Positions 1 through 64,000 of a stretch of 64,000 nucleotides of DNA are shown here, in pieces; within the stretch, counting starts at the first letter, position 1; each line of letters opens with the position of its first letter. This DNA is from Sideroxydans sp. (GTDB lineage Bacteria > Pseudomonadota > Gammaproteobacteria > Burkholderiales > Gallionellaceae). The notes beneath the pieces are model-generated. The model was not told the DNA's origin. It worked only from the letters and a program-made list of their open reading frames with translations, and did not search any database. A program made the translations under genes and the position numbers. The DNA lies in assembly GCA_024636935.1 (NCBI GenBank), contig JAGXGC010000016.1, forward strand, positions 1 through 64,000. The letters run 5' to 3'.

Positions 1-93
1 AACCGGAGAATCGATGCGAAAAACCAAAAAAACTTGACCCAACGTGAACACTTGAAGTAAAAACCAAACACCAGCACAACACGCCGTTCCGGC

Positions 94-126
94 GTTCACG
101 TTCGAGCAGAATCACTGTTCACGTTC
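94..126. repeat. Two 10-bp direct repeats, 23 bp apart
   Basis: GTTCACGTTC occurs at 94-103 and again at 117-126, each followed shortly by CAGAAT. The 8-mer ACGTGAAC at 42-49 is the reverse complement of the repeat core, so there are three related sites in about 90 bp. They lie just upstream of a gene fragment. They could be a regulator's binding sites or debris from rearrangement; the sequence alone cannot decide. Confidence 0.4.
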
Positions 127-149
127 ATCAGAATACGCACCTAGAGGGG

Positions 150-413
150 TTGCATCCAGATGCTCGGGGCAAGGCGATAGCCGTTTGGTGTTCGGCGAAT
201 CGTGGAAAGGCTTGGGACGTAATGATGCAGTCGGGCAATGCACCAGTTGGGGCGAAAGAATGCGTAAACCCGATCGCCGATATTGCAAAGCTGGCAACAG
301 AGTTGGGCATTTCAGGCACGCCGGGTCTCGTCTTTAGTAATGGGAAGTTGGTACCCGGCGCAATGACGGCGGAGCAGATCGAGAAATTTCTCAACGCGGC
401 CAGTAAATCTTAA
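150..413 (+). pseudogene. C-terminal fragment of a DsbC-type disulfide isomerase
   Basis: The 87-residue frame aligns by eye with the last third of periplasmic DsbC: an AVWCSANRGKAWD segment (IWC..K.KAFD in E. coli DsbC), a second Cys (KECVNP), then the thioredoxin-fold ISGTP cis-proline loop and SNGKLVPG. The N-terminal dimerisation domain and the CxxC active site are absent. The frame stays open upstream to about base 57, but that translation does not look like DsbC, and the only start near the homology is TTG at 150. It is best read as a remnant of a dsbC gene broken by rearrangement. A functional small thioredoxin-like protein is unlikely because it would have no redox site or signal peptide. 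Confidence 0.65.
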
Positions 414-628
414 GGCTATACAGCCACCGAACGCCATAGTTGTAAATCCCGCCAACATTATAGTAATGAGCGTGACTCCATCTTGATGGTAGTAGGCCTA
501 AGGTCTAATACGCTTAATAAATATGTTGGTTTAGTATTCCAGTGTGAAGATTATGGTCTTTTTCAGGGCTATGAAGTGTGTGTAGTTCAGTCAATTTAAA
601 GAAAAATAAATTAAGGAGTGAATCACAT

Positions 629-2413
629 ATGTTTGAGCAATTTAAGTTTTTCCGTTTTCGTGTATTACTCATGGCATTGCTTGCCTTGGGTACGTTCGGC
701 ATGTCCAATGCTGCCATGGCGGCTTGCGGCGGTAAAGATCAGCGCGCCTGCTGTGTGGGGGATGACTTTGGAGCGCGGGGTTGCCGTGCGGGGTTGACAG
801 AGCAAGGCAGTTGCAAGGATACATACGGCGCAGCAAGCTGTAAATGCAGCAACAAGCAGTCAAGTGTATTTTCTTCAGAAGGGGTGTGTCGAGATCTGAA
901 CTGTGGCAAGCTGAATCAGCGCCCATGTACAGTTGTCGAGCGTATTCCTTCGTGCGACGAAGGCCTCGTCGAACTGTCTGGCAAGTGCCGGCTTCCCAAC
1001 TGTGGTGCAAAAGGCCAGAACGCGTGTAATGCGATAGTTCAGGCAGCGCTGGGTCGGCAATCGTGCGACGAAGGCCTCGTCGAACTGTCTGGCAAGTGCC
1101 GGCTTCCCAACTGTGGTGCAAAAGGCCAGAACGCGTGTAATGCGATAGTTCAGGCAGCGCTACGTCGGCAATCGTGCGACGCAGGGCTTATCGAACGGTC
1201 TGGCAAGTGCCAGCTTCCCAATTGTGGTGGAGACGGCAAGGACGCGTGTAATCTGGATATTCAGATAGCGCTGGGTCGGTTATCTTGCGATGCAGGAAAT
1301 ATAGAGGTTGACGGCAAATGCTATAAGAAGGGTGCCTGCGGAGCGAATGGGCAGCGCCCCTGTACGTTATTAGCTGACAATATTTCTCCTTCGTGCAAAT
1401 CCGGCCTCATTGAAGACTTTGGTGCAAAGAAATGCGTCACCAACGCGAACCTTTCCTGCGGCAAGGTGAATAAGCGGGCATGCTTGATCATTGAGAGGCT
1501 TGCCGCGTGCGACACAGGGCTCTACCAAAAAAGAGGCCTGTTAGGCGACACCTGTGTTTCGCATGCTAACTCTGATCTACAAAAGGCTATAACAGTATTC
1601 GAGACGGTGGTAACAGAAACCGCCTCATGCCTGGATAAGATGCCCACGTTCGTGGATAACTTCGTCAAAGCCAACATAAAGTATATTTCCAAACCTGGCG
1701 GCTTAAAGAGAGACCTCCAGCGCGGAAATTTGCAGGTAATTGATCGTAAGATTTCTGCAAAGTTGAAGGAAAGCATGCCAGCGGGTTGCACGCCATTTTA
1801 TAAGTCCGTTTCCCTTTCCGTTGCTGCCGATGCCGGCATGGGGCTCAGCTTAGGTGATGAGGTGGGCGTCGTGATAAATCTGACCAATGATGGTCCTTCG
1901 GCTAAGATTTACCGCAGTGTTGCAGTGAGTGGTGGTCTTATCACGGGTGCGGGGGCAGCACTTAATATTGGTCTATTGACGGGCACCCCTTTGGAGGTGG
2001 ATGGTGAAGGCCTAGGGTTTGGCGCATCGTTTGGCCCCGAGGTCGTTGCTGCCGGCGTCGCCATCTCGTTCAATCCGGAGGCCCCAACGCCGAAACGCGG
2101 AACGCTCTATGTCTTTGACGTTGACCATTTTGCGGGGGTCGTGTTCTCGGTCAGTGCCGGCGCATCTATTGTGCCGGTCGATATACGGGCCACAAGCTCC
2201 CTTACGTCGATGCTCGACACAAATACATTAAAATTTGCGTCTAGTGACCAGGCTCTATGTGGTAAGGAAAATAATCGTCCGTGCTGGGTCATTGAGCGTC
2301 TTCCGTCTTGCGACGCGGGACTCAGGGAAGACTTCATATGGCACTCATGCATTAGTGGGCTAAACGGGTCGATCGGTGATTTCAAGGGTGCGATCTCGGA
2401 TGGAAAAAAATAG
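629..2413 (+). CDS. Secreted cysteine-rich repeat protein, unknown function
   Basis: Start ATG 629 is chosen because AAGGAG (613-618) lies 10 bases upstream; the frame is open further up without a ribosome site. The 594-residue product begins with a typical signal peptide (hydrophobic run, then AMAACGG), so it is exported. The next roughly 300 residues are about seven Cys-rich units built as CG..(N)xRxC...SCDxGLxE..GKC, each with four to five cysteines that probably pair as disulfides. Two of the units are almost identical at DNA level (see the repeat at 950-1171). A Gly/Ala/Val-rich beta-type domain without Cys follows (about 390-545), then one last Cys unit. I do not recognise the family. 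The flanking genes encode a secretin-like lipoprotein and a secreted propeller protein, so a surface or extracellular role is inferred. Confidence 0.75.
   Translation: MFEQFKFFRFRVLLMALLALGTFGMSNAAMAACGGKDQRACCVGDDFGARGCRAGLTEQGSCKDTYGAASCKCSNKQSSVFSSEGVCRDLNCGKLNQRPCTVVERIPSCDEGLVELSGKCRLPNCGAKGQNACNAIVQAALGRQSCDEGLVELSGKCRLPNCGAKGQNACNAIVQAALRRQSCDAGLIERSGKCQLPNCGGDGKDACNLDIQIALGRLSCDAGNIEVDGKCYKKGACGANGQRPCTLLADNISPSCKSGLIEDFGAKKCVTNANLSCGKVNKRACLIIERLAACDTGLYQKRGLLGDTCVSHANSDLQKAITVFETVVTETASCLDKMPTFVDNFVKANIKYISKPGGLKRDLQRGNLQVIDRKISAKLKESMPAGCTPFYKSVSLSVAADAGMGLSLGDEVGVVINLTNDGPSAKIYRSVAVSGGLITGAGAALNIGLLTGTPLEVDGEGLGFGASFGPEVVAAGVAISFNPEAPTPKRGTLYVFDVDHFAGVVFSVSAGASIVPVDIRATSSLTSMLDTNTLKFASSDQALCGKENNRPCWVIERLPSCDAGLREDFIWHSCISGLNGSIGDFKGAISDGKK
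950..1171 (+). repeat. Tandem 111-bp duplication inside the Cys-rich gene
   Basis: Bases 950-1050 and 1061-1161 are identical over 101 bases. The 10-base spacers after them differ at two positions (gggtcggcaa versus acgtcggcaa), giving a 111-bp (37-codon) period. A third, diverged unit starts at 1172. Identity at synonymous sites marks a recent in-frame unit duplication. Confidence 0.92.
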
Positions 2414-2452
2414 TGTTTAAAAAGTAGTGTTGAAGAAGTTCTAATACCTGCA

Positions 2453-2476
2453 AGGCGGCACCTCCGGGTGCCGCTT
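2453..2476 (+). terminator. Hairpin after the Cys-rich gene
   Basis: GCGGCACC (2455-2462), loop TCCG, GGTGCCGC (2467-2474) form a perfect 8-bp stem. It lies 40 bases after the stop codon and is followed by only a short T-rich stretch. It probably ends or attenuates transcription before the secretin gene. Confidence 0.55.
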
Positions 2477-2586
2477 ATGCAATCGCAACACTTAACTATT
2501 GATGATGTGAATACCGTGCAATTTCCTAAGCCAAGGGGCCGGAACGCGGCAGTCAAGAGGCCTAGAGAATAGGGATAGGGAACAAA

Positions 2587-4512
2587 ATGAAATATCTGAT
2601 TAAAGCGGCAGCTTCTGTCGCGCTTGTTGCTTATCTGACAGGTTGTGCAGCTTTCCCGTCTAAAAATGCCAAGGTAGATTATCCCGTGCTAACCGGGCAA
2701 TCACAGAAGATGCTTTCTGGCGTGCACCTTGATGATTTCATGAAAAATGCCACAGCCAAGGATTACAAGGTTGTTGTCGAAGGTATTAAAGCGCTAAAAG
2801 AAGGAAAGTTAAAAGAAGCATCGGACATTTTTAATGTTGCGCTTAAGCTCAATATTACCAGCGGCGAAATTCATACCCTTAATGCACTGGCCTACCATTT
2901 ACTGGCGCTTTCCGGCGACAAGGTAAAATTCGAGATGGCGGAGGAGGGATACCGTGTCGCCCTGAGGATGGATCCGTCCAACTGGTTGGCCAAATATCAA
3001 TTGGGATTGTGTTACCTCGATCAACGCAAGTACCGCCAAGCAGAGCTAAACTTGGTCCAAGCAGCATTGATTGGGCGCGACAATCCGCAACTGCTGCTCG
3101 ACTTGGCTACTGCCGCCTATTATGCGGGACATCCTCGGGTTGCCCAAGGGGCGCTGCTACACCTGGCGCAGGTTGCACCTGAACTTGCGAAAACCCCTGA
3201 TTACCTGCGTGCGGTAGTTATGACAAAAGCGGCACGTAATGATGCTGAGGGGGTAAAGGACGCGCTGGCGGAATATAGGGCGTTGCCTGCCTCACCCGAT
3301 GTAACAAAGCTTGTTAATCGAACCCTAGATTGGAGTGCATATTATAAAATTGCTCAATCTAAATCGGCTCTGCTAAAAACAGCATACCAGCCAAGCGACA
3401 GCTCTGGGTTCGAGCAAAGTCCCGAGACAGCCCAAATGCCAGATGGCGCTCCCACTGGCGAAAGCTCCGGGTTTGAGGAAAATCCAGAGCCAGCCAAAAC
3501 TCCGGACAGCATTCCTGATGATCAGAAAATGGTGGTGGTCGATGTGGTGCTGATTTCGACTCAGGAAGATGTGACGGAAACTTATGGGGTTAATCTGCTC
3601 AAGGGCTTGTCGCTGCAATATGGGGACGCAAACGGCCCGGCTTGGAGTTCCGCCGGCACAAAGACCACCAACATTGATCCTACCCAAGTAGATCCGGCTT
3701 ATACCACTTCAACCCAAACAATCACGCGGAGTATGAGTATCCCTTCGGTGTCCTATTCGCTCAACATTGCCAATGCGGTGAATTCCAACGACGAAATTAT
3801 CGCCAAGCCGAGTATTGTGGCTTTGTCCGGGCAGATGTCCGAGTTTTTCTCAGGTTCAGAGATTTCGGCTGCTGCGGTATCGGGTGGTGCGGGTGATTCT
3901 GTTTCGATCGAGAAGGAAATTGGGGTAAAACTTTCCGTGACACCAAATTTTTTGCCAGACGGCAAGGTTCGCTTGCAGATTGCAGCCCAGCGTACTTTTC
4001 TGACTACACCCTCAAACTCGGTAGTTTTTCAATACCGTCTAGACACCAGTAAGACAACGCTAAACTCTAATGTGGTTATGAAGCTTGGCGATACGCTTGT
4101 GCTGGGAGGGTTGATGGAGAGCGAGGATGCTAAGAGCGTCGATGGGGTGCCATATGTGCGGGCTATTCCGGTGTTGAATTTCCTGTTTTCGACACATGGA
4201 AAAATGAAATTCCGCAAATCTGTTTTGATCATGCTGACACCGCGTACCCCTATTTATGGCGGAAGATCCCAAGAAGACCGCAAGGCGGATCTGGCAGGTA
4301 TGAGTGAATATGAAAAGAGTGTTTCTCAACTTGAGTTGCGCAACTCAGATTGGTTCATGCCCAGACCAGTTATTGCCGAAGCGCGGGAAAAACTATCCTT
4401 GGGCGAGCTGACACGCGAGATTCAACTGGGCGATGTGAAGTTTGAACGATGGAATAAACGCGTAGCTAATGGCTATGTGGTCAATCAGGTGCTTGAACGC
4501 CTAGCCATTTGA
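2587..4512 (+). CDS. Secretin-like outer-membrane lipoprotein with N-terminal TPRs
   Basis: 641 residues. The signal peptide ends in a lipobox (LTGC, Cys20), so the protein is probably a lipoprotein of the outer membrane. Residues about 55-215 are helical TPR-like repeats (KLKEASDIFNVALKL, YRQAELNLVQAAL). A Pro/Ser-rich linker about 255-310 carries the repeated phrase SSGFE. Residues about 315-560 match the C-terminal secretin domain: VDVVLIST..DVTETYGVN, a PSIVALSG strand, VKLSVTP, KLGDTLVLGGL, then VPYVRAIPVLNFLFS and VLIMLTPRTP. The usual N0/N1 domains of GspD/PilQ are not visible; TPRs take their place. No ATPase, platform or pseudopilin genes are nearby, so what it exports is unknown. 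The Cys-rich and propeller neighbours are candidate partners. Confidence 0.82.
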   Translation: MKYLIKAAASVALVAYLTGCAAFPSKNAKVDYPVLTGQSQKMLSGVHLDDFMKNATAKDYKVVVEGIKALKEGKLKEASDIFNVALKLNITSGEIHTLNALAYHLLALSGDKVKFEMAEEGYRVALRMDPSNWLAKYQLGLCYLDQRKYRQAELNLVQAALIGRDNPQLLLDLATAAYYAGHPRVAQGALLHLAQVAPELAKTPDYLRAVVMTKAARNDAEGVKDALAEYRALPASPDVTKLVNRTLDWSAYYKIAQSKSALLKTAYQPSDSSGFEQSPETAQMPDGAPTGESSGFEENPEPAKTPDSIPDDQKMVVVDVVLISTQEDVTETYGVNLLKGLSLQYGDANGPAWSSAGTKTTNIDPTQVDPAYTTSTQTITRSMSIPSVSYSLNIANAVNSNDEIIAKPSIVALSGQMSEFFSGSEISAAAVSGGAGDSVSIEKEIGVKLSVTPNFLPDGKVRLQIAAQRTFLTTPSNSVVFQYRLDTSKTTLNSNVVMKLGDTLVLGGLMESEDAKSVDGVPYVRAIPVLNFLFSTHGKMKFRKSVLIMLTPRTPIYGGRSQEDRKADLAGMSEYEKSVSQLELRNSDWFMPRPVIAEAREKLSLGELTREIQLGDVKFERWNKRVANGYVVNQVLERLAI

Positions 4513-4526
4513 CAGGAGTTATAACT

Positions 4527-6878
4527 TTGTCACTGATACGAATAGCCCTATGCCTTTTGTCATTTTTTGTCTCTCTTTTGTGCGAGGCGAATACTTTTAC
4601 GGTGCAAAAACGATGGCATAACATCGGTGGCAGTGTTCGCTCGCTTTCAGTTGCATCTGACGGTCATGTCGCGGCAGTCGACGCAAATGACAGGCTCAAA
4701 GCATGGAGTGTGGCGAATCACTCTTGGAAATCGCTGCCATATAAGGGTGCGCGCGTGTTGGCACTGCCTGATGGGCATTACTATGCCGTCGGGCAAGATC
4801 AGCAGTTGATATATTTTAATGGGCGGCAACACCAGCCTGTAGGCATACGTGTGTTGGATGTCGCAGTCAGCGGAGATGGCAGCGTATATGCAATTCGTGC
4901 CGATGGGGCACTCATCCATAAAGCCGTAAAAAAAGACAAGTGGGAGCTGCTTGCCATGGTCGGCGGACGGCGCATTGTAGTGGCCCCCGATAATTCTCTC
5001 TGGCTTATGTTGGCTAATGCTGGTGTACCGGAGGGAGGAACGATTGCCCATTGGATTGGCGCTAAGCTTGAACACATTCCAGGAAAGGCGCTCGACATAG
5101 CTGTTGGTAGTGATGGTGCTGTGTTTGCTGTGAGCAGCGACGGCCTTTTGTATAAAAGGCTAGAAGCTAATAGCAAATGGATAAAGGAAAAAGCACCGGC
5201 TAACCTTGTGGCGATTGCAATCGGGCCGCAGGGAAATCCATGGGTCGCTAATGCGGCCGGTGTTGTTTTCACCCAGGCGGTCATTGACTCCGGCAAAGCG
5301 GATTATGTTGGAGCTATCGAGGCAAAAAAGGTTAGTGATCTTTCACCCATAACATGGATGAATACTAAAGCCAGTGCAGCCAGCCTTACTATCGCATCAG
5401 ATGGCAGCGTGTTTGCACTGGGTTCGGACAACTCAATTACTCGCTGGAGTAACAAACAGAAGCGCTTTCTTTCTTATCCGGGGCAGTTCGCCAAGATGGC
5501 TGCCGGGGTTAATGGAAATATATGGGGACTCGATGCGTCAGGCAAAATCTTACGCCGCGACGGTAGCGTATGGACACAAGTCGTTGGCGTAGCCTCGGAT
5601 ATTGCGATAGGGGGCGATGGTCAAGTTTATGCGAATACGTCATGGGGGCGTCTGCTCAAATATGATCCCGCCAGCGACTCCATGCAGTTCGCGCACGCCT
5701 TCATGCATTCTGTCGCGGTGGCACCCGATGGTGTGCCATGGGGGTTGGCCAAGGATGGAGTCGTGATGCGCTGCCCGACCAAGACCTGCCAGCAATTCAA
5801 GTTGCGTGCAAAAAGTTTGTCAATCGGCCCGGACGGTTCAGTTTTTGCGATCACATTTGGTGGGGCGCTCAAGCGTCTGCAAGAAAAACAGACCCAGTGG
5901 GACAACATTCCTTTGCCATCAAAGAAAGTGACGGCGGTTGCAGTTGGACCCAATGGCCTGCCATGGGTGGTGGCGGGAAATGGCCATGTGTATGCGGCAA
6001 GCTATTTTCCTCGGGATGAAAGCGCCGATCAATCTGAAGCTGCCGCGACATCTAGCCAGACTACCGGGAGCCAAGCTATAGCCGCGACGAAGACGGGTTT
6101 TAGCTTTCTGAAGAATGCAGCGTTCCAGAAGATTCGCATTCCAGCAGGTGCGAACAGGATTTCGACTGGTCAGGATGGTTCTGTGGTGATGTTTATCGGC
6201 TCGACAAGGCTTATTAGCTATGACAGAAAAAGGAATAGTTTCGCCGAAATAACTGGCTTGCCGAGTCATTGGCCTAGTCATCAAATTAAAAATATCACTG
6301 ATGCGAAATACGCTCCCGACGGTAAGCTCTGGATATTAGGCGCCGATAAAGACGGCATGGTGGAATATCAGGTATCAGGATCAACATACAAAAAGATATT
6401 TCTTCCAATTAAAAGGCAAACAACGCCAGTGAACGGATTGAATAGGAGTCTTGCCATTGCTCCCGATGGCACTGTTTATGTGGTCACTACAAAGGGCTAT
6501 ATTTATGTTCGGCCGGTTGGCGAATCGGCAGTCTCACGGATTCCACAATTTGGTCATCCGGTCAAGAAGCTTGTTGTTGCACGCTCAGGTGAACTCTGGA
6601 TGATTGGCACTGACGGGTTCGTGTATGAGATAGTCAACGGAAAGGCACTCCCACCCGGGGGTAAGTGGTTCAAGGGAACGGATATTGCTGCTGGGCGTGA
6701 TGGAAGTGTTTACATCACAACGGACTTGTGGGGTAAAAATCATCCCGCCAAGTGGAACGCAGCAAATAAGACTTGGGATAAGTATAAAGTGGTGGCGGAT
6801 TCTATAGGCATTGATGGTGATGGGAAGCTGTGGCTTTACGAAAATGCGAAACCGAATCAGGTTCTGCGTGAAAAATAA
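4527..6878 (+). CDS. Secreted beta-propeller (tectonin/WD-like repeat) protein
   Basis: TTG 4527 is preferred as start: AGGAG at 4514-4518 is 8 bases away and the signal peptide (LSLIRIALCLLSFFVSLLCEA) then begins properly. An upstream TTG at 4509 overlaps the secretin stop and lacks a ribosome site. The 783-residue mature protein is a chain of roughly 35-45 residue repeats built on (A)xxxDGSVxAxxxDGxLxR..., for example IASDGSVFAL and VAPDGVPWGL, as in tectonin-type or other beta-propellers. There are enough for two propellers, separated by a Ser/Ala/Thr-rich linker near residues 500-530. It lies 14 bases after the secretin gene, so co-transcription is likely. It is probably a secreted or surface binding protein; no enzymatic motif is seen. 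Confidence 0.72.
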   Translation: MSLIRIALCLLSFFVSLLCEANTFTVQKRWHNIGGSVRSLSVASDGHVAAVDANDRLKAWSVANHSWKSLPYKGARVLALPDGHYYAVGQDQQLIYFNGRQHQPVGIRVLDVAVSGDGSVYAIRADGALIHKAVKKDKWELLAMVGGRRIVVAPDNSLWLMLANAGVPEGGTIAHWIGAKLEHIPGKALDIAVGSDGAVFAVSSDGLLYKRLEANSKWIKEKAPANLVAIAIGPQGNPWVANAAGVVFTQAVIDSGKADYVGAIEAKKVSDLSPITWMNTKASAASLTIASDGSVFALGSDNSITRWSNKQKRFLSYPGQFAKMAAGVNGNIWGLDASGKILRRDGSVWTQVVGVASDIAIGGDGQVYANTSWGRLLKYDPASDSMQFAHAFMHSVAVAPDGVPWGLAKDGVVMRCPTKTCQQFKLRAKSLSIGPDGSVFAITFGGALKRLQEKQTQWDNIPLPSKKVTAVAVGPNGLPWVVAGNGHVYAASYFPRDESADQSEAAATSSQTTGSQAIAATKTGFSFLKNAAFQKIRIPAGANRISTGQDGSVVMFIGSTRLISYDRKRNSFAEITGLPSHWPSHQIKNITDAKYAPDGKLWILGADKDGMVEYQVSGSTYKKIFLPIKRQTTPVNGLNRSLAIAPDGTVYVVTTKGYIYVRPVGESAVSRIPQFGHPVKKLVVARSGELWMIGTDGFVYEIVNGKALPPGGKWFKGTDIAAGRDGSVYITTDLWGKNHPAKWNAANKTWDKYKVVADSIGIDGDGKLWLYENAKPNQVLREK

Positions 6879-7241
6879 TTGGGCTGTACGTGGCAATTTG
6901 AACTAATCGAAAACCTGTCGGCATTTTCGATAAGCAGACCCTCGAGGTCAATAAAATTCGGTTGCCAGTAAGCGGGAGATTTGGCCGATCAGGGAGCGTT
7001 CGTTGCGAGTTTCCTGGAGGTCAGCTTTGTGCCATTAGGCCTCCTCACGTAAGTCACCAAAACCGATCTTATCGATCTAAAAACTTATCTAGGAACTCGC
7101 CTAGACCAAAATGCATCTGCACTTTGGCAGATTTTGTGGGTGCCAATATAATGCTCGCCAAGCTATTGGGGTAGTTCTGTCCCAGCTGCTCTCCTCCTGT
7201 GGTCGGTCGTAGATCGCCCTTTTCATGCCATATATCTGCCA

Positions 7242-7364
7242 ATGAACGAGACATTGAAAGAAGTCCTTCAATATCTTGAAGCGCGTGGTACGCGATTTGA
7301 CACGGAAATCGCGGCGACGACAGGTGTTCCACCATACTCGTACATATCTATGTGTCAGAGCTAG
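7242..7364 (+). CDS. Possible 40-residue protein or gene remnant
   Basis: ATG 7242 opens 40 codons (beginning MNETLKEVLQYLEARGTRFD) ending in TAG 7362-7364. The N-terminal 30 residues read like the first helices of a small winged-helix regulator (LxxVLxYLEARGTRxDxEIAxxTGVP), then continue for a few non-matching residues (PYSYISMCQS). This pattern suggests a frameshifted or truncated small DNA-binding protein. No strong ribosome site precedes it. Function unknown. Confidence 0.3.
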   Translation: MNETLKEVLQYLEARGTRFDTEIAATTGVPPYSYISMCQS

Positions 7365-7524
7365 CCGCACAAATAGAGGTGATGTTGTGTCAATCAATAA
7401 GATTTCGGAAGGAGCAGAAAATTGAGGGAACTCTTTGCTGGTTGACTGGTTACGTTCCTCCTGCTTCTCCAAGCAGAAAACCTAAAGCATAGCTACAGAT
7501 TCAATTTGTGATTTAGTTGAATGA

Positions 7525-7563
7525 CCTCTATCCTCTATCCTCTATCCTCTATCCTCTATCCTC
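7525..7563. repeat. Heptanucleotide tandem repeat (CCTCTAT)5.6
   Basis: Five perfect copies of CCTCTAT (7525-7559) plus CCTC (7560-7563). It lies about 220 bp upstream of the DUF1302 gene start. Such arrays change copy number by slipped-strand mispairing. Confidence 0.95.
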
Positions 7564-7643
7564 ATCGTCTAAGATGACCCAATGCAAGCTGAAGCTTTAA
7601 GGCTGAAAGGTGTCTAGTGTTTCGGGGGCGATTCAATGTGGGA

Positions 7644-7665
7644 TCGTCCACTTTCAGTTGGACGA
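7644..7665. promoter_or_regulatory. 7-bp inverted repeat upstream of the DUF1302 gene
   Basis: TCGTCCA (7644-7650), 8-base spacer, TGGACGA (7659-7665), about 115 bp before the start of the next gene. Size and spacing suit a dimeric regulator's operator. No terminator T-tract follows. Confidence 0.35.
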
Positions 7666-7781
7666 CTTAATCCAAAGATTTATTGTAGGTGTTGTAGACT
7701 CCCCACATTAATTGTCAATAAGCTAATGCTAATTGATTTAGCCAAGCTGATATTTCCACTGTTTCAGGTGCTTGTGACTGT

Positions 7782-9542
7782 ATGTATTCATTCCTAAATT
7801 TAATAAATTGTCGTATCGCAATAGTTAGTCTTCTTGTCTTTGTTACACAATCTCTCGGAGCCGTTGAGTTTAGAAATGAAGCAGGATCGGTAAAAGTAAA
7901 TTTCGATACCACCATTTCCTATGGCGTGGCCATGCGCATGCAGGATCGTGATCCATCCTTGGTCGGAAAGTCAAATGGCGGAACTGGCAATAGCGTGAAT
8001 AATGACGATGGCAACCTGAACTATAAGCAAGGTAGTATTTTTTCCTCACTGCTTAAGGTGAACCATGAACTCGATTTAAAGTACGAGAATCTGAGTTTTT
8101 TTGGCCGAGGCTATTATTTTTACGACTCTGCTAATGCCAATCGTAATCCGCTTGGTTCGGAAGCGATCAAAGGGGTTGGACACGATGTTAGGCTGCTCGA
8201 TGCCTATGTAAAAGGCGATTTCGATCCGGCCGAACACGACCTTCAGGTGCGCTTGGGCAACCAGGTTGTAAGCTGGGGAGAAAGCACTTTTATTCCCGGC
8301 GGGATTAATGTCATTAACTCGGTAGATCTGGCGCGTTTGCGTACCCCCGGTTCGGAAATCAGGGAAGCCTTGCTGCCCACCCCCATGCTATGGCTTTCCG
8401 AGCGCATCAATGACCGGCTAACACTGGAGGCATTTAGCGCGTTTTCTTTCAAAAAAATACAAATCGATCCGCGCGGCACCTACTTCAGTACTAACGATAC
8501 AATTTCCGGTGGCGGCAATCGCGCTTACTCGGGAACGGATCAGCATGTGCCAGGAGTTGCCGGTAGCCTTTATTTCAATCGCGGGCAAACTCGTGACGCA
8601 CGAAATAACGGAGAATACGGGCTGGCTTTGCGTATTCAGGCCCCCACGCTCAACGAAACCGAATTCGGCCTGTTTGTTGCCAATTATCATCATCGCATTC
8701 CGGTCGCCTCGTTCACCCGAGGCGGCGCGCATATCCCGATCCTTGGGGGGGCAATTATTAACCTGCCCACCAGCACGTCCGTTGCAACTGTAGCCACCTA
8801 CTTCGAAGAACATCCGGAAGATGTAAAACTCTACGGCATTAGTTTCAATACGGCCGGGCCTGCCGGCATTGCCTTGCAGGGCGAATATTCCTATCGTCCC
8901 AATCTGCCTTTGCAGATCGCAACGGGAGAATTGACCAATGCCGCTCTGGGTCTCGCCAATAGTATTACCGGCGGTGCTGTCGCGGCGGCCTCGGTTGCAT
9001 TGGGAACCGTGATTCCCGGCTATCGGCGGGTACCCATGCAGCAACTCCAGATGACTGCCACAAAGGTATTTTCGTCCGTGCTGAGAGCGGATCAGCTGGC
9101 ACTGATTGGCGAAGTCGGTTACACCTATCTGGACCTGCCGCAGGGGGTAAATTTCGCCGGTTATGGTGAAACAGCTCCAGCAGGTTCTTTTGGTGCGCCT
9201 GCTGATCCTGTAGCCAGAGGATTGGGCTTTGCGACACGCACTTCATGGGGCTACCTATTAGGTGTTTCTGCCGATTACAACGACGCTATCGGTGCGGTAC
9301 GCCTGTCGCCGCGCCTGAATTTTTCCCAAGCGGTCAGAGGGGTTAGCCCGACATGGAACGAAGGAATTAAATCCGCCAGCCTCGGCCTGAGTGCGCTGTA
9401 TAAACAAAAATGGAAGGCGGATATCGCTTACACCGCCTTTTTCGGTGGCAGGAATTTCCATCCCACCGCAACGACGACAATCAACACCAATGGCATTCAG
9501 GATCGGGATTATCTCGCGCTGAGTTTAAGTTACTCGTTTTGA
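7782..9542 (+). CDS. DUF1302 family outer-membrane protein
   Basis: 586 residues with a signal peptide ending near VTQSLGA. The body is rich in alternating aromatic/polar beta strands, with DUF1302 hallmarks: VKVNFDTTISYG near the N-terminus, RLGNQVVSWGES, GGINVINSVDLARLRTPGSE and a C-terminal LSLSYSF ending in Phe, as expected of an outer-membrane barrel. DUF1302 genes typically pair with a DUF1329 gene, as here (next gene 87 bases on), and often with an RND/MMPL exporter. Work on related clusters points to export or handling of hydrophobic compounds; the substrate here is unknown. The ATG at 7782 has only a weak upstream ribosome site. Confidence 0.85.
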   Translation: MYSFLNLINCRIAIVSLLVFVTQSLGAVEFRNEAGSVKVNFDTTISYGVAMRMQDRDPSLVGKSNGGTGNSVNNDDGNLNYKQGSIFSSLLKVNHELDLKYENLSFFGRGYYFYDSANANRNPLGSEAIKGVGHDVRLLDAYVKGDFDPAEHDLQVRLGNQVVSWGESTFIPGGINVINSVDLARLRTPGSEIREALLPTPMLWLSERINDRLTLEAFSAFSFKKIQIDPRGTYFSTNDTISGGGNRAYSGTDQHVPGVAGSLYFNRGQTRDARNNGEYGLALRIQAPTLNETEFGLFVANYHHRIPVASFTRGGAHIPILGGAIINLPTSTSVATVATYFEEHPEDVKLYGISFNTAGPAGIALQGEYSYRPNLPLQIATGELTNAALGLANSITGGAVAAASVALGTVIPGYRRVPMQQLQMTATKVFSSVLRADQLALIGEVGYTYLDLPQGVNFAGYGETAPAGSFGAPADPVARGLGFATRTSWGYLLGVSADYNDAIGAVRLSPRLNFSQAVRGVSPTWNEGIKSASLGLSALYKQKWKADIAYTAFFGGRNFHPTATTTINTNGIQDRDYLALSLSYSF

Positions 9543-9629
9543 TGCTGGGCTTGATTATTTTTATGCGAAGGCTTCATCCGGCGCAGCATTGCCCAAAGAT
9601 GACGCTGGAGCGTTCTGGAGAATAGACTC

Positions 9630-10982
9630 GTGAAGCAACATAAAACTATTTTGCTATTTACCCTTTTCGCGTTAAGTTTTGTGTCAACGCTGACGCTGGC
9701 AAGAACCGATGCCCGGATGGATGAATCGCTCACGCCGATTGGCGCAGAACGGGCGGGCAATGCCAGCGGCACTATTCCGGCTTGGGATGGCGGTATTGCC
9801 ACCGCGCTACCGGGGCACAAGTTGGGCGGTCATTACGAAGACCCTTATGCAAACGAGAATCCGCTGTTCACCATCACCGCCGCCAATCTTGAGCAGTACA
9901 AGGAAAATCTATCACCGGGGCAGATCGCGTTGTTGAAAAAATTCCCCGATTACCGGATGCCGGTTTACCCCACGCATCGCAGCGCGGCCTATCCGATGGA
10001 AGTGTACGATGCCACGCAACAGGCGGTGTCAAACGCCAGTCTCGCGCCCGGCGGCAACGGGGTGTTGGGGGTTGCTGCCGGCTTTCCTTTCCCGCTTCCG
10101 AAAAATGGGAGTGAAGCAATATGGAATCACCTGATGTCCTATAGGGGCGAAACTTATGCGATGAATTATGTGCTGGCGGCGATAACGCGCGAGGGGGATT
10201 TCACCCCGGTTCGCGTAGAAGTAGAACTAGACTACTCCTACGGCAACTTATCCAAAACGGATGCGCAACGTGAACCGAACAGATTATTTAATTTCTTGCA
10301 GAGCATCACTTCACCCGCACGTCTGGCAGGTGGCATCACTTTGGCGCATGAACCTGTCGATCAGGTCATGGAAACACGGACGGCTTGGACTTATTCGCCG
10401 GGACAGAGGCGTGTGCGTCTTGCTCCCGAGGTTTCATATGACAGCCCGTCCGCAACGGTGGACGGTTTGCGCACGATGGATGATACGTATATGTTCAACG
10501 GCGCCATTGATCGCTATAACTGGAAACTAGCGGGGAAGAAGGAAATGTACATCCCCTACAATTCCTATGCGCTGATGAATCCAAAGCTGAAATACACCGA
10601 CCTGATCCGCCCCGGACATCTCAACCCTGAATACACACGCTACGAACTGCATCGTGTGTGGGTGGTGGAGGCGACCCTTAAACCCGAATTCCGCAACATC
10701 TACAGCAAACGCGTGTTCTACCTCGACGAAGACTCCTGGACCGCGATGGCCGCAGACAAATATGACGCGCGCGGTGAGCTGTGGCGTTATGCCGAAGCGT
10801 ACAGCATCAACATGTACGATGTGCCCATGTTGTTTGATCTGGTGACGATGCAATACGACCTGCAATCAGGGCGTTATGCGATAGGGGGGCTGCGCAATGA
10901 GGAGCCCTGGATATGGAAACCATTGAGACGCAGCAAAGGGGATTACACTCCCGCGCGGTTGCGCAACATGGGTACACGTTAA
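9630..10982 (+). CDS. DUF1329 family periplasmic/outer-membrane-associated protein
   Basis: 450 residues from GTG 9630, with a cleavable signal peptide (hydrophobic stretch, then TLARTDA). The mature start, LTPIGAERAGNASGTIPAWDGG, is diagnostic of DUF1329, whose fold is related to LolB/LolA-type lipid-binding proteins. Further family features are PTHRSAAYP, RRVRLAPEVSYDSP and the C-terminal LWRYAEAYS segment. It is predicted to bind a hydrophobic ligand and to work with the upstream DUF1302 protein and the downstream RND protein. No transmembrane segment is seen beyond the signal. Confidence 0.85.
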   Translation: MKQHKTILLFTLFALSFVSTLTLARTDARMDESLTPIGAERAGNASGTIPAWDGGIATALPGHKLGGHYEDPYANENPLFTITAANLEQYKENLSPGQIALLKKFPDYRMPVYPTHRSAAYPMEVYDATQQAVSNASLAPGGNGVLGVAAGFPFPLPKNGSEAIWNHLMSYRGETYAMNYVLAAITREGDFTPVRVEVELDYSYGNLSKTDAQREPNRLFNFLQSITSPARLAGGITLAHEPVDQVMETRTAWTYSPGQRRVRLAPEVSYDSPSATVDGLRTMDDTYMFNGAIDRYNWKLAGKKEMYIPYNSYALMNPKLKYTDLIRPGHLNPEYTRYELHRVWVVEATLKPEFRNIYSKRVFYLDEDSWTAMAADKYDARGELWRYAEAYSINMYDVPMLFDLVTMQYDLQSGRYAIGGLRNEEPWIWKPLRRSKGDYTPARLRNMGTR

Positions 10983-10997
10983 TTCACGCCCCATAGT

Positions 10998-11963
10998 ATG
11001 GAAAATCGAGCATTAGACTCTAGGCGGTATTGGCGCCTCGCGCTACTGTTGCTGGCCGCTCTTGTTTGTAACGCATGCTCCCGCCTTGATATTGAGTCTA
11101 CTACGTCTGCTCCGCAGGAGAAAAACCTGCCTTTAATCAGCGTGACCCATGCCGAAAAACGTTTCGTGGCCGTGGGTGAATACGGTCGCATCCTGCTTTC
11201 CGACGATTCGGGGAAAAGCTGGATCGTCGCGCAAACGCCGACACGCGCCCTGCTTACGGCGGTGTGTTTTCCGGATGCGATGCACGGCTGGGCCGTCGGC
11301 CACGATAAGGTGATACTGCACAGCGTAGATGGCGGACTAAGCTGGAGCCAGCAATACGCCGTAGCACAGGAGAATCGCCCTTTGCTGGATGTGAAGTTCC
11401 GCGACGCACTGCATGGTTACGCGGTAGGGGCATATGGCGCATTCCTCGCCACAACGGATGGTGGCAAGACTTGGGTCTCCCGCCCCCACACGCAAGATGA
11501 CCGCCACCTCAATTCCCTGTCGATCTTGTCCGATGGCACGCTGTTGCTGGCGGGAGAATCCGGTTTGCTGCGCCGCTCCTTCGATACTGGCCTGAGCTGG
11601 AAAACCATCACCACTCCCTATGGCGGTTCTTTCTTCGGCGCTTTGCAGACGCGGCAATCCACGTTGCTACTGTTCGGCTTGCGCGGCACCATCCTGCGCT
11701 CTGAAGATAATGGCGCGAGCTGGCAAGGCGTGAGCAATTCTTCCCATGCCGGACTGATGAGTGGTGCGCTGCTACCCGACGGGCGCGTGGTGCTGGCAGG
11801 TGCGGGCGGTACGTTGCTGGAGAGTCGCGATGATGGCCGCAGCTTTCAAAGCTTGAGATCGGGCCGTACACAGTCTTTCGCGGGCGTTGCGGACGGTGCC
11901 GACGGGAATCTGCTGTTGGTGGGCGAAGAGGGCGTTACGTTGATCCAAGCGGGACTCCACTGA
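10998..11963 (+). CDS. YCF48-like BNR-repeat lipoprotein
   Basis: 321 residues. The N-terminus has a hydrophobic segment and a lipobox-like VCNACS, suggesting a lipoprotein. The rest is a seven-bladed propeller of Asp-box units (SDDSGKSW, SVDGGLSW, TTDGGKTW, FDTGLSW, SEDNGASW, SRDDGRSF), as in Ycf48/HCF136. In non-photosynthetic bacteria such genes commonly sit between DUF1329 and RND genes. The protein may be an accessory of the exporter, perhaps an assembly factor. It ends one base before the RND gene start, so translation is probably coupled. Confidence 0.82.
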   Translation: MENRALDSRRYWRLALLLLAALVCNACSRLDIESTTSAPQEKNLPLISVTHAEKRFVAVGEYGRILLSDDSGKSWIVAQTPTRALLTAVCFPDAMHGWAVGHDKVILHSVDGGLSWSQQYAVAQENRPLLDVKFRDALHGYAVGAYGAFLATTDGGKTWVSRPHTQDDRHLNSLSILSDGTLLLAGESGLLRRSFDTGLSWKTITTPYGGSFFGALQTRQSTLLLFGLRGTILRSEDNGASWQGVSNSSHAGLMSGALLPDGRVVLAGAGGTLLESRDDGRSFQSLRSGRTQSFAGVADGADGNLLLVGEEGVTLIQAGLH

Positions 11964-11964
11964 C

Positions 11965-14307
11965 ATGGGCCCCATGATACGTGAGCGTCTGACAGCGTGG
12001 ATAGCACTTCGGCTCTTCGGACATCGACGCATCGTGTTCACGCTGTTCGTTGTAATCACTATAGGCTTGGGGGGCTTGGCGACACAGCTTGGCGTGGATG
12101 CGGATTTCACCAAAACGATCCCGTTGCAGCATGACTATATGCGCACCTTCAGTGCCTACCAGAAGACCTTTGGCGGTGCCAACCGTATCATCGTCGCGCT
12201 GCTACGCAAAGACGGGCGCGATATTTTTTCTCCCGATTTTTTTCAGTCCCTGAAGAACGCCACCGATGACGTGTACTTCATCCCCGGCGTAGAGCGTAGC
12301 AGTGTGACCTCTTTGTTCACTCCCAACGCACGCTTCATGGAACTCACCGAAGACGGCTATGCTGGAGGCAATCTGGTTTTCGCTGATTTCGGCGGCACGG
12401 CAGAAGATCTACAAAAAGTACGCGCCAACGTCCTGAAGTCGGGCGAACTGGGGCGTCTGGTGTCGCAGGATCTCAAGGGGGCGTTGATACGCGCGGAACT
12501 GATGGAACACGATCCGGATACGGGCGCGAAGCTGGATGTCTTCAAAGTGTCGCACCAACTAGACGCCATTCGCGCCAAATATGAAACAGCAGAGATCGGC
12601 GTACACATCATCGGCTTTCCCTCACGGGTCGGTGAAGTTTCTGCGGGCACACGCGGGGTGCTGCAATTCTTTGGCCTGGCGTTTCTGATCACCGCCGCGC
12701 TCCTGTTAGGGTTCACCCGTTCATGGCGCTTGAGTGCGGTCGCCCTGGTTGTTGCATCGGTGCCGGTGATCTGGCTGCTGGGGCTGCTACACCTGCTGGG
12801 CTTCGGCATCGATCCGATGTCGATCCTGTTGCCGTTCCTGATATTTTCCATCGGCATTAGCCATGCTGTACAAATGACCAATGCTTGGCGCCACCGCCGC
12901 ATGTTGACCGATAGCAGCTTGGCGGCGGCAGAAGAAGCTTTTCGCCGATTGTTCGTTCCCGGCGTGCTGGCGCTGGCCACCAATGCGATCGCATTTCTGG
13001 TGATCATGCTGATCAAGATCGAAATCGTGCGCGAATTCGGCCTTGCCGCCTGCCTCGGCGTGATGGCCATGATCGCCAGCAACAAGCTGCTGCTCCCCGT
13101 CATGTTGTCATGGCTGAGCCTGCCGACGCGGACGCTGCAACGCGAACAACGCGCCGAATCTCGTTACGAGCCGCTGTGGCGCGGGTGCGCCAGCCTGAGC
13201 CGACCGCGCCTGGCTTATGCGGTGCTAGTTGGCGCGTCGCTGCTGCTGGCGGCGGGTGCCTGGCAGGCACAGGACATCCGCATCGGCGACCTCGGCGAGG
13301 GTGTGTCGGAACTGCGCGATACATCACGCTACAATCGGGACAATGCCGCGATAGTGCGCAACTTCAGTATCGGTGTCGATGTGCTGTCGGTCATCGTGCA
13401 GACGCATGGCATGGAAAGCGCCTGTACGCAATATGCGGTCATGGACGCGATGGATCGATTGGAACGAACGATGCGCGAATCGCCTGAAGTGCGAAGCGTG
13501 CTGTCTGCCGCCAGCGTGGCAAAGCAGGTCAACAGCATCTCGAATGAAGGTAACCCCAAGTGGCGCACCTTGCCCCGTGATGCGGCCATGCTGGCACAGG
13601 ATACCTCGCGCCTCGATACCGCCAGCGGGCTCATTGACGCGAATTGCAACGCGATGCAGATATTGATCTTCACCCGCGACCACCAAGGTGCGACGATCGC
13701 GCGCCTGATCGAAAAGATAAAACGCTTTGCCGCCGAAAATAACTCCAAACAAATGGAATTCAAACTGGCCAGCGGCAATGTCGGCGTGATGGCCGCGACC
13801 AACGAAGCGGTGGCGGCGGCAGAGAACCAGATGCTGGTGGCCATATTCGGTGCACTGGCGTTGTTGTGTTTCATCACTTTTCGCAGTCTCACCGCCGTAC
13901 TCTGCATCCTGCTGCCACTGGCGCTGGTGACCGTGCTGTGCAACGCGCTGATGGCGATGCTGGGCATCGGCCTCAAACTCTCCACGCTGCCGGTCATGGT
14001 ACTGGGGATGGGCGTGGGGGTGGATTACGGCATCTATCTTTACGACACCATGCGCCAGCGTCTGCTTCATGGCGAAACGCTATTGGTTGCATTTAATACC
14101 GCCCTGCGCGAACGCGGTGCCGCCACTATATTTACCGCCTTGACCATGAGCGTGGGCGTCGCTACTTGGAGTTTTTCTGCGCTCAAGTTTCAGGCCGACA
14201 TGGGCGTTTTACTTGCCTTCCTGTTCCTGATCAATGCTCTCGCTGCGATTGTCTTGTTGCCCGCACTAGCGGGGTTGTTTATCAGAAAACGGGATGCGAA
14301 TGGCTGA
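11965..14307 (+). CDS. RND superfamily (MMPL-type) exporter
   Basis: 780 residues (ATG 11965; ATG 11974 is equally possible). The layout is the MMPL/HpnN-like duplicated one: TM1 near residues 20-40, a large periplasmic loop with VDADFTKTIPLQ, a block of TM segments about 225-385 containing FSIGISHAVQMTN, a second TM and loop, and a final block about 610-770 containing GMGVGVDYGIYLYDTMR. That motif corresponds to the acidic proton-relay helix. No MFP or TolC partner gene is adjacent, as usual for MMPL proteins. With the three upstream genes it forms a probable operon for moving a lipid-like or hydrophobic compound to the outer membrane. Confidence 0.88.
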   Translation: MGPMIRERLTAWIALRLFGHRRIVFTLFVVITIGLGGLATQLGVDADFTKTIPLQHDYMRTFSAYQKTFGGANRIIVALLRKDGRDIFSPDFFQSLKNATDDVYFIPGVERSSVTSLFTPNARFMELTEDGYAGGNLVFADFGGTAEDLQKVRANVLKSGELGRLVSQDLKGALIRAELMEHDPDTGAKLDVFKVSHQLDAIRAKYETAEIGVHIIGFPSRVGEVSAGTRGVLQFFGLAFLITAALLLGFTRSWRLSAVALVVASVPVIWLLGLLHLLGFGIDPMSILLPFLIFSIGISHAVQMTNAWRHRRMLTDSSLAAAEEAFRRLFVPGVLALATNAIAFLVIMLIKIEIVREFGLAACLGVMAMIASNKLLLPVMLSWLSLPTRTLQREQRAESRYEPLWRGCASLSRPRLAYAVLVGASLLLAAGAWQAQDIRIGDLGEGVSELRDTSRYNRDNAAIVRNFSIGVDVLSVIVQTHGMESACTQYAVMDAMDRLERTMRESPEVRSVLSAASVAKQVNSISNEGNPKWRTLPRDAAMLAQDTSRLDTASGLIDANCNAMQILIFTRDHQGATIARLIEKIKRFAAENNSKQMEFKLASGNVGVMAATNEAVAAAENQMLVAIFGALALLCFITFRSLTAVLCILLPLALVTVLCNALMAMLGIGLKLSTLPVMVLGMGVGVDYGIYLYDTMRQRLLHGETLLVAFNTALRERGAATIFTALTMSVGVATWSFSALKFQADMGVLLAFLFLINALAAIVLLPALAGLFIRKRDANG

Positions 14308-14710
14308 TTTGGTTTCTTATTCAAACGCGGGCACTTTGAATTAGGATTCTGCTCAATTTAGCTATCAGGCAGAGCTTTTGTTTTACTAAAATTTAGAGAG
14401 CCCGAGGGGCTTGACTGCCACTCCAGAAAATAATGGTCGCCAAAGTGAAAGTGTGCCGAATTTTGTGTAAGACTGAACCGAATGGCCACTTTCTGAAGGG
14501 TTGATAGGCTGGAACGGGGCGAGCGCGCGCAGTTGAATTTCGAGAAAGCAGCCGTTCATGGTGATTCCCGAGCCTATGGCCGCTGTGCATCCCATTGCGG
14601 CCATAGGATCATCTTGATGCCAGCGGCCGCTATGGCCGACTTGCAGCCGTTAGTCGCCTTCCATCCAGATAAAGCTATTAGCTTGTCAGCCGTGATGTAA
14701 CGCTTCTTTC
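14308..14710. other. 403-bp region between convergent genes
   Basis: No supported gene. It holds a strong hairpin at 14573-14607 and a further copy of GCCGCTATGGCC near 14625. Short minus-strand frames here have no coding character. Confidence 0.6.
14573..14607. repeat. Perfect 11-bp inverted repeat
   Basis: CCTATGGCCGC (14573-14583) and GCGGCCATAGG (14597-14607) are exact complements around a 13-base loop. There is no U-tract, so it is not a classical terminator. A related GCGGCCGCTATGGCC follows about 15 bases later, suggesting a REP-like element between the convergent rnd and tauD-like genes. Confidence 0.7.
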
Positions 14711-15583
14711 TTAACCGAGCGCAATCCGATCCAAATACCGAGCTCGGTAAAGCAATCGCGGATGCAGCGGATCGTCAGTGAAGGCGCTGCGGTCATGCAG
14801 CACGTTGTTGCAGAGCAGGCCCATGCCGGGTTGCATGGTGGTGTTGAAGACTTGCGGGACGTCGGAGGCGAGTAGGGCTTCCAGTGCGGCGACGGCGGCT
14901 TTGGTGGCGTCGTCTTTCTTCCATTCGATGCTGCGGGTGCGGGCGGTGTAGCGCATGTGCAGATTACCTTCTGCATCCACTGAAAATACCGGGCCGCTTT
15001 GTGCGGGGCGCACGCCGTCGTTCTCATCAACCCGTTCTGGGATGGTCATCACGTCTGGTTGCATCAATGCTTTGATGTGCGCCGGGTCTTGCTCGCGTAG
15101 CAGCAAGTAGCACAACTCGTGATCCATCAATCTGTTCTCGCCACCGCTGGCGGCGTCGCGCACGCAATGCAGCACCATGGCGCGTATCTGTCTTTCCGGC
15201 GGGTTGTAGTAGCCATCGGTGTGCCATTTGATTGGTTTGTCGGTGTATGGGATGTAGTGCTTACGGGTGCCGCCATCGACCACGCGGATGGACGATACGC
15301 CGTCTTCACCGGCCAGCCAGTTGGCATCCAACTGGTTCAGGCCGAATTGCTCACCCAGCTTGCGCAGGATGTTGCTGTCTTCTTCCAGCATGGGGCTGGC
15401 GTAGATCGCCATGTTGCAATTTTTGATGCGTGACGAGAGTGCGGCGTGTTCACTTTGAGTGAGGGCGCGCGGGTCTTTGACTTCTACGATGAGGTCGGCG
15501 GCTGTGCGCGGTGCGCTGGCCAGTTTGGCATCGCGCCAGTGCTGGAATGCGGCGTCATCGGCGAGGTCGAAAGGGTTGTTCAT
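14711..15583 (-). CDS. TauD/TfdA-family Fe(II)/2-oxoglutarate dioxygenase
   Basis: 290 residues. The facial-triad motif HTD is at His121/Asp123 (KWHTDGYYNPP); the distal His is in NNVLHDRSAF and the 2-oxoglutarate-binding Arg in RLLYRARYLD. Family members hydroxylate taurine, sulfonates, carnitine precursors or other small acids; the substrate cannot be read from sequence. It is the last gene of a minus-strand operon with TusA- and DsrC-like carriers; its start overlaps the previous stop by one base (TGATG). Release of sulfite from a sulfonate would fit this setting, but that is inference. Confidence 0.85.
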   Translation of the reverse strand: MNNPFDLADDAAFQHWRDAKLASAPRTAADLIVEVKDPRALTQSEHAALSSRIKNCNMAIYASPMLEEDSNILRKLGEQFGLNQLDANWLAGEDGVSSIRVVDGGTRKHYIPYTDKPIKWHTDGYYNPPERQIRAMVLHCVRDAASGGENRLMDHELCYLLLREQDPAHIKALMQPDVMTIPERVDENDGVRPAQSGPVFSVDAEGNLHMRYTARTRSIEWKKDDATKAAVAALEALLASDVPQVFNTTMQPGMGLLCNNVLHDRSAFTDDPLHPRLLYRARYLDRIALG

Positions 15584-16218
15584 CAGTCGCCGCTGGTGCC
15601 ACTACGTTTGCGTGCAGGGCGGGGCTCTTCTTCCCACAGGCCGCGCAAAGTTTTCTCCACCAGTTTTACGGTATCGGGCGCTTCGAAGCTGATCATCGGG
15701 TCGATGATCCACTTGGCATCTTCTTCGCTCAGTATCTGGCTGATGCAGTAGGCGAGATAACGATAGAAGCTGTAGTCCGGTCCGTTCTCGTCATAGCCGA
15801 AATCTGCGTATTCCCCTGCGCGTAGATTGAGTAGGTCGATGAACGATTGCTTGCAGGATTTGATGTCCTGCTCCAGCAATCGGCTGCGGTTCTCGGCATA
15901 GGTCTCGCCTGTGCGATTCGCCAGATTGCCGGTGAACACCTGCCGATCTTCTTCGGATAGTTTGCGATAGGCGAGACGATCCGCGACCAGGATCAGGAAC
16001 ACCAGATATTCGGCGAGAAAATCCAGATACTGCGGCCCGGTCTCGATCTGGAAATCGTCCTTGCGCGTGCGGCGCAGGGACGCATCGGCGATACGCCAGA
16101 GCGTGAAGGCGAGGGCGTCCGAGATCTCCTGCGGAGAACGCTCCCGGCCATCCTTGAACCAGTTGCTCTTGATGCGGATCGCGACGTGCGCTTTATCCCT
16201 TGCGGATGAAGAATTCAT
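15583..16218 (-). CDS. Conserved protein of unknown function in the tusA/dsrC-like operon
   Basis: About 211 residues from ATG 16218, which lies 26 bases inside the tandem TusA gene. The frame is open 7 codons further up to another ATG. It looks soluble and helical, with acidic and aromatic patches (YLDFLAEYLVFLILVADRLAY, YSFYRYLAYCISQIL) and two scattered cysteines. No signal peptide or catalytic motif is recognisable. I do not know a named family. Overlaps with genes on both sides make it a firm member of the operon and tie its job to sulfur transfer. Confidence 0.75.
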   Translation of the reverse strand: MNSSSARDKAHVAIRIKSNWFKDGRERSPQEISDALAFTLWRIADASLRRTRKDDFQIETGPQYLDFLAEYLVFLILVADRLAYRKLSEEDRQVFTGNLANRTGETYAENRSRLLEQDIKSCKQSFIDLLNLRAGEYADFGYDENGPDYSFYRYLAYCISQILSEEDAKWIIDPMISFEAPDTVKLVEKTLRGLWEEEPRPARKRSGTSGD

Positions 16219-16675
16219 GCACACCTGCCGCAGTCTCAAGGGTTTCCAGTACGGTCATGCCGGTGCTTGCTGCCCAGCCTTCGACGTCGGATGCAACACC
16301 AGGGCAGTCACTGATCAAGCGCAGTACTTCGTTTGCCTGCATGCCGTTCAGCAGCTTCTTGGCTTCGACGATAGGGCCGGGGCAGACTGCACCACGGATA
16401 TCCAGCGTGACGTGGGCGTGCGGATGCTTCGCGTTCTTGCCACCTTTCTGGATGTGATAGCCGGTGCTGCCACCTTCCATTTTCTCGGTCTTGATGACCG
16501 AATTGCCGGTCAGCTCAGCCCAAGAGAACAGATCATCCGGCGTGCCGGGGCAGTTGGAGATCAGTAGCAACACTTGGCCGGCGTTCAACTCGTCCACCAT
16601 GCGCTTGGCACCGATCAGCGGCTTGGGGCAAGACAGCCCCTTCATATCCAGTACTACATGTACGTTGTCATCCAT
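16193..16675 (-). CDS. Tandem TusA-domain sulfur carrier (two TusA repeats)
   Basis: 160 residues from ATG 16675, preceded by AAGGAG (reverse strand, 16685-16690). Two complete TusA/SirA folds are fused. Domain 1 (about 6-78) has the sulfur-accepting motif GLSCPKP with Cys16; domain 2 (about 86-158) has GAVCPGP with Cys98. Each also has a second cysteine in an xCPG turn (Cys42, Cys124). TusA carries persulfide sulfur on the first Cys and hands it to DsrE-type proteins or TusBCD/E. Ordinary TusA is about 80 residues, so the duplication is unusual. It lies 13 bases after a DsrC-like gene and overlaps the next gene. A role feeding the adjacent divergent dsr system is likely. Confidence 0.9.
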   Translation of the reverse strand: MDDNVHVVLDMKGLSCPKPLIGAKRMVDELNAGQVLLLISNCPGTPDDLFSWAELTGNSVIKTEKMEGGSTGYHIQKGGKNAKHPHAHVTLDIRGAVCPGPIVEAKKLLNGMQANEVLRLISDCPGVASDVEGWAASTGMTVLETLETAAGVHEFFIRKG

Positions 16676-16688
16676 TTTCTTGGTCTCC

Positions 16689-17018
16689 TTAGTATCCGCC
16701 CTTGCCATAAGGCTGGGGCAGTCCTGCGATCTTGGCGGCTTGCTTGGCGGGGCCGGTGGGGAACAGATCGTACAGCGCCTTACTGTCTGCATCTGCCCAG
16801 AACTCATTGACGCCCTTCAGCATGTTGCGGAAGTTCGGCGTGTGTCCTTCTTCGCGATATTGATCGCGCATGTAGTTGATGATCTCCCAGTGTTTGGGGG
16901 TCAGCTCGATCTGTTCGGCAGCAGCGATCACACCGACTACTTCTTCGCTGTAATCCGGCTCCAACAGAAAGCCATCGTCATCGGTCGCAAGTTCGTTACC
17001 AGCTACTTCGTATCCCAT
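16689..17018 (-). CDS. DsrC/TusE-family protein lacking all cysteines
   Basis: 109 residues from ATG 17018, with AAGGAG at 17025-17030 on the reverse strand. It follows the DsrC fold throughout: EVAGNELATDDDGFLLE, LTPKHWEIINYMRDQY, and a C-terminal arm GPAKQAAKIAGLPQPYG that aligns with the arm of the true DsrC in this window (GPGKQACKIAGLPKPTGCV). Both redox cysteines of that arm are replaced, by Ala and by a GKGGY ending, and the protein has no Cys at all. It cannot carry sulfur as a trisulfide. Cys-less DsrC paralogues have been proposed to be regulatory or scaffold proteins; here it may dock with the TusA- or Cas6-like neighbours. Confidence 0.88.
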   Translation of the reverse strand: MGYEVAGNELATDDDGFLLEPDYSEEVVGVIAAAEQIELTPKHWEIINYMRDQYREEGHTPNFRNMLKGVNEFWADADSKALYDLFPTGPAKQAAKIAGLPQPYGKGGY

Positions 17019-17057
17019 CGTTGTCTCCTTCGTTTGTTGAGTCAAAGTTATCGAATG

Positions 17058-17645
17058 TCATTCCAGACCGGAGATGACTTTGTGCGGCACAAAGATGCCG
17101 CACCCCAGATTGCGCCCGCTACCCATGCCGGCGTATTGGATGCGTAAGGAATCTTCAGGTGTCAGATCGTGCATCACCAGACTGAAACCGCTGATGGCTT
17201 GCTGATCGCTATTCAAGCTGTGATGCCTGCCGCAGATAAATTTGCTGCGCACTTCCAATGCAGCCAGTGCTGCATTCACCATCTCCATGAACTCGATCTC
17301 GTCGCTCGGCCCTGCCACCAGATGTGCATGCAGGGTGGAGTGGGGCTGTATCTCGCGTGTCTTGCCTTGTCCCAGTGTCAGCGTGACAGCACCGATCTGC
17401 AGTGCTTGTTTGGAGAGCGTCATCGCCACATCTTGTAATGCCCGCGGCAAGCGCAGTACCAGCTTGCTGCGTTTGGGGAGTAACAGCTCGCCACTATTGT
17501 TGGGGCCGCGCAAAGGGATCACACCCACATCTTCGCTTTCAGCCAGTGCCGGTGCGATGCGCAGCAATGCTTCCCAAAGTTGATGGGGATAGTCGGCGGG
17601 GATGCTTTCGCCGTGCAGGTCGAAGCTGATCTCTATCGCGCTCAT
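17058..17645 (-). CDS. Stand-alone Cas6/Cmx6-like RAMP-fold protein
   Basis: 195 residues from ATG 17645. The sequence resembles the Cas6 subtype-MYXAN (Cmx6) family: an early IEISFDLHGESIPADY strand-turn, GVIPLRG, SKLVLRLPRA, HAHLVAG, and a C-terminal Gly-rich RAMP loop (GMGSGRNLGCGIFVPHK, residues 173-189). Cas6 normally cuts CRISPR precursor RNA. No CRISPR array or other cas gene is present in these 64 kb, and the neighbours are sulfur carriers. The start overlaps the upstream 71-residue gene by 4 bases (ATGA), so the two are translationally coupled. Candidate catalytic His/Tyr residues cannot be assigned by eye. An RNA-binding or processing role inside a sulfur-relay operon is the interesting inference; a repurposed non-RNA role is possible. 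Confidence 0.72.
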   Translation of the reverse strand: MSAIEISFDLHGESIPADYPHQLWEALLRIAPALAESEDVGVIPLRGPNNSGELLLPKRSKLVLRLPRALQDVAMTLSKQALQIGAVTLTLGQGKTREIQPHSTLHAHLVAGPSDEIEFMEMVNAALAALEVRSKFICGRHHSLNSDQQAISGFSLVMHDLTPEDSLRIQYAGMGSGRNLGCGIFVPHKVISGLE

Positions 17646-17857
17646 GCCTGTTTCTGGGAATCTGCCCAGTCTTGCATGACGGTCGCCCATTTACTTGCGG
17701 TGGCAGGATCGATATCAAAGATGGTGAAACGCTTGCCTTCGCGGATGCGGATGCGCAACATGTTCAAGCCGCCTTCGTCATGGTCGACATGCTGCAGTTC
17801 GATCTGTTGCTTGCCAATTGGGGCGGTGAACTGCTCGAGTGCATTGATATGTGCCAT
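17642..17857 (-). CDS. Small conserved protein, first gene of the tusA/Cas6-like operon
   Basis: 71 residues. It reads as a compact alpha/beta protein with a basic RIRIREGKRFTIFD hairpin followed by a helix (PATASKWATVMQDWA). There is no Cys, signal peptide or membrane segment. It ends in an ATGA overlap with the Cas6-like gene, which implies stoichiometric coupling, so the two may form a complex. I cannot name its family with confidence. Confidence 0.72.
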   Translation of the reverse strand: MAHINALEQFTAPIGKQQIELQHVDHDEGGLNMLRIRIREGKRFTIFDIDPATASKWATVMQDWADSQKQA

Positions 17858-17893
17858 GGCTATCCTGTATGAGTTTCCCGTGTGCCTTAGTTA

Positions 17894-18036
17894 ACAGGTT
17901 GTTGCAAAACTACTGCGGTGGTCATCTGCTGCGTTGCACGGTGCTCGGAATCCTCATGTACTTTATGTACATTCCGGTTCCTGCGCGCCGTGCGCCTTGC
18001 ATCTGACCATCCTCGCTACGTTTTTCAACAACCTGT
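17894..18036. repeat. 143-bp long imperfect palindromic element with 11-bp terminal inverted repeats
   Basis: ACAGGTTGTTG (17894-17904) and CAACAACCTGT (18026-18036) are exact complements. The interior continues as an imperfect inverted repeat: GGTCATCTGC against GCATCTGACC, GTGCTCGGAAT against ATTCCGG, with a centre GTAC-TTTAT-GTAC. The whole can fold into a single long cruciform or RNA hairpin. It sits in the 424-bp gap between the divergent tusA/Cas6-like and dsr operons. It resembles non-autonomous, MITE- or REP-like dispersed repeats; no coding capacity. Confidence 0.8.
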
Positions 18037-18281
18037 AAGGTGGGTCGGGTAATGCGGCAAGTCTATCCGCAATGGCACCTGCATTGGAATACTACCGGGG
18101 AAGGTAAAAGCACCCCCCATTAGAGTTACCTAACATACCCGCTCAGGGTGATGGTCGGCATGGTGACACCCTCGTAATATGCTCAACCATTAGAAACCGG
18201 GACAAAGAGCTCGGATGTAATCAACCAACCTGCCGAGCACTGCATAAGCCAGAGGCACAGCAAATCGAAAGGAAAGACATT
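18037..18281 (+). promoter_or_regulatory. Presumed dsr promoter region
   Basis: The 245 bases before dsrA must hold the operon promoter. A short dyad ACCC-GCTCA-GGGT lies near 18138-18150 and could be an operator. No clear sigma-70 pair or riboswitch fold is evident. A ribosome site GAAAGGAAAG immediately precedes ATG 18282. Confidence 0.45.
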
Positions 18282-19577
18282 ATGGCCAAGAAGATGCATG
18301 ACACGCCCAACCTTGATCAATTGGAGTCCGGCCCTTGGCCCAGCTTCGTCACAGGCCTGAAACATCTGGCTGAAGACAAAGACTATATGGTTGACCTGCT
18401 GGGTCAGCTGGAAGAGTCCTACAAGACCAAGAAGGGCTACTGGAAGGGCGGTACAGTAGGTGTGTTCGGTTATGGTGGCGGTGTGATCCCGCGTTTCACC
18501 GAGCTGAAGAATGAAGACGGCACCCCCAAGTTTCCGGACGCAGCTGAATTCCACACCCTGCGCATCATGCCGCCTCCCGGCATGCACTACGATACTGACA
18601 CCCTGCGCAAGTTCTGCGACATCTGGGAAGAGCATGGTTCCGGCCTGATCGCTTTCCACGGCCAGTCCGGCGACATCATGTTCCAGGGCGCGACCACAGA
18701 GAATGTGCAAAAGTCCTTCGACGAGATCAACGAGATGGGCTTCGACCTCGGTGGTGCCGGTCCTGCGGTGCGTACTTCTATGTCTTGTGTGGGTGCGGCA
18801 CGTTGCGAACAGTCCTGCTACAACGAAGCACAAGCGCACCGCGCCGTGCTGAACACCTTCCTCGACGATATCCACCGTCCTTCTCTGCCTTACAAGCTTA
18901 AGTTCAAGTTCTCCGGTTGCCCTAACGATTGTATGAACGCGATCCAGCGCTCAGACATCGCCGTGATCGGCACTTGGCGCGACAACATCCGTACCGACGA
19001 AGAGCTGGCCAAGAAGTGGTTCGCCAAGCACGGCATGGACGAGTTGGTGAACGACGTCGTGGCACGTTGCCCGACCAAGGCTTTCCAAGTCAAAGAGCTT
19101 TCCAAGATCAAGGCTGGCGAGCACACCTCCACTGTGGCGGTCAACGACACCCACGGTATCGAGATCAGCAACCAAGACTGTGTGCGCTGCATGCACTGCG
19201 TGAACGTCATGACCGGCGCTTTGGCGCCGGGCAAAGACAAGGGCGCGACCGTGCTGGTCGGCGGTAAGAGCCACCTGAAGATCGGCGGCCTGATGGGCAC
19301 CGTGGTGTTCCCGTTCATCAAGCTGGATACAGAAGAAGAGGTGGCCAATCTGGTCGACTTCTCTGAACGTCACATCGACTTTTTCGCAGAGAACGCGCTG
19401 GAGCATGAACGTTCCGGCGAGATGATCGAGCGTATCGGTTTGTCCAATTATCTCGATGCAATGGAGATCGAAGTTGATCCAGCTATGGTCAATTCGCCAC
19501 GTATGAACCCCTACGTCCGTACCGACGGCTGGGAAGACGAAGTCGCCAAGATCAACGCCAAGAAACAAGCAGCCTGA
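18282..19577 (+). CDS. dsrA: Reverse dissimilatory sulfite reductase, alpha subunit
   Basis: 431 residues. DsrA and DsrB form the alpha2beta2 cytoplasmic enzyme that here should run oxidatively, turning DsrC-bound sulfur into sulfite. The siroheme-coupled [4Fe-4S] ligands are Cys169 and Cys175 (SCVGAARCEQSC) and Cys213 and Cys217 (FSGCPNDCMNA). An inserted ferredoxin domain supplies Cys300, Cys303, Cys306 and probably Cys263. Length is normal. The oxidative direction is inferred from the presence of dsrEFH and dsrL, which mark sulfur oxidisers. First gene of a long operon; 11 bases to dsrB. Confidence 0.98.
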   Translation: MAKKMHDTPNLDQLESGPWPSFVTGLKHLAEDKDYMVDLLGQLEESYKTKKGYWKGGTVGVFGYGGGVIPRFTELKNEDGTPKFPDAAEFHTLRIMPPPGMHYDTDTLRKFCDIWEEHGSGLIAFHGQSGDIMFQGATTENVQKSFDEINEMGFDLGGAGPAVRTSMSCVGAARCEQSCYNEAQAHRAVLNTFLDDIHRPSLPYKLKFKFSGCPNDCMNAIQRSDIAVIGTWRDNIRTDEELAKKWFAKHGMDELVNDVVARCPTKAFQVKELSKIKAGEHTSTVAVNDTHGIEISNQDCVRCMHCVNVMTGALAPGKDKGATVLVGGKSHLKIGGLMGTVVFPFIKLDTEEEVANLVDFSERHIDFFAENALEHERSGEMIERIGLSNYLDAMEIEVDPAMVNSPRMNPYVRTDGWEDEVAKINAKKQAA

Positions 19578-19588
19578 GGAGATAGAAG

Positions 19589-20683
19589 ATGAATCAAGCC
19601 GTCCAAGCCGCACCCGCAGCAAAGCGCAAGCCGAAGGAGACCGGTGTTCCGGATAACACCAAGTATCTGCACCCGACGCTGCTGAAGAACTATGGCAACT
19701 GGCGTTATCACGACCGTCCGCGTCCGGGTGTGTTGCATCACGTGGCACACAGCGGCGACGAAGTATGGTCTGTGCGCGCCGGCACACAGCGTCAGATGGA
19801 CGTTCATACCATCCGCAAGCTGTGTGATATCGCTGACAACTTCGCTGAAGGTCGTGTGCGCTTCACTATCCGTTCCAACATCGAGTACATCGTTACTGAT
19901 GAGAAGAAGGTCGCACCACTGATCGCCGAACTCGAGAAGAGCGGCTTCCCAGTCGGTGGTACGGGTAACTCGATCACTATGATCGCCCACACCCAGGGCT
20001 GGTTGCACTGCGACATTCCCGGCACCGACGCTTCCGGCGTGGTGAAGGCGCTGATGGACGAGTTGTATGACGAGTTCCGTCGCGAAGAGATGCCTAACCG
20101 TGTGCACTTGTCCACTTCCTGCTGCGAGATCAACTGCGGTGGTCAGGCTGACTTGGCTGTCATCGTGCAACACACCAAGCCGCCCGTGATCAACCATGAT
20201 ATGGTCGCCAACGTGTGCGAACGTCCGACAGTGGTCGCTCGTTGCCCGGTTGCGGCGATTCGTCCGGCCATGGTCAACGGTAAGCCTTCGCTGGAGATCG
20301 ACGAAACCAAATGTATGTGCTGCGGTGCTTGCTACCCACCATGCCCGCCGATGCAGATCAACGATCCGGAATTCTCCAAGCTGGCCATCTGGGTCGGTGG
20401 TAAGAACTCCAACGCACGCGGCAAGCCGACCTTCATGAAGATGGTTGCTGCCGGTCTGCCCAACAATCCGCCGCGCTGGCCTGAAGTCGGCGCTGTGGTG
20501 AAGAACATCCTCACCGTGTACAAGGAAGATGCGCGTCCTTGGGAGCGTCTGGCTGACTGGATCGATCGTATCGGCTGGCCACGTTTCTTCGAGAAGACAG
20601 GCCTGCCGTTCACCAAGTACCTGATCGACGACTGGCGCGGTTCGCGTTACAACCTGAACGCTTCGGCACACATCCGTTTCTAA
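19589..20683 (+). CDS. dsrB: Reverse dissimilatory sulfite reductase, beta subunit
   Basis: 364 residues. Siroheme/[4Fe-4S] cysteines lie in GWLHCDIPG (Cys141) and STSCCEINCGG (Cys178/179 and Cys183). The ferredoxin domain is KCMCCGACYPPCPP (Cys242-252) with Cys219 upstream. The N-terminal extension rich in Ala, Lys and Pro is usual in DsrB. It pairs with DsrA and carries the catalytically active siroheme in known enzymes. A GAGGAG ribosome site precedes ATG 19589. Confidence 0.98.
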   Translation: MNQAVQAAPAAKRKPKETGVPDNTKYLHPTLLKNYGNWRYHDRPRPGVLHHVAHSGDEVWSVRAGTQRQMDVHTIRKLCDIADNFAEGRVRFTIRSNIEYIVTDEKKVAPLIAELEKSGFPVGGTGNSITMIAHTQGWLHCDIPGTDASGVVKALMDELYDEFRREEMPNRVHLSTSCCEINCGGQADLAVIVQHTKPPVINHDMVANVCERPTVVARCPVAAIRPAMVNGKPSLEIDETKCMCCGACYPPCPPMQINDPEFSKLAIWVGGKNSNARGKPTFMKMVAAGLPNNPPRWPEVGAVVKNILTVYKEDARPWERLADWIDRIGWPRFFEKTGLPFTKYLIDDWRGSRYNLNASAHIRF

Positions 20684-20696
20684 TCGAGGTGAATGT

Positions 20697-21056
20697 ATGA
20701 AGTTTGGCATCGTAGTCAACGAAGGGCCGTACCAGCATCAGGCGAGCGATTCTGCTTACCTGTTCGCTAAGGCGGCTATCGAGTCCGGGCATGAAGTGTG
20801 GCGCGTGTTCTTCTATCACGATGGCGTGAATAACGCCTCGCGCCTGACCGAGCCGCCCCAGGATGACCGTAACATCGTCAACCGCTGGACCAAGCTGGCG
20901 GAAGAGCACAAGGTCGATCTCGTGGTGTGTGTGGCGGCTGCATTGCGTCGCGGCATCAAGGAAGAGAACTTGGCGCAAGGCTTCCGTATCTCGGGTCTGG
21001 GCCAACTGGTCGAGTCCGGCATCAAGTGCGACCGTCTGGTCACATTCGGCGATTGA
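20697..21056 (+). CDS. dsrE: Sulfurtransferase DsrE
   Basis: 119 residues. DsrE/TusD fold, with the sulfur-carrying cysteine at position 78 (DLVVCVAAALRRG), the same position as the functional Cys78 of Allochromatium DsrE. With DsrF and DsrH it forms the alpha2beta2gamma2 complex that receives sulfur from TusA/rhodanese donors and passes it to DsrC. 13 bases after dsrB. Confidence 0.97.
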   Translation: MKFGIVVNEGPYQHQASDSAYLFAKAAIESGHEVWRVFFYHDGVNNASRLTEPPQDDRNIVNRWTKLAEEHKVDLVVCVAAALRRGIKEENLAQGFRISGLGQLVESGIKCDRLVTFGD

Positions 21057-21066
21057 GGAGAGCGAA

Positions 21067-21432
21067 ATGAGTGATAACAAGAAATTCATGTTCGTGAACC
21101 GCAAGGCGCCTTACGGCACGATCTACGCGCTGGAATCGTTGGAAGTGGTACTCATCACCGCCGCCTTCGACCAGGATGTCTCGCTGGCTTTCCTCGACGA
21201 CGGTGTCTACCAGTTGAAGAAGGGTATGCAGACCAAAGGTATCGAGACCAAAAACTTCTCGCCTACCTACCGTGCGCTTGAAGACTACGACGTCGAGAAG
21301 CTGTATGTCGAAAAGGAAGCGATGGAAGCACGCGGCCTGAACGAAGACGACTTCATCGTTGGTGTCACCGTACTTGGCCGTGCCGAGATGGGCAAACTGA
21401 TGGACGAGCAAGACGTCGTCCTGAGTTTCTAA
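21067..21432 (+). CDS. dsrF: DsrF subunit of the DsrEFH complex
   Basis: 121 residues from ATG 21067 (GAGGAG upstream). DsrE-like fold (FVNRKAPYGTIYALESLEV) with no cysteine, as expected since DsrF is the structural subunit. Ten bases after dsrE. A frame opening upstream inside dsrE is only the extension of this frame and not part of the protein. Confidence 0.96.
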   Translation: MSDNKKFMFVNRKAPYGTIYALESLEVVLITAAFDQDVSLAFLDDGVYQLKKGMQTKGIETKNFSPTYRALEDYDVEKLYVEKEAMEARGLNEDDFIVGVTVLGRAEMGKLMDEQDVVLSF

Positions 21433-21442
21433 GGGGAAGAGC

Positions 21443-21742
21443 ATGCTACATATCGTGAACAAATCCCCGTTGACCAGCAACACGCTGGAAAGCTGCCTGA
21501 ACACCATGGCCGATGGCGGCGATGTCCTGTTGATCGAAGATGCGGTGTATGCCGCGACTGCCGGTAACGCTTTCGAATCCAAACTGACCGCGGCGATGGG
21601 TCGTTGCAAAGTGCATGTGCTGACGCCTGATCTTGAGGCACGCGGACTTGGCGACCGCCTCATGGCTGGTGTGGCATCGGTCGACTATGCGGGATTCGTC
21701 GGTCTGACGGCCAGCAACAAGAATTGCCAATCCTGGCTGTAA
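21443..21742 (+). CDS. dsrH: DsrH subunit of the DsrEFH complex
   Basis: 99 residues, TusB/DsrH family (MLHIVNKSP start, LLIEDAVYAA). Cys18 (LESCLN) corresponds to the conserved DsrH cysteine. A second, C-terminal Cys is in NCQSWL. AGGGGAAGAG ribosome site before ATG 21443. A 105-bp gap with a hairpin follows before dsrC. Confidence 0.95.
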   Translation: MLHIVNKSPLTSNTLESCLNTMADGGDVLLIEDAVYAATAGNAFESKLTAAMGRCKVHVLTPDLEARGLGDRLMAGVASVDYAGFVGLTASNKNCQSWL

Positions 21743-21770
21743 CAAGAATCGCGTTGCGATACGGTTCGTA

Positions 21771-21791
21771 GCCTCTCCCGCAAGGAGAGGC
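21771..21791 (+). promoter_or_regulatory. Hairpin between dsrH and dsrC
   Basis: GCCTCTCC (21771-21778), loop CGCAA, GGAGAGGC (21784-21791): perfect 8-bp stem in the only sizeable gap of the dsrA-dsrN block. No U-tract follows, so an mRNA-processing or stability element protecting the dsrC transcript is more likely than termination. Confidence 0.6.
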
Positions 21792-21847
21792 GCGAAATGA
21801 GGGAAGAGTAGTCAGCAGCAAACATTATTCATAGAAGGAGATACAAC

Positions 21848-22183
21848 ATGGCTAGCATCGAAGTCGGCGGCAAGAGCTACGAAACAGACGAAGAAGGTTA
21901 TCTGGTCAACCTGAGCGAGTGGAATCCTGAAGTTGCGGACTACATCGCCAAGACCGAAAGCATCGAAATGACAGATCAGCACTGGGAAGTGATCAACTTC
22001 CTGCGTGAATATTTCGACGAGTATCAGATCGCCCCCGCAGTGCGCGTGCTGACCAAAGCGATCGGCAAGAAGTTGGGCGCAGAGAAGGGTAACAGCGAGT
22101 ACCTGTATGGTCTGTTCCCATATGGTCCAGGCAAGCAGGCATGCAAGATCGCCGGTCTGCCTAAGCCTACTGGCTGCGTTTGA
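21848..22183 (+). CDS. dsrC: Sulfur carrier DsrC
   Basis: 111 residues. The C-terminal arm has both redox cysteines, Cys99 and penultimate Cys110, exactly ten residues apart (CKIAGLPKPTGC). DsrC accepts sulfur from DsrEFH, presents a persulfide to DsrAB, and its trisulfide/disulfide exchanges with DsrK of the membrane complex. A very good ribosome site, AGAAGGAGAT, precedes ATG 21848, in line with the high DsrC amounts known from other bacteria. Compare the Cys-less paralogue at 16689-17018. Confidence 0.98.
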   Translation: MASIEVGGKSYETDEEGYLVNLSEWNPEVADYIAKTESIEMTDQHWEVINFLREYFDEYQIAPAVRVLTKAIGKKLGAEKGNSEYLYGLFPYGPGKQACKIAGLPKPTGCV

Positions 22184-22209
22184 TCTGAATACGGTAGGGT
22201 GACCACACG

Positions 22210-22935
22210 ATGAGCGTAATCTTCGCAATCCTGTTTTATCTCGCGACTTTGGTGTTCGTCGTGGGGTTGCTCTCCCGCATCAGCCTTTATGCGCGCACAC
22301 CTGCGCCGCTGAAGATACCCACTACGCCTGCACCGACCACCAAGACTGGTGTGGTCTTTCGCTTGACGCGGGAAGTGGTGTTCTTTGAAAGTCTGTTCAA
22401 GGCCAATCTGTGGACTTGGGCAATGGGCTGGCTGTTCCATGCCAGCATGGCGCTGGTCGTCTTGCGCCACCTGCGTTATTTCACCGATCCCGTTTGGGGT
22501 TGGGTCGCATTCATTCAGCCGTTCGGCATCTACGCAGGCATCACCATGCTGCTGGGTCTGTGCGGGCTGTGGGTACGCCGCCTGTTCGTCGAGCGCATCC
22601 GTTATATCTCTACACCGTCAGACCACCTGTGGCTGGTGTTGCTGATTGTCATCGCCATCTCTGGCCTGCTGATGCAATTCGTTTCGCACACTGATGTGAT
22701 CGCTGTGAAATCCTATTTCCTTGGCCTGTTGAATTTCAATATTGGCACTTTGCCGGCGGACGGCTTGTTGATGTTGCATCTCTTCCTCGTTTTCGCACTC
22801 CTGGCGCTCTTCCCTCTAAGCAAGTTGTTACATGCACCAGGAGTCTTTTTTTCGCCCACCCGCAATCAGACCGACAATCCTCGCGAGCAACGTCATCTGA
22901 GCGCTTGGGGCAGCAAGATGGAATCGGAGAACTAA
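22210..22935 (+). CDS. dsrM: DsrM, cytochrome b subunit of DsrMKJOP
   Basis: 241 residues with about five membrane helices, NarI-like. Candidate heme-b histidines are in GWLFHASMALVVLRHL and in the helix LMLHLFLVFALL. It moves electrons between the quinone pool and DsrK's Fe-S clusters. It stops one base before dsrK. A paralogous pair, Isp1/Isp2, lies in the hydrogenase operon at 56104-58050. Confidence 0.96.
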   Translation: MSVIFAILFYLATLVFVVGLLSRISLYARTPAPLKIPTTPAPTTKTGVVFRLTREVVFFESLFKANLWTWAMGWLFHASMALVVLRHLRYFTDPVWGWVAFIQPFGIYAGITMLLGLCGLWVRRLFVERIRYISTPSDHLWLVLLIVIAISGLLMQFVSHTDVIAVKSYFLGLLNFNIGTLPADGLLMLHLFLVFALLALFPLSKLLHAPGVFFSPTRNQTDNPREQRHLSAWGSKMESEN

Positions 22936-22936
22936 G

Positions 22937-24466
22937 ATGGCTGACATCACAGCACCAGCCTATCGCACTATTCCCATCATTCCCGCGCTGAAGCCGGGAG
23001 CGATGGAAGGCAAGGGCCCCTACATCGCCAATGAGAAGCATCAGGAAGCGCTGGGTTTCCCCGGACAGGTTCCTGATGACTGGCATGACAAGGCCATCGC
23101 CAAGATGGGCGAACTACTGAGCAAGTTCCGTTCGCTGCGCGTGTACATGGATGCCTGTGTGCATTGCGGCGCATGCTCCGACAAGTGTCATTACTTCATC
23201 GGTACGCAAGATCCGAAGAACATGCCGGTCGCACGTCAGGATCTGATGCGCAGCGTCTATCGCCGCTACTTCACCTTCGCCGGAAAGTATTTCCCTTGGT
23301 TGGTCGGTGCACGTGACCTGACCCGCGAAGTGCTGGACGAGTGGTACAACTACTATCACCAGTGTTCCGAGTGTCGTCGTTGTTCGGTGTTCTGCCCATA
23401 CGGCATCGATACCGCCGAGATCACCATGGCTGCCCGCGAGATCCTCGCTTCGGTCGGCTTGGGTCAGAAGTATTCCAACGAGATCATCGCCAAGGTACAC
23501 AAGATCGGTAACAACCTCGGTCTGCCCGAGCCGGCACTGGTCGACACGCTTGAAGGTCTGGAAGAGGACGTCAAAGAAGAGACCGGTCTCGATATCAAAT
23601 TCCCGGTGGACGTGAAGGGCGCAGAAGTGCTGCTGATCACACCTTCCGCCGACTTCTTCGCCGAGCCGCACATCGATGGCCTGATCGGCTACGCCAAGGT
23701 ATTCCACGCCACAGGCACCAGCTGGACGCTGTCATCGATGGCTTCCGAAGGCGCGAACTTCGGCATGTTCATCGGTAACTACGAGCAATTGCGCAAGGTC
23801 GCGCTGCGCATCCGCGAAGCCGCGCTGGAACTGGGTGTGAAGCGCATCATCGTCGGCGAGTGTGGCCATGCATGGCGCGTGGCGTACAGCTTCTGGAATA
23901 CCCTGAGCGGTGTGGGTGATGGTGCGGACGAGACGGACCGTTTTGCACAGATGCTGCAAAAGCAGCTCGACCATCGTTACAAGCAGCCGACGCATATCTG
24001 CGAATTCACTTGGGACTTGATCCAGCGCGATGCGTTGAAGTTCGATAAGTCCAAGAACGACAAGCACATCATCACTATGCACGACTCGTGCAACGTGGCG
24101 CGCGGTTCGCGCATGGGTGACCTGCCGGGCGGACAGTTCGAGATCCCACGCAACATCATCAAGGCAGTGGCCAACAACTTCGTCGAGATGGACCCGAACA
24201 CCACGCATGAACGTACTTTCTGCTGTGGCGGCGGCGGTGGTCTGCTGACCGATGATTTGATGGACCTGCGTGTGAAGGGTGCTTTGCCACGCATGGAAGT
24301 GTTGCAACAAGCAGTGGATGAACACGGTGTGAATTACATGGCGGCCATCTGTGCCATCTGCAAGACACAGTTTTCAAAGATCATGCCCGTCTACGGTTTC
24401 GACCGAAGGATGGTGGGCGGTGTGCACCAGTTGGTCAGTAACGCGATCATCTTGGGCGATAAGTAA
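22937..24466 (+). CDS. dsrK: DsrK, HdrD-like Fe-S subunit
   Basis: 509 residues. Two [4Fe-4S] motifs: CVHCGACSDKC (Cys74, 77, 80, 84) and CSECRRCSVFC (Cys143, 146, 149, 153). The C-terminal half has two CCG-type domains, including FCCGGGGGLL, which bind the special [4Fe-4S] cluster that reacts with the DsrC disulfide/trisulfide. Cytoplasmic, anchored by DsrM. Confidence 0.97.
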   Translation: MADITAPAYRTIPIIPALKPGAMEGKGPYIANEKHQEALGFPGQVPDDWHDKAIAKMGELLSKFRSLRVYMDACVHCGACSDKCHYFIGTQDPKNMPVARQDLMRSVYRRYFTFAGKYFPWLVGARDLTREVLDEWYNYYHQCSECRRCSVFCPYGIDTAEITMAAREILASVGLGQKYSNEIIAKVHKIGNNLGLPEPALVDTLEGLEEDVKEETGLDIKFPVDVKGAEVLLITPSADFFAEPHIDGLIGYAKVFHATGTSWTLSSMASEGANFGMFIGNYEQLRKVALRIREAALELGVKRIIVGECGHAWRVAYSFWNTLSGVGDGADETDRFAQMLQKQLDHRYKQPTHICEFTWDLIQRDALKFDKSKNDKHIITMHDSCNVARGSRMGDLPGGQFEIPRNIIKAVANNFVEMDPNTTHERTFCCGGGGGLLTDDLMDLRVKGALPRMEVLQQAVDEHGVNYMAAICAICKTQFSKIMPVYGFDRRMVGGVHQLVSNAIILGDK

Positions 24467-24487
24467 CTTCAATCTGGAGGCATAGCA

Positions 24488-26458
24488 ATGTCGGCAACAA
24501 TTGATACCCCACAAAATCTGACCTTCCGTCGTTACAAGGACGGCGATAGCAAAGTGAAGCGCTGGAACCAGCAGATATTCCAGGCCAGCTACTCCTATAA
24601 GTGCCCGACATATATCCAATCTACACCTCCGTGCCAAGGCAGCTGCCCAGCCGGTGAGGATATTCGTGGCTATCTCGCCATCGTGCGTGGTACAGAAAAA
24701 GTGCCTAACGGTGCTGACGGCAAGCCCGTCATGCCTTGGCAGGAATATGCCTGGCGTCGTCTGACAGAAGCCAACCCGTTCCCGTCGGTGATGGGTCGCG
24801 TTTGCCCGGCACCTTGTGAATCCGGATGTAACCGTAACGAAGTGGAAGACCACGTCGGTATCAATTCGGTGGAGCACTTCCTCGGCGAATACGCGATTGC
24901 CAATAAGCTGAAGTTCATCAAGCCGGAAGTCGCATCCACCGGCAAGAAAGTCGCCGTGTTGGGCGGTGGCCCAGCTGGTCTGTCAGTCGCCTATCAGCTC
25001 ACGCTGAAGGGCCATGCAGTCACCATCTTCGACGACCACGAATTCCTCGGCGGCATGATGCGTTACGGCATTCCCGGTTTCCGTACCCCGCGCGATGTGT
25101 TGGACGCAGAGATCCAGCGCATCATCGAGCTGGGTGTGCAGACACGTATGAAGTGCCACGTCGGCAAAGACATCACGCTGGAACAGATCAACAAGGAATT
25201 CGATGCCGTGTTCCTCGGCATGGGTGCACAAGCCGGTCGTGCGCTGCCGATCGCTGATTCGGAAGCGCCGAACGTCGTGACGGCGACCGCATTCCTGAAG
25301 GCGTTCAACGATGGCCGTCTGCAACACGTCGGCAAGCGCGTAGTCGTGGTCGGTGGTGGCGATACTTCCATCGACGTGGCGACCGTCGCACGTCGTCTGG
25401 GTCACATCAGCCATGCCAACCAGACCGACACCGAGCTGGCCATCACCGGTCAACTTGCGCATGACGTCGCTGAGATTTCCGCCAAAGAAGGCGCGATGGT
25501 CACCCTGACTTCCGTGTTCCCCATCGACAAGATGCAGGCCAACAAGCACGAGATCGAGCAAGCGCTGGCTGAAGGTATCGCGATCAAGGGCGGTCTGGTG
25601 CCTATCGGCATCGTGCGCGATGCGAACGGTCGTGCCACGGCCCTGCGCGTGATGCAGTGCGAAGCCAAGTTCGTGGGCGGCAAGCTGGAGATCAACAACG
25701 TCGAAGGCAGTGAACAGGACTTCGAAGCAGACCTGATTGTTTCCGCCATCGGCCAAGCTGTGGACTTCACCGGACTGGAAGAATTCAACAACGGCAAAGG
25801 TGCTGTCTCTACCGACCGCAACTATGTGGTCGCAGGCAAGCCCGGCGTGTTCGCAGGCGGCGACGTGATCCGTCCGCACCTGTTGACCACCGCCATCGGC
25901 CACGGTTCTATCGCTGCTGACGGCATCCACAACTTCCTGCTGGGTGTCGATCTGGAGAAGCGTCCCAAGATCGACGCGCACCAGTTCGACCTGATGCGCA
26001 AGCTGGCGGAGAAGGGTATCGAGATCAAGGAAGCCAGCGAACCACTGCGTGGCACAAGCGATTCCAATGTCGCCGTGCACAACTTCGATAACCGTTCTGA
26101 TCGTTACATCATTCCGCACGACAAACTGTTCCTCGGTCACTTCGGTTTCACACCGCGCAAGCAGCGTCATATCATCACGCTGGACGAGCAGACTGCTTTG
26201 GGTAACTTCGAAGAGCGTCTGAATCCGCTGGCTGAAACGGATGCAGTCGCAGAAGCCAAGCGTTGCATGAGTTGCGGTATGTGCTTCGAGTGTGACAACT
26301 GTGTGATGTATTGCCCGCAGACAGCTGTCTACCGAGTCAAGAAGACGGAAGCGACCACTGGTCGTTACGTCGCCACTGACTATGACAAGTGCATCGGCTG
26401 CCACATCTGTGCCGACGTGTGTCCGACTGGCTACATCCAGATGGGTCTGGGTGAGTGA
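24488..26458 (+). CDS. dsrL: DsrL, NAD(P)H:acceptor oxidoreductase partner of DsrAB
   Basis: 656 residues, GltD/NfnB-like flavoprotein. An N-terminal Cys-rich segment (CQGSCPAGE, CPAPCESGC) is followed by the FAD-binding VLGGGPAGLS at about 159, an NAD(P)-binding VVGGGDTSID at about 290 and a C-terminal double ferredoxin (CMSCGMCFECDNC, CIGCHICADVC). DsrL takes electrons released by oxidative DsrAB to NAD+; its presence marks sulfur oxidisers. The stop overlaps the dsrJ start (TGATG). Confidence 0.97.
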   Translation: MSATIDTPQNLTFRRYKDGDSKVKRWNQQIFQASYSYKCPTYIQSTPPCQGSCPAGEDIRGYLAIVRGTEKVPNGADGKPVMPWQEYAWRRLTEANPFPSVMGRVCPAPCESGCNRNEVEDHVGINSVEHFLGEYAIANKLKFIKPEVASTGKKVAVLGGGPAGLSVAYQLTLKGHAVTIFDDHEFLGGMMRYGIPGFRTPRDVLDAEIQRIIELGVQTRMKCHVGKDITLEQINKEFDAVFLGMGAQAGRALPIADSEAPNVVTATAFLKAFNDGRLQHVGKRVVVVGGGDTSIDVATVARRLGHISHANQTDTELAITGQLAHDVAEISAKEGAMVTLTSVFPIDKMQANKHEIEQALAEGIAIKGGLVPIGIVRDANGRATALRVMQCEAKFVGGKLEINNVEGSEQDFEADLIVSAIGQAVDFTGLEEFNNGKGAVSTDRNYVVAGKPGVFAGGDVIRPHLLTTAIGHGSIAADGIHNFLLGVDLEKRPKIDAHQFDLMRKLAEKGIEIKEASEPLRGTSDSNVAVHNFDNRSDRYIIPHDKLFLGHFGFTPRKQRHIITLDEQTALGNFEERLNPLAETDAVAEAKRCMSCGMCFECDNCVMYCPQTAVYRVKKTEATTGRYVATDYDKCIGCHICADVCPTGYIQMGLGE

Positions 26459-26829
26459 TGAAGCTGCTCGTATCCCTGTTGCTGACGCTGTGTGTCTCGC
26501 TGGCCTGGGCCAGTGAGGCGGCATCACCCAAGCTGGATATCGGCAAGGGTGGACAGTGCGTGGAAGATACGCAGTGGATGCGCAAGAATCACATGCACCT
26601 GCTCAAGCATGCTCGTGATGATGCTTTGCGTCGTGGTATCCGTGATGAGAAACACAGTTTGAAAGCCTGCATCGAGTGTCATGCCAGCACCAAGGACGAC
26701 AGTGTGACTGCGCGTGCAGACAGCTTCTGTGTTGGTTGTCACAAGTATGAAGCGGTGAAGCTGGATTGTTTTGAATGTCATTCCGGCACGCGTAAAAGTG
26801 CATGGTTGCAGCAGAGGAACGCCAAATGA
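26458..26829 (+). CDS. dsrJ: DsrJ, periplasmic triheme cytochrome c
   Basis: 123 residues from ATG 26458 (a GTG codon three bases earlier is in frame). The N-terminus is a signal peptide or anchor (LLVSLLLTLCVSLAWA). Three CxxCH heme motifs lie at residues 71-75 (CIECH), 91-95 (CVGCH) and 104-108 (CFECH). Cys34 (GGQCVED) is positioned to be the unusual His/Cys axial ligand known in DsrJ. Overlaps dsrO by 4 bases. Confidence 0.96.
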   Translation: MKLLVSLLLTLCVSLAWASEAASPKLDIGKGGQCVEDTQWMRKNHMHLLKHARDDALRRGIRDEKHSLKACIECHASTKDDSVTARADSFCVGCHKYEAVKLDCFECHSGTRKSAWLQQRNAK

Positions 26830-27542
26830 GCGACATGGATATGAACCGTCGTAACTTCCTCAAGACCTCGGTCGGCGCGGCAGCTGTCGCTATCGCACCG
26901 GGCATGATGCTGTACTCCGTCGCGCAGGGTAAGAGCGAGGGTGCCAGCAGCAAAGTGCGCTGGGGCATGCTGATCGACACCAACCAGTGCAAGCCCGGTT
27001 GCAACGATTGTGTGACCGCCTGCAACAATGAGAACGGCTTGTCCAGCGAGACTAAATCGACCGACTCGCAATGGATACGCAAGATCGAGATCAAAGATAT
27101 CAGCAGCGGCCGAGAGATATCGCTGCCGATGATGTGTCAGCACTGCGAGCATCCACCTTGTGTGGATGTGTGCCCGACCAACGCTTCGATGAAGCGTGCA
27201 GACGGTATCGTGTTGGTGGATAAGCACCTCTGTATCGGTTGCCGTTATTGCATGATGGCCTGCCCATACAAGGCACGGTCTTTCGTACACGAACCGCTGC
27301 ATGACCAGAATCCGGATGTGCCGCGCGGTAAGGGCACCGTCGAGAGCTGCACGCTGTGCGTGCACCGTATCGATGTAGGCGGTAAGCCTGCTTGCTCCGA
27401 AGCTTGTCCGAACAAAGCGATCGTGTTCGGTGACTTGAACGACGAGAACAGCGAGATCGCACAAAAAGTGCGTAGCGTCGCATCAGTGCAGGTGCGTGCC
27501 GACCTGCGTCTGAACCCCGGCGTTCGTTATCAGGGACTATGA
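26826..27542 (+). CDS. dsrO: DsrO, Tat-exported ferredoxin-like subunit
   Basis: 238 residues from ATG 26826, in an ATGA overlap with dsrJ. Twin-arginine signal RRNFLK at residues 8-13. The mature part carries the NrfC/HybA-type cysteine groups (CKPGCNDC, CQHCEHPPCVDVC, CIGCRYCMMACP, CTLCVHR...CSEACP) for several [4Fe-4S] clusters. It passes electrons between DsrJ and the membrane protein DsrP. ATGA overlap with dsrP. Confidence 0.96.
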   Translation: MSDMDMNRRNFLKTSVGAAAVAIAPGMMLYSVAQGKSEGASSKVRWGMLIDTNQCKPGCNDCVTACNNENGLSSETKSTDSQWIRKIEIKDISSGREISLPMMCQHCEHPPCVDVCPTNASMKRADGIVLVDKHLCIGCRYCMMACPYKARSFVHEPLHDQNPDVPRGKGTVESCTLCVHRIDVGGKPACSEACPNKAIVFGDLNDENSEIAQKVRSVASVQVRADLRLNPGVRYQGL

Positions 27543-28738
27543 CCATGTCTTCTTCTACACCAAAACTCGCTGCGCTGCATTTCAAGAACCGCTTGTACTG
27601 GCTGCTGCTCGTTGTTGGCGGCATGGTCGCTGCGGCAGGCATGTATGCCGTGCACATGATGGAATCGCAGGGTCACATCATCACCGGTATGAACAACCAG
27701 ATCGTGTGGGGTATGCCGCACGTGTTCGCTATCTTCCTCATCGTGGCTGCTTCCGGCGTGCTGAACGTAGCGTCTATTGGCTCCGTGTTCGGTAAGGCGA
27801 TCTATAAGGCACGCGCACCGCTGGCGAGCTTGCTGTCCATCGCCATGATATCCGGTGGTCTGACTGTACTGATGCTGGACCTGGGTCGTCCCGATCGCAT
27901 CATCGTCGCTGCGACCAACTACAACCTGACATCGGTGTTCGCTTGGAACGTGCTGCTGTATTCCGGCATGGTGGGTCTGGTAGTGGTCTATCTGTGGACC
28001 ATGATGGAACGCCGTATGAATCCATACAACAAAGCTGCCGGTATCGGTGTGTTCGTGTGGCGTTTTGTGCTGACCACCGGTACGGGCTTGATCTTCGCTT
28101 TCCTGACTGCGCGTCAAGCATATGGTTCAGCCTTGCTGCCACCGATGTTTATCGTCTTGTCGTTCGCATGGGGTATGGCTGTGTTCCATCTGGTGCAGAC
28201 CAGCATCTATATGTGGAACGTGAAAGAGATCGATCCGTCCATCCTGTCGCGCAAGAAACATCTGCTCGGTGTGTTCGTGCTCGGCTCGCTATACATGGTC
28301 GCTACCTATCACTTCACCAACGCCTACTTTGCGCATCAGCAAGGATTTGAGCGTTTCATCCTGGTTGATGGTGGCATCTATCCGAGTTTGTTCTGGTGGG
28401 GCTATTTCTTGCTGGGCAACATCGTGCCGCTGGTGTTGTTGTATGCACCGGGCATTCAGCGTGACCGCTGGACTGCGCTGGCGGCATTGCTGATCATCCT
28501 CGGCGGGTTTGCGTTGCTGTATGTGTTCATCATCGGCGGACAGGCTTGGCCGCTCAACCTGTTTCCTGGTTACGAAGTGACTAGTACTTTCGCAGACGGT
28601 CAGATCAGTGCCTACAGTCCCTCGATTTACGAGTTCCTGTTGGGTCTGGCTGGCTTGTCTATCGCCTTCCTCATCACCACCGTCAGCGTACGCGTGTTGA
28701 ACTTCATGCCGCAGGATAAGCCGTACATCGCGGACTGA
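27539..28738 (+). CDS. dsrP: DsrP, NrfD-type membrane subunit
   Basis: 399 residues with about ten hydrophobic helices (for example WLLLVVGGMVAAAGMYAV and WGMPHVFAIFLIVAASG). It belongs to the NrfD/PsrC family of quinone-interacting integral proteins. It works with DsrO and DsrJ as the periplasm-facing module of DsrMKJOP. Confidence 0.96.
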   Translation: MTMSSSTPKLAALHFKNRLYWLLLVVGGMVAAAGMYAVHMMESQGHIITGMNNQIVWGMPHVFAIFLIVAASGVLNVASIGSVFGKAIYKARAPLASLLSIAMISGGLTVLMLDLGRPDRIIVAATNYNLTSVFAWNVLLYSGMVGLVVVYLWTMMERRMNPYNKAAGIGVFVWRFVLTTGTGLIFAFLTARQAYGSALLPPMFIVLSFAWGMAVFHLVQTSIYMWNVKEIDPSILSRKKHLLGVFVLGSLYMVATYHFTNAYFAHQQGFERFILVDGGIYPSLFWWGYFLLGNIVPLVLLYAPGIQRDRWTALAALLIILGGFALLYVFIIGGQAWPLNLFPGYEVTSTFADGQISAYSPSIYEFLLGLAGLSIAFLITTVSVRVLNFMPQDKPYIAD

Positions 28739-28757
28739 TCCTGCAGGAAAGGCTGCC

Positions 28758-30164
28758 ATGAACCGTATGCTGATTTCGGCAGCACACAAATCCTCCGGTA
28801 AGACTATGGTCAGCATCGGCCTGTGCGCGGCACTTGCTGCGCGCGGCCATGCGGTGCAGCCGTTCAAAAAAGGCCCGGACTACATCGACCCGATGTGGCT
28901 GGGGCAGGCCGCCGGCCATGATTGCCGCAACCTCGATCTGTACCTGATGGAGAACGACGATGTCGTCGCCACCTTCGCGCGCCATGCGTCGGAAGTGAAT
29001 CTGGTCGAAGGCAACAAAGGTTTGTATGACGGCTTGGCGCTGGATGGCAGCAACAGCAACGCCGCACTGGCCAAACTGCTCGATCTGCCGGTGATACTGG
29101 TCATCGATGCGCGCGGTATGACGCGCGGCATAGCGCCGCTGATCCTCGGCTATCAAGCCTTCGATAAAGACATCAATATCGCCGGTGTCATCCTCAACAA
29201 TCTTGGCGGTAAGCGTCACGAATCCAAACTACGTCAGGTCATCGAGCATTACACCGATGTGCAGGTGATTGGTGCCATCCAACACGATGAGCGTCTGTCC
29301 ATCGTCGAGCGTCATCTGGGTCTGATGCCCAGCAACGAATCTCATGTCGCCACAGCCAAGATCAAACAGATCGGTGAGGCCATCGCCGAACAGGTCGATC
29401 TGGACAAGCTGCTCGAACTTTCGCGCAAAGAACCACTGGCGACCCCGCACAAAGCTTTGGTTAGCGCTTTGCCCTGTGGCGACAAAGTGCGCATCGCCAT
29501 CGCGCGCGACCGCGCTTTCGGTTTCTATTACGCCGACGACCTCGATGCGCTGGAAGCGGCGGGGGCTGAGCTGGTGCCGTTCGATGCTTTGCGCGATGCA
29601 CATCTGCCCGAAGTCGACGGTCTGTATATAGGCGGCGGCTTCCCCGAGACATGTGCCGCCGAGTTGGAAGCCAACACCACTATGCGTGGCGAGATCAAGC
29701 AAGCTATCGCCAACGGCATGCCGGCCTATGCCGAGTGCGGCGGGCTAATGTATCTTTCGCGAAGTCTGAATTACGAAGGCCGTACTTTTGACATGGTTGG
29801 CGCCATTCCCGGCGATGTGAAGATGCATGCCAAACCCATCGGTCGCGGCTACGTACATCTGAAAGAAGATGCAGAACATCCCTGGCCGCGTCCGGATGCA
29901 CCGGCCAAACAGATCAAGGCACACGAGTTCCATTATTCGAGTCTGGAGAACCTTCCGCCTGACTGTTGCTTCGCTTACCATGTGGAGCGCGGTTACGGCA
30001 TCAACGGCGAGCGCGACGGCATCATCGTCAACAACCTGTTGGCCTCTTATACGCACCTGCGCACCATTGGCAGTTGCTATTGGGCTACCCGCTTCGTCGG
30101 ATTCATCCGTCGTTGCAAGGGTGAAGCTCTGAACTCAATTTCACTGAAAGAGAAAGCACTATGA
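28758..30164 (+). CDS. dsrN: DsrN, siroheme amidase (CbiA-like)
   Basis: 468 residues. N-terminal ATP-binding domain with ISAAHKSSGKTMVSIGL and FKKGPDYIDP; C-terminal type-I glutamine amidotransferase domain with GGGFPE and the nucleophile in YAECGGLMYL. It amidates siroheme to the siroamide form used by DsrAB; CbiA itself acts on cobyrinic acid, but the operon position decides. ATGA overlap with the next gene. Confidence 0.94.
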   Translation: MNRMLISAAHKSSGKTMVSIGLCAALAARGHAVQPFKKGPDYIDPMWLGQAAGHDCRNLDLYLMENDDVVATFARHASEVNLVEGNKGLYDGLALDGSNSNAALAKLLDLPVILVIDARGMTRGIAPLILGYQAFDKDINIAGVILNNLGGKRHESKLRQVIEHYTDVQVIGAIQHDERLSIVERHLGLMPSNESHVATAKIKQIGEAIAEQVDLDKLLELSRKEPLATPHKALVSALPCGDKVRIAIARDRAFGFYYADDLDALEAAGAELVPFDALRDAHLPEVDGLYIGGGFPETCAAELEANTTMRGEIKQAIANGMPAYAECGGLMYLSRSLNYEGRTFDMVGAIPGDVKMHAKPIGRGYVHLKEDAEHPWPRPDAPAKQIKAHEFHYSSLENLPPDCCFAYHVERGYGINGERDGIIVNNLLASYTHLRTIGSCYWATRFVGFIRRCKGEALNSISLKEKAL

Positions 30165-30760
30165 ACATTAGTCTGTATCAGGCCGCTATCGCGGCATTCG
30201 ACAACGCCAATTCCGAAGACCCTAATCTGGAAGTGTTCGAAGGCACGACTTACCCGAAAGAATTGCTGTATGCACAGCGTATGACCGACATGCAGGAGCG
30301 CTTCGCGCCCGACGCATCCGAAGCGGTGAAGCTGGCCTGTCGCGCACAACACATCCAGCGCTGGAAGAGCCCGCGCAGCGATTACCCGATGGACAAAAAA
30401 GGCTACATGCTGTGGCGCACTAATCTGTACAAGTTCCATGCTGAGACCGCCGGTGCTTTGATGAAGGAAGTCGGCTACGACGATGAGATGATCGCGCGCG
30501 TGAAGACCATCGTGGGTAAGAAGGATCTAAAGAGCAATCCTGAGACACAGTTGATGGAAGACGTGGTCGACCTGTCATTTCTTGAACATTACATACTCCA
30601 CTTCGCCGAGATGAAGCCGGATTACGACGAAGCCAAGTGGATACTCATCATCAAGAAAACTTGGGGCAAGATGTCCGACAGTGCACATGAGTTCGCACTG
30701 GCAGGCAAGATCAAACTGCCGGAGGCTTTGGTGCCGTTGATCTTGAAAGCGATCCAGTAA
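30161..30760 (+). CDS. DUF4202 family protein in the dsr operon
   Basis: 199 residues, cytoplasmic. DUF4202 signatures: LACRAQHIQRWKSPRSDYP, YLMWRT-like LWRTNLYKFHAE and DVVDLSFLEHY. The paired His/Asp residues hint at an HD-like metal site, but this is my reading. The function is unknown. It overlaps dsrN by 4 bases and its stop abuts cysG directly, placing it between two siroheme genes. A role in siroheme/siroamide formation or DsrAB maturation is plausible. Confidence 0.85.
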   Translation: MNISLYQAAIAAFDNANSEDPNLEVFEGTTYPKELLYAQRMTDMQERFAPDASEAVKLACRAQHIQRWKSPRSDYPMDKKGYMLWRTNLYKFHAETAGALMKEVGYDDEMIARVKTIVGKKDLKSNPETQLMEDVVDLSFLEHYILHFAEMKPDYDEAKWILIIKKTWGKMSDSAHEFALAGKIKLPEALVPLILKAIQ

Positions 30761-32140
30761 ATGGATTACTTGCCGGTATTTCAGAAGGTCAAAGGCCGCC
30801 TCTGTCTGGTAGTCGGTGGTGGTACGGTCGGCGCACGCAAGGCGGGTGTGCTGCTAGAAGCCGGTGCCAAGGTGCGCGTAGTCGCGCCCGAGATCGACGA
30901 AGAATTGCAGGCGCATGCCAACGTTGAAGCAGTACTCACCCGTTTCGAGCCGCAGCATCTGGAAGGTGTGATGCTCATCATCGCGGCCACCAACGACCGT
31001 GAAGTGAATAAGCAGGTCTCAGCACTGGCTCAGGCACGCAACATTCCGGTCAATGTGGTGGATGATCCAGAGCTGTGCAGCTTCATCATGCCCGCCATCA
31101 TGGACCGTTCGCCGCTGATGGTGGCGTTCTCCAGCGGTGGTGCATCGCCGGTGCTGACGCGCATGATGCGCGGCAAACTGGAAACAGTGATTCCGCAGAA
31201 CTACAGCAATCTCGCAGGTTTCGCCGAGCGCTTCCGCGAAGAGGTGAAGAAGCGCGTGACCAATCCGGCCAAGCGCCGCATCTTTTGGGAGAACGTGTTC
31301 GACGGTGTCGTTGCTGAGAAAGTGTTGACCGGCGATGAAGCGGCAGCTGAAGCCATGCTGCAACAGATGATGGCTGACGAAGACAATATCGTGCGCGGCG
31401 AGGTGTATCTGGTCGGTGCAGGCCCCGGTGATCCCGATCTGCTCACTTTCCGCGCGCTACGTCTGATGCAGAAGGCCGATGTGGTGGTGTACGACAATCT
31501 GGTGTCCAAACCTATCGTCGATATGACACGCCGTGATGCAGATCGCATCTTCGTCGGTAAGAAACGCAACGACCATACATTGCAACAGGAAGAGATCAAT
31601 CTGTTGCTGGTGCGTCTGGCCAAGGAAGGCAAGCGAGTGCTGCGCTTGAAGGGCGGCGATCCCTTCATCTTCGGTCGTGGCGGCGAAGAGATCGAGACAC
31701 TGGCAGCGGAAGGCATCCCGTTCCAAGTGGTACCCGGCATCACTGCAGCCTCTGGCGTAGCGTCTTATGCCGGCATCCCGCTGACCCATAGAGACCATGC
31801 GCAGTCCTGCGTATTCGTCACCGGCCACCTCAAGGATGGCACGATGAATCTGGATTGGGAGCAACTTGCCCGTCCGCGTCAGACCGTGGTGGTGTACATG
31901 GGGCTGCACGGTTTGGATACCTTGTGCTCGAAACTGATCGAGCATGGCCTGCCCGACACGACACCTATCGCCATCGTGCAGCACGGCACACAGCCCACGC
32001 AGCGCGTGTTCACTGGCACATTGGCAACACTGCCTGCCATCGCAGAGCGCGAGAAGCCTCAAGCGCCCACACTCATCATCGTCGGCGGGGTGGTCACCCT
32101 GCGCGAGAAACTTGCGTGGTTCCATCCGCAGCAGAACTAA
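30761..32140 (+). CDS. cysG: Siroheme synthase CysG
   Basis: 459 residues. The N-terminal Met8-like NAD-dependent dehydrogenase/ferrochelatase domain (about 1-150) starts with [16 protein letters not shown]. The C-terminal uroporphyrinogen-III methyltransferase (about 215-455) has [32 protein letters not shown] and [10 protein letters not shown]. It supplies the siroheme that DsrN then amidates for DsrAB. ATG 30761 follows the previous stop with no gap. Confidence 0.96.
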
Positions 32141-32180
32141 ATTCGCTTCGTAGTCCAATAGCAAAAAAGGGAGAAAAAAG

Positions 32181-33074
32181 ATGAAGCAAGTGATGAGAAA
32201 GGTGTTGCTGTCCGTGGCGCTAATGTGTGTCGCGATCGGTGCGCAAGCAAAAGATGCGATCTACAAACCGTTCGTACTGGCTTCCACCGGCGCAGGAACA
32301 GTCGTCGAGAAAACCGTTCAAGTGAAGAGTGCGCTGACGGCTGCCGGTTTTACGGTGGTAGGCGAATATGCCCCATTCGATGGGGCCAACATCATCATCA
32401 TCACCAATGACGCGCTGAAGCAGAACGCCGCTGCATCGGAGCAGGGTGGTTACGGTGCAGTGCAGCGCGTATCCATCACCGCTGCCGATAAGGACGTGCA
32501 AGTCAGCTATACCAATCCGGTCTATATGTCCTATGTATACCGCATGAAGGGCGACCTCTCAGATGTGTCCGCTGCGCTGGAAAAGGCGCTGGGCAGAGTA
32601 GAGGAGTTTGGTGCCAAGGGACTGACCGAGAAGCAGGCGCGCAAGTATCACTACATGTTCGGCATGGAGTATTTCGACGAGCCGAGCATACTGGCCAGAT
32701 ACGACAGTTATGAAGAAGCTGTGAAGGCAGTCGATGCAAAACTGTCAGCCAATCAAAACGGTGTGAGCAAGGTGTATCGTGTCGATGTGCCGGGCAAAGA
32801 AGAGAGCGTATTCGGCGTGGCATTGAAGAACGAAGACAAATACAAGGACGATACCTTCATCATGTCCGAGATTGATTTTCATGATGTGAAGTCGACTGCA
32901 CATCTGCCGTATGAAGTGCTGGTGTCCGGTAACAAAGTGTATGCGTTGTATGCACGTTTTCGCATCGCCATCAACTTCCCAGACCTTTCCATGATGGGTA
33001 AACATAGCTTCATGAACATTATGAAGACGCCGGAAGCTGTCCGGGAAGCACTGGAAGGTGCAGTAAAGAAATAA
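32181..33074 (+). CDS. Periplasmic protein of unknown function, dsr-linked
   Basis: 297 residues with a clear signal peptide (VLLSVALMCVAIGAQA). The mature part is alpha/beta and soluble, without Cys or heme motifs. Notable segments are FVLASTGAGTVVEKTVQVK, the aromatic MSYVYRMKG and YHYMFGMEYFDE. No family recognised with certainty. A GGGAGAAAAAAG ribosome site and 40-bp gap follow cysG, so it is probably still co-transcribed. It could be a periplasmic sulfur-handling or assembly factor for DsrJ/DsrO; untested. Confidence 0.72.
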   Translation: MKQVMRKVLLSVALMCVAIGAQAKDAIYKPFVLASTGAGTVVEKTVQVKSALTAAGFTVVGEYAPFDGANIIIITNDALKQNAAASEQGGYGAVQRVSITAADKDVQVSYTNPVYMSYVYRMKGDLSDVSAALEKALGRVEEFGAKGLTEKQARKYHYMFGMEYFDEPSILARYDSYEEAVKAVDAKLSANQNGVSKVYRVDVPGKEESVFGVALKNEDKYKDDTFIMSEIDFHDVKSTAHLPYEVLVSGNKVYALYARFRIAINFPDLSMMGKHSFMNIMKTPEAVREALEGAVKK

Positions 33075-33088
33075 GCTGGAGGTAAGCC

Positions 33089-33556
33089 ATGACTGAATTG
33101 ATGACAGCAGCCTACGCGGGCGATCTGGAAAAAGTGAAGAATCTGCTGGCAGCAGGAGCGGACGTGAACGCGACCGATGAAGCAGGCTGGACCGCGCTGA
33201 TGAAGGCTTGCTACAACGCCGAAGAGAAGCATGGCTTTGCGGATGTGGTACAGGCTTTGATCGATGCCGGAGCGAACATCGAGTCGCCCATCGGCTACGG
33301 TGTGCGGCCGCTGATGCTGGCCGCAGGTTATGGCGAGACTGCGGTCGTCGATACTTTGCTCAAGGCCGGTGCCGACGTGCTGGCCAAGAACGAAGGCGGC
33401 TTCACCGCATTGATGATGGTGAAACAGAAGTTCTACGTGGATGTCATCAACCTGCTGCACGAGGCCGAGCAATTGGCCGGCCTGGGCGAGAATAGCTGTG
33501 CCAGCAAGAACGCCCCCGGCAGCAATGTCGTCACCTTTATGAAACGCCCGGAATAA
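33089..33556 (+). CDS. Ankyrin-repeat protein
   Basis: 155 residues, cytoplasmic. Three to four ankyrin units: MTAAYAGDLEKVKNLLAAGADVN, GWTALMKACYNAE, QALIDAGANIESP, LMLAAGYGETAVVDTLLKAGADV. These are protein-binding scaffolds. A GGAGG site precedes ATG 33089. Its place in the tail of the dsr operon suggests a chaperone or assembly role for a Dsr component. Confidence 0.88.
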   Translation: MTELMTAAYAGDLEKVKNLLAAGADVNATDEAGWTALMKACYNAEEKHGFADVVQALIDAGANIESPIGYGVRPLMLAAGYGETAVVDTLLKAGADVLAKNEGGFTALMMVKQKFYVDVINLLHEAEQLAGLGENSCASKNAPGSNVVTFMKRPE

Positions 33557-33567
33557 GCGAGGACGCC

Positions 33568-33795
33568 ATGCCCTATTACATCTACCGCATCACCGAACGT
33601 CCTATCCGCATACTGGAAAAGCTGGAACAGCACGAGGTCTACAAAGACGCCTCCACACGCGCCAAGGAATTGCGCAAGGAAGAAGAGTCGGGCGAGAACG
33701 GCAGTATCAAGATGATCCATGCCGAGAACGAACTGCAAGCCGAAGACCTGTTGAACGAGGTGCGCGAACCGGCGCCGCAACTGGGCGACGACTAA
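33568..33795 (+). CDS. Small charged protein, dsr-linked
   Basis: 75 residues, strongly charged (KELRKEEESGENG). It starts MPYYIYRITERPIRILEKLE, reading like a small conserved beta-hairpin plus helix. No Cys, so it is not the IscA-like DsrR. Function unknown; 11 bases after the ankyrin gene. Confidence 0.75.
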   Translation: MPYYIYRITERPIRILEKLEQHEVYKDASTRAKELRKEEESGENGSIKMIHAENELQAEDLLNEVREPAPQLGDD

Positions 33796-33819
33796 GGCGA
33801 ATGATCGGAGGCTGATGCG

Positions 33820-34257
33820 ATGGACGAAGCGGCCTACAGAAAGACACTGGAAGCGACACACCCCTTGCTGTGTCCGTTCAGCAAGGCTTTGTTCTCAGCA
33901 TGTGTCGCTTGTTCCAAGGCTGGACGTATGAATCTGGCAGAACGCGAACTGATCGTTTGTGATGAAGCCGGTCTGCAAAAGCGCTGCACCCGCATACACG
34001 ATGCATTGCGCCATAACTTCGGTTTTGCCATCCACATCCTGCACGACGAAGCACCCATTCCCCACGCTCAAGAGATGCGTATCCAGTGCGGTGGTCTGCG
34101 CGGTCTGCAAGACGTACTGCGTGGCGATGCCGAGGTGAAGGATGTGAATGAACTGATGTGTGCAGCTTTGCAACGCTGGCCCGAAGAAGGAGATATCCCG
34201 TTCTCGGAAGTGGTGCATGCCGCGCACCTGCATTATCAAGGAAGACACAGCAGATGA
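33820..34257 (+). CDS. Cysteine-containing protein of unknown function at the end of the dsr operon
   Basis: 145 residues with six cysteines (LLCPFSKALFSACVACSKAGR, IVCDEAG, KRCTRIH, IQCGG, LMCAAL). The first three could be metal ligands (C-x10-C-x2-C). Cytoplasmic by lack of a signal. I do not recognise the family. AGGAG-like site before ATG 33820. Last gene before moaA. Confidence 0.7.
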   Translation: MDEAAYRKTLEATHPLLCPFSKALFSACVACSKAGRMNLAERELIVCDEAGLQKRCTRIHDALRHNFGFAIHILHDEAPIPHAQEMRIQCGGLRGLQDVLRGDAEVKDVNELMCAALQRWPEEGDIPFSEVVHAAHLHYQGRHSR

Positions 34258-34324
34258 AGGTGTCTGCTGCCGCTACAATGCAGGCCATAGAGAGTTGCAT
34301 CAAATAACAGGTATCGAATCAGGA

Positions 34325-35311
34325 ATGACTACCGCTGCCACATTGCAAGATCGCTTCAGTCGCCGCATCGACTATCTCAGGTTGTCGGTGACGGATCGTT
34401 GCGACCTGCGTTGCAGCTACTGCATGCCGCAGGGATTCAGCGATTACGAGCTGCCGGCCGACTGGTTGACCTTCGACGAGATCGAACGTGTGGTCGCGGC
34501 CTTTGCGCGCATGGGCACTTCGCGCTTTCGCATCACCGGCGGCGAGCCGTTGTTGCGTCGCAATCTGAGCGGCTTGGCTGCACGCCTGTCTAGCCTGTCC
34601 GGTGTGGAAGACCTGTCACTCAGCACCAACGCCACCCATCTTGCACAACACGCCGTCGCACTCAAAGCGGCGGGTGTCACCCGACTCAACATCAGCCTCG
34701 ATTCCCTGTGTGCTGAACGTCTGCACCAGATCACCCGCCGCGATGCGCTGGACGAGATTCTGGAGGGCTTGCTGGTCGCCAAGGCCAGCGGTTTCGCGCC
34801 GATCAAGATCAACATGGTGGTGATGGCCGATGTGAACGAAGACGAAGTGGAAGACATGGCCGCGTTCTGCTTCCGCCACGGCTTCGTGCTGCGCTTGATC
34901 GAGACCATGCCTATGGGCGAGACGGGACGCAACGCCGCTTATGTCGATCTGCAACCCATCCGTCAACGCCTGCAAGCGCGCTTCGGCCTGGTGGACGGCA
35001 TCGTAGGCGGCGGCGGCCCAGCGCGTTATCTGGTCACGCCGGACGGCAAGTCCAGCATCGGCTTCATCACACCCATGTCGCAACACTTCTGCGAGACCTG
35101 CAACCGTGTGCGTCTGTCGGTGGATGGCACGCTCTACCTGTGTCTGGGGCAAGAGAACGCCTTGCCACTGCGCCCCATGTTGCGCGCAGGCTGTTGCGAT
35201 GAAGAACTGGATGCTGCCATTCGCAGTGCCATCGAACTCAAACCCGAGCGGCACGAATTCAGCGAACAACCCGGCAAGATCATTCGCATCATGTCGATGA
35301 CTGGAGGATGA
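34325..35311 (+). CDS. moaA: GTP 3',8-cyclase MoaA
   Basis: 328 residues from ATG 34325; an open frame further upstream overlaps the preceding gene and is not MoaA-like. Radical-SAM motif CDLRCSYC (Cys26, 30, 33) and the C-terminal second cluster [18 protein letters not shown] (CX2CX13C). It ends in the essential GG tail (SMTGG). First step of molybdopterin synthesis, with MoaC. The cofactor presumably serves sulfur-oxidising or other Mo enzymes elsewhere. Confidence 0.97.
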
Positions 35312-35312
35312 G

Positions 35313-35810
35313 ATGAGTCTGACCCATTTCAGTGAATCAGGGCGTGCCCGCATGGTGGACGTGTCCGCCAAGGAAGCGAGCATCCGTGTGGCTATCGCCA
35401 GCGGCATCATCCGTATGCAGCCGCAGACCTTGCAGCGCATCCGTGACGGCAAGATCGGCAAAGGCAATGTGCTGGCCGTGGCAGACGTCGGCGCGGTGAT
35501 GGCTGCCAAGCGCACACCTGACATCATCCCCATGTGCCACGCTATCTCGCTCTCCGGCGTGCAGGTGGAATTCAGCGAAGTGACCGAAGCGGACGCACAA
35601 GGCTGTGTCGGCTTGCAGGCCGAGGTTACCGCAAGCTGCGTCGGCCAGACTGGCGTCGAGATGGAAGCGCTGACCGCTGTCAACGTCGCGCTGCTTACCA
35701 TCTACGACATGTGTAAAGCCATCGACCGTGGCATGCGCATCGAGAACGTACAGCTTGATGAGAAGCGCGGCGGGAAGAGTGGTGTTTGGAAACGAGGAGA
35801 GGGTAAATGA
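35313..35810 (+). CDS. moaC: Cyclic pyranopterin monophosphate synthase MoaC
   Basis: 165 residues. MoaC landmarks: [47 protein letters not shown], ending [12 protein letters not shown]. It converts the MoaA product to cPMP. One base after moaA and an ATGA overlap with moaD. Confidence 0.97.
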
Positions 35811-36046
35811 TCAAAATCCTGTTCTTCGGCCCAGTTGCCGACCGTGTGCAGACCCGCGAGATGGATATCGAATACACCGACGGTATGACGCTGCACGATG
35901 TCACCCACAAGGTCGGCATGCTCCATCCCGGCGCACTCAGCATCGTCAGCTTCATCGCCATCAATCAGGAACAGGTGCATGACAAGCAGATAGCGCTGAA
36001 CGACAACGACGAGATCGCCTTCATGGCGAAGTTTTCCGGGGGGTGA
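35807..36046 (+). CDS. moaD: Molybdopterin synthase small subunit MoaD
   Basis: 79 residues, ubiquitin-like fold, ending in the C-terminal Gly-Gly (MAKFSGG) that is thiocarboxylated and delivers sulfur to cPMP. ATG in an ATGA overlap with moaC. Separated from moaE by a palindromic repeat. Confidence 0.95.
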
Positions 36047-36071
36047 GATGCAGAATCCAAACCACCAACCC

Positions 36072-36197
36072 CGTCATTCCGGCGTAGGCCGGAATCCAGT
36101 CCAAACAAAGATTCCGCGCAGCGGACAAACCCCAATGGAGTCCTGCTGCGCAGGAGTGATCTTTTCTATCTGGATTCCGGCCTGCGCCGGAATGACG
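36072..36197. repeat. Inverted-repeat element between moaD and moaE
   Basis: The 28-base arm at 36072-36099 (starting CGTCATTCCGGCGTAGGCCGG) is repeated in inverted form at 36170-36197 with a single mismatch. Each arm is itself a short palindrome (TTCCGGC..GCCGGAA). Between them lies another palindrome, TCCTGCTGCGCAGGA. This matches the widespread proteobacterial CGTCATTCC(C/G)GC...GGAATCCAG dispersed repeat type. Confidence 0.92.
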
Positions 36198-36208
36198 AAG
36201 GAGGGCGT

Positions 36209-36634
36209 ATGACCGATTCCGTCCGCATCCAAGAACAAGACTTCTCACAAGACGACGAGATCGCCGCACTTAAAGCCTCATCCAAACGCATGGGCGGCAT
36301 CGCCACCTTCTTGGGTTGTGCACGCGACTTCTCCGAAGGCCGCGACGTCAGCGAGATCAGCTTTGAAGCCTATGGCAGCATGGCACTGGTCGAGATGCGC
36401 AAACTGCGCGAAGAAGCCATCGCCAAGTTCGATCTGCTGGACGCCCGTATCGTGCACCGCGTCGCCACCGTGCAAGCCGGTGACAACATCGTCTTCATCG
36501 CCGCCGGAGCCGCTCACCGTGGTCCCGCCTTCGATGCTTGCCGCTGGATGATCGACGAACTCAAACAGCGCGTGCCGATCTGGAAGAAAGAAGTCACGCC
36601 AGAGGGTGAGTCTTGGGTCACACAACATCCCTAG
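36209..36634 (+). CDS. moaE: Molybdopterin synthase large subunit MoaE
   Basis: 141 residues. Family landmarks: GGIATFLGCARDF, EAYGSMALVEM, VHRVATVQAGDNIVFIAA, CRWMIDELKQRVPIWKKE. It uses MoaD thiocarboxylate to insert both dithiolene sulfurs. GGAGG site before ATG 36209. Its last codons (SWVTQHP) occur again at 38199-38219, across an inserted gene. Confidence 0.97.
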   Translation: MTDSVRIQEQDFSQDDEIAALKASSKRMGGIATFLGCARDFSEGRDVSEISFEAYGSMALVEMRKLREEAIAKFDLLDARIVHRVATVQAGDNIVFIAAGAAHRGPAFDACRWMIDELKQRVPIWKKEVTPEGESWVTQHP

Positions 36635-36795
36635 TGTTGCGATTTTTTGAAAGATCTATAGTGTTCTGTTGTTCCCACTTAAATCACTCTGGGTGTTTAT
36701 TCAGCCTATGAGGCATTCGATTAGCAGTTTTTGGTTTTGAAAGTGGCGGCTATGTAATCAACTTGAATAAGTTGAATTGAAGGGGTGAGGTAAGA

Positions 36796-38169
36796 ATGTT
36801 TGATCGGAATCACAACATAGAAAATCCAGATAAGGAAATTAGAGAGCTCCTAGATAAGAATCAATCAGGATGTCAGTCAATTCGTCGCCGAGCCGTTATG
36901 TACAAAACAAAAGATGGTTGGGACTTGCTGGCATGTGTGGTTGAAGGTATTTCAGTTGTTCGCAGTGAGATACAAAAACAATCGTCGCGATTCTATTCCA
37001 AAGCTTGTTTATACGAAGATTGGATTTCGTTGGAACAGCTGAGTGAATTTATTACGCAAATTGCTGAGGGTGAATTTAGATTGGGAGCAATTGGATTAGA
37101 AGCAACTTATAGCCATCGTAATTGGTCAAGTGAAAGATTGCCATTGCGTAATAACGAGATGGCATTCGCAGGGTATGTTTGGAGGGCTAGGTTTTCCGAT
37201 AATGTACATGGGGTGTCTGGAGAACTATTAAGTCCTAAACAGCCGTATTACCCTGACTTGCATGAGGCAGTGCGAGATTGGCTTCCTTATCCTGTATATC
37301 ACGGGAGTAGCGACTCAAGAAAAGGTGAAATTGCATTTTTATTCCCTGAAACGAGGGCGTATTTCGAAGATATCAATCCCATGTCCGACAGTATTGAACT
37401 GAGTATTTCTGGTTCAGAAGTCGATGAACTCGAATTAGAAGTGAAGGGTGCTTGGTGGGATGAAGATGGTATTCATCATTTTACTGTGAATGCAGTTGGA
37501 GGCCGGGCGAAGCTTGCTGTTCCTATTAGTGCTAAGCGTTTGGAATATGTTCTGGCCGGTACAGATGGGGAGGTTTACGATTTCCAGAAAGAATATGGGG
37601 ATACTCACACTGGTTTGGGGCGTAGCAGTAAAACAGGAAAAAACAGGACACTCATCAGCCTTGTGGAGGACTCTCGTCGAAATGGAGAAGGTCCAACTAT
37701 AGAGTTCAAGCCTTTCATCGATCCTAAAGACTCAAAACTAGATGAGGTCATCCGAACTGTGGCGGCCTTTGCAAACGCTGGGGGCGGAAAAATTTTCTTG
37801 GGAATAAGCGATGGTTGTGAATTGATTGGAATCGAGGAGGGACTCGGCAAATGGGCAAAATCTGAGGCTAATGAAATGTCCTGTGAACAATACCTAGGCA
37901 TTATTAAAGGAAAAGTTCGTGATCAAATTTCAAAACATGTTGATATAAATTTCAATCAATTGGTTGTTGGTGGATTAAGAGTCATTGTGATTGAAGTAGG
38001 TGAGGCCAAGAATAAGCCAGTGACAATTCGTAAAGAAGAAAAAGTTTTATTTATCCGTCGAGGAGCCAGCAATGTAAAAGCTTCGCCTGAAGAGTGGAAT
38101 GCAATTTGTAATGCATCGAAAGGTATGCATGCGATGCATAACATCTTCTCGCTAAACAATGATCATTGA
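36796..38169 (+). CDS. AlbA_2/Schlafen-like domain protein, probably acquired
   Basis: 457 residues. The N-terminal roughly 290 residues are unrecognised, with a beta-rich middle (SIELSISGSEVDELELEVKG). The C-terminal 150 match the AlbA_2 (Schlafen ATP-binding-like) domain: TIEFKPFIDPKDSKLDEV, AFANAGGGKIFLGISD, VIVIEVGEAKNKPV, LFIRRGASNVKASPEEW. Such proteins occur in defence islands and as nucleic-acid-linked regulators. Its DNA is clearly A+T-richer than all flanking genes, and it splits moaE from mobBA, so recent transfer is likely. AGGGGTGAGG lies before ATG 36796. Single-gene defence system or orphan is the open question. Confidence 0.8.
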   Translation: MFDRNHNIENPDKEIRELLDKNQSGCQSIRRRAVMYKTKDGWDLLACVVEGISVVRSEIQKQSSRFYSKACLYEDWISLEQLSEFITQIAEGEFRLGAIGLEATYSHRNWSSERLPLRNNEMAFAGYVWRARFSDNVHGVSGELLSPKQPYYPDLHEAVRDWLPYPVYHGSSDSRKGEIAFLFPETRAYFEDINPMSDSIELSISGSEVDELELEVKGAWWDEDGIHHFTVNAVGGRAKLAVPISAKRLEYVLAGTDGEVYDFQKEYGDTHTGLGRSSKTGKNRTLISLVEDSRRNGEGPTIEFKPFIDPKDSKLDEVIRTVAAFANAGGGKIFLGISDGCELIGIEEGLGKWAKSEANEMSCEQYLGIIKGKVRDQISKHVDINFNQLVVGGLRVIVIEVGEAKNKPVTIRKEEKVLFIRRGASNVKASPEEWNAICNASKGMHAMHNIFSLNNDH

Positions 38170-38177
38170 TTATTTTG

Positions 38178-38222
38178 ATGGATTCTCCGGAAGATAAGTC
38201 GTGGGTCACACAGCATCCTTGA
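38178..38222 (+). pseudogene. Duplicate remnant of the moaE 3' end
   Basis: ATG 38178 opens 14 codons MDSPEDKSWVTQHP and TGA 38220-38222. The last seven codons encode the same SWVTQHP as the end of moaE (36611-36631), with base differences at synonymous sites. This looks like the original 3' end of moaE left on the far side of an insertion. It may still serve as a translated leader, because the next gene starts inside it. Confidence 0.75.
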
Positions 38223-38692
38223 GAACTATCCAGGCTGATGCGCTGGATTTCCGTTCGATAGTCTTCGGCTCAGATGAGTACAAGCAGACCTGCGAGTTGC
38301 GAAACGAAGTCTTGCGCCTTCCCTTGGGAATGAACCTGTACAGCGAAGACCTTGCGCTGGAGAAGGAACAATGGCACTTCGGTCTGTTCGATAACGGCAC
38401 TGAACTGATCGCCTGTGTCATCGCAGTTCCCCAAGCATCCGGTCAGGCTAAGCTTCGTCAGATGGCAGTCAAGGCAAGACATGAAGGGAAAGGCATCGGG
38501 CGCAGGATGCTGCTTTCCTTGGAAGCGTTGTTAGCCGAACGGGGTGTGATGCAACTGTCATTGCATGCGCGCATCAGCGCGGCTGGTTTTTATGAGAAGC
38601 TTGGCTATGTGCGCTCAGGAGAGCCATTCGTTGAGGTCGGGATACCGCACATCCGTATGGAAAAACAGCAACAGTCATTGAACAAACCATGA
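38201..38692 (+). CDS. GNAT family N-acetyltransferase
   Basis: Up to 163 residues from GTG 38201; TTG 38219, overlapping the moaE-remnant stop, is the other credible start. Acetyl-CoA-binding motif A is KLRQMAVKARHEGKGIGRRML, followed by AAGFYEKLGYVRSGEPF. Related to the small ElaA/YjcF-type GNATs; substrate unknown. It must once have followed moaE with overlap. Its end overlaps mobB (ATGA). Confidence 0.88.
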   Translation: MGHTASLRTIQADALDFRSIVFGSDEYKQTCELRNEVLRLPLGMNLYSEDLALEKEQWHFGLFDNGTELIACVIAVPQASGQAKLRQMAVKARHEGKGIGRRMLLSLEALLAERGVMQLSLHARISAAGFYEKLGYVRSGEPFVEVGIPHIRMEKQQQSLNKP

Positions 38693-39180
38693 ACATCATC
38701 TCTTTCGTCGGCCACTCCGGTTCCGGCAAGACCACTCTGATCGAAAAGCTGGTGCGCGAACTGACGCAGCGCGGCTTGCGCGTGGCGACAATCAAGAATG
38801 CGCATCACAAGGTGGCGCTGGACACACCGGGCAAGGATAGTTGGCGCTATACGCAGGCGGGCGCGGCGATGAGTATGCTGGTGACCAATGGCGGGGTGCA
38901 GTTGATCGCGCCACAGGTCGAACAGCGTGAGCCGCAGCAACTGGCAGAACGCTTTCTGGGTGAGGCCGACTTGGTGTTGGCGGAAGGTTTCTCGCTGGCA
39001 GCGGGGGCGAAGATCGAGGTGTTGCGTCGTGAGTGTTCGACTGCACCGCGCTGCACGGTGGAAGAGGGCGTGGTCGCGCTGGTGACCGATGTGGATGAAG
39101 CCTATCCGCAGCTGCCGCACTTCGCACTGGATGATGTGAACGGCATCATAGAATTCATCCAACAACAGGCGGGGCGATGA
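38689..39180 (+). CDS. mobB: Molybdopterin-guanine dinucleotide biosynthesis adapter MobB
   Basis: 163 residues. P-loop GHSGSGKTTLIEKL, then VATIKNAHHKVALDTPGKDSW and VLAEGFSLAAGAKIEVLRR. GTP-binding partner of MobA in making Mo-bis-MGD. Overlaps GNAT upstream and mobA downstream, each by ATGA. Confidence 0.93.
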   Translation: MNIISFVGHSGSGKTTLIEKLVRELTQRGLRVATIKNAHHKVALDTPGKDSWRYTQAGAAMSMLVTNGGVQLIAPQVEQREPQQLAERFLGEADLVLAEGFSLAAGAKIEVLRRECSTAPRCTVEEGVVALVTDVDEAYPQLPHFALDDVNGIIEFIQQQAGR

Positions 39181-39758
39181 TCGCTGATTGCACCGCGTTG
39201 ATCCTCGCTGGTGGTGATTCCAGCCGCATGGGGCAGGACAAGGCAGCGTTGTTGCTGGATGGTGAGACCTTGCTGCAACGTGTGACTGCCACCATGCAAA
39301 CCTCTTTTTCGCAGGTCATCGTCAGCGTGCGGCAACCGCGCGCCGAGGTGGCGTTGCAGCAGGTGTGTGATACACAGGCAGATGGCGGCCCATTGGCCGG
39401 ACTGGTGGCAGGGTTGGGGCAGGTGGAGACGCCTTGGATGTTCGCGGTCGCATGCGACATGCCATTCATCCAGTCAGATGTCATTGCGCGAATGGCTGAG
39501 TTGCGGGGCGAGCAACATGCCGTGGTGCCGATGATAGGCGGCCATCCGCAACCGCTGTTCGCGTTCTATTCGAAACAGGCGCTGCCAGTGATGCGCGAAA
39601 CATTGGCGAGTGGTGAGAAGCGTGTGCGCGCCGTACTGAAGCAGTTGGACGTGCGCTATGTGAATGAGGTGGAGTTGCGGGAATATGATCCGCAGTTCCG
39701 TAGTTTTATCGATCTGGATACGCCGCAGGATCATGCTGCAGCACAGGAGTTGAAGTGA
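39177..39758 (+). CDS. mobA: Molybdenum cofactor guanylyltransferase MobA
   Basis: 193 residues. Nucleotidyltransferase signature LILAGGDSSRMGQDKA, then GGPLAGLVAGL and FAVACDMPF with the metal-binding Asp. It attaches GMP to molybdopterin, showing that DMSO-reductase-family (bis-MGD) enzymes are made. It ends by overlapping the moeA GTG start. Confidence 0.95.
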   Translation: MIADCTALILAGGDSSRMGQDKAALLLDGETLLQRVTATMQTSFSQVIVSVRQPRAEVALQQVCDTQADGGPLAGLVAGLGQVETPWMFAVACDMPFIQSDVIARMAELRGEQHAVVPMIGGHPQPLFAFYSKQALPVMRETLASGEKRVRAVLKQLDVRYVNEVELREYDPQFRSFIDLDTPQDHAAAQELK

Positions 39759-40996
39759 GAGATCTAACTGTAGTTGGGGCGCAGCGATGCGTCATCGAAG
39801 CAATGAAGAGACTGGGTACGGAGTCCGTACCTTTGCAGCAGGCGCTGGGCCGCGTGCTAGCCGCAGATGTGATCGCCAATCGCGACCAGCCGCCCTATGA
39901 CGTATCGGCGATGGATGGCTTCGCACTGCGCAGTAGAGATGTGGCGAATACACCCGCTGTGCTGGAGATCATCGAGGACATCAAGGCTGGTGATATGCCG
40001 AGCAAGACGGTGCAGGCCGGGCAGTGCGCACGCATCATGACCGGTGCGCCGGTGCCACAGGGCGCGGATGCGGTGATCCGTGTGGAAGACACCGAAGCGG
40101 TGGGTGATACGCAGGTGAAGATCAATGTCGCCGTGAAAGCACGCAACGATATCCGCAATCAGGGTGAAAGCATGCGCGACGGCGCGGTGATCCTGATCGC
40201 GGGTACCGAGATCACACCGGGGGCGGTGGGCCTGCTGGCGATGGTGAAGGCCGCTCAGGTCGAAGTGTGGCGTCTGCCGCGCGTGGCCATCCTTTCCACC
40301 GGTGACGAACTGGAAGGGCTGGATGAACCCTTTGATGCGAACAAGATCCCGGACGCGAACAGCTATGCCTTGATGGCACAGGTGCAGGCGCTGGGTATCG
40401 AACCTGTGTTGCTCGGCATCGCCCGTGATGAACCTGCGCACCTGAAAGAGATGCTGCAACGCGGTTTGCAGTTCGATGTGTTGCTGGTCTCCGGCGGTAC
40501 GTCAGTTGGGGTACACGACTACGTGCGCCCGACGCTGGAAGCGCTGGGCGTGCAGATGAAGTTCTGGCGCGTGCAGATGAAGCCGGGGCATCCGATGGCT
40601 TTCGGCGTGGCACCGCTGACTTGGGTGTTCGGTCTGCCGGGCAATCCCGTTTCCAGCATGGTTTGCTTCGAGCAGTTCGTGGTGCCCGCGCTACGTTTCA
40701 TCACCGGCCATACGCGTATCTATCGTCGTACCGTCAGTGCGCGATTGGCGCATAACGTCAAGCATCGTCCCGGGCGCAGCGAGTTCGTACGCGTGACCTT
40801 GAGTACGGACGGCAGTGACTATGTTGCCAGCTCCACCGGTGCGCAGGGCAGCGGCATCCTGTTATCGATGGCAGTCGCGGAAGGTCTGCTGCTGGTGTCT
40901 GCCGAGAGTGCAGGGCTGGCGGCAGGTGATCAAGTGATGGTGCAATTTCTGGATGGCACGGCGTATCAACAAGCCGCAGGATTGGAAGGAATATGA
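39755..40996 (+). CDS. moeA: Molybdopterin molybdenumtransferase MoeA
   Basis: 413 residues from GTG 39755. Typical segments: DQPPYDVSAMDGFALR, IMTGAPVPQGADAVIRVED, SGGTSVGVHDYV, GLPGNPVSSMVCFEQFVVPALR. It inserts molybdate into adenylylated molybdopterin. Overlaps mobA and mogA by 4 bases each. Confidence 0.97.
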   Translation: MRDLTVVGAQRCVIEAMKRLGTESVPLQQALGRVLAADVIANRDQPPYDVSAMDGFALRSRDVANTPAVLEIIEDIKAGDMPSKTVQAGQCARIMTGAPVPQGADAVIRVEDTEAVGDTQVKINVAVKARNDIRNQGESMRDGAVILIAGTEITPGAVGLLAMVKAAQVEVWRLPRVAILSTGDELEGLDEPFDANKIPDANSYALMAQVQALGIEPVLLGIARDEPAHLKEMLQRGLQFDVLLVSGGTSVGVHDYVRPTLEALGVQMKFWRVQMKPGHPMAFGVAPLTWVFGLPGNPVSSMVCFEQFVVPALRFITGHTRIYRRTVSARLAHNVKHRPGRSEFVRVTLSTDGSDYVASSTGAQGSGILLSMAVAEGLLLVSAESAGLAAGDQVMVQFLDGTAYQQAAGLEGI

Positions 40997-41532
40997 AAGC
41001 TCGAATAGGATTTGTAACCGTCTCCGACCGCGCCAGTCGCGGCGAGTATGAAGACAAGGGCGGCCCGGCGATGCAGGCTTGGTTCACGCGTGTGCTGACT
41101 AGTGAATGGGAAGCTGTGGCGCGCGTCATTCCGGATGAGCAAGCGCAGATCGAACAGACTTTGATCGACTTGGCAGACAAAGAAGGTTGCAGCCTCATCG
41201 TCACCACCGGTGGTACCGGTCCTGCACTGCGCGACGTGACGCCGGAAGCGACGGAAGCGGTATGCGAGAAGATGATGCCCGGCTTCGGTGAACTGATGCG
41301 TACCGAGTCGCTGAAGTTCGTACCGACCGCCATCCTGTCGCGCCAGACCGCAGGCATCCGCGGCAAGAGCCTCATCATCAATCTGCCGGGCAAGCCTTCA
41401 GCGATCGATGATTGTCTGAACGCGGTCTTTCCTGCAGTGCCTTATTGCATCGACCTCATCGAAGGTGCTTGGCTGGAATCTGATATCGAGCAATGCAAGG
41501 TGTTCCGTCCGGCGCACGCGAAGCAGAGATGA
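40993..41532 (+). CDS. mogA: Molybdopterin adenylyltransferase MogA
   Basis: 179 residues. IGFVTVSDRASRGEYEDKGGP, VTTGGTGPALRDVTPEAT and INLPGKPSAIDDCL are diagnostic. It activates molybdopterin with AMP before MoeA acts. Its stop codon directly abuts the stop of the convergent GGDEF gene, with no spacer. Confidence 0.96.
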   Translation: MKARIGFVTVSDRASRGEYEDKGGPAMQAWFTRVLTSEWEAVARVIPDEQAQIEQTLIDLADKEGCSLIVTTGGTGPALRDVTPEATEAVCEKMMPGFGELMRTESLKFVPTAILSRQTAGIRGKSLIINLPGKPSAIDDCLNAVFPAVPYCIDLIEGAWLESDIEQCKVFRPAHAKQR

Positions 41533-42795
41533 TCATTGCGTGCTGACGTGGTTTCGTCCGAGTTCTTTGGCGCGATACATCGCCATGTCTGCATGTCGTA
41601 TCAGCTGATCCAGATCTTCGTTGTCCGGCGATATCTCGACCAGCCCGATGGAGACCGTGATGCTGATGTTTCGCCCTTCGAAGGGAATGCTCAATGTTTC
41701 GGTCGCATGGCGTATCCGCTCAGCTAGCTGCTGAGCTTGTGCGAGCGAAGTCTCGGGCAACATCAATGCGAACTCTTCCCCTCCCAGACGTCCGATGAAG
41801 TCTGATTCGCGTACTGAATCCCTGCAAACCTGAGTGAAAGCCTGAAGGGCGATATCGCCTGCCTGATGACCGAACTTGTCGTTGATCTCCTTGAAATGAT
41901 CCAAGTCAGCCATCATCAGTGATGCAGGGTGCTGATAGCGGCGCATCAGGTTGAGTACATCTTCAGACCGTTCAAAAAAATAATGCCGGTTGCAGACTCC
42001 AGTTAAAGAGTCGGTTCTCGTCAGTTGCAATAGCTGCAATTCCAGATTCTTGCGGGCAGTGATGTTTCTGGCGACGCCTTCTACGCAGCCGGGTGTTCCG
42101 TTCTCATCCAACCGGACTCGCGCATTGGTGGAAACCCATATCTGTTGCCCTTGCTTGTTGCGCATGGCGGCCTCGACTTGCGTGGCAATGCCATTGCCAT
42201 CTGCGATGGCCTGCACCACTCTTTGTCGATCTTCTGGAGAATAGTAGAAGTCGGCCATGGGAAGCCCCACCATCTCATCGGGGTAGTAACCGATCGCGTC
42301 ATAACAAGCCGGGCTGATCAGTGTGATGATGCCTTGCATGTCTGTCCGATAGAACACATCCGGCAATTGATCGAAGATAGTTTGCAGTTCTGTTTTGGAA
42401 CTTTCCAGGGCAACAATCTCTTCTTTGATCTGCGTGATGTCGCGCATCGAGCCGATGCTGATGTCGTTGCCGCTCTTGTCTTTGATCAGGGTGACATGGA
42501 TGCTGCAACAAATGACATCGCCACTGGCCGTCTGAAGATGCAGTTCGTATTGGGAGGGGACGTTCTTGCCCTCCATACGGGCACGATATCGGATCTGGAC
42601 CTTTTCTTTGTCCTGAGGGGCTACCAGATTGTCGAAAGGAAACCCAATGACTTTATCCCGGCTATATCCACTCATGCTCAGCAGGGCTTGATTGGCAAAT
42701 ACAATGCGTCCTTCCTCAATGACAAAGATGCCATCCTGAATACTTTCGATCAGGGTTTGATAACCTTCATTTGAGAACCATGGAAATTGATCCAT
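41533..42795 (-). CDS. PAS-PAS diguanylate cyclase
   Basis: 420 residues, soluble. Two PAS/PAC modules (about 10-125 and 135-255; for example GIFVIEEGRIVFANQALLSM and RNITARKNLELQLLQL) precede a GGDEF domain (about 260-418) with DSLTGVCNRHYFFE and an intact active site GRLGGEEFALMLPE. An I-site RxxD is not obvious. It makes c-di-GMP in response to a PAS-sensed cue, unknown here. Confidence 0.93.
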   Translation of the reverse strand: MDQFPWFSNEGYQTLIESIQDGIFVIEEGRIVFANQALLSMSGYSRDKVIGFPFDNLVAPQDKEKVQIRYRARMEGKNVPSQYELHLQTASGDVICCSIHVTLIKDKSGNDISIGSMRDITQIKEEIVALESSKTELQTIFDQLPDVFYRTDMQGIITLISPACYDAIGYYPDEMVGLPMADFYYSPEDRQRVVQAIADGNGIATQVEAAMRNKQGQQIWVSTNARVRLDENGTPGCVEGVARNITARKNLELQLLQLTRTDSLTGVCNRHYFFERSEDVLNLMRRYQHPASLMMADLDHFKEINDKFGHQAGDIALQAFTQVCRDSVRESDFIGRLGGEEFALMLPETSLAQAQQLAERIRHATETLSIPFEGRNISITVSIGLVEISPDNEDLDQLIRHADMAMYRAKELGRNHVSTQ

Positions 42796-42882
42796 CGATG
42801 CATTCCTCTGGTCTAGCTAGTCTTGATTGAGATACTACCCCAATAAATTCCAACGCTGGTAACGGGGACTTTTGGCATGTGT

Positions 42883-42918
42883 AAATGATAAACGCCCCAG
42901 AAGGGGCGTTTATCATTT
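42883..42918. terminator. Strong terminator after sqr
   Basis: A perfect 16-bp stem, AAATGATAAACGCCCC (42883-42898) with its complement 42903-42918 and loop AGAA. A/T flanks give a T-tract on both strands. It ends sqr on the minus strand and could work in both directions. Confidence 0.9.
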
Positions 42919-42931
42919 AGATTATTACTTG

Positions 42932-44203
42932 TTACTTCAGCTTTTCGATGCCCAGCATCTTCATGATGCTGCCTTCATAGAACGGCTCGGTGGTGCCTTT
43001 CTTCATCTTGCGGATGAAGTATTTCTCGAAAGCGACTTTTGCGAGGTGCACCCACTTGCCTTCGGAGAACCAGTTCACATTGCGTGGCGGGATCTGCGGG
43101 ATGGCGACGAATGCGACGCCGCTCTCGCCGAAGTCGGCCAGACACACTGCGTTCCAAGTGGCTTCCACATCAGCAGGCTGGCCGGTGAGGTCGGCTTTGA
43201 TGTTCTGCACGGTGGCGGTGACCATGGACTCGATCATGTAACCGGTCTTTGGGGTGCCGACCGGAATAGGCGTCGGCTCCACCGGCGGGATCGCGACGCA
43301 AACGCCAACAGCAAAGATGTTCTTGTACTTCGCGTTGCGCTGGTGCTTATCCACAGTGATGAAGCCGCGCGGGTTGGTCAGGCCTTCGATGCCGAATACT
43401 GCGTCGATACCTTTGAAGGCGGGCAGCATCATGCTGTACTTGAAGGGCAGTTCGTGTTGTTTCTTTTCTTGGCCCATGTCGTCATGCTCGGTGACATACA
43501 TCTTGCCGTCTTCGACTTTGGTGACCTTGGCGTTGCAGATCCACTTGATATGCTTGTCGCGCATGCCGGATTCCAAGATGCCTTTTGAGTCACCGACGCC
43601 GCCCAATCCGAGGTGGCCGATGTAGGGCTCGGAGGTGACGAAGGTCATCGGTACTTTGGTGCGGATCTTGCGCTTGCGCAGATCCGTTTCCATGATGAAT
43701 GCGTATTCGTAAGCAGGGCCGAAGCAGGATGCACCTTGTACGGCACCGACCACGATAGGGCCCGGCTCTTTGCAGAAATCGTCCCAGATGTCATGTGACT
43801 TCATTGCGTGGTCGACGTGGCAAACGGAGTGTGTGTGGCCACCATGTGGGCCCAGACCTTCGACTTCATCAAACGCCAGCTTGGGGCCAGTGGCGATGAC
43901 GAGGTAGTCGTAGTCCATCATGCTGCCGTCATTGAGTTCAAGCTGGTTCTGATCCGGATGGACGCGCTTCACACCGGAGGAATTGAATTCGATGCCCTTG
44001 CGCTGCAGATAGGTGCGCACTGGGAATTCGATGTGTTTGCGTTCACGCCATTTGACACCTACCCATGGGTTGGACGGGGTGAAGTGGAAGTTCTCGCCGT
44101 TGTTGACGACGGTGATCTTGTGCTTGCTGTCCAGTTCTGCGCGCATTTCGTAAGCGGCCGGCATACCGCCGACGCCTGCACCCATGATGACTACATGTGC
44201 CAT
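42932..44203 (-). CDS. sqr: Sulfide:quinone oxidoreductase (Acidithiobacillus type)
   Basis: 423 residues. It is collinear with the A. ferrooxidans enzyme as I remember it: FAD-binding VVIMGAGVGGMPAAYEM, the three catalytic cysteines Cys128 (SVCHVDHA), Cys160 (GASCFGPAYEY) and Cys354 (NAVCLADFG), the SEPYIGHLG segment and the amphipathic membrane-binding C-terminus (WVHLAKVAFEKYFIRKM). It oxidises sulfide to polysulfide and reduces quinone. It lies downstream of a two-component pair on the same strand, which suggests control by it. Confidence 0.95.
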   Translation of the reverse strand: MAHVVIMGAGVGGMPAAYEMRAELDSKHKITVVNNGENFHFTPSNPWVGVKWRERKHIEFPVRTYLQRKGIEFNSSGVKRVHPDQNQLELNDGSMMDYDYLVIATGPKLAFDEVEGLGPHGGHTHSVCHVDHAMKSHDIWDDFCKEPGPIVVGAVQGASCFGPAYEYAFIMETDLRKRKIRTKVPMTFVTSEPYIGHLGLGGVGDSKGILESGMRDKHIKWICNAKVTKVEDGKMYVTEHDDMGQEKKQHELPFKYSMMLPAFKGIDAVFGIEGLTNPRGFITVDKHQRNAKYKNIFAVGVCVAIPPVEPTPIPVGTPKTGYMIESMVTATVQNIKADLTGQPADVEATWNAVCLADFGESGVAFVAIPQIPPRNVNWFSEGKWVHLAKVAFEKYFIRKMKKGTTEPFYEGSIMKMLGIEKLK

Positions 44204-44305
44204 GTGTGTTCCCCTGTCTAGTTATGGTTGATGGAAGTGCCTCCGTTACATCCGGATAAAGCAAATTTCACCGGCGCGTAATTAGGCGCAATAAGGCATG
44301 GTAGT

Positions 44306-44346
44306 GTCTATAACCCCATTGGGTGGCATGGGTAGCCCATATGGGG
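44306..44346. promoter_or_regulatory. Operator-like dyad upstream of sqr
   Basis: CCCCATTGGG (44314-44323) faces CCCATATGGGG (44336-44346) as an inverted repeat with one base of slippage. It contains TACCCAT on the minus strand (44328-44334), which fits the NarL heptamer consensus TACYYMT. It overlaps GTCTATAACCCCAT (44306-44319), a motif also seen upstream of the kinase and rhodanese genes. Confidence 0.5.
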
Positions 44347-44354
44347 CGTGTGTA

Positions 44355-45017
44355 CTATTCGTTGTCGTTGGCATTGCCTTGTTCCTTGGCGAACAGTACG
44401 GCAGCTTTGACGCGGGACGATAGATTGAGTTTGTTCAGGATGTGGCGCACATGCTGTTTGACGGTGTCGTAACTGATGGAGAGTGTCTGAGCGATGGCCT
44501 TGTTGCTTTCGCCGCGCGAGAGTAGTTGCAGGATCTCTTTCTCGCGTTCGGTGAGCAGATTGAGTGAGTGTCTGGGTTCGCTGCCGGGCTGCTTGCCTTT
44601 TAGCATGTCGATCATCTTCACCGTCATCGACGGGGCGACCACCATCTCGCCGGAGGCGACACGGCGGATGGCGTCGACCACGTCTTCAGGTGCCATGTCT
44701 TTAAGCAGGAAACCGCGCGCGCCCGCTTTGATCGCGTTGGAGAGGTCGGTCTCGGAATCGCTCATGGTGAGGATGACGGTGGGGATGGTGCAGCCATCTT
44801 CGCGAATCTGTTGCAGCATGGCGATACCATCCATCGGCTTCATGCGCAGATCCATCACGATCACATCCGGTTCTAGTTCGATCAGTTTCTGCAACGCCTC
44901 CAGACTACCGACTGCGCCGAGCACATTGAAGCCGTAGCCCTTGCTCAATAATTCACACAATCCCATGCGACACAGGTTCTGGTCATCCACCAAGGCAATC
45001 TTCAGCATCTCACTCAT
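44355..45017 (-). CDS. NarL/FixJ-type response regulator
   Basis: 220 residues. Receiver domain with acidic pair DD (11-12), phospho-acceptor Asp56 (VIVMDLRMKP) and LLKDMAPEDV; C-terminal LuxR-type HTH (LTEREKEILQLLSRGESNKAIAQTL...SYDTVKQHV). Overlaps its kinase gene by 8 bases. sqr starts about 150 bases downstream. Confidence 0.93.
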   Translation of the reverse strand: MSEMLKIALVDDQNLCRMGLCELLSKGYGFNVLGAVGSLEALQKLIELEPDVIVMDLRMKPMDGIAMLQQIREDGCTIPTVILTMSDSETDLSNAIKAGARGFLLKDMAPEDVVDAIRRVASGEMVVAPSMTVKMIDMLKGKQPGSEPRHSLNLLTEREKEILQLLSRGESNKAIAQTLSISYDTVKQHVRHILNKLNLSSRVKAAVLFAKEQGNANDNE

Positions 45018-46230
45018 TCAGCGTTCTCCAGTTGGATTCCGGCTCGGGGAAGTAAAATTGTACGCAGGTTCCCAAGCCTTTGGTGCTCTCGACGCGTATT
45101 TCGCCGCCTACTCGTTGCGCACGCTCGCGCATGATAACTAAACCATAATGACCTTCGGCGGGTGCGAAGGTGCCGACGCCATTATCTTCTACCATGAATA
45201 CGTAGTAACCGCAGACATAATCGACGATCACTCTGGCATGCGATGCGTTGGAATGCTTCTCGATATTGGAGAGTGCTTCGCGCACGATGTTATAGGTTTG
45301 AATCTCATGTTCCAGTGGCAGATCCAGATCGGCGATGCGTACTTTGCAGTCGAGTACGATATGGTTTCGTTGGTTGAACTCGCCACACAGGTCTTGCAAT
45401 GCATACAGCAGACCTGCCGTGTTCATCTCGCTGCGGAAGTCGGTGATCAGTGCGCGTACTGCCTTCTGGCCGATCACCAGCGCATCTTCGATATCGCCGA
45501 CGTATTTGCTGGCATTGCCGTTGTTGCTGCGCACAGCTTCACGCAGCAGGGTGGTGTTCATGCGCGCATAGTTGAGAGTTTGTGCCAGCGAATCGTGGAT
45601 CTCGTTGGCGATGGATTGGCGTTCCATCAGGAGTTCGGCACGGCGCGCCTCGCGACCCGCCTGGGTGTGTTCGATCAGTGCGGCCAGCATGTCGGCGAAG
45701 TTGACCGCCATCTGAGCAGACGGGCTGAAAGTGGTCTGCGGGGTGTCGAAGAACAGGGTGAACACCCCTAATAGTGTGTCCGCAGAAGCTCTGCCTTCCA
45801 AAGGGATAGAGATCACTGATTGCATGCTTTGGTTGGTCGAACCACATTGCCGTGTCTCGCAGTTCTCTATGTCAGTGGCGCACATGCCGTGGCGGAAGGC
45901 GTCGCGACTGCAATCTTCGCAGGCCAGTTCGCTTACGCGTTCGGAATCCAGCTCCTCGTTCGAAAGGCCGACAGTACTGATGATGGGCAGGGTATGTTCG
46001 TCCGGCAGCAGGATACGGATCACGCCCGCACGTGCATGCAGCATGCTAAGGGCGGATTCTAGGCAATGCGTGAGTAGGGTCTCTAGGTCGCTGGCGCGCT
46101 GGGAGAGGAAGCTCTGTTCCACGCAGGCATCCACGCCGCCGTCTATGTCTGGCGGGATGAATTCTGGCTCGCTAGTCCAGAAGAATTCGGTTTCATCCGA
46201 AAGCTCTGCGGGGATGGATAGTCTGTTCAT
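45010..46230 (-). CDS. Soluble NarX-type histidine kinase with Cys-rich GAF domain
   Basis: 406 residues with no membrane segment, so it senses a cytoplasmic signal. A GAF domain (about 45-185) contains five cysteines in 26 residues: Cys104, 107, 117, 124 and 129 (ACEDCSRD, GMCATD, ENCETRQCG). Then come a HisKA_3 box with His212 (ANEIHDSLAQTL) and a HATPase (NIVREALSNIEKHSNA, VEDNGVG, GHYGLVIMRERA). The Cys cluster could hold Fe-S or react with persulfides. Next to sqr, a sulfide/redox sensor is a reasonable inference. Confidence 0.9.
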   Translation of the reverse strand: MNRLSIPAELSDETEFFWTSEPEFIPPDIDGGVDACVEQSFLSQRASDLETLLTHCLESALSMLHARAGVIRILLPDEHTLPIISTVGLSNEELDSERVSELACEDCSRDAFRHGMCATDIENCETRQCGSTNQSMQSVISIPLEGRASADTLLGVFTLFFDTPQTTFSPSAQMAVNFADMLAALIEHTQAGREARRAELLMERQSIANEIHDSLAQTLNYARMNTTLLREAVRSNNGNASKYVGDIEDALVIGQKAVRALITDFRSEMNTAGLLYALQDLCGEFNQRNHIVLDCKVRIADLDLPLEHEIQTYNIVREALSNIEKHSNASHARVIVDYVCGYYVFMVEDNGVGTFAPAEGHYGLVIMRERAQRVGGEIRVESTKGLGTCVQFYFPEPESNWRTLNE

Positions 46231-46630
46231 TGAGACTCTGCAAGAAAGGGTTGCGTTGTCCAGCGCTAGACTTCTGGGAGGCTGAAAGTACTTTTATTCT
46301 TTTAAGGTTATGTCTCTTTGCAACAAATATCAACCGTTAGAAAATTGTGCCTGAAACTCATCACCCGTCGGGGTGAGGGAGGCCTCCCCCGATATGGGTA
46401 TAGACCCTTCGTGCGTTATTCGGGCTAACTTTTTATTCTAGACAGAAATAGTGGGTATGAAGATCTGCATCGTTTGAGCGCTCCTATTGCATGTGTGCTT
46501 GGCCCACGGTGGCGCTGCCAAGTAGACGAGTTTGGACGTCCGTGTGATCCAGACCCAAAAGCTGCAAGCTATCACCGCTAAATAATGGGTCTATAATCCG
46601 ACTGTCCAGAACCGATCAGGAGCCACGACC
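46231..46630. promoter_or_regulatory. 400-bp divergent promoter region (kinase / rhodanese)
   Basis: No gene seen. GTCTATACCCAT lies on the minus strand at 46394-46405 (within GGGTATAGACCC), upstream of the kinase. GTCTATAATCC lies on the plus strand at 46589-46599 and includes TATAAT (46592-46597), a good -10 for the rhodanese gene. AGGAG (46618-46622) is its ribosome site. Confidence 0.5.
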
Positions 46631-47017
46631 ATGCAACATCTCACCCCGAAAGAAGCTTACGATTTTCTGCAGTCCAATCCCGAAGCAGTGTTTGTCGATG
46701 TGCGCAGCGAGATGGAATATATGTTTGTCGGTCATCCGCGCGGTTCCATTCATATTCCTTGGGTGGATGGCCCTGATTGGGAGATCGATCCCATGTTCGT
46801 TGCGCATGTGCGCAAAGCTTCCAGCGTGAATCGACCAGTAGTGTTGATCTGTCGCTCCGGCCGCCGCTCTGCCGATGCTGGCTTGGCTTTGGAGAATGCA
46901 GGACTGAAAGACATCTACAACGTCACGCACGGATTCGAGGGTGATCTAGACGATACTCACCATCGCAATTCACATAACGGGTGGCGCTTTGAAGGTCTTC
47001 CCTGGGCGCAGACTTAA
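46631..47017 (+). CDS. Rhodanese-like sulfurtransferase
   Basis: 128 residues, single rhodanese domain: VFVDVRSEMEYMFVGHPRGS and active-site loop CRSGRRS with Cys74. No signal peptide is seen, so it is cytoplasmic. It can pass persulfide sulfur to TusA-type carriers. Single gene, with its own TATAAT box upstream. Confidence 0.92.
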   Translation: MQHLTPKEAYDFLQSNPEAVFVDVRSEMEYMFVGHPRGSIHIPWVDGPDWEIDPMFVAHVRKASSVNRPVVLICRSGRRSADAGLALENAGLKDIYNVTHGFEGDLDDTHHRNSHNGWRFEGLPWAQT

Positions 47018-47091
47018 TTAAGCTAGAAGCTACTGCACATCTGCGAATCCTGCCGTATCCATAGCCGCATGTTTCCGGCAATATTGCGGCT

Positions 47092-48255
47092 ATGCAAAAT
47101 CTATTCGACTCCGCTCCATCCCGGGCTGGCACGGCCAGCCTTAAGTTCGATCTGCGCCGTGAAGTCTTCGGCAAAGAAGATGTCATTCCTTTGTGGGTGG
47201 CCGATATGGATTTCGCCGTGCCGGAAGCGGTGCAGCGTGCTCTAGCGCAACGTGCCGCGCATCCGGTCTTTGGTTACACCATCTTTCCCCAATCGCTTAA
47301 CGACGCGCTGATCCATTGGCTGGCCACGCGCCACCATTGGCACATCGCCAGCGAGTCCATTTTGTTCTGTCCCGGCGTCGTGCCATCGCTGCATGCCTGC
47401 ATCATGGCGCTCACTGAGCCAGGTGACAGCGTGATCGTGCAGCCGCCGGTGTATGCACCGTTCCTTTCCGCTGCCGAGGTATGCGGGCGTAGGTCCTTGC
47501 TCAATCCACTCAAGCTGGATGCTGGCCGATATTCATTCGATCTGGATGACCTTGAGCGTTGCGCGAATGAAGGCGGGCGCATGTTGATTATGTGTTCGCC
47601 GCACAACCCGGTCGGACGCGTGTGGCAGCAGGAGGAATTACAGGCGCTGTTGGCCGTATGCGAAAAGCACGACATTACGGTGGTCTCAGACGAGATCCAT
47701 GCCGACCTGATCTATCCCGGTTTCAAGCATGTGCCACTCGCCACGTTGAACGACAAGGTGAAGATCGTCACTGCCGTCGCCCCCAGCAAGACTTTCAATA
47801 TTCCTGGCTTAGGTCTATCGGCACTCGTCGTGCCGGAAGCAGCAGATCGCAAAGCCATCACCCAAGCCTTCGACACGCTGCATGTCAGCGCCAGCAACCC
47901 GTTCAGCATCGCTGCGTTTGAAGCCGCATATCGAGACGGTGCGCCATGGCTGAATGAGTTGATGGACTATCTGGCTGGTACGCGCGACATGGTGCGTGAC
48001 TATCTGCAGCAGCATCTGCCGCAAATAAAGATGGTCGAGTCGGAAGGGACTTATCTGTTGTGGTTGGATTGCCGCGAGATGGGATTGAACGACAAGCAGC
48101 TGAAAGATTTCTTCGTGCAGAAAGCGGGTGTGGGCATGAGTCCGGGCACGATGTTCGGGGCCGGAGGCAGTGGCCATATGCGTATGAACATCGGCGCGCC
48201 ACGCAGTCTCATCAAGCAGGCGCTAGAGAATATCTCAGCTGCGCTGCGTGCCTGA
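47092..48255 (+). CDS. PatB/MalY-type PLP-dependent C-S lyase
   Basis: 387 residues, class I/II aminotransferase fold. VIPLWVADMDFAVPEAV is typical of PatB; the PLP Lys is Lys233 in APSKTFNIPGLG; SPHNPVGRVW and MRMNIGAPRSL are conserved. Such enzymes cleave cystathionine or cysteine conjugates, releasing thiols, ammonia and pyruvate. Substrate unspecified. A neighbouring exporter runs convergently. Confidence 0.9.
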   Translation: MQNLFDSAPSRAGTASLKFDLRREVFGKEDVIPLWVADMDFAVPEAVQRALAQRAAHPVFGYTIFPQSLNDALIHWLATRHHWHIASESILFCPGVVPSLHACIMALTEPGDSVIVQPPVYAPFLSAAEVCGRRSLLNPLKLDAGRYSFDLDDLERCANEGGRMLIMCSPHNPVGRVWQQEELQALLAVCEKHDITVVSDEIHADLIYPGFKHVPLATLNDKVKIVTAVAPSKTFNIPGLGLSALVVPEAADRKAITQAFDTLHVSASNPFSIAAFEAAYRDGAPWLNELMDYLAGTRDMVRDYLQQHLPQIKMVESEGTYLLWLDCREMGLNDKQLKDFFVQKAGVGMSPGTMFGAGGSGHMRMNIGAPRSLIKQALENISAALRA

Positions 48256-48256
48256 A

Positions 48257-49096
48257 TCAGCGCTTTCCGAAGCGCAATACCAGCAATATCCCCCCCAGTA
48301 TCAGCACCGAAGCGATCACTAGATCCTGAGTGACGGTTTCGCCCAGTAGCAAAATCCCCGCGATGGCTGCGAGCACCGGGGCGGAGAGTTGCACCGTCGA
48401 TGCCGTCATTGCGCGCATGTGTTGCAGCACGCGATACCACAGCACATAGCCCAAGGCCGACGTCACCGCACCCGATAGCATGGCATACAACACACCTTGT
48501 CCATCCAGCTGCAGCCAAGGCAATGCGATCAGCGAGAGCGCAACAGCCATCGGTGCGGCTCGCAGGAAATTACCGGCAGTCGCCGCCGCCGGATTCGGCT
48601 GGCCGCGCCCGAACATTGAATACACGCCCCAAGCGACACCGCTGGCCAACATCAAGATAGAATCCAGCACCGACGGCGCTTCTACGCCGGGCGACACCAG
48701 TATCACCAGCCCGACCATCGCAGAGACGAAGCCCGCAGCCTGAATGCGCGTCATACGTTCGCCACCAATGAATCCGGCGATGAGCATGGTTGCCTGCACC
48801 GCGCCGAACAGCATCAACGCGCCCGCGCCAGTGTCTATGCTGCGATAGGCAAAGGAGAGGGTGACGGCGTAGATGAATAAGGCCGTCGCGCTGCGCCAGC
48901 TACCGTGCGCGAGCGGAGCCTGTCGTTGTAAGCTCATCAACAGCCACAACATGGCTGCACCGGACAGCAGGCGAACGCTGGTGAAGCTGGCGGCATCGAT
49001 GCCGGTCTCTTTGAGAGCCATGCGGCAGAATAATGAATTGCCTGCGAAGGCGATCATGGTCAGTACGGTTAGGGCCGTGAGGCGGAGCTTGGTCAT
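48257..49096 (-). CDS. EamA/DMT family transporter
   Basis: 279 residues with about ten hydrophobic helices in two EamA repeats (MIAFAGNSLFCRMALKETG, then GVAWGVYSMFGRGQPNPAA). Likely exports an amino acid or small metabolite; substrate unknown. It ends one base after the convergent PatB-like gene. Confidence 0.9.
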   Translation of the reverse strand: MTKLRLTALTVLTMIAFAGNSLFCRMALKETGIDAASFTSVRLLSGAAMLWLLMSLQRQAPLAHGSWRSATALFIYAVTLSFAYRSIDTGAGALMLFGAVQATMLIAGFIGGERMTRIQAAGFVSAMVGLVILVSPGVEAPSVLDSILMLASGVAWGVYSMFGRGQPNPAAATAGNFLRAAPMAVALSLIALPWLQLDGQGVLYAMLSGAVTSALGYVLWYRVLQHMRAMTASTVQLSAPVLAAIAGILLLGETVTQDLVIASVLILGGILLVLRFGKR

Positions 49097-49158
49097 GGTG
49101 AGGGTTGCGGAATAGGTGGCAGCGATGCTACCTGAAACAGGCGCGAACGGCCCGACAC

Positions 49159-50148
49159 TCAGCGCGCCAGCTTCAGCGGCTCTGCAGCTGTTTGGCTGAG
49201 GTAGTGCACATTGAATAATTCGTTATCGTCGTGCCAAGTCGATTGCAGGTGCCAGCCTGCGGTGCGAGCCAGTTGTTTGAATTCCTGTGCACTGTATTTG
49301 TAGGAGTTCTCGGTGTGGATGGTTTCACCTTCTGCAAACTCGAATGATTCTCCATTCAGCTTGATTGCTTGCTCGCACTGGCTGACCAGATGCATCTCTA
49401 TGCGTCCATGCTCATCGTTGTAATACGCGTGATGTGCGAACTGGTCAGCATCTAGGTGCGCGCCCAGTTCGCTTTGCATGCGATTCAGCAGATTGATGTT
49501 GAACGCGGCAGTGTGACCTGCGGCATCGTTGTAGGCGGCATTCAAAGTCTCGATAGATTTCTTTGCGTCCACGCCGATCAGCAAGCCACCGCTTGGGCCG
49601 ACCAGTGTGGCGACGCGCTTAAGTAGTGTCACAGCTTCGTCCGGTGTGCAGTTGCCGATGGTGGAGCCGGGAAAGAACACCACCTGTCGCTTGCCCGCTT
49701 GGCGCTTGAGCGCATGTCTCGGCAGTTGATGGTAGTCGGCGCACAGCGGCTGCATCTTCAGCGCAGGGAACATCGCTTGCAGGCGTTGCGTGCTGTTGAG
49801 TAGGTGCGGTTCGCAGATATCGATGGGTACATACACCGCGTCTTTAGCCAGATGCTGCAAGATCAGTGGTGTCTTGGTGGCGCTGCCGCTGCCCAACTCG
49901 ATCAATGTGCAGGAGGTGTCGATCATGCGCGCCATCTCTTCGCCATGACGTTCGAGGATGGCAGTCTCGGTGCGCGTGGGGTAATACTCCGGCGTGGTGC
50001 AGATCAGATCGAACAGATGTGAGCCATGTGCATCGTAGAAGTATTTCGGCGGGATGGTCTTGGGTTGCTGACGTAAACCTTCGCGTACGCTACACAGGAA
50101 ATCATCCTCGTCCTGATCATGGGAAGGGGTGGGCGATTCGTTACGCAT
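49159..50148 (-). CDS. egtD: L-histidine N-alpha-methyltransferase EgtD
   Basis: 329 residues. SAM-binding ELGSGSATKT, VPIDICEPHLL, VVFFPGSTIGN and the substrate-site region NSYKYSAQEFKQLA mark EgtD. It trimethylates histidine to hercynine, first step of ergothioneine synthesis. One-base overlap with egtB (TGATG-type). Confidence 0.95.
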   Translation of the reverse strand: MRNESPTPSHDQDEDDFLCSVREGLRQQPKTIPPKYFYDAHGSHLFDLICTTPEYYPTRTETAILERHGEEMARMIDTSCTLIELGSGSATKTPLILQHLAKDAVYVPIDICEPHLLNSTQRLQAMFPALKMQPLCADYHQLPRHALKRQAGKRQVVFFPGSTIGNCTPDEAVTLLKRVATLVGPSGGLLIGVDAKKSIETLNAAYNDAAGHTAAFNINLLNRMQSELGAHLDADQFAHHAYYNDEHGRIEMHLVSQCEQAIKLNGESFEFAEGETIHTENSYKYSAQEFKQLARTAGWHLQSTWHDDNELFNVHYLSQTAAEPLKLAR

Positions 50149-51383
50149 CAGATGTCCTCCGCCAGACGCAGGCCGGAGAACATCCAGCGGTCAGCAGCCC
50201 GGAAAAAATTGCGGTATGTCGCGCGCATATGATCCTGTGCCGTGACGCAACAGCCGCCGCGCAACACCATCTGTTCGCTCATGAACTTGCCGTTGTATTC
50301 GCCTAGTGTGCCGGGCAGCGGTTTGAAACCGGGGTAGGGCAGGTAGGCGCTCTGCGTCCACTCCCACAGGTCGCCGAACATCTGGGTATGGCCTGTCTGC
50401 GCGGGCTGTGGCACATACAAACCGTTGTCGAGGAAGTTGCCCGCGATGCTTTGCGTGCTGGCGGCATGTTCCCATTCCGCTTCGGTCGGCAGACGTTTGG
50501 CCGCCCAGCGCGCATAGGCCTCCGCTTCGTAATAACTCAGGTGCGACACGGGTTCGTTCATGCGCAAGCCATGCGCACCGGTCAGGTCGAAGTGTTGCCA
50601 CTCTCGGTCTTGTTTGAACCAATACAACGGCGCTTGCCAGCCTTGTTCTTTGATCGTGAGCCATGCATCGGACAGCCACAGATCGACACGTTCATATCCA
50701 CCGTCTTCGATGAAGGCCAGATATTCCGCATTGCTGACCAGTCGCGTGCCTAGCCGGAAATCCTGCACGTAGGTCTTATGCCGAGGGCGTTCGTTGTCAT
50801 AGGCGAACGAATCGCCGCTGTGTCCGATCTCGGTGATGCCGGCAGAGAATTCCTGCCAGCCCATCGCGATTGTTGGCGCTTCTGGGGGAAGTTTGATCTG
50901 GTGATAGGCTGGGTGCAATGGATTGATTGAAAAGTTGTAACGCGTATCCATCAGCAACAACTCTTGATGCTGTATCTCGTGTTCCAGTCCCAATTGCAAT
51001 CGCTGGCGGATATCGGCGGCGTGTTGTTCGGGCACATTGCTCAGCAAATCGAGTAGCGCGTTATCGACATGATGGCGGTAGTCATAAACCTCTTGCACTG
51101 TCGGGCGCGACAGCATGCCGCGCTGTGGGCGCGGGAAGAACGTGCCCGCCGTCTCGTAATAGGAATTGAACAGGTGTGCGTATTCTTCACGCAGCATGCG
51201 GTACTGCTTTGCATACGGGATGAGGATGAATGTCTCGAAGAACCAGGTGACGTGCGCCAGATGCCACTTCGGCGGACTCACGCTCTCCATCGCCTGGATA
51301 CAGTAGTCCTCGATCTCCAGCGGAGCGCAGAGTGACTCGGAACGTGCGCGTACTGCTCGGTAACGCTTGATCAGATCATCCAT
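50148..51383 (-). CDS. egtB: Ergothioneine sulfoxide synthase EgtB
   Basis: 411 residues. An N-terminal DinB-like domain supplies metal-binding histidines (PPKWHLAHVTWFFETF, LEHEIQHQELL); the C-terminal FGE-sulfatase domain has RLPTEAEWEHAA, LWEWTQSAY and VLRGGCCVT. It joins hercynine to a thiol donor with O2. egtA, egtC and egtE are not present in the window, so the thiol donor may be cysteine and a lyase from elsewhere would be needed. Confidence 0.95.
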   Translation of the reverse strand: MDDLIKRYRAVRARSESLCAPLEIEDYCIQAMESVSPPKWHLAHVTWFFETFILIPYAKQYRMLREEYAHLFNSYYETAGTFFPRPQRGMLSRPTVQEVYDYRHHVDNALLDLLSNVPEQHAADIRQRLQLGLEHEIQHQELLLMDTRYNFSINPLHPAYHQIKLPPEAPTIAMGWQEFSAGITEIGHSGDSFAYDNERPRHKTYVQDFRLGTRLVSNAEYLAFIEDGGYERVDLWLSDAWLTIKEQGWQAPLYWFKQDREWQHFDLTGAHGLRMNEPVSHLSYYEAEAYARWAAKRLPTEAEWEHAASTQSIAGNFLDNGLYVPQPAQTGHTQMFGDLWEWTQSAYLPYPGFKPLPGTLGEYNGKFMSEQMVLRGGCCVTAQDHMRATYRNFFRAADRWMFSGLRLAEDI

Positions 51384-51398
51384 CGTCTCGTCAGTCCT

Positions 51399-51554
51399 CT
51401 ATTTGACGTCGTGCCAGCGCGCGACGTGTTTATTGAGGTGAGCCACCATTGCGGACGGCTCGAGGAATTGCCATGCTGCATCTTCGTTCACCTTGCCGTC
51501 AACCTCAACGGTGTAATAACAGTGCTCACCCTTCCACGGGTAACCGATATGCAT
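51399..51554 (-). CDS. Short DUF427-like protein
   Basis: 51 residues from ATG 51554 to TAG at 51399. The reading YPWKGEHCYYTVEVDGKVNE, then DAAWQFLEP and ARWHDVK, follows the C-terminal half of DUF427 proteins (CPWKGxxxYYxVxVDGKxNxDAAW...). The usual N-terminal half is missing: a stop codon lies ten codons upstream in frame. Either a genuinely short member or a truncated gene. It sits 15 bases before egtB. Confidence 0.62.
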   Translation of the reverse strand: MHIGYPWKGEHCYYTVEVDGKVNEDAAWQFLEPSAMVAHLNKHVARWHDVK

Positions 51555-51581
51555 CTCTCTCGGGTTGGCAGTCGTCTTTCC

Positions 51582-51830
51582 TTAGTTGCTTGAAGATTCT
51601 TTAGGTTCTTTGCCGCAGCATCCTTTGCCATTCTCCTGCACGGGTGGACACGCTACGCTGCCGTAAGAGCAATAAACGCAGCAATCGCCTGGCTTGGGTT
51701 TGAGTAGGGCATGGCAGTGGGTGCATTCGTAGAACCACTGGCATGCATCTTCAGGCATGACTTCCAATTTCTGGTGTCTGCAGTGTGGGCAGGTGAGTAG
51801 TGATTCGAGTACGGGCTTAAATGTGCTCAT
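51582..51830 (-). CDS. Small zinc-ribbon protein of the GDCCxxC type
   Basis: 82 residues. N-terminal ribbon TCPHCRHQKLE...YECTHCHALL (two CxxC pairs), then the hallmark GDCCVYCSYGSVACPP and a Cys-rich tail (GKGCCGKEP). Probably binds zinc or another metal; function unknown. First gene of the egtBD operon. Confidence 0.85.
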   Translation of the reverse strand: MSTFKPVLESLLTCPHCRHQKLEVMPEDACQWFYECTHCHALLKPKPGDCCVYCSYGSVACPPVQENGKGCCGKEPKESSSN

Positions 51831-52093
51831 GGTCAGTCTGCTCGGGTGGTGAGCTCGAGGTTGATTCTACGCAACATATCTTCAAGTGAAATAGCTATCT
51901 GCTTGGCGGGGAAGCAAGTGTTAGTCGCTGTGTTCAGGCCAAACTTACAACTGGATAGTAAAATTATTTGATGTGAGAGTGTAAGAGGCATCGTAAGCTG
52001 AAATTGGCATTGACTGAGCGCGCAGGGGAAAGGATACTTCGGGCCGTACGGTCGGATGTTCCCTCCGTTTAACGATCAAAAAAACCGTATTCT

Positions 52094-52888
52094 GTGGCTT
52101 CTACGACTGACCTTTCCGTGATTCGACTCAGCGATCTGCGCCTAGACGACGCGCGCGCATTGCTTGAGCACGATCCGTCTAGCGAACTTCCTGCGGCTGA
52201 TGCCTCCCCAGTGGTCTATATGCAGAGCATCCTGGATGGCTTGTGCGAACTTTCCTTGCGCGATCCCTTGACCGGTTTGTCCAATCGCCGTCATTTCAAT
52301 CACCTGCTCAACAGGGAGATCGAAGCGGTTGCGCGTTCCGGGGAATCGGTCTTGTTGCTGATGTTGGATATCGATCACTTCAAGAAGGTCAACGATACCT
52401 ACGGTCATCATGCGGGCGATCTGGTGTTGCAGGCAGTTTCCAAGTGTCTGGAAACTTGCGTACGCCCGATGGATACGGTGTCCCGCTTTGGTGGTGAAGA
52501 GTTCGCTGCGATCCTGCCCAATTGTCCTTCCTCGTTCGGTCTTGTCGTGGCAGAACGTATCCGTGAGGCTGTGTCGGGTCTTGCCATCACCGTGTCGCCG
52601 ACTGAGACCATACGGGTCACAATCAGTATTGGCGGCGCTTATGCCCCAGAATGGGTGCGCTCCACTCAGGAGCTGTGGACAGAACGTGCAGATGAGCAGC
52701 TTTATCGCGCTAAATCTGCGGGTCGAAATTGCGTTTTTATTGAAGAACAGCGCGGCGTTGCCGTTAGTGCAGATGAGAAAGGTATGTTGTTCGGGCATCA
52801 CCTGTTTGGGGATCCCGCGTCCGGAGGCGTCGATGATGACGTTTCGAATAGCGCAGTGGCTGGCAGTGAAATGAACAGGGCGAACTAA
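52094..52888 (+). CDS. GGDEF diguanylate cyclase
   Basis: 264 residues from GTG 52094. A short unrecognised N-terminus is followed by GGDEF at about 55-220: DPLTGLSNRRHFNHLL, DIDHFKKVNDTYGHHAGD and the intact site SRFGGEEFAAILP. No sensory domain or membrane segment. The next gene, a MinD-like ATPase, starts 3 bases later. Confidence 0.92.
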   Translation: MASTTDLSVIRLSDLRLDDARALLEHDPSSELPAADASPVVYMQSILDGLCELSLRDPLTGLSNRRHFNHLLNREIEAVARSGESVLLLMLDIDHFKKVNDTYGHHAGDLVLQAVSKCLETCVRPMDTVSRFGGEEFAAILPNCPSSFGLVVAERIREAVSGLAITVSPTETIRVTISIGGAYAPEWVRSTQELWTERADEQLYRAKSAGRNCVFIEEQRGVAVSADEKGMLFGHHLFGDPASGGVDDDVSNSAVAGSEMNRAN

Positions 52889-52891
52889 ATA

Positions 52892-53728
52892 ATGAGTGAT
52901 GTATTGAATCCACCACAAGACGAAGCAGTAGAGCCGACGCTGGCGCTCAAGTCGCGCAGCAAGGTGATTGCTGTGACCAGCGGCAAGGGCGGCGTCGGTA
53001 AGACTTTCGTCTCAGCCAATCTTGCTGCTGCGCTGGCCAAGCGCGGATTGCGTGTGCTGGTGTTGGATGCCGACTTGGGTTTGGCCAATCTGGATGTGGT
53101 GCTGAACCTCTATCCCAAGATCACCCTGCACGACGTATTCACCGGCAAATCCAAACTCGAAGATGCGATCTACAAGGCACCGGGTGGTTTCTCGGTGCTG
53201 CTGGCAGGCTCGGGTATGGTGGAATATTCGCGTCTTGCACCCGAAGTGCGCGATGACTTCTTGCGCATCATGGAAAGTCTGGTGCCGAATTACGACATCG
53301 TCCTGCTGGATACCGGCGCGGGTATCTCGGATGTGGTGCTGTTCGCAGTGTCAATGGCTTCCGAAGTGCTGCTGGTGGCAACGCCGGAGCCGACCGCGCT
53401 GACCGATGCTTATGCCACCATCAAGGTACTAGGCGCGCAGCAGAAGCGCCAGCGCATACGAGTCGTCATCAATCAGGTTGCGCGCACCGGCGATGGCAAC
53501 GCGATCACTACACAGTTGCAGCAGGTATTGGATCGATTCGTGAATAAAGATTCTGAGCACCCGCTGAAGCTGATCCATATGGGAGACATCCCGGCAGACC
53601 CAGCTGTGCGTCAAGCCATCATGAAGCGGCAATTGCTGGGGCAATCAGACCCTGGATGTCCTGCAGCTCTGGCGATGACGCAACTGGCAAGCAAAGTGGA
53701 AAGCGCCGTCATCAAGCACGGCGCATAA
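52892..53728 (+). CDS. MinD/FlhG-like ParA-family ATPase
   Basis: 278 residues. Deviant Walker A SGKGGVGKTFVSANLAAAL, then VLDADLGLANLDVVL and YDIVLLDTGAGISD. It resembles FlhG/YlxH more than cell-division MinD, and no minC/minE or flhF is adjacent. Paired with a diguanylate cyclase, a role in pole or surface-structure placement is conceivable. Confidence 0.85.
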   Translation: MSDVLNPPQDEAVEPTLALKSRSKVIAVTSGKGGVGKTFVSANLAAALAKRGLRVLVLDADLGLANLDVVLNLYPKITLHDVFTGKSKLEDAIYKAPGGFSVLLAGSGMVEYSRLAPEVRDDFLRIMESLVPNYDIVLLDTGAGISDVVLFAVSMASEVLLVATPEPTALTDAYATIKVLGAQQKRQRIRVVINQVARTGDGNAITTQLQQVLDRFVNKDSEHPLKLIHMGDIPADPAVRQAIMKRQLLGQSDPGCPAALAMTQLASKVESAVIKHGA

Positions 53729-53751
53729 ACTTCTTCTCTAGAAACACAACT

Positions 53752-53771
53752 CCCCATGCGGACGCATGGGG
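53752..53771. terminator. Bidirectional terminator between MinD-like gene and hupE
   Basis: CCCCATGCG, GA, CGCATGGGG at 53752-53771, a nearly seamless palindrome. Flanking TTCTTCT upstream and AGAAGAA downstream provide T-tracts in both directions between the converging genes. Confidence 0.85.
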
Positions 53772-53787
53772 GCAGAAGAAAATCTCT

Positions 53788-54357
53788 TTAGATCGTCACT
53801 AGCATCCACGCGCCCATGGCGGCGATGCTCATTCCCACTACCTGAACCAGACGCGAGAAACGCTCGCGCAGCGCGCTGCCCATGACGATGCCGCTCACAT
53901 GCAGCGATGCGGTGGAGAGCAGGAAGCCTGCGGCATAGGCGAGTGGTGCGGCGGCGCTCGGCATCTCGCTGCCGTGTGCATAGCCGTGGAAGATGCCGAA
54001 CGTGGCGGTGAGGATGAAGCTGACCGGCAGTGCCAATTTGCTCGGGCTGGCGATGAGCAGACCCAGTATCAACACCGAAGCGGCGATGCCAGGCTCGATC
54101 AGCGTCAGCGATGGAATCCACATGCCGATGAACGCGCCACCCGCCAGCATGGCCATGAAAGTTGCAGGCAGTTGCCAGATGCGTTGTCCGCCCAGTTGTC
54201 CGGCCCACAGACCGACGGCCAGCATGGCGAGCAGGTGATCCATGCCACTGAAGGGGTGCATCAGTCCGGTGCTGAAGCCGGATGAACCATGTCCGGTATG
54301 CGCGCTGGCGGCAGTGCTGATGAAGAGCAGGACGAAGGTGATGAGGGTGCGTTTCAT
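53788..54357 (-). CDS. hupE: HupE/UreJ-type nickel permease
   Basis: 189 residues from ATG 54357. Signal peptide (LITFVLLFISTAASA), then about six helices. The metal-binding motif HPFSGMDHLLAM (Hx5DH) is present, with a second His site in FGIFHGYAHG. Imports nickel for the hydrogenase; last gene of the hyn operon, 13 bases after hynL. Confidence 0.92.
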   Translation of the reverse strand: MKRTLITFVLLFISTAASAHTGHGSSGFSTGLMHPFSGMDHLLAMLAVGLWAGQLGGQRIWQLPATFMAMLAGGAFIGMWIPSLTLIEPGIAASVLILGLLIASPSKLALPVSFILTATFGIFHGYAHGSEMPSAAAPLAYAAGFLLSTASLHVSGIVMGSALRERFSRLVQVVGMSIAAMGAWMLVTI

Positions 54358-54370
54358 GTTCGGTCTTCCT

Positions 54371-56107
54371 TTATTTGATCTTAACTTTAACAAGTTCTTC
54401 GCCGTTCGGGTCGGTCACGTGCACTGCGCAGGCGATGCATGGGTCGAAGCTGTGAATGGTGCGCAGGATCTCGATCGGTTGTTTCGGGTCGTGCAGTTTA
54501 TGGCCTTTGAGTGCTGCTTCGTAAGGGCCTTCCTGACCATTCGCATCGCGCGGTCCGGCGTTCCAGGTGCTCGGTACCACGGCCTGATAGTTATCTATTT
54601 TACCGTCCTTGATCACGATCCAGTGCGCCAACGCGCCGCGCGGCGCTTCCATATAGCCTGCACCCTTGGCGAGGCTGGGCCAGCTGGATGGGTCCCATTT
54701 TGCTTCGTTGAAAGTGCGCACATCCCCCGCCTTGATGTTGGCGATGAGTTGGTCGTACCAGCCTTGCATCGCATCGGCGAGTATCTTGGTTTCCAATGTG
54801 CGGGCGGCAGTGCGACCCAATGTGGAGTAGAGCGCAGTGACCGGCACGTCCAGTTTTTTCAGCGTCATACCGACCAGTTCCTTGGTCTGCTCATGACCGC
54901 TGGCATAAAGCATCAGCACGCGTGCCAACGGGCCGACTTCCATCGCTTTGCCTTTCCAGCGTGGTGACTTGAGCCATGAATATTCTTTCTCGGTCTCGAG
55001 ATTCTCGTACGGCGGCTTGGGTCCGGTGTAGTGCAAGCTGGTCTCGCCCTTGTACGGATGCAGACCTTTTTCCTTGCCCACACTGTAGTCGTACCAAGAG
55101 TGTGAGACGTATTCCTCGATCTCGTTCTCGGCATGCAGGTCCACCGGATGGATGGTGGACAGGTCGCGGTTGAGGATTACACCGGCAGGGATGAGATTGC
55201 TGGCTGGATCGTTGATGCCTTTGGCAGGGAAGTCGCCATAGGTGAGGAAGTTGCCGACGCCTTCGCCTTGGGTAGCCCAGTCCTTGTAGAAACCGGCGAT
55301 GGCGAGTGTGTCCGGCACATACACCTGATCCACGAACTCGCGCATCTGGTTGATGATGTTCTGCACCTTGGACAGTCCCACCATATTGAGCGAGGTGGCG
55401 CCTTCGTGTTCTGAATTGACACTGATGGCGCAGGGCACACCGCCGACCACGAAGTTGGGGTGTGGGTTCTTGCCGCCGAAGATGGTGTGCAATTTGGCGA
55501 CATCACGTTGCCAAGCGAGCGCATCGAGATAATGTGCGAGCGCCATCAGGTTGGCTTCGGGCGGTAGTTTGTATGCGGGATGGCCCCAGTAACCGTTGGC
55601 GAAGATGCCGAGCTGTCCGCCTTCGACGAACTGTTTCACCTTCTTCTGAACATCGGCGAAATAGCCGGGCGAGGATTTTGGATAAGAGGGGCTGACCATC
55701 TGCGCCAGTTGCGAAGTGGCTTTCGGGTCGGCTTTCAATGCGGATACCACATCCACCCAGTCCAGGGCATGCAGGTGATAGAAGTGCATCACATGGTCGT
55801 GGATGTATTGCGCACCGATCATCAGATTGCGAATGAGTTGCGCGTTGGCCGGTATCTCGTATTTCAGTGCGTCCTCTACCGCACGCACCGAAGCGATGCC
55901 GTGCACCAATGTGCACACGCCACAGATGCGTTGTGCGAAGGCCCAAGCATCACGCGGGTCGCGACCACGCAGGATGATTTCGATACCGCGCACCATGGTG
56001 CCCGCGCTGGAAGCTTGTGTGATGCGACCCTCGGCATCGGTCTCCGCTTCGATGCGTAAGTGGCCCTCGATGCGGGTGATAGGGTCGACGACGACTCTTC
56101 TGCTCAT
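54371..56107 (-). CDS. hynL: [NiFe] hydrogenase large subunit (Isp-type)
   Basis: 578 residues. Ni-Fe ligands: L1 RICGVC (Cys62, Cys65) and L2 DPCIACAVH (Cys557, Cys560). The tail VTDPNGEELVKVKIK after His563 is the peptide removed by the maturation protease. The gene order hynS-isp1-isp2-hynL, with two genes between small and large subunit, identifies the Isp-type (group 1e) uptake enzyme known from Thiocapsa and other sulfur bacteria. 4-base overlap with isp2. Confidence 0.95.
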   Translation of the reverse strand: MSRRVVVDPITRIEGHLRIEAETDAEGRITQASSAGTMVRGIEIILRGRDPRDAWAFAQRICGVCTLVHGIASVRAVEDALKYEIPANAQLIRNLMIGAQYIHDHVMHFYHLHALDWVDVVSALKADPKATSQLAQMVSPSYPKSSPGYFADVQKKVKQFVEGGQLGIFANGYWGHPAYKLPPEANLMALAHYLDALAWQRDVAKLHTIFGGKNPHPNFVVGGVPCAISVNSEHEGATSLNMVGLSKVQNIINQMREFVDQVYVPDTLAIAGFYKDWATQGEGVGNFLTYGDFPAKGINDPASNLIPAGVILNRDLSTIHPVDLHAENEIEEYVSHSWYDYSVGKEKGLHPYKGETSLHYTGPKPPYENLETEKEYSWLKSPRWKGKAMEVGPLARVLMLYASGHEQTKELVGMTLKKLDVPVTALYSTLGRTAARTLETKILADAMQGWYDQLIANIKAGDVRTFNEAKWDPSSWPSLAKGAGYMEAPRGALAHWIVIKDGKIDNYQAVVPSTWNAGPRDANGQEGPYEAALKGHKLHDPKQPIEILRTIHSFDPCIACAVHVTDPNGEELVKVKIK

Positions 56108-57381
56108 GATGCTTTCCCTTCTGCGTTATCCGCCAGATGCTCGGCGATGAGTTCGGTCAGCCCGATGACTTCGGTATCCATGTGATGGTTCTCCAAGCCG
56201 TCCAGCAGCATGGTGCGGCAATTGGAGCAGGAGGTGACGATGGTCTTTGCGTTCACCGCATCGAGTTGTTCCTTCTTGCGACTGAATACCTTGACGCGCA
56301 ACGGCTCTGCACGATGATTGGCACTGACGCCACCTCCGCCGCCGCAGCACCAGTTCTGCACACCTGCATCCGGCATCTCGACGAAGTTGGGGGCGACCAT
56401 ATGCATCAGATTGCGCGGCTGTTCGACCACACCGCCGCGCCGCACCATCTGGCACGGGTCATGGAAGGTCATGCGTGTCTCGTCCACACCTTCGGTCTTC
56501 AGGCGTCCTGAACTGCGTAATTCATCCAGCAGCTCGATGATGTGGATGACTTTGAAAGGATAGGGGCGGCCGATCAGATTGGGGCCTTCCCAGCGTAGGG
56601 CGGTGAAGGCATGGCCGCACTCGGGACTGATGACGAATTTAACCTTCAGTCGTTCGGCGGCATGCACGATGCGTCCGACTATCTCAGCCGCCAGATCCGA
56701 GGAGCCGATCTGGATGCCGCTGTTGGTGCCCTCGAATCCGTCCGAGGCAAGTGTCCATGACACGTTAGCCTGCTTGAAGATGCGCGTCACGGCGCCGATG
56801 ATCTCGGGGTAGTCGGCGATCTCGGCAGAAGACAGCACCATCATGTAGTCGGCACCTTCCACATCCATCGGTACTGTGAGTCCGGTGTCTTTTTCGGCGT
56901 GTTTGATCTGTGCATTGAGTGTGTTGATGTTCAAACCCATCGGACTGCCTAGTTCGATAGCACGTTGCGTCGCGCCCTTCAGTCCTTCCGGTGCGTGGCC
57001 GGAGGCGACCATGCCTTCGCGCATCTTGCGCACCATATAGACGATGTCGTTACCGACCGGGCAGACCATCGAGCAGCGACCACACAGCGTGCAACTGTCG
57101 TACACCAGCGGTTCCCATTCGGCGAGATCTTCGTCGGTGACTGGTTTGGACAGGCCGACCTTCTGCATTAGCTTGCCCCAGAATGTGTATTCCTGCTGCC
57201 ACAGGCGGCGCATCGGTTCGAGTTTGTGGATGGGGGTGTATTTTGGGTCCAGGGTCTCGGTGTAGAAAAGGCAGGCATCGGCACATAGTCCGCAATGTAC
57301 GCACGAGGAGAAGAAGCTGGCGATCGGTGCATCGATCTGTCCGATCAGAGTGTTGATGCCGTTCTGGAGTGATATGGTCAT
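56104..57381 (-). CDS. isp2: Isp2, HdrD/DsrK-like Fe-S protein of the hydrogenase
   Basis: 425 residues. CVHCGLCADAC (Cys27-37) and CTLCGRCSMVC (Cys97-107) bind two [4Fe-4S] clusters. CCG-type domains follow, with NWCCGGGGG near 350. Cytoplasmic in prediction, and clearly paralogous to DsrK in this window. It links the membrane cytochrome Isp1 to an acceptor not yet known. Confidence 0.93.
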   Translation of the reverse strand: MTISLQNGINTLIGQIDAPIASFFSSCVHCGLCADACLFYTETLDPKYTPIHKLEPMRRLWQQEYTFWGKLMQKVGLSKPVTDEDLAEWEPLVYDSCTLCGRCSMVCPVGNDIVYMVRKMREGMVASGHAPEGLKGATQRAIELGSPMGLNINTLNAQIKHAEKDTGLTVPMDVEGADYMMVLSSAEIADYPEIIGAVTRIFKQANVSWTLASDGFEGTNSGIQIGSSDLAAEIVGRIVHAAERLKVKFVISPECGHAFTALRWEGPNLIGRPYPFKVIHIIELLDELRSSGRLKTEGVDETRMTFHDPCQMVRRGGVVEQPRNLMHMVAPNFVEMPDAGVQNWCCGGGGGVSANHRAEPLRVKVFSRKKEQLDAVNAKTIVTSCSNCRTMLLDGLENHHMDTEVIGLTELIAEHLADNAEGKAS

Positions 57382-57393
57382 AGCCTGTTCTCC

Positions 57394-58050
57394 TTAGATC
57401 TCGATGCCCTTGAAACCATTCACCGCGCCGTTGTACCAGCGTGCGATGAAGGTCGAGAACATATGCGCCAGCTTGGTGAAAGGTGCGATCACTAGCAGTA
57501 GTTCAACACTGGCGATGTGTAGCGTCAGCAGCGTGATGTATTCGAAACCGATCTCGCGTAGCAGCATGAAGCCGGTTAGCAGAGGCAAAAAGGAGAGTGT
57601 CCAAGTGAGGTAGTCCTGGAAGTCGGACAGCATGCGTTTCACCGGGTCGATGAAACGATGCACCAGCAAAGCGATCATCGCGCCGATGGAAAGCACTGCG
57701 GCGATGTCGATCACACCGCGCGGCATCGCGGGCCATCCGAATCCCAGTACAGCACGGATCAAGTCAATGTGCTGGCTGAGGAAGAGGAAGGTGACGAAGA
57801 AGCCCAGGTGGAAGATGAGGCCAGCGATGACGGTGAAATTGCCGCGCGCACTCAGTTTTGTAGTGACGAAACTGCGTTTCCACATGGTGCGAAAGCCACC
57901 CGACCATTCAGAACCACGTGCTTCGGCCAGTGATTTTTTGCGGCCCAACATGAAGATATGCAGCATGCGGTATACCATGCCGATCACGAATACGGCTGTG
58001 GCGATCTGCAAGCCGGTGCCGCGTACCCAGAGCAACATTTCTTGTTCCAT
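57394..58050 (-). CDS. isp1: Isp1, cytochrome b subunit of the hydrogenase
   Basis: 218 residues, about five membrane helices, NarI/DsrM-like. Candidate heme histidines are in MLHIFMLG, LIFHLGFFVTFLFLSQH and LLTLHIASVEL. It takes electrons from the periplasmic hydrogenase into the membrane. Two bases after hynS, 12 before isp2. Confidence 0.92.
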   Translation of the reverse strand: MEQEMLLWVRGTGLQIATAVFVIGMVYRMLHIFMLGRKKSLAEARGSEWSGGFRTMWKRSFVTTKLSARGNFTVIAGLIFHLGFFVTFLFLSQHIDLIRAVLGFGWPAMPRGVIDIAAVLSIGAMIALLVHRFIDPVKRMLSDFQDYLTWTLSFLPLLTGFMLLREIGFEYITLLTLHIASVELLLVIAPFTKLAHMFSTFIARWYNGAVNGFKGIEI

Positions 58051-58052
58051 GA

Positions 58053-59144
58053 TCAGTTCCCCTTCAGGTCTTCGACCGTGATCTTCTCGCGCGACTGTTG
58101 CGCCAGTGTCTTCTTGCCGCGATCTATCGCACCCACGGTGACCGCCGCTACAGCACCGACGACAGCTGCTGCCTTTGCCGCGCTGGTGACATCGGCAGCG
58201 GGGGCGGGCAGTGGTGTATAGAAACTGCCAGCATCCCAGAACTTGGGTTCAGAACATCCGAGACAACCATGGCCGGCCTCGATGGGGAAGCCCGCACCGC
58301 CGTTCCACTTGGTGGTGGCACAGGCGTTGTGTGTGGTCGGCCCTTTGCAGCCGAGTTCGTATAGGCACCAACCGTTGCGCGCACCTTCGTCGTCAAAGGT
58401 CTTGGCGAACTTGCCTTGGTCGTAGAACGGGCGGCGATAGCAGCGATCATGGATGGTCTCGCCGTAGAACGCTTTTGGCCTCCCCTGATCATCCAGTGCG
58501 GGCAGCGCACCGAAGGTAAGGTAGTGCGCCAGCACGCCGGTGATGACGGCGGGGATAGGCGGGCAGCCGGAGATGTTGATGATGGGCTTGCTTTTGATGA
58601 GGTCGGACACGGCGACTGCGCCGGTGGGGTTGGGCTGTGCGTTGGGAAGGCCACCGAACGCGGCACAACTACCGACAGCGACGATGGCTGCTGCACCCGC
58701 GGCAGCTTCCTGCAACATGTCGAGATTAGTGCGCCCGGCGATGGTGGAATAGACGCCGCCGTCCTTGATCGGGATGGAGCCGTCCACCAGCAGTAGATAC
58801 TTGCCGTGGAATTCCTTCATCGCATCTTCGCGCGCCTGTTCGGCAGCGAAGCCGGAAGCGGCTTGCAAGGTGTGGTGGTAGTCGAGCGAGATCATGTCGA
58901 AGATCAGACTCTCCAGTGTGGGCGAATGCGAACGCGTCAGCGATTCGGTACAGCCGGTGCATTCCTGGAACGACAGCCAGATCACCGAAGGTCGCTTCAC
59001 TTTCGCCAGTGCGGCGGCGATGGCACTCGCACTGCCGGGGGGCAGGGCCATCATGGTCGCCATCGCGGCACAGAACTTTAGAAAACTGCGGCGGCTGACA
59101 CCTTGTTCTTGCAGCCGTTGCTCCAGCGTTTCGTGTTCTTTCAT
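58053..59144 (-). CDS. hynS: [NiFe] hydrogenase small subunit (Isp-type)
   Basis: 363 residues. Twin-arginine signal SRRSFLKF (Arg18-Arg19) sends the enzyme to the periplasm. Proximal cluster ligands begin at CTGC (Cys62, Cys65); further ones are in VGSCAAFGG, SGCPPIP, DRCYRRPFYDQG, CLYELGCKGP and GHGCLGCSEP. A C-terminal hydrophobic helix (AAAVVGAVAAVTVGAI) anchors it. Confidence 0.95.
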   Translation of the reverse strand: MKEHETLEQRLQEQGVSRRSFLKFCAAMATMMALPPGSASAIAAALAKVKRPSVIWLSFQECTGCTESLTRSHSPTLESLIFDMISLDYHHTLQAASGFAAEQAREDAMKEFHGKYLLLVDGSIPIKDGGVYSTIAGRTNLDMLQEAAAGAAAIVAVGSCAAFGGLPNAQPNPTGAVAVSDLIKSKPIINISGCPPIPAVITGVLAHYLTFGALPALDDQGRPKAFYGETIHDRCYRRPFYDQGKFAKTFDDEGARNGWCLYELGCKGPTTHNACATTKWNGGAGFPIEAGHGCLGCSEPKFWDAGSFYTPLPAPAADVTSAAKAAAVVGAVAAVTVGAIDRGKKTLAQQSREKITVEDLKGN

Positions 59145-59153
59145 CGTGTCACC

Positions 59154-59558
59154 TCACTTGGGTTGCACCAACATATGTTGCAGTCTTTCCAGTCCGTCGC
59201 GCACGTCTTCCGGCTGACTGTGCAGGATGGCAGGTACGGCGGCGATCTCGAGCAAGTCGGCGACGACATCACCTTCGACGTTGTAGTGCGTCACCCACCA
59301 CACGCCGGGGTAATGCGTCTCGTACAGTTCTGAATCGCCGATGGTCTCCAGTCGCGCCGACGCCTCGCCGCGTCCCAGCGAGGTGCGTAGTCCTTCATAT
59401 TCGTCCGGTGAGAAAGGCAGGCTCTTCAGGTCGATCATCGAGGTTTCGCCGATCGCAACGAAGCGTGCCAAGCGGGTGGAGATCTCGTTGAGCAGGGCAT
59501 CGACACTGCCAATCGAGTGCAGGTCAGCGACTTTGATGGAGATATCGTCAAGACTCAT
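59154..59558 (-). CDS. HupH/HyaF-like hydrogenase accessory protein (short form)
   Basis: 134 residues, corresponding to the C-terminal HupH domain: LLNEISTRLARFVAIGETSM, IDLKSLPFSPDEYEGL, YETHYPGVWWVTHYN, LEIAAVPAILHSQPEDV. Thought to help small-subunit maturation. It lacks the N-terminal half of typical HupH. Overlaps the protease gene by 4 bases and precedes hynS by 9. Confidence 0.88.
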   Translation of the reverse strand: MSLDDISIKVADLHSIGSVDALLNEISTRLARFVAIGETSMIDLKSLPFSPDEYEGLRTSLGRGEASARLETIGDSELYETHYPGVWWVTHYNVEGDVVADLLEIAAVPAILHSQPEDVRDGLERLQHMLVQPK

Positions 59559-60031
59559 TGCCAGCCCTCCAGTATCTGTTTGGTTTGTGCGCAGACTTGC
59601 GGCATGGCTGCGGTGACGGCGGCTGAGGGGTGTTCGCCCCAGTCGATCACGTCGGGCTGGATGCCGATCAATGCGCGTTGGGCAGGCAGATGGTCAGCCA
59701 AGTGGGCGATAGCCATCAGGTCGAGCAGGCTCACTTCATGCACGCTGCGCTTGCGATTGCTGCCGAGGAATTTATCCATCGCCTCGCCTTCGAACACTTG
59801 CGAATGTCCGGGTGATGCATTGAGATTTGCAGCGTCGATGACGATGAGTCGGGAAGTGTCTTCGATGGCGGATGCCAGTGTGAAGCTGAGGGTGCCGCCG
59901 TCGAGAAAGGTGATGTCGTCGCGATCCGCCAGTGCATCGCGCAGGAAATTCATCGCATGGATACCCGCACCTTCATCTTGCAAAAGGCTATTGCCGATAC
60001 CTAGGATCAGGGTCTTGCTGGAATCACACAT
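59555..60031 (-). CDS. hynD: Hydrogenase maturation protease
   Basis: 158 residues from ATG 60031; the frame continues upstream without support. HybD-type: GIGNSLLQDEGAG with Glu20, VIDAAN with Asp66, VHEVSLLDL with His98 - the three nickel-sensing residues. It clips the HynL C-terminal tail. First gene of the hyn operon, 81 bases from the divergent hypC. Confidence 0.92.
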   Translation of the reverse strand: MCDSSKTLILGIGNSLLQDEGAGIHAMNFLRDALADRDDITFLDGGTLSFTLASAIEDTSRLIVIDAANLNASPGHSQVFEGEAMDKFLGSNRKRSVHEVSLLDLMAIAHLADHLPAQRALIGIQPDVIDWGEHPSAAVTAAMPQVCAQTKQILEGWQ

Positions 60032-60112
60032 GACATTCGAAATGGTGAGCAGGCGACATGTGCAATCTAGCATTAGAATAGGGACACTACAACCAACCTT
60101 TGGTGTTATTCC

Positions 60113-60349
60113 ATGTGTCTCGGCATCCCCATGCAGATCGTCAGCATCGATGGCTTCAACGCCCGCTGCGAAGCCAAGGGCGTTTCGCGCGATGTGAGTC
60201 TTTTTTTATTACAGGGAGAAGACATCAAGATCGGTGACCATGTGATGGTGCATGTGGGCTACGCGCTTCAGACAATGACCGAGCAGGAAGCGCATTCAAC
60301 CTGGGAACTGCTGGACGAGATGCTGGCGGCTGAGGATAGCGATGCTTGA
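60113..60349 (+). CDS. hypC: Hydrogenase maturation chaperone HypC
   Basis: 78 residues. Starts MCLGIPMQIVSIDG with the essential Cys2; VSRDVSLFLLQGEDIKIGDHVMVHVGYAL follows in short conserved pieces. It carries Fe(CN)2CO with HypD. The end overlaps hypD by 8 bases. The shared intergenic region with hynD likely holds divergent promoters. Confidence 0.95.
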   Translation: MCLGIPMQIVSIDGFNARCEAKGVSRDVSLFLLQGEDIKIGDHVMVHVGYALQTMTEQEAHSTWELLDEMLAAEDSDA

Positions 60350-61439
60350 TGCCAAGGATTGGCTGGCACGCATCCATGCGCTGAACATTGACCGCCCACT
60401 GCGAATCATGAATGTGTGCGGTGGGCATGAACGTTCTATCTCCATGGCCGGCTTGCGCACGGCCTTACCCAAACAAGTACAGCTGATCGCAGGCCCCGGT
60501 TGCCCGGTGTGCGTGTGTCCGGAAGAGGATGTGTATCAGGCTATCCAACTCGCAGCACATGCGGGGGTGATCCTGGTTGCGTTCGGCGACATGTTGCGCG
60601 TACCGGTGAATGTAGCGAAGGGCGAGGTGCGTTCGCTGGAGCAGGCCAAGGCGGCGGGGGCAGATGTGCGGCCGATCGCCAGTCCGCGCGAGGCGGTGCA
60701 GATCGCACAGCAGAATCCAGAGCGACAGGTGGTGTTTTTCGCTGCCGGTTTTGAGACCACGATGGCGCCGGTCGCGGCAATGTTGCTGGAAGGCGTGCCG
60801 GACAATCTTTCTGTGTTGCTCTCGGGGCGACTCACCTGGCCTGCGGTCTCCATGTTGTTGGATTCTGGCGAAGCGGGTTTCAACGCATTAATCGCGCCGG
60901 GTCATGTGGCGACGGTGATGGGGCCGGAGGAGTGGAGCTTCGTGGTCGAGCAGCACCACATGCCTGCTGCCGTGGCGGGCTTCACGCCGGTTTCCTTGCT
61001 GGCGGCGATGTATTCCGTGTTGCGCCAATTGCTCGAAGATAAATGCTTCCTTGATAACTGTTATCCCGAGCTGGTGAAGCCGGAGGGGAATCCGGCTGCG
61101 CGACAACTGCTTGCAAAGGCGTTCGAAGTGGTCGACGCCAACTGGCGCGGCATCGGCATCATCCCTGCATCGGGTTACGCGCTCGCACCAGCATTTGCTG
61201 CGCACGATGCCAGACTGCGCTTTCCTGCTTACAACGATGTAGACCGCAAACGTGCCGGACAGATGCCGCCGGGATGTGATTGCGCGCGTGTGGTGTTGGG
61301 GCGTATCAATCCTGACGCCTGCAAACTTTATGGCACAGCTTGTACGCCGAAGTATCCGGTCGGGCCGTGCATGGTGTCGGACGAGGGCGCATGCCGCATC
61401 TGGTGGTCCACGGGCATCAGGGTTGCTGCAAGTGAATAA
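60342..61439 (+). CDS. hypD: Hydrogenase maturation protein HypD
   Basis: 365 residues. NVCGGHERSI (Cys26), GPGCPVCVCP (Cys54, 57, 59), ending with the Cys-rich segment MPPGCDCARVVLG, YGTACTPKYPVGPCMVSDEGAC. Builds the Fe-(CN)2CO unit with HypC and HypE. Confidence 0.96.
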   Translation: MLDAKDWLARIHALNIDRPLRIMNVCGGHERSISMAGLRTALPKQVQLIAGPGCPVCVCPEEDVYQAIQLAAHAGVILVAFGDMLRVPVNVAKGEVRSLEQAKAAGADVRPIASPREAVQIAQQNPERQVVFFAAGFETTMAPVAAMLLEGVPDNLSVLLSGRLTWPAVSMLLDSGEAGFNALIAPGHVATVMGPEEWSFVVEQHHMPAAVAGFTPVSLLAAMYSVLRQLLEDKCFLDNCYPELVKPEGNPAARQLLAKAFEVVDANWRGIGIIPASGYALAPAFAAHDARLRFPAYNDVDRKRAGQMPPGCDCARVVLGRINPDACKLYGTACTPKYPVGPCMVSDEGACRIWWSTGIRVAASE

Positions 61440-61458
61440 GTCCGGCTCAAATTCGCAG

Positions 61459-61544
61459 GCGAGACAAGGCGGCGACGAGCGAACGACGCAGACAGTGCAG
61501 GTAGCACGGCAAGGAGTGAGCGAGGAAGCCAACGCAGTATCGCC
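61459..61544. repeat. Palindromic repeat at the hypD-hypF junction
   Basis: GGCGAGAC (61459-61466) and GTATCGCC (61537-61544) bracket a short-stem centre GTGC-AGGTA-GCAC (61495-61507). The layout, with a 5-base central loop and GGCAAGG after it, looks like a dispersed structured repeat. It fills the space directly before the HypF homology. Confidence 0.6.
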
Positions 61545-61545
61545 A

Positions 61546-63786
61546 ATGAAGTTGGGTCGGACTGAAGCACGGCGCTGGATATTGACCGGCCGCGTTCAAG
61601 GTGTCGGCTTCCGGCCTTTCGTCTATCTGTTGGCGCAGCGATTCGAACTTAAAGGCGTGGTGCAGAATCAACTAGGGCAGGTGATGGTGGCGGCGGAAGG
61701 TGAGCCAGCGGCGCTGGATGCTTTCTCTGCAGCATTGATCAGCGATGCACCACCGCTTTCCCATCCGCACATCGCCAATGTCGAAACCATCCCGTTGTTT
61801 GGTTTTACATCCTTCGAAATACTGGATAGCGCCAGCGCTGGCGAAACGCATATCCACGTGCCGCCTGATCTGTATCTGTGTGCAGACTGCCAGCGCGAGA
61901 TGCAGTCGCCGCAAGACAGACGCTATCGCTATCCCTTCACCAACTGCACGCAATGCGGTCCGCGCTATACCGTGATCGAGCGTATGCCTTACGACCGCGC
62001 CAACACCACGATGGCAGGTTTCGCGTTGTGCGACGCATGCCGCGCCGAATACGAAGACCCGGCCAATCGCCGTTTCCATGCTGAGCCTATCGCCTGTCCG
62101 CAATGTGGGCCGCAACTGGAATTCGTGTCGGGCGATGTGCGCTTGCAACGCGAGGCCGCACTGGATGCATGCATCGCCGCGCTGCGTCGCGGCGAGATCG
62201 TCGCGGTGAAAGGCATAGGTGGTTATCACCTGATGTGCGATGCACGCAACGCCGAATCCATCGCGCGTTTGCGCGAACGTAAACATCGGCCGCATAAGGC
62301 GCTCGCGGTGATGTTCAAGGGATTGGAGGAAATACGTCGCGAGTTGATAGTGGAAGCGCAGGCGGAAGCCGCGCTGTGTGATTCCGCACGTCCTATCGTG
62401 TTGTTACCACGGCTCCCAGAATGCAGCCTGCCAGATGGCATCGCGCCCAGCTTGCATGAGGTCGGCGCGATGCTGGCTTACAGTCCTTTGCATCATCTGC
62501 TCATGGTGAAGTTGGATGCGCCTTTGGTCGCGACCTCGGCCAATCTCAGCGGCGAGCCGGTGTTGACCGAAGGTGCTGAAGTGGAAGCGAGGCTAGGCAA
62601 GGTCGCGGATGCTTTCCTGCATCACGACCGTCCCATCGCGCGACCCGCAGACGATGCGGTGCTGCGCATCACAGCAGATCAAGCACGTTTGATCCGTCCC
62701 GGTCGCGGCATCGCACCTATCGAGATCGAGCTGCCATTCTCATTGCCGCAAGTTACGTTGGCGGTAGGCGCCCACATGAAGAACACCATCGCATTGGGCT
62801 GGGGCAAACGCGCCGTGCTGACCCCGCACATCGGAGATCTCGATGCGCCGCGCAGTATCGAAGTGTTCGAACAGGTCATCGACGATATGCAGCGTCTGTA
62901 TGGTGTGCAGGCCGAAGCCATCGTGTGCGATGCGCATCCGCAATATGCCAGTAGCCGCTGGGCTGCGAAGCAGAGTCTGTCCGTGCAAACGGTCTGGCAT
63001 CATCATGCCCATGCGGCCGCGCTGGCACTGGAGCATGGTGTGCATAAGACTTGGCTCACCTTCACTTGGGATGGTGTGGGGTTGGGTGAGGATGGCACGA
63101 TGTGGGGTGGCGAGACGTTGCACGGCCGCATCGGTGATTGGCAACGTGTGGCAAGCCTGCGCCAGTTCAGGTTGCCGGGAGGCGACAAGGCCGCGCGCGA
63201 ACCTTGGCGTTCTGCTGCAGGATTATGTTGGGAGATGGGCGCGGACTGGGCATTCCCGGTGGATGACATCACCTTGCTGCATACGGCTTGGCAGCGTGGT
63301 ATCAACACGCCAACCACCAGCGCGGTCGGTCGTCTGTTCGACGGCGCCGCGCATCTGCTCGGCTTGCTCGATCATGCGAGTTACGAAGGGCAGGGTGGTA
63401 TGTTGCTGGAACAAGTGGCAGCGGGTGAGGCGGAAGCTATCGTGATGCCGTTGAACGAAGATGCGCAGGGTTTGCTTGTTATAGATTGGCAACCGTTGAT
63501 CGCAGCGATGATGCGCAACGAGATTCCTGTGGCGACACGCGCGATGACTTTTCATCGCAGTCTGGCGCACAGCATCGTGATGCAGGCGCAACGTATCCAT
63601 GCGCAGCAAGCATTCGATGCGGTAGGTCTGAGTGGTGGCGTGTTCCAGAACAAATTGCTGGCTGAGTTGGCGCTGGAAGGATTGCAGCGCGCAGGATTCG
63701 AAGCGTATCTCCCGCAACAGATACCCTGTAACGACGGCGGGATTGCCTTGGGACAATTGATGGAAGCAGGTATTAAAAATGGATGA
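61546..63786 (+). CDS. hypF: Carbamoyltransferase HypF
   Basis: 746 residues from ATG 61546, where homology begins. Acylphosphatase domain with GRVQGVGFRPFVYLLAQRF, two zinc fingers (CADCQREM...CTQCGPR, CDACRAEY...CPQCGP), YrdC domain (KGIGGYHLMCDA, KPLAV-like HKALAVMFKG) and Kae1-like domain (VWHHHAHAAALALEHG, VGLSGGVFQN). It makes thiocarbamate for HypE. The frame is open upstream through the palindromic repeat to GTG 61432, so an N-terminal extension is possible but not supported by a ribosome site. Confidence 0.93.
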   Translation: MKLGRTEARRWILTGRVQGVGFRPFVYLLAQRFELKGVVQNQLGQVMVAAEGEPAALDAFSAALISDAPPLSHPHIANVETIPLFGFTSFEILDSASAGETHIHVPPDLYLCADCQREMQSPQDRRYRYPFTNCTQCGPRYTVIERMPYDRANTTMAGFALCDACRAEYEDPANRRFHAEPIACPQCGPQLEFVSGDVRLQREAALDACIAALRRGEIVAVKGIGGYHLMCDARNAESIARLRERKHRPHKALAVMFKGLEEIRRELIVEAQAEAALCDSARPIVLLPRLPECSLPDGIAPSLHEVGAMLAYSPLHHLLMVKLDAPLVATSANLSGEPVLTEGAEVEARLGKVADAFLHHDRPIARPADDAVLRITADQARLIRPGRGIAPIEIELPFSLPQVTLAVGAHMKNTIALGWGKRAVLTPHIGDLDAPRSIEVFEQVIDDMQRLYGVQAEAIVCDAHPQYASSRWAAKQSLSVQTVWHHHAHAAALALEHGVHKTWLTFTWDGVGLGEDGTMWGGETLHGRIGDWQRVASLRQFRLPGGDKAAREPWRSAAGLCWEMGADWAFPVDDITLLHTAWQRGINTPTTSAVGRLFDGAAHLLGLLDHASYEGQGGMLLEQVAAGEAEAIVMPLNEDAQGLLVIDWQPLIAAMMRNEIPVATRAMTFHRSLAHSIVMQAQRIHAQQAFDAVGLSGGVFQNKLLAELALEGLQRAGFEAYLPQQIPCNDGGIALGQLMEAGIKNG

Positions 63787-64000
63787 GACGCATATCTGCC
63801 TGGCGCACGGCAATGGCGGACGCTACATGCGCGAGCTGATCGATGAACTGTTCGCGCGTCACTTGAAGAATCCACTACTGGATGTGCAGGTGGATGCGGC
63901 ATCGTTGCCGCACATGGATGGCGTGCTGATGATGACCACCGATGGATTCACCGTGCAGCCACTGGAATTCCCCGGTGGCAGCATCGGTTCGTTGGCGGTG
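63779..64000 (+). CDS. hypE: HypE, 5' part (runs off the window)
   Basis: 74 codons to the window edge. ICLAHGNGGRYMRELIDELF is the HypE start, followed by MMTTDGFTVQPLEFPGGSIG, the ATP-binding strand of the PurM-like fold. HypE dehydrates the thiocarbamate to a thiocyanate. Overlaps hypF by 8 bases. Confidence 0.92.
   Translation, partial: MDETHICLAHGNGGRYMRELIDELFARHLKNPLLDVQVDAASLPHMDGVLMMTTDGFTVQPLEFPGGSIGSLAV

Follow-up and report, generated by a model that had tools for sequence, protein, structure and literature searches.

A Cas6 homolog conserved beside the reverse dissimilatory sulfite reductase genes of sulfur-oxidizing Burkholderiales

In the parts consulted of five published reports (PMC10952691, PMC5944118, PMC8889020, PMC5728499, and PMC6397845), cas6, where it is named, occurs in CRISPR contexts only. 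A Sulfolobus Cas6 known to process CRISPR RNA lacks the catalytic histidine and can still cut RNA, and its authors place RNA recognition above catalysis (PMC3652601, sections consulted). For the dsr locus, dsrQ (tauD-like) and tusA-like genes have been described next to dsr (PMC7596348, section 17, citing Lenk et al., 2012), and the same section reports that the tauD-like gene is divergent from dsr in many sulfur oxidizers, as in the locus described here. That section makes no mention of Cas6, DUF6967 or a cysteine-less DsrC. We found no earlier report of Cas6 at dsr in the literature searched, most subscription papers lying outside it.

The window analyzed here, a 64,000-nucleotide stretch of DNA from Sideroxydans sp., carries on its minus strand an operon that diverges from dsrAB. 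The operon codes for a 71-amino acid DUF6967 protein (17642–17857), a 195-amino acid Cas6-like RAMP protein (17058–17645), a 109-amino acid DsrC paralog without cysteines (16689–17018) and a 160-amino acid tandem TusA protein (16193–16675). A preliminary description had placed the four genes at these positions, which our analysis confirms, and had considered them translationally coupled. Coupling in the strict sense holds only for the first pair, which overlaps by 4 bp (ATGA). Gaps of 39 bp (Cas6-like to DsrC-like) and 13 bp (DsrC-like to TusA) separate the genes at the other two junctions, and an AGGAG-type stretch lies upstream of both the DsrC-like and the TusA genes. The operon continues on the same strand into a conserved 211-amino acid protein of unassigned function (15583–16218; working name p218; start codon picked by eye) and a TauD-like dioxygenase (14711–15583; PF02668, 70.8 bits), which by family and position we take as the dsrQ of the literature. 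These two proteins were found in 73 and 66, respectively, of the 80 loci compared. The window copy of the 211-amino acid protein had no Pfam or NCBIfam match, and PDB profile searches with it and with DUF6967 returned nothing significant. On the plus strand, dsrA (18282–19577; TIGR02064, 493.9 bits, above cut-off) precedes dsrB (19589–20683), a second match to TIGR02064 that at 87 bits falls under the model's cut-off, as expected for dsrB, and that adjoins dsrA in relatives. A canonical dsrC with two cysteines and a GCV tail (21848–22183, plus strand) served as the comparison copy. Across the 80 loci, dsrA is divergent from the DUF6967 gene, at a distance of 185–747 bp, in 73. Bacteria with such a locus include named isolates, for instance Sulfurisoma sediminicola BSN1 (L028).

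The product of 17058–17645 is a true Cas6 homolog, as the preliminary description had proposed from its likeness to Cas6/Cmx6. It matches PF09559 (189.1 bits, cut-off 26.7, E 1e-55), TIGR02807 cas6_cmx6 (146.2 bits, cut-off 98.85) and six PADLOC Cas6 models. TIGR02807 also recognizes each of the 57 aligned relatives, with E no higher than 0.001. Homology to the Cas6 of a type I-B CAST (8fcj/8fcu chain B) is full length, with a profile E of 3e-32 to 8fcj_B. Furthermore, a Foldseek search with the AF2 model (pLDDT 94.1, pTM 0.89) matched 8fcu_B (TM 0.90, E 3e-18), so the predicted fold is the tandem RAMP fold of type I-B CAST and type I-MYXAN Cas6. The G-rich loop, with the R and GCG of those proteins, is also preserved: G173, G175, G181, and G183 are invariant and R178 is near-invariant in 57 rows. 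In the tree, 86 dsr-linked rows stand apart from seven plasmid Cas6 proteins (support 100/99). Six of the seven plasmid relatives inspected, from eight in all, adjoin cas3. A viral or phage origin was rejected, a single-sequence search having found no relatives in viral contigs or phages.

The dsr-linked proteins differ from their CRISPR relatives at the putative active site and in conserved basic residues. A histidine occupies the putative active-site column, a role inferred from the alignment for a residue that is not universal in Cas6, in 5 of 7 CRISPR relatives and in 8fcj, versus none of 81 dsr-linked rows. This suggests that the dsr-linked Cas6 is probably nuclease-dead. It falls short of proof because the histidine is likewise missing from two of the seven CRISPR-side proteins, and a Cas6 without it can still cut (PMC3652601, sections consulted). 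Basic residues were lost as well. Of 13 columns that are basic in at least five of the seven CRISPR relatives, three stay basic in at least 90% of dsr-linked rows and eight are basic in fewer than 25%. The pI falls from 9.3–9.6 in the CRISPR relatives to a family median of 7.2 and to 5.97 in the window protein, which by charge would be a poor RNA binder. Both the loss of basic residues and the near-neutral pI thus argue against CRISPR-like RNA binding, as judged from sequence. The group has fixed motifs of its own, including a CGIFVPHK tail, a fixed glycine in 'CGK/R' and a near-fixed glutamate. Compared with L005, a near relative, the Cas6-like gene of the window has a dN of 0.047 and a dS of 0.346.

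The linkage of this gene to sulfur genes, noted in the preliminary description, is conserved. In a survey of 300 genomes drawn from the order, in which PF09559 and dsrA were matched, all 58 genomes with PF09559 had it within 5 kb of dsrA, and 55 of these within 850 bp, match to match. Conversely, 58 of the 64 dsrA-bearing genomes had a Cas6-family match. In a phylum-wide sample, PF09559 was present in five genomes; all five are Burkholderiales and belong to the 52 genomes that carry dsrA. Four of the six dsrA genomes without PF09559 retain DUF6967 and other module genes; in the stretches taken, the cysteine-less DsrC is missing from three of the four, and the fourth codes for a DsrC-like protein that is divergent in sequence. 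These co-absences represent few events because two of the genomes (G217 and G277) belong to one genus. Eight Cas6 genomes lack DUF6967, and the four of them that were fetched, together with L060, retain the KGGY-tailed DsrC. Six loci have Cas6 and no such DsrC (L015, L024, L031, L033, L072, and L082).

The DsrC paralog resembles the DsrC/TusE family in its profile matches (PF04358, 115.8 bits; TIGR03342 also over cut-off), length and GLP-x-P arm. It differs in having no cysteine in the window copy, as previously noted and confirmed here, and in ending with KGGY or KAGY where DsrC has its Cys-Val/Ile end. This tail is found in 71 of the 80 loci, or 72 if KGEH, the only form in L017, is allowed. 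Between the window and L005, dN is 0.004 and dS 0.267. DUF6967 (PF22295, 108.6 bits) has a predicted bbbb-alpha fold (AF2 pLDDT 92.7, pTM 0.74) that tentatively resembles a single PUR-alpha repeat. Its top five Foldseek matches are all PUR-alpha (probability 0.98–0.99, TM 0.64–0.68), yet at E values of 0.21–0.52, with 11–15% sequence identity and an acidic pI (5.8). In L078, L098/G020, and G150, DUF6967 and Cas6 are read in a single frame.

We tentatively propose that the captured Cas6, DUF6967 and the cysteine-less DsrC form a complex that tunes dsr expression via nucleic acid, a reading that we consider quite possible, though less likely than not. An ancestor of these dsr bacteria would have captured a relative of the Cas6 proteins found in type I-MYXAN systems of cyanobacteria and in type I-B CASTs, the direction of capture being inferred, and linked it with the genes for reverse dissimilatory sulfite reductase. 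The predicted two-RAMP fold and the G-rich loop persist in the protein, and the usual active-site histidine and most conserved basic residues are lost. Within the complex, the cysteine-less DsrC would dock on Dsr proteins without sulfur transfer and so report or limit the state of DsrC/DsrAB. The Cas6/DUF6967 part would tune dsr expression by binding nucleic acid, with dsr mRNA or single-stranded DNA of the promoter as the likeliest ligand. The preliminary description had raised an RNA-level regulator of the dsr operon as one model, and such a role may apply here. Nucleic-acid binding by this part is plausible, since the Cas6 fold, the G-rich loop and the PUR-like predicted fold of DUF6967 speak for it. 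A more specific version seems somewhat less likely. In it, a domesticated, nuclease-dead Cas6 and its PUR-like partner would join a DsrC mimic blind to sulfur in a ribonucleoprotein coupling reverse-Dsr sulfur flux to dsr expression, so that an RNA-binding protein derived from CRISPR would have become a metabolic regulator.

Alternatively, the complex could be a protein-only factor. The Cas6 fold would then be a scaffold or chaperone for the cysteine-less DsrC and DsrAB, acting in assembly, storage or inhibition with no involvement of nucleic acid. We take this possibility seriously without expecting it to be correct. It is consistent with the loss of conserved basic residues and the neutral to acidic pI, with the joint absence of Cas6 and the cysteine-less DsrC in three of four genomes that retain part of the module, and with the very low dN of the paralog. 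However, the preserved G-rich loop speaks against it, as does the PUR-like predicted fold of DUF6967, which is coupled, and sometimes fused, to Cas6.

Candidate nucleic-acid targets were sought at the divergent promoter and the dsrH-dsrC gap, where we found no Cas6-specific RNA element. Upstream of dsrA, relatives have a common motif (consensus nATAcCCCtTTCGGGTAGGT), its loop variable and its stem constant by eye; 56 of 59 training promoters and 28 of 29 held-out promoters score above the 99% shuffle level. Four Cas6-less genomes retain it (L111–L114, scores 19.0–22.4) and two Cas6-bearing loci lack it (L107 and L108); the window, with its best match at 18134–18157, and L005 score only 2.2, under the 5.8 level. 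We rejected the motif as a Cas6 RNA target on these grounds, and it looks like a DNA operator instead. It is missing from L115 and L116, two Cas6-less genomes in which the module is absent, and three of eight second dsrA copies (L120, L123, and L124) are above the motif level and five below. An Rfam sX9 match (17956–18030) belongs to a 156-bp dispersed repeat with seven matches in the source genome, five of them at other sites and two being the element itself and its reverse reading. We took it as a local insertion because the divergent intergenic region spans 280 bp in L005 versus 424 bp in the window. A hairpin upstream of dsrC was also dropped: in 59 loci, dsrH and dsrC lie close together (median gap 36 nt), and folding 12 of the 26 longer gaps one at a time revealed no common structure by eye. 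The same result argues against a re-invented nuclease site processing dsr transcripts. Such a site could be formed by the C-terminal His188-Lys189, a pair identical in all 81 rows and variable among the seven CRISPR relatives, but the histidine is replaced by tyrosine in G221/L117, and we regard this reading as improbable.

Less probable still is the sulfur relay linked to RNA, or branch of tRNA thiolation, that the preliminary description had envisaged. The TusA protein, which PF01206 matches in two stretches, does keep both CPxP cysteines, and each of the 39 nearby tandem frames has at least two such motifs. However, the DsrC paralog, having no cysteine and a KGGY/KAGY tail, would be unable to carry a persulfide on the usual residue, which disfavors a relay through it. 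The cysteine-bearing TusE-like step of the Tus pathway to tRNA is therefore absent from the DsrC/TusE-like member beside Cas6. Furthermore, the linkage follows dsrA, present in 54 of 54 DUF6967 genomes. Tandem TusA is an optional member of the module: only 39 of 80 loci have it at a distance of 2.5 kb or less from the Cas6-like gene, some others being cut by contig ends.

The gene also stands apart from CRISPR, in line with the earlier remark that no array was visible. A scan for exact 16-mers (at least three copies spaced 40–100 bp) found no arrays in the window or in the 80 loci and detected those of the cyanobacterial controls L103 and L106. Profile searches of the source genome gave no Cas1, Cas2 or Cas7/DevR match and no Cas3 over cut-off, helicase matches to Cas3 being sub-cut-off only. 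Nor is there an association with cas1 (17 of 58 Cas6-positive versus 96 of 242 Cas6-negative genomes, p 0.17). Action in trans on arrays elsewhere in the genome is hardly credible: family models do call the protein Cas6/Cmx6 and 17 of its genomes have a Cas1 match, some weak and partial, but 41 of 58 have none, all 58 carry the gene at dsr and the active-site position is altered. Unlike CAST and type I-MYXAN Cas6, the dsr-linked protein has no array at the loci scanned, no cas1 association and no histidine at the usual position. It appears that, in a group of sulfur oxidizers, this Cas6 gave up its CRISPR role for a lasting place beside sulfur-oxidation genes.

Because database models label the protein as a type I-MYXAN CRISPR protein, the dsr-linked Cas6 may be miscounted when CRISPR systems are surveyed in these bacteria and overlooked by sulfur researchers. 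To our knowledge, regulation of the reverse Dsr pathway is poorly understood. If confirmed, the proposed complex would make the Cas6-like protein, DUF6967, the cysteine-less DsrC and the unannotated 211-amino acid protein candidate regulators of this pathway, and would clearly illustrate how an RNA-binding protein of CRISPR can become fixed in an energy-metabolism locus.

The protein encoded at 17058–17645 on the minus strand, which the preliminary description had read as Cas6/Cmx6-like, is a member of the Cas6 family. Profile searches matched it significantly to PF09559 (189.1 bits) and TIGR02807 (146.2 bits, above the model's cut-off), and six PADLOC Cas6 models matched it as well. TIGR02807 also recognized all 57 relatives in our alignment of Cas6-like proteins. 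This NCBIfam model covers the dsr-linked group, so automatic annotation will name these proteins type I-MYXAN Cas6. The AlphaFold2 model (pLDDT 94.1, pTM 0.89) has a predicted Cas6 fold, with the type I-B CAST Cas6 structures 8fcu_B and 8fcj_B as top Foldseek matches (TM 0.90, rmsd 1.7) and further Cas6 structures ranking after them.

The Cas6-like gene is the second of six minus-strand genes divergent from dsrAB, which starts at 18282 on the opposite strand. A DUF6967 gene (17642–17857) is transcribed first and joined to the Cas6-like gene by an ATGA overlap. A Cys-less DsrC paralogue (16689–17018) follows after a gap of 39 bp and tandem TusA (16193–16675) after another 13 bp. Fifth is the gene for a 211-aa protein without assigned function (15583–16218), which shares 26 bp with TusA if the proposed ATG is correct and 1 bp with the sixth, a TauD/dsrQ-like gene (14711–15583). 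Section 17 of one report (PMC7596348) already places dsrQ and tusA-like genes beside dsr. Our literature search, whose coverage left out most subscription journals, turned up no paper that places Cas6, DUF6967 or a Cys-less DsrC next to dsr genes.

Relatives were collected with a peptide-pattern scan of a species-genome collection, which reaches close relatives only, and the best 80 of 98 loci were kept. A divergent dsrA lies 185–747 bp from DUF6967 in 73 of the 80; DUF6967 or a confident dsrA was not found in the other seven, partly owing to contig ends. The gene order set out in the preliminary description is retained in part: DUF6967 (77/80) and a DsrC paralogue with a KGGY or KAGY tail (71/80) stay near Cas6 on its strand, but tandem TusA does so in just 39. 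The same strand carries the 211-aa gene in 73 loci and the TauD-like gene in 66. Two of the loci without a KGGY/KAGY paralogue are cut by contig ends, one has only a KGEH-tailed copy, and six have none. KGEH-tailed paralogues occur near the module in eight loci (L017, L019, L026, L032, L043, L046, L055 and L067), accompanying the KGGY/KAGY paralogue in seven. The conserved 211-aa protein has no match among Pfam or NCBIfam models; its invariant residues over 39 aligned rows are D77-R78, R89, N128, Y134, R150, D164 and W167 (alignment numbering).

Among 300 genomes drawn from the order, PF09559 was present in 58, one copy each. All 58 belong to the 64 with dsrA (61 above cut-off, plus G014, G161 and G261 counted in on fragments), and each match lies at most 5 kb from dsrA. 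When genomes were drawn from the whole phylum (398 and 396, sets possibly not identical), PF09559 was confined to five of them, every one of this order, while 47 of the 52 genomes with dsrA came from outside it. Thus, the link between Cas6 and dsr looks like a trait of one order. From the names of the loci, the order is betaproteobacterial, which we take to be Burkholderiales in GTDB. A locus labelled Chromatiales (L060) clusters in the tree with two genomes of the order.

DUF6967 and Cas6 are fused into a single open frame in two related loci, L078 and L098 (genome G020), and, judged by frame length, in genome G150. DUF6967 has a predicted bbbb-alpha fold (pLDDT 92.7) whose top five PDB matches are all PUR-alpha, with weak E-values. 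Cas6 and the KGGY-tailed DsrC tend to co-occur (six exceptions in 80 loci), as seen from their joint absence in Cas6-less genomes and their joint retention without DUF6967. Four of the six dsrA genomes without PF09559 retain DUF6967 and the 211-aa gene together with TauD and/or TusA genes; the DsrC paralogue is absent from the stretches taken in three (G083, and G217 and G277 of one genus), and the stretch from the fourth (G132) has a DsrC-like protein with a different tail. The stretches from the other two (G145 and G122), which run to contig ends, hold no module genes. Eight genomes have Cas6 without a DUF6967 match, and in the four fetched (G241, G271, G135 and G173), as in L060, a KGGY-tailed DsrC accompanies it. 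Purifying selection is evident between the window and its near relative L005, with dN and dS of 0.004 and 0.267 for this DsrC (109 codons), 0.009 and 0.153 for DsrA, and 0.047 and 0.346 for the Cas6-like protein.

Though still Cas6 by family, the dsr-linked protein differs from a CRISPR-processing Cas6 in its testable features: the histidine and linkage to an array or cas genes. A repeat scan of 127 records, which detects arrays in two cyanobacterial controls (L103 and L106), found none in the window, bearing out the preliminary description, and none in the 80 loci. Short three-copy repeats lie between dsrA and dsrB in the Cas6-less locus of G132 (L112, 8917–9135). Profile searches of the organism's own genome (~95% complete) gave no match to Cas1, Cas2 or DevR/Cas7. 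All matches to the Cas3 core model fell below its cut-off, and this model responds in 14 of 14 control genomes too. Cas1 is not associated with the dsr-linked Cas6 (17/58 Cas6-bearing versus 96/242 Cas6-less genomes, p 0.17). The closest CRISPR-type relatives in a plasmid collection are cyanobacterial (eight records, 25–31% identity), and six of the seven inspected adjoin cas3. One Gloeobacter plasmid Cas6, annotated type I-MYXAN (L105, 2971–3762), has a cupin gene, a PAPS-reductase-family gene and hypothetical genes as neighbours. The annotation shows no cas gene up to 3 kb away, and this protein is a possible second non-CRISPR Cas6.

The 86 dsr-linked rows and seven plasmid Cas6 fall on opposite sides of a branch with support 100/99, in a tree whose root is unplaced and whose long branches call for caution. 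Histidine is absent from all 81 dsr-linked rows (window and 80 loci) at a column where it stands in 8fcj and in five of the seven CRISPR relatives. This column follows the first helix, as Pyrococcus His46 does (PMC3652601), which suggests that it is the catalytic position; that source also shows that a Cas6 lacking this histidine can still cut. A second histidine, present in all seven plasmid Cas6 and absent from 8fcj, is kept in 46 of the 81 rows and replaced by Tyr in 29, the window included. G-loop residues are conserved, and CGIFVPHK is invariant over the 81 rows; outside these, loci L117 and L107 read VPYK and IPHK. The CRISPR set has 13 basic columns: at three of them at least 90% of the dsr-linked rows are still basic, at eight fewer than 25%. 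A further five columns carry a basic residue in 70% or more of the dsr-linked rows. The pI is 5.97 in the window, with a median of 7.2 over 84 rows (three of them repeats of the window protein), versus 9.3–9.6 in the CRISPR set.

Relatives such as Sulfurisoma sediminicola BSN1 (L028), L059 and L065 carry a strongly conserved motif, nATAcCCCtTTCGGGTAGGT, in the divergent promoter region upstream of dsrA, where it probably serves as operator for a dsr transcription factor. We rejected this dyad as a part of the window locus because it scores below shuffle level there. The window's divergent dsr promoter carries a 156-bp dispersed inverted repeat (17890–18045), which recurs at five further places in the genome and has an Rfam sX9 match inside (44.1 bits, gathering 44); the intergenic region is shorter in L005.

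The charge data speak against CRISPR-like RNA binding, and a protein-only accessory role is nearly as likely as a nucleic-acid-binding regulator of dsr, which we put forward tentatively. As such a regulator, the DUF6967, Cas6-like and KGGY-tailed DsrC proteins would form a three-protein complex in which Cas6 may have no nuclease activity, and which would bind nucleic acid and regulate dsr. According to one report (PMC5944118), the DsrC of Allochromatium binds DNA that lies upstream of the dsr cluster; regulation by a protein of the DsrC type thus has a precedent.
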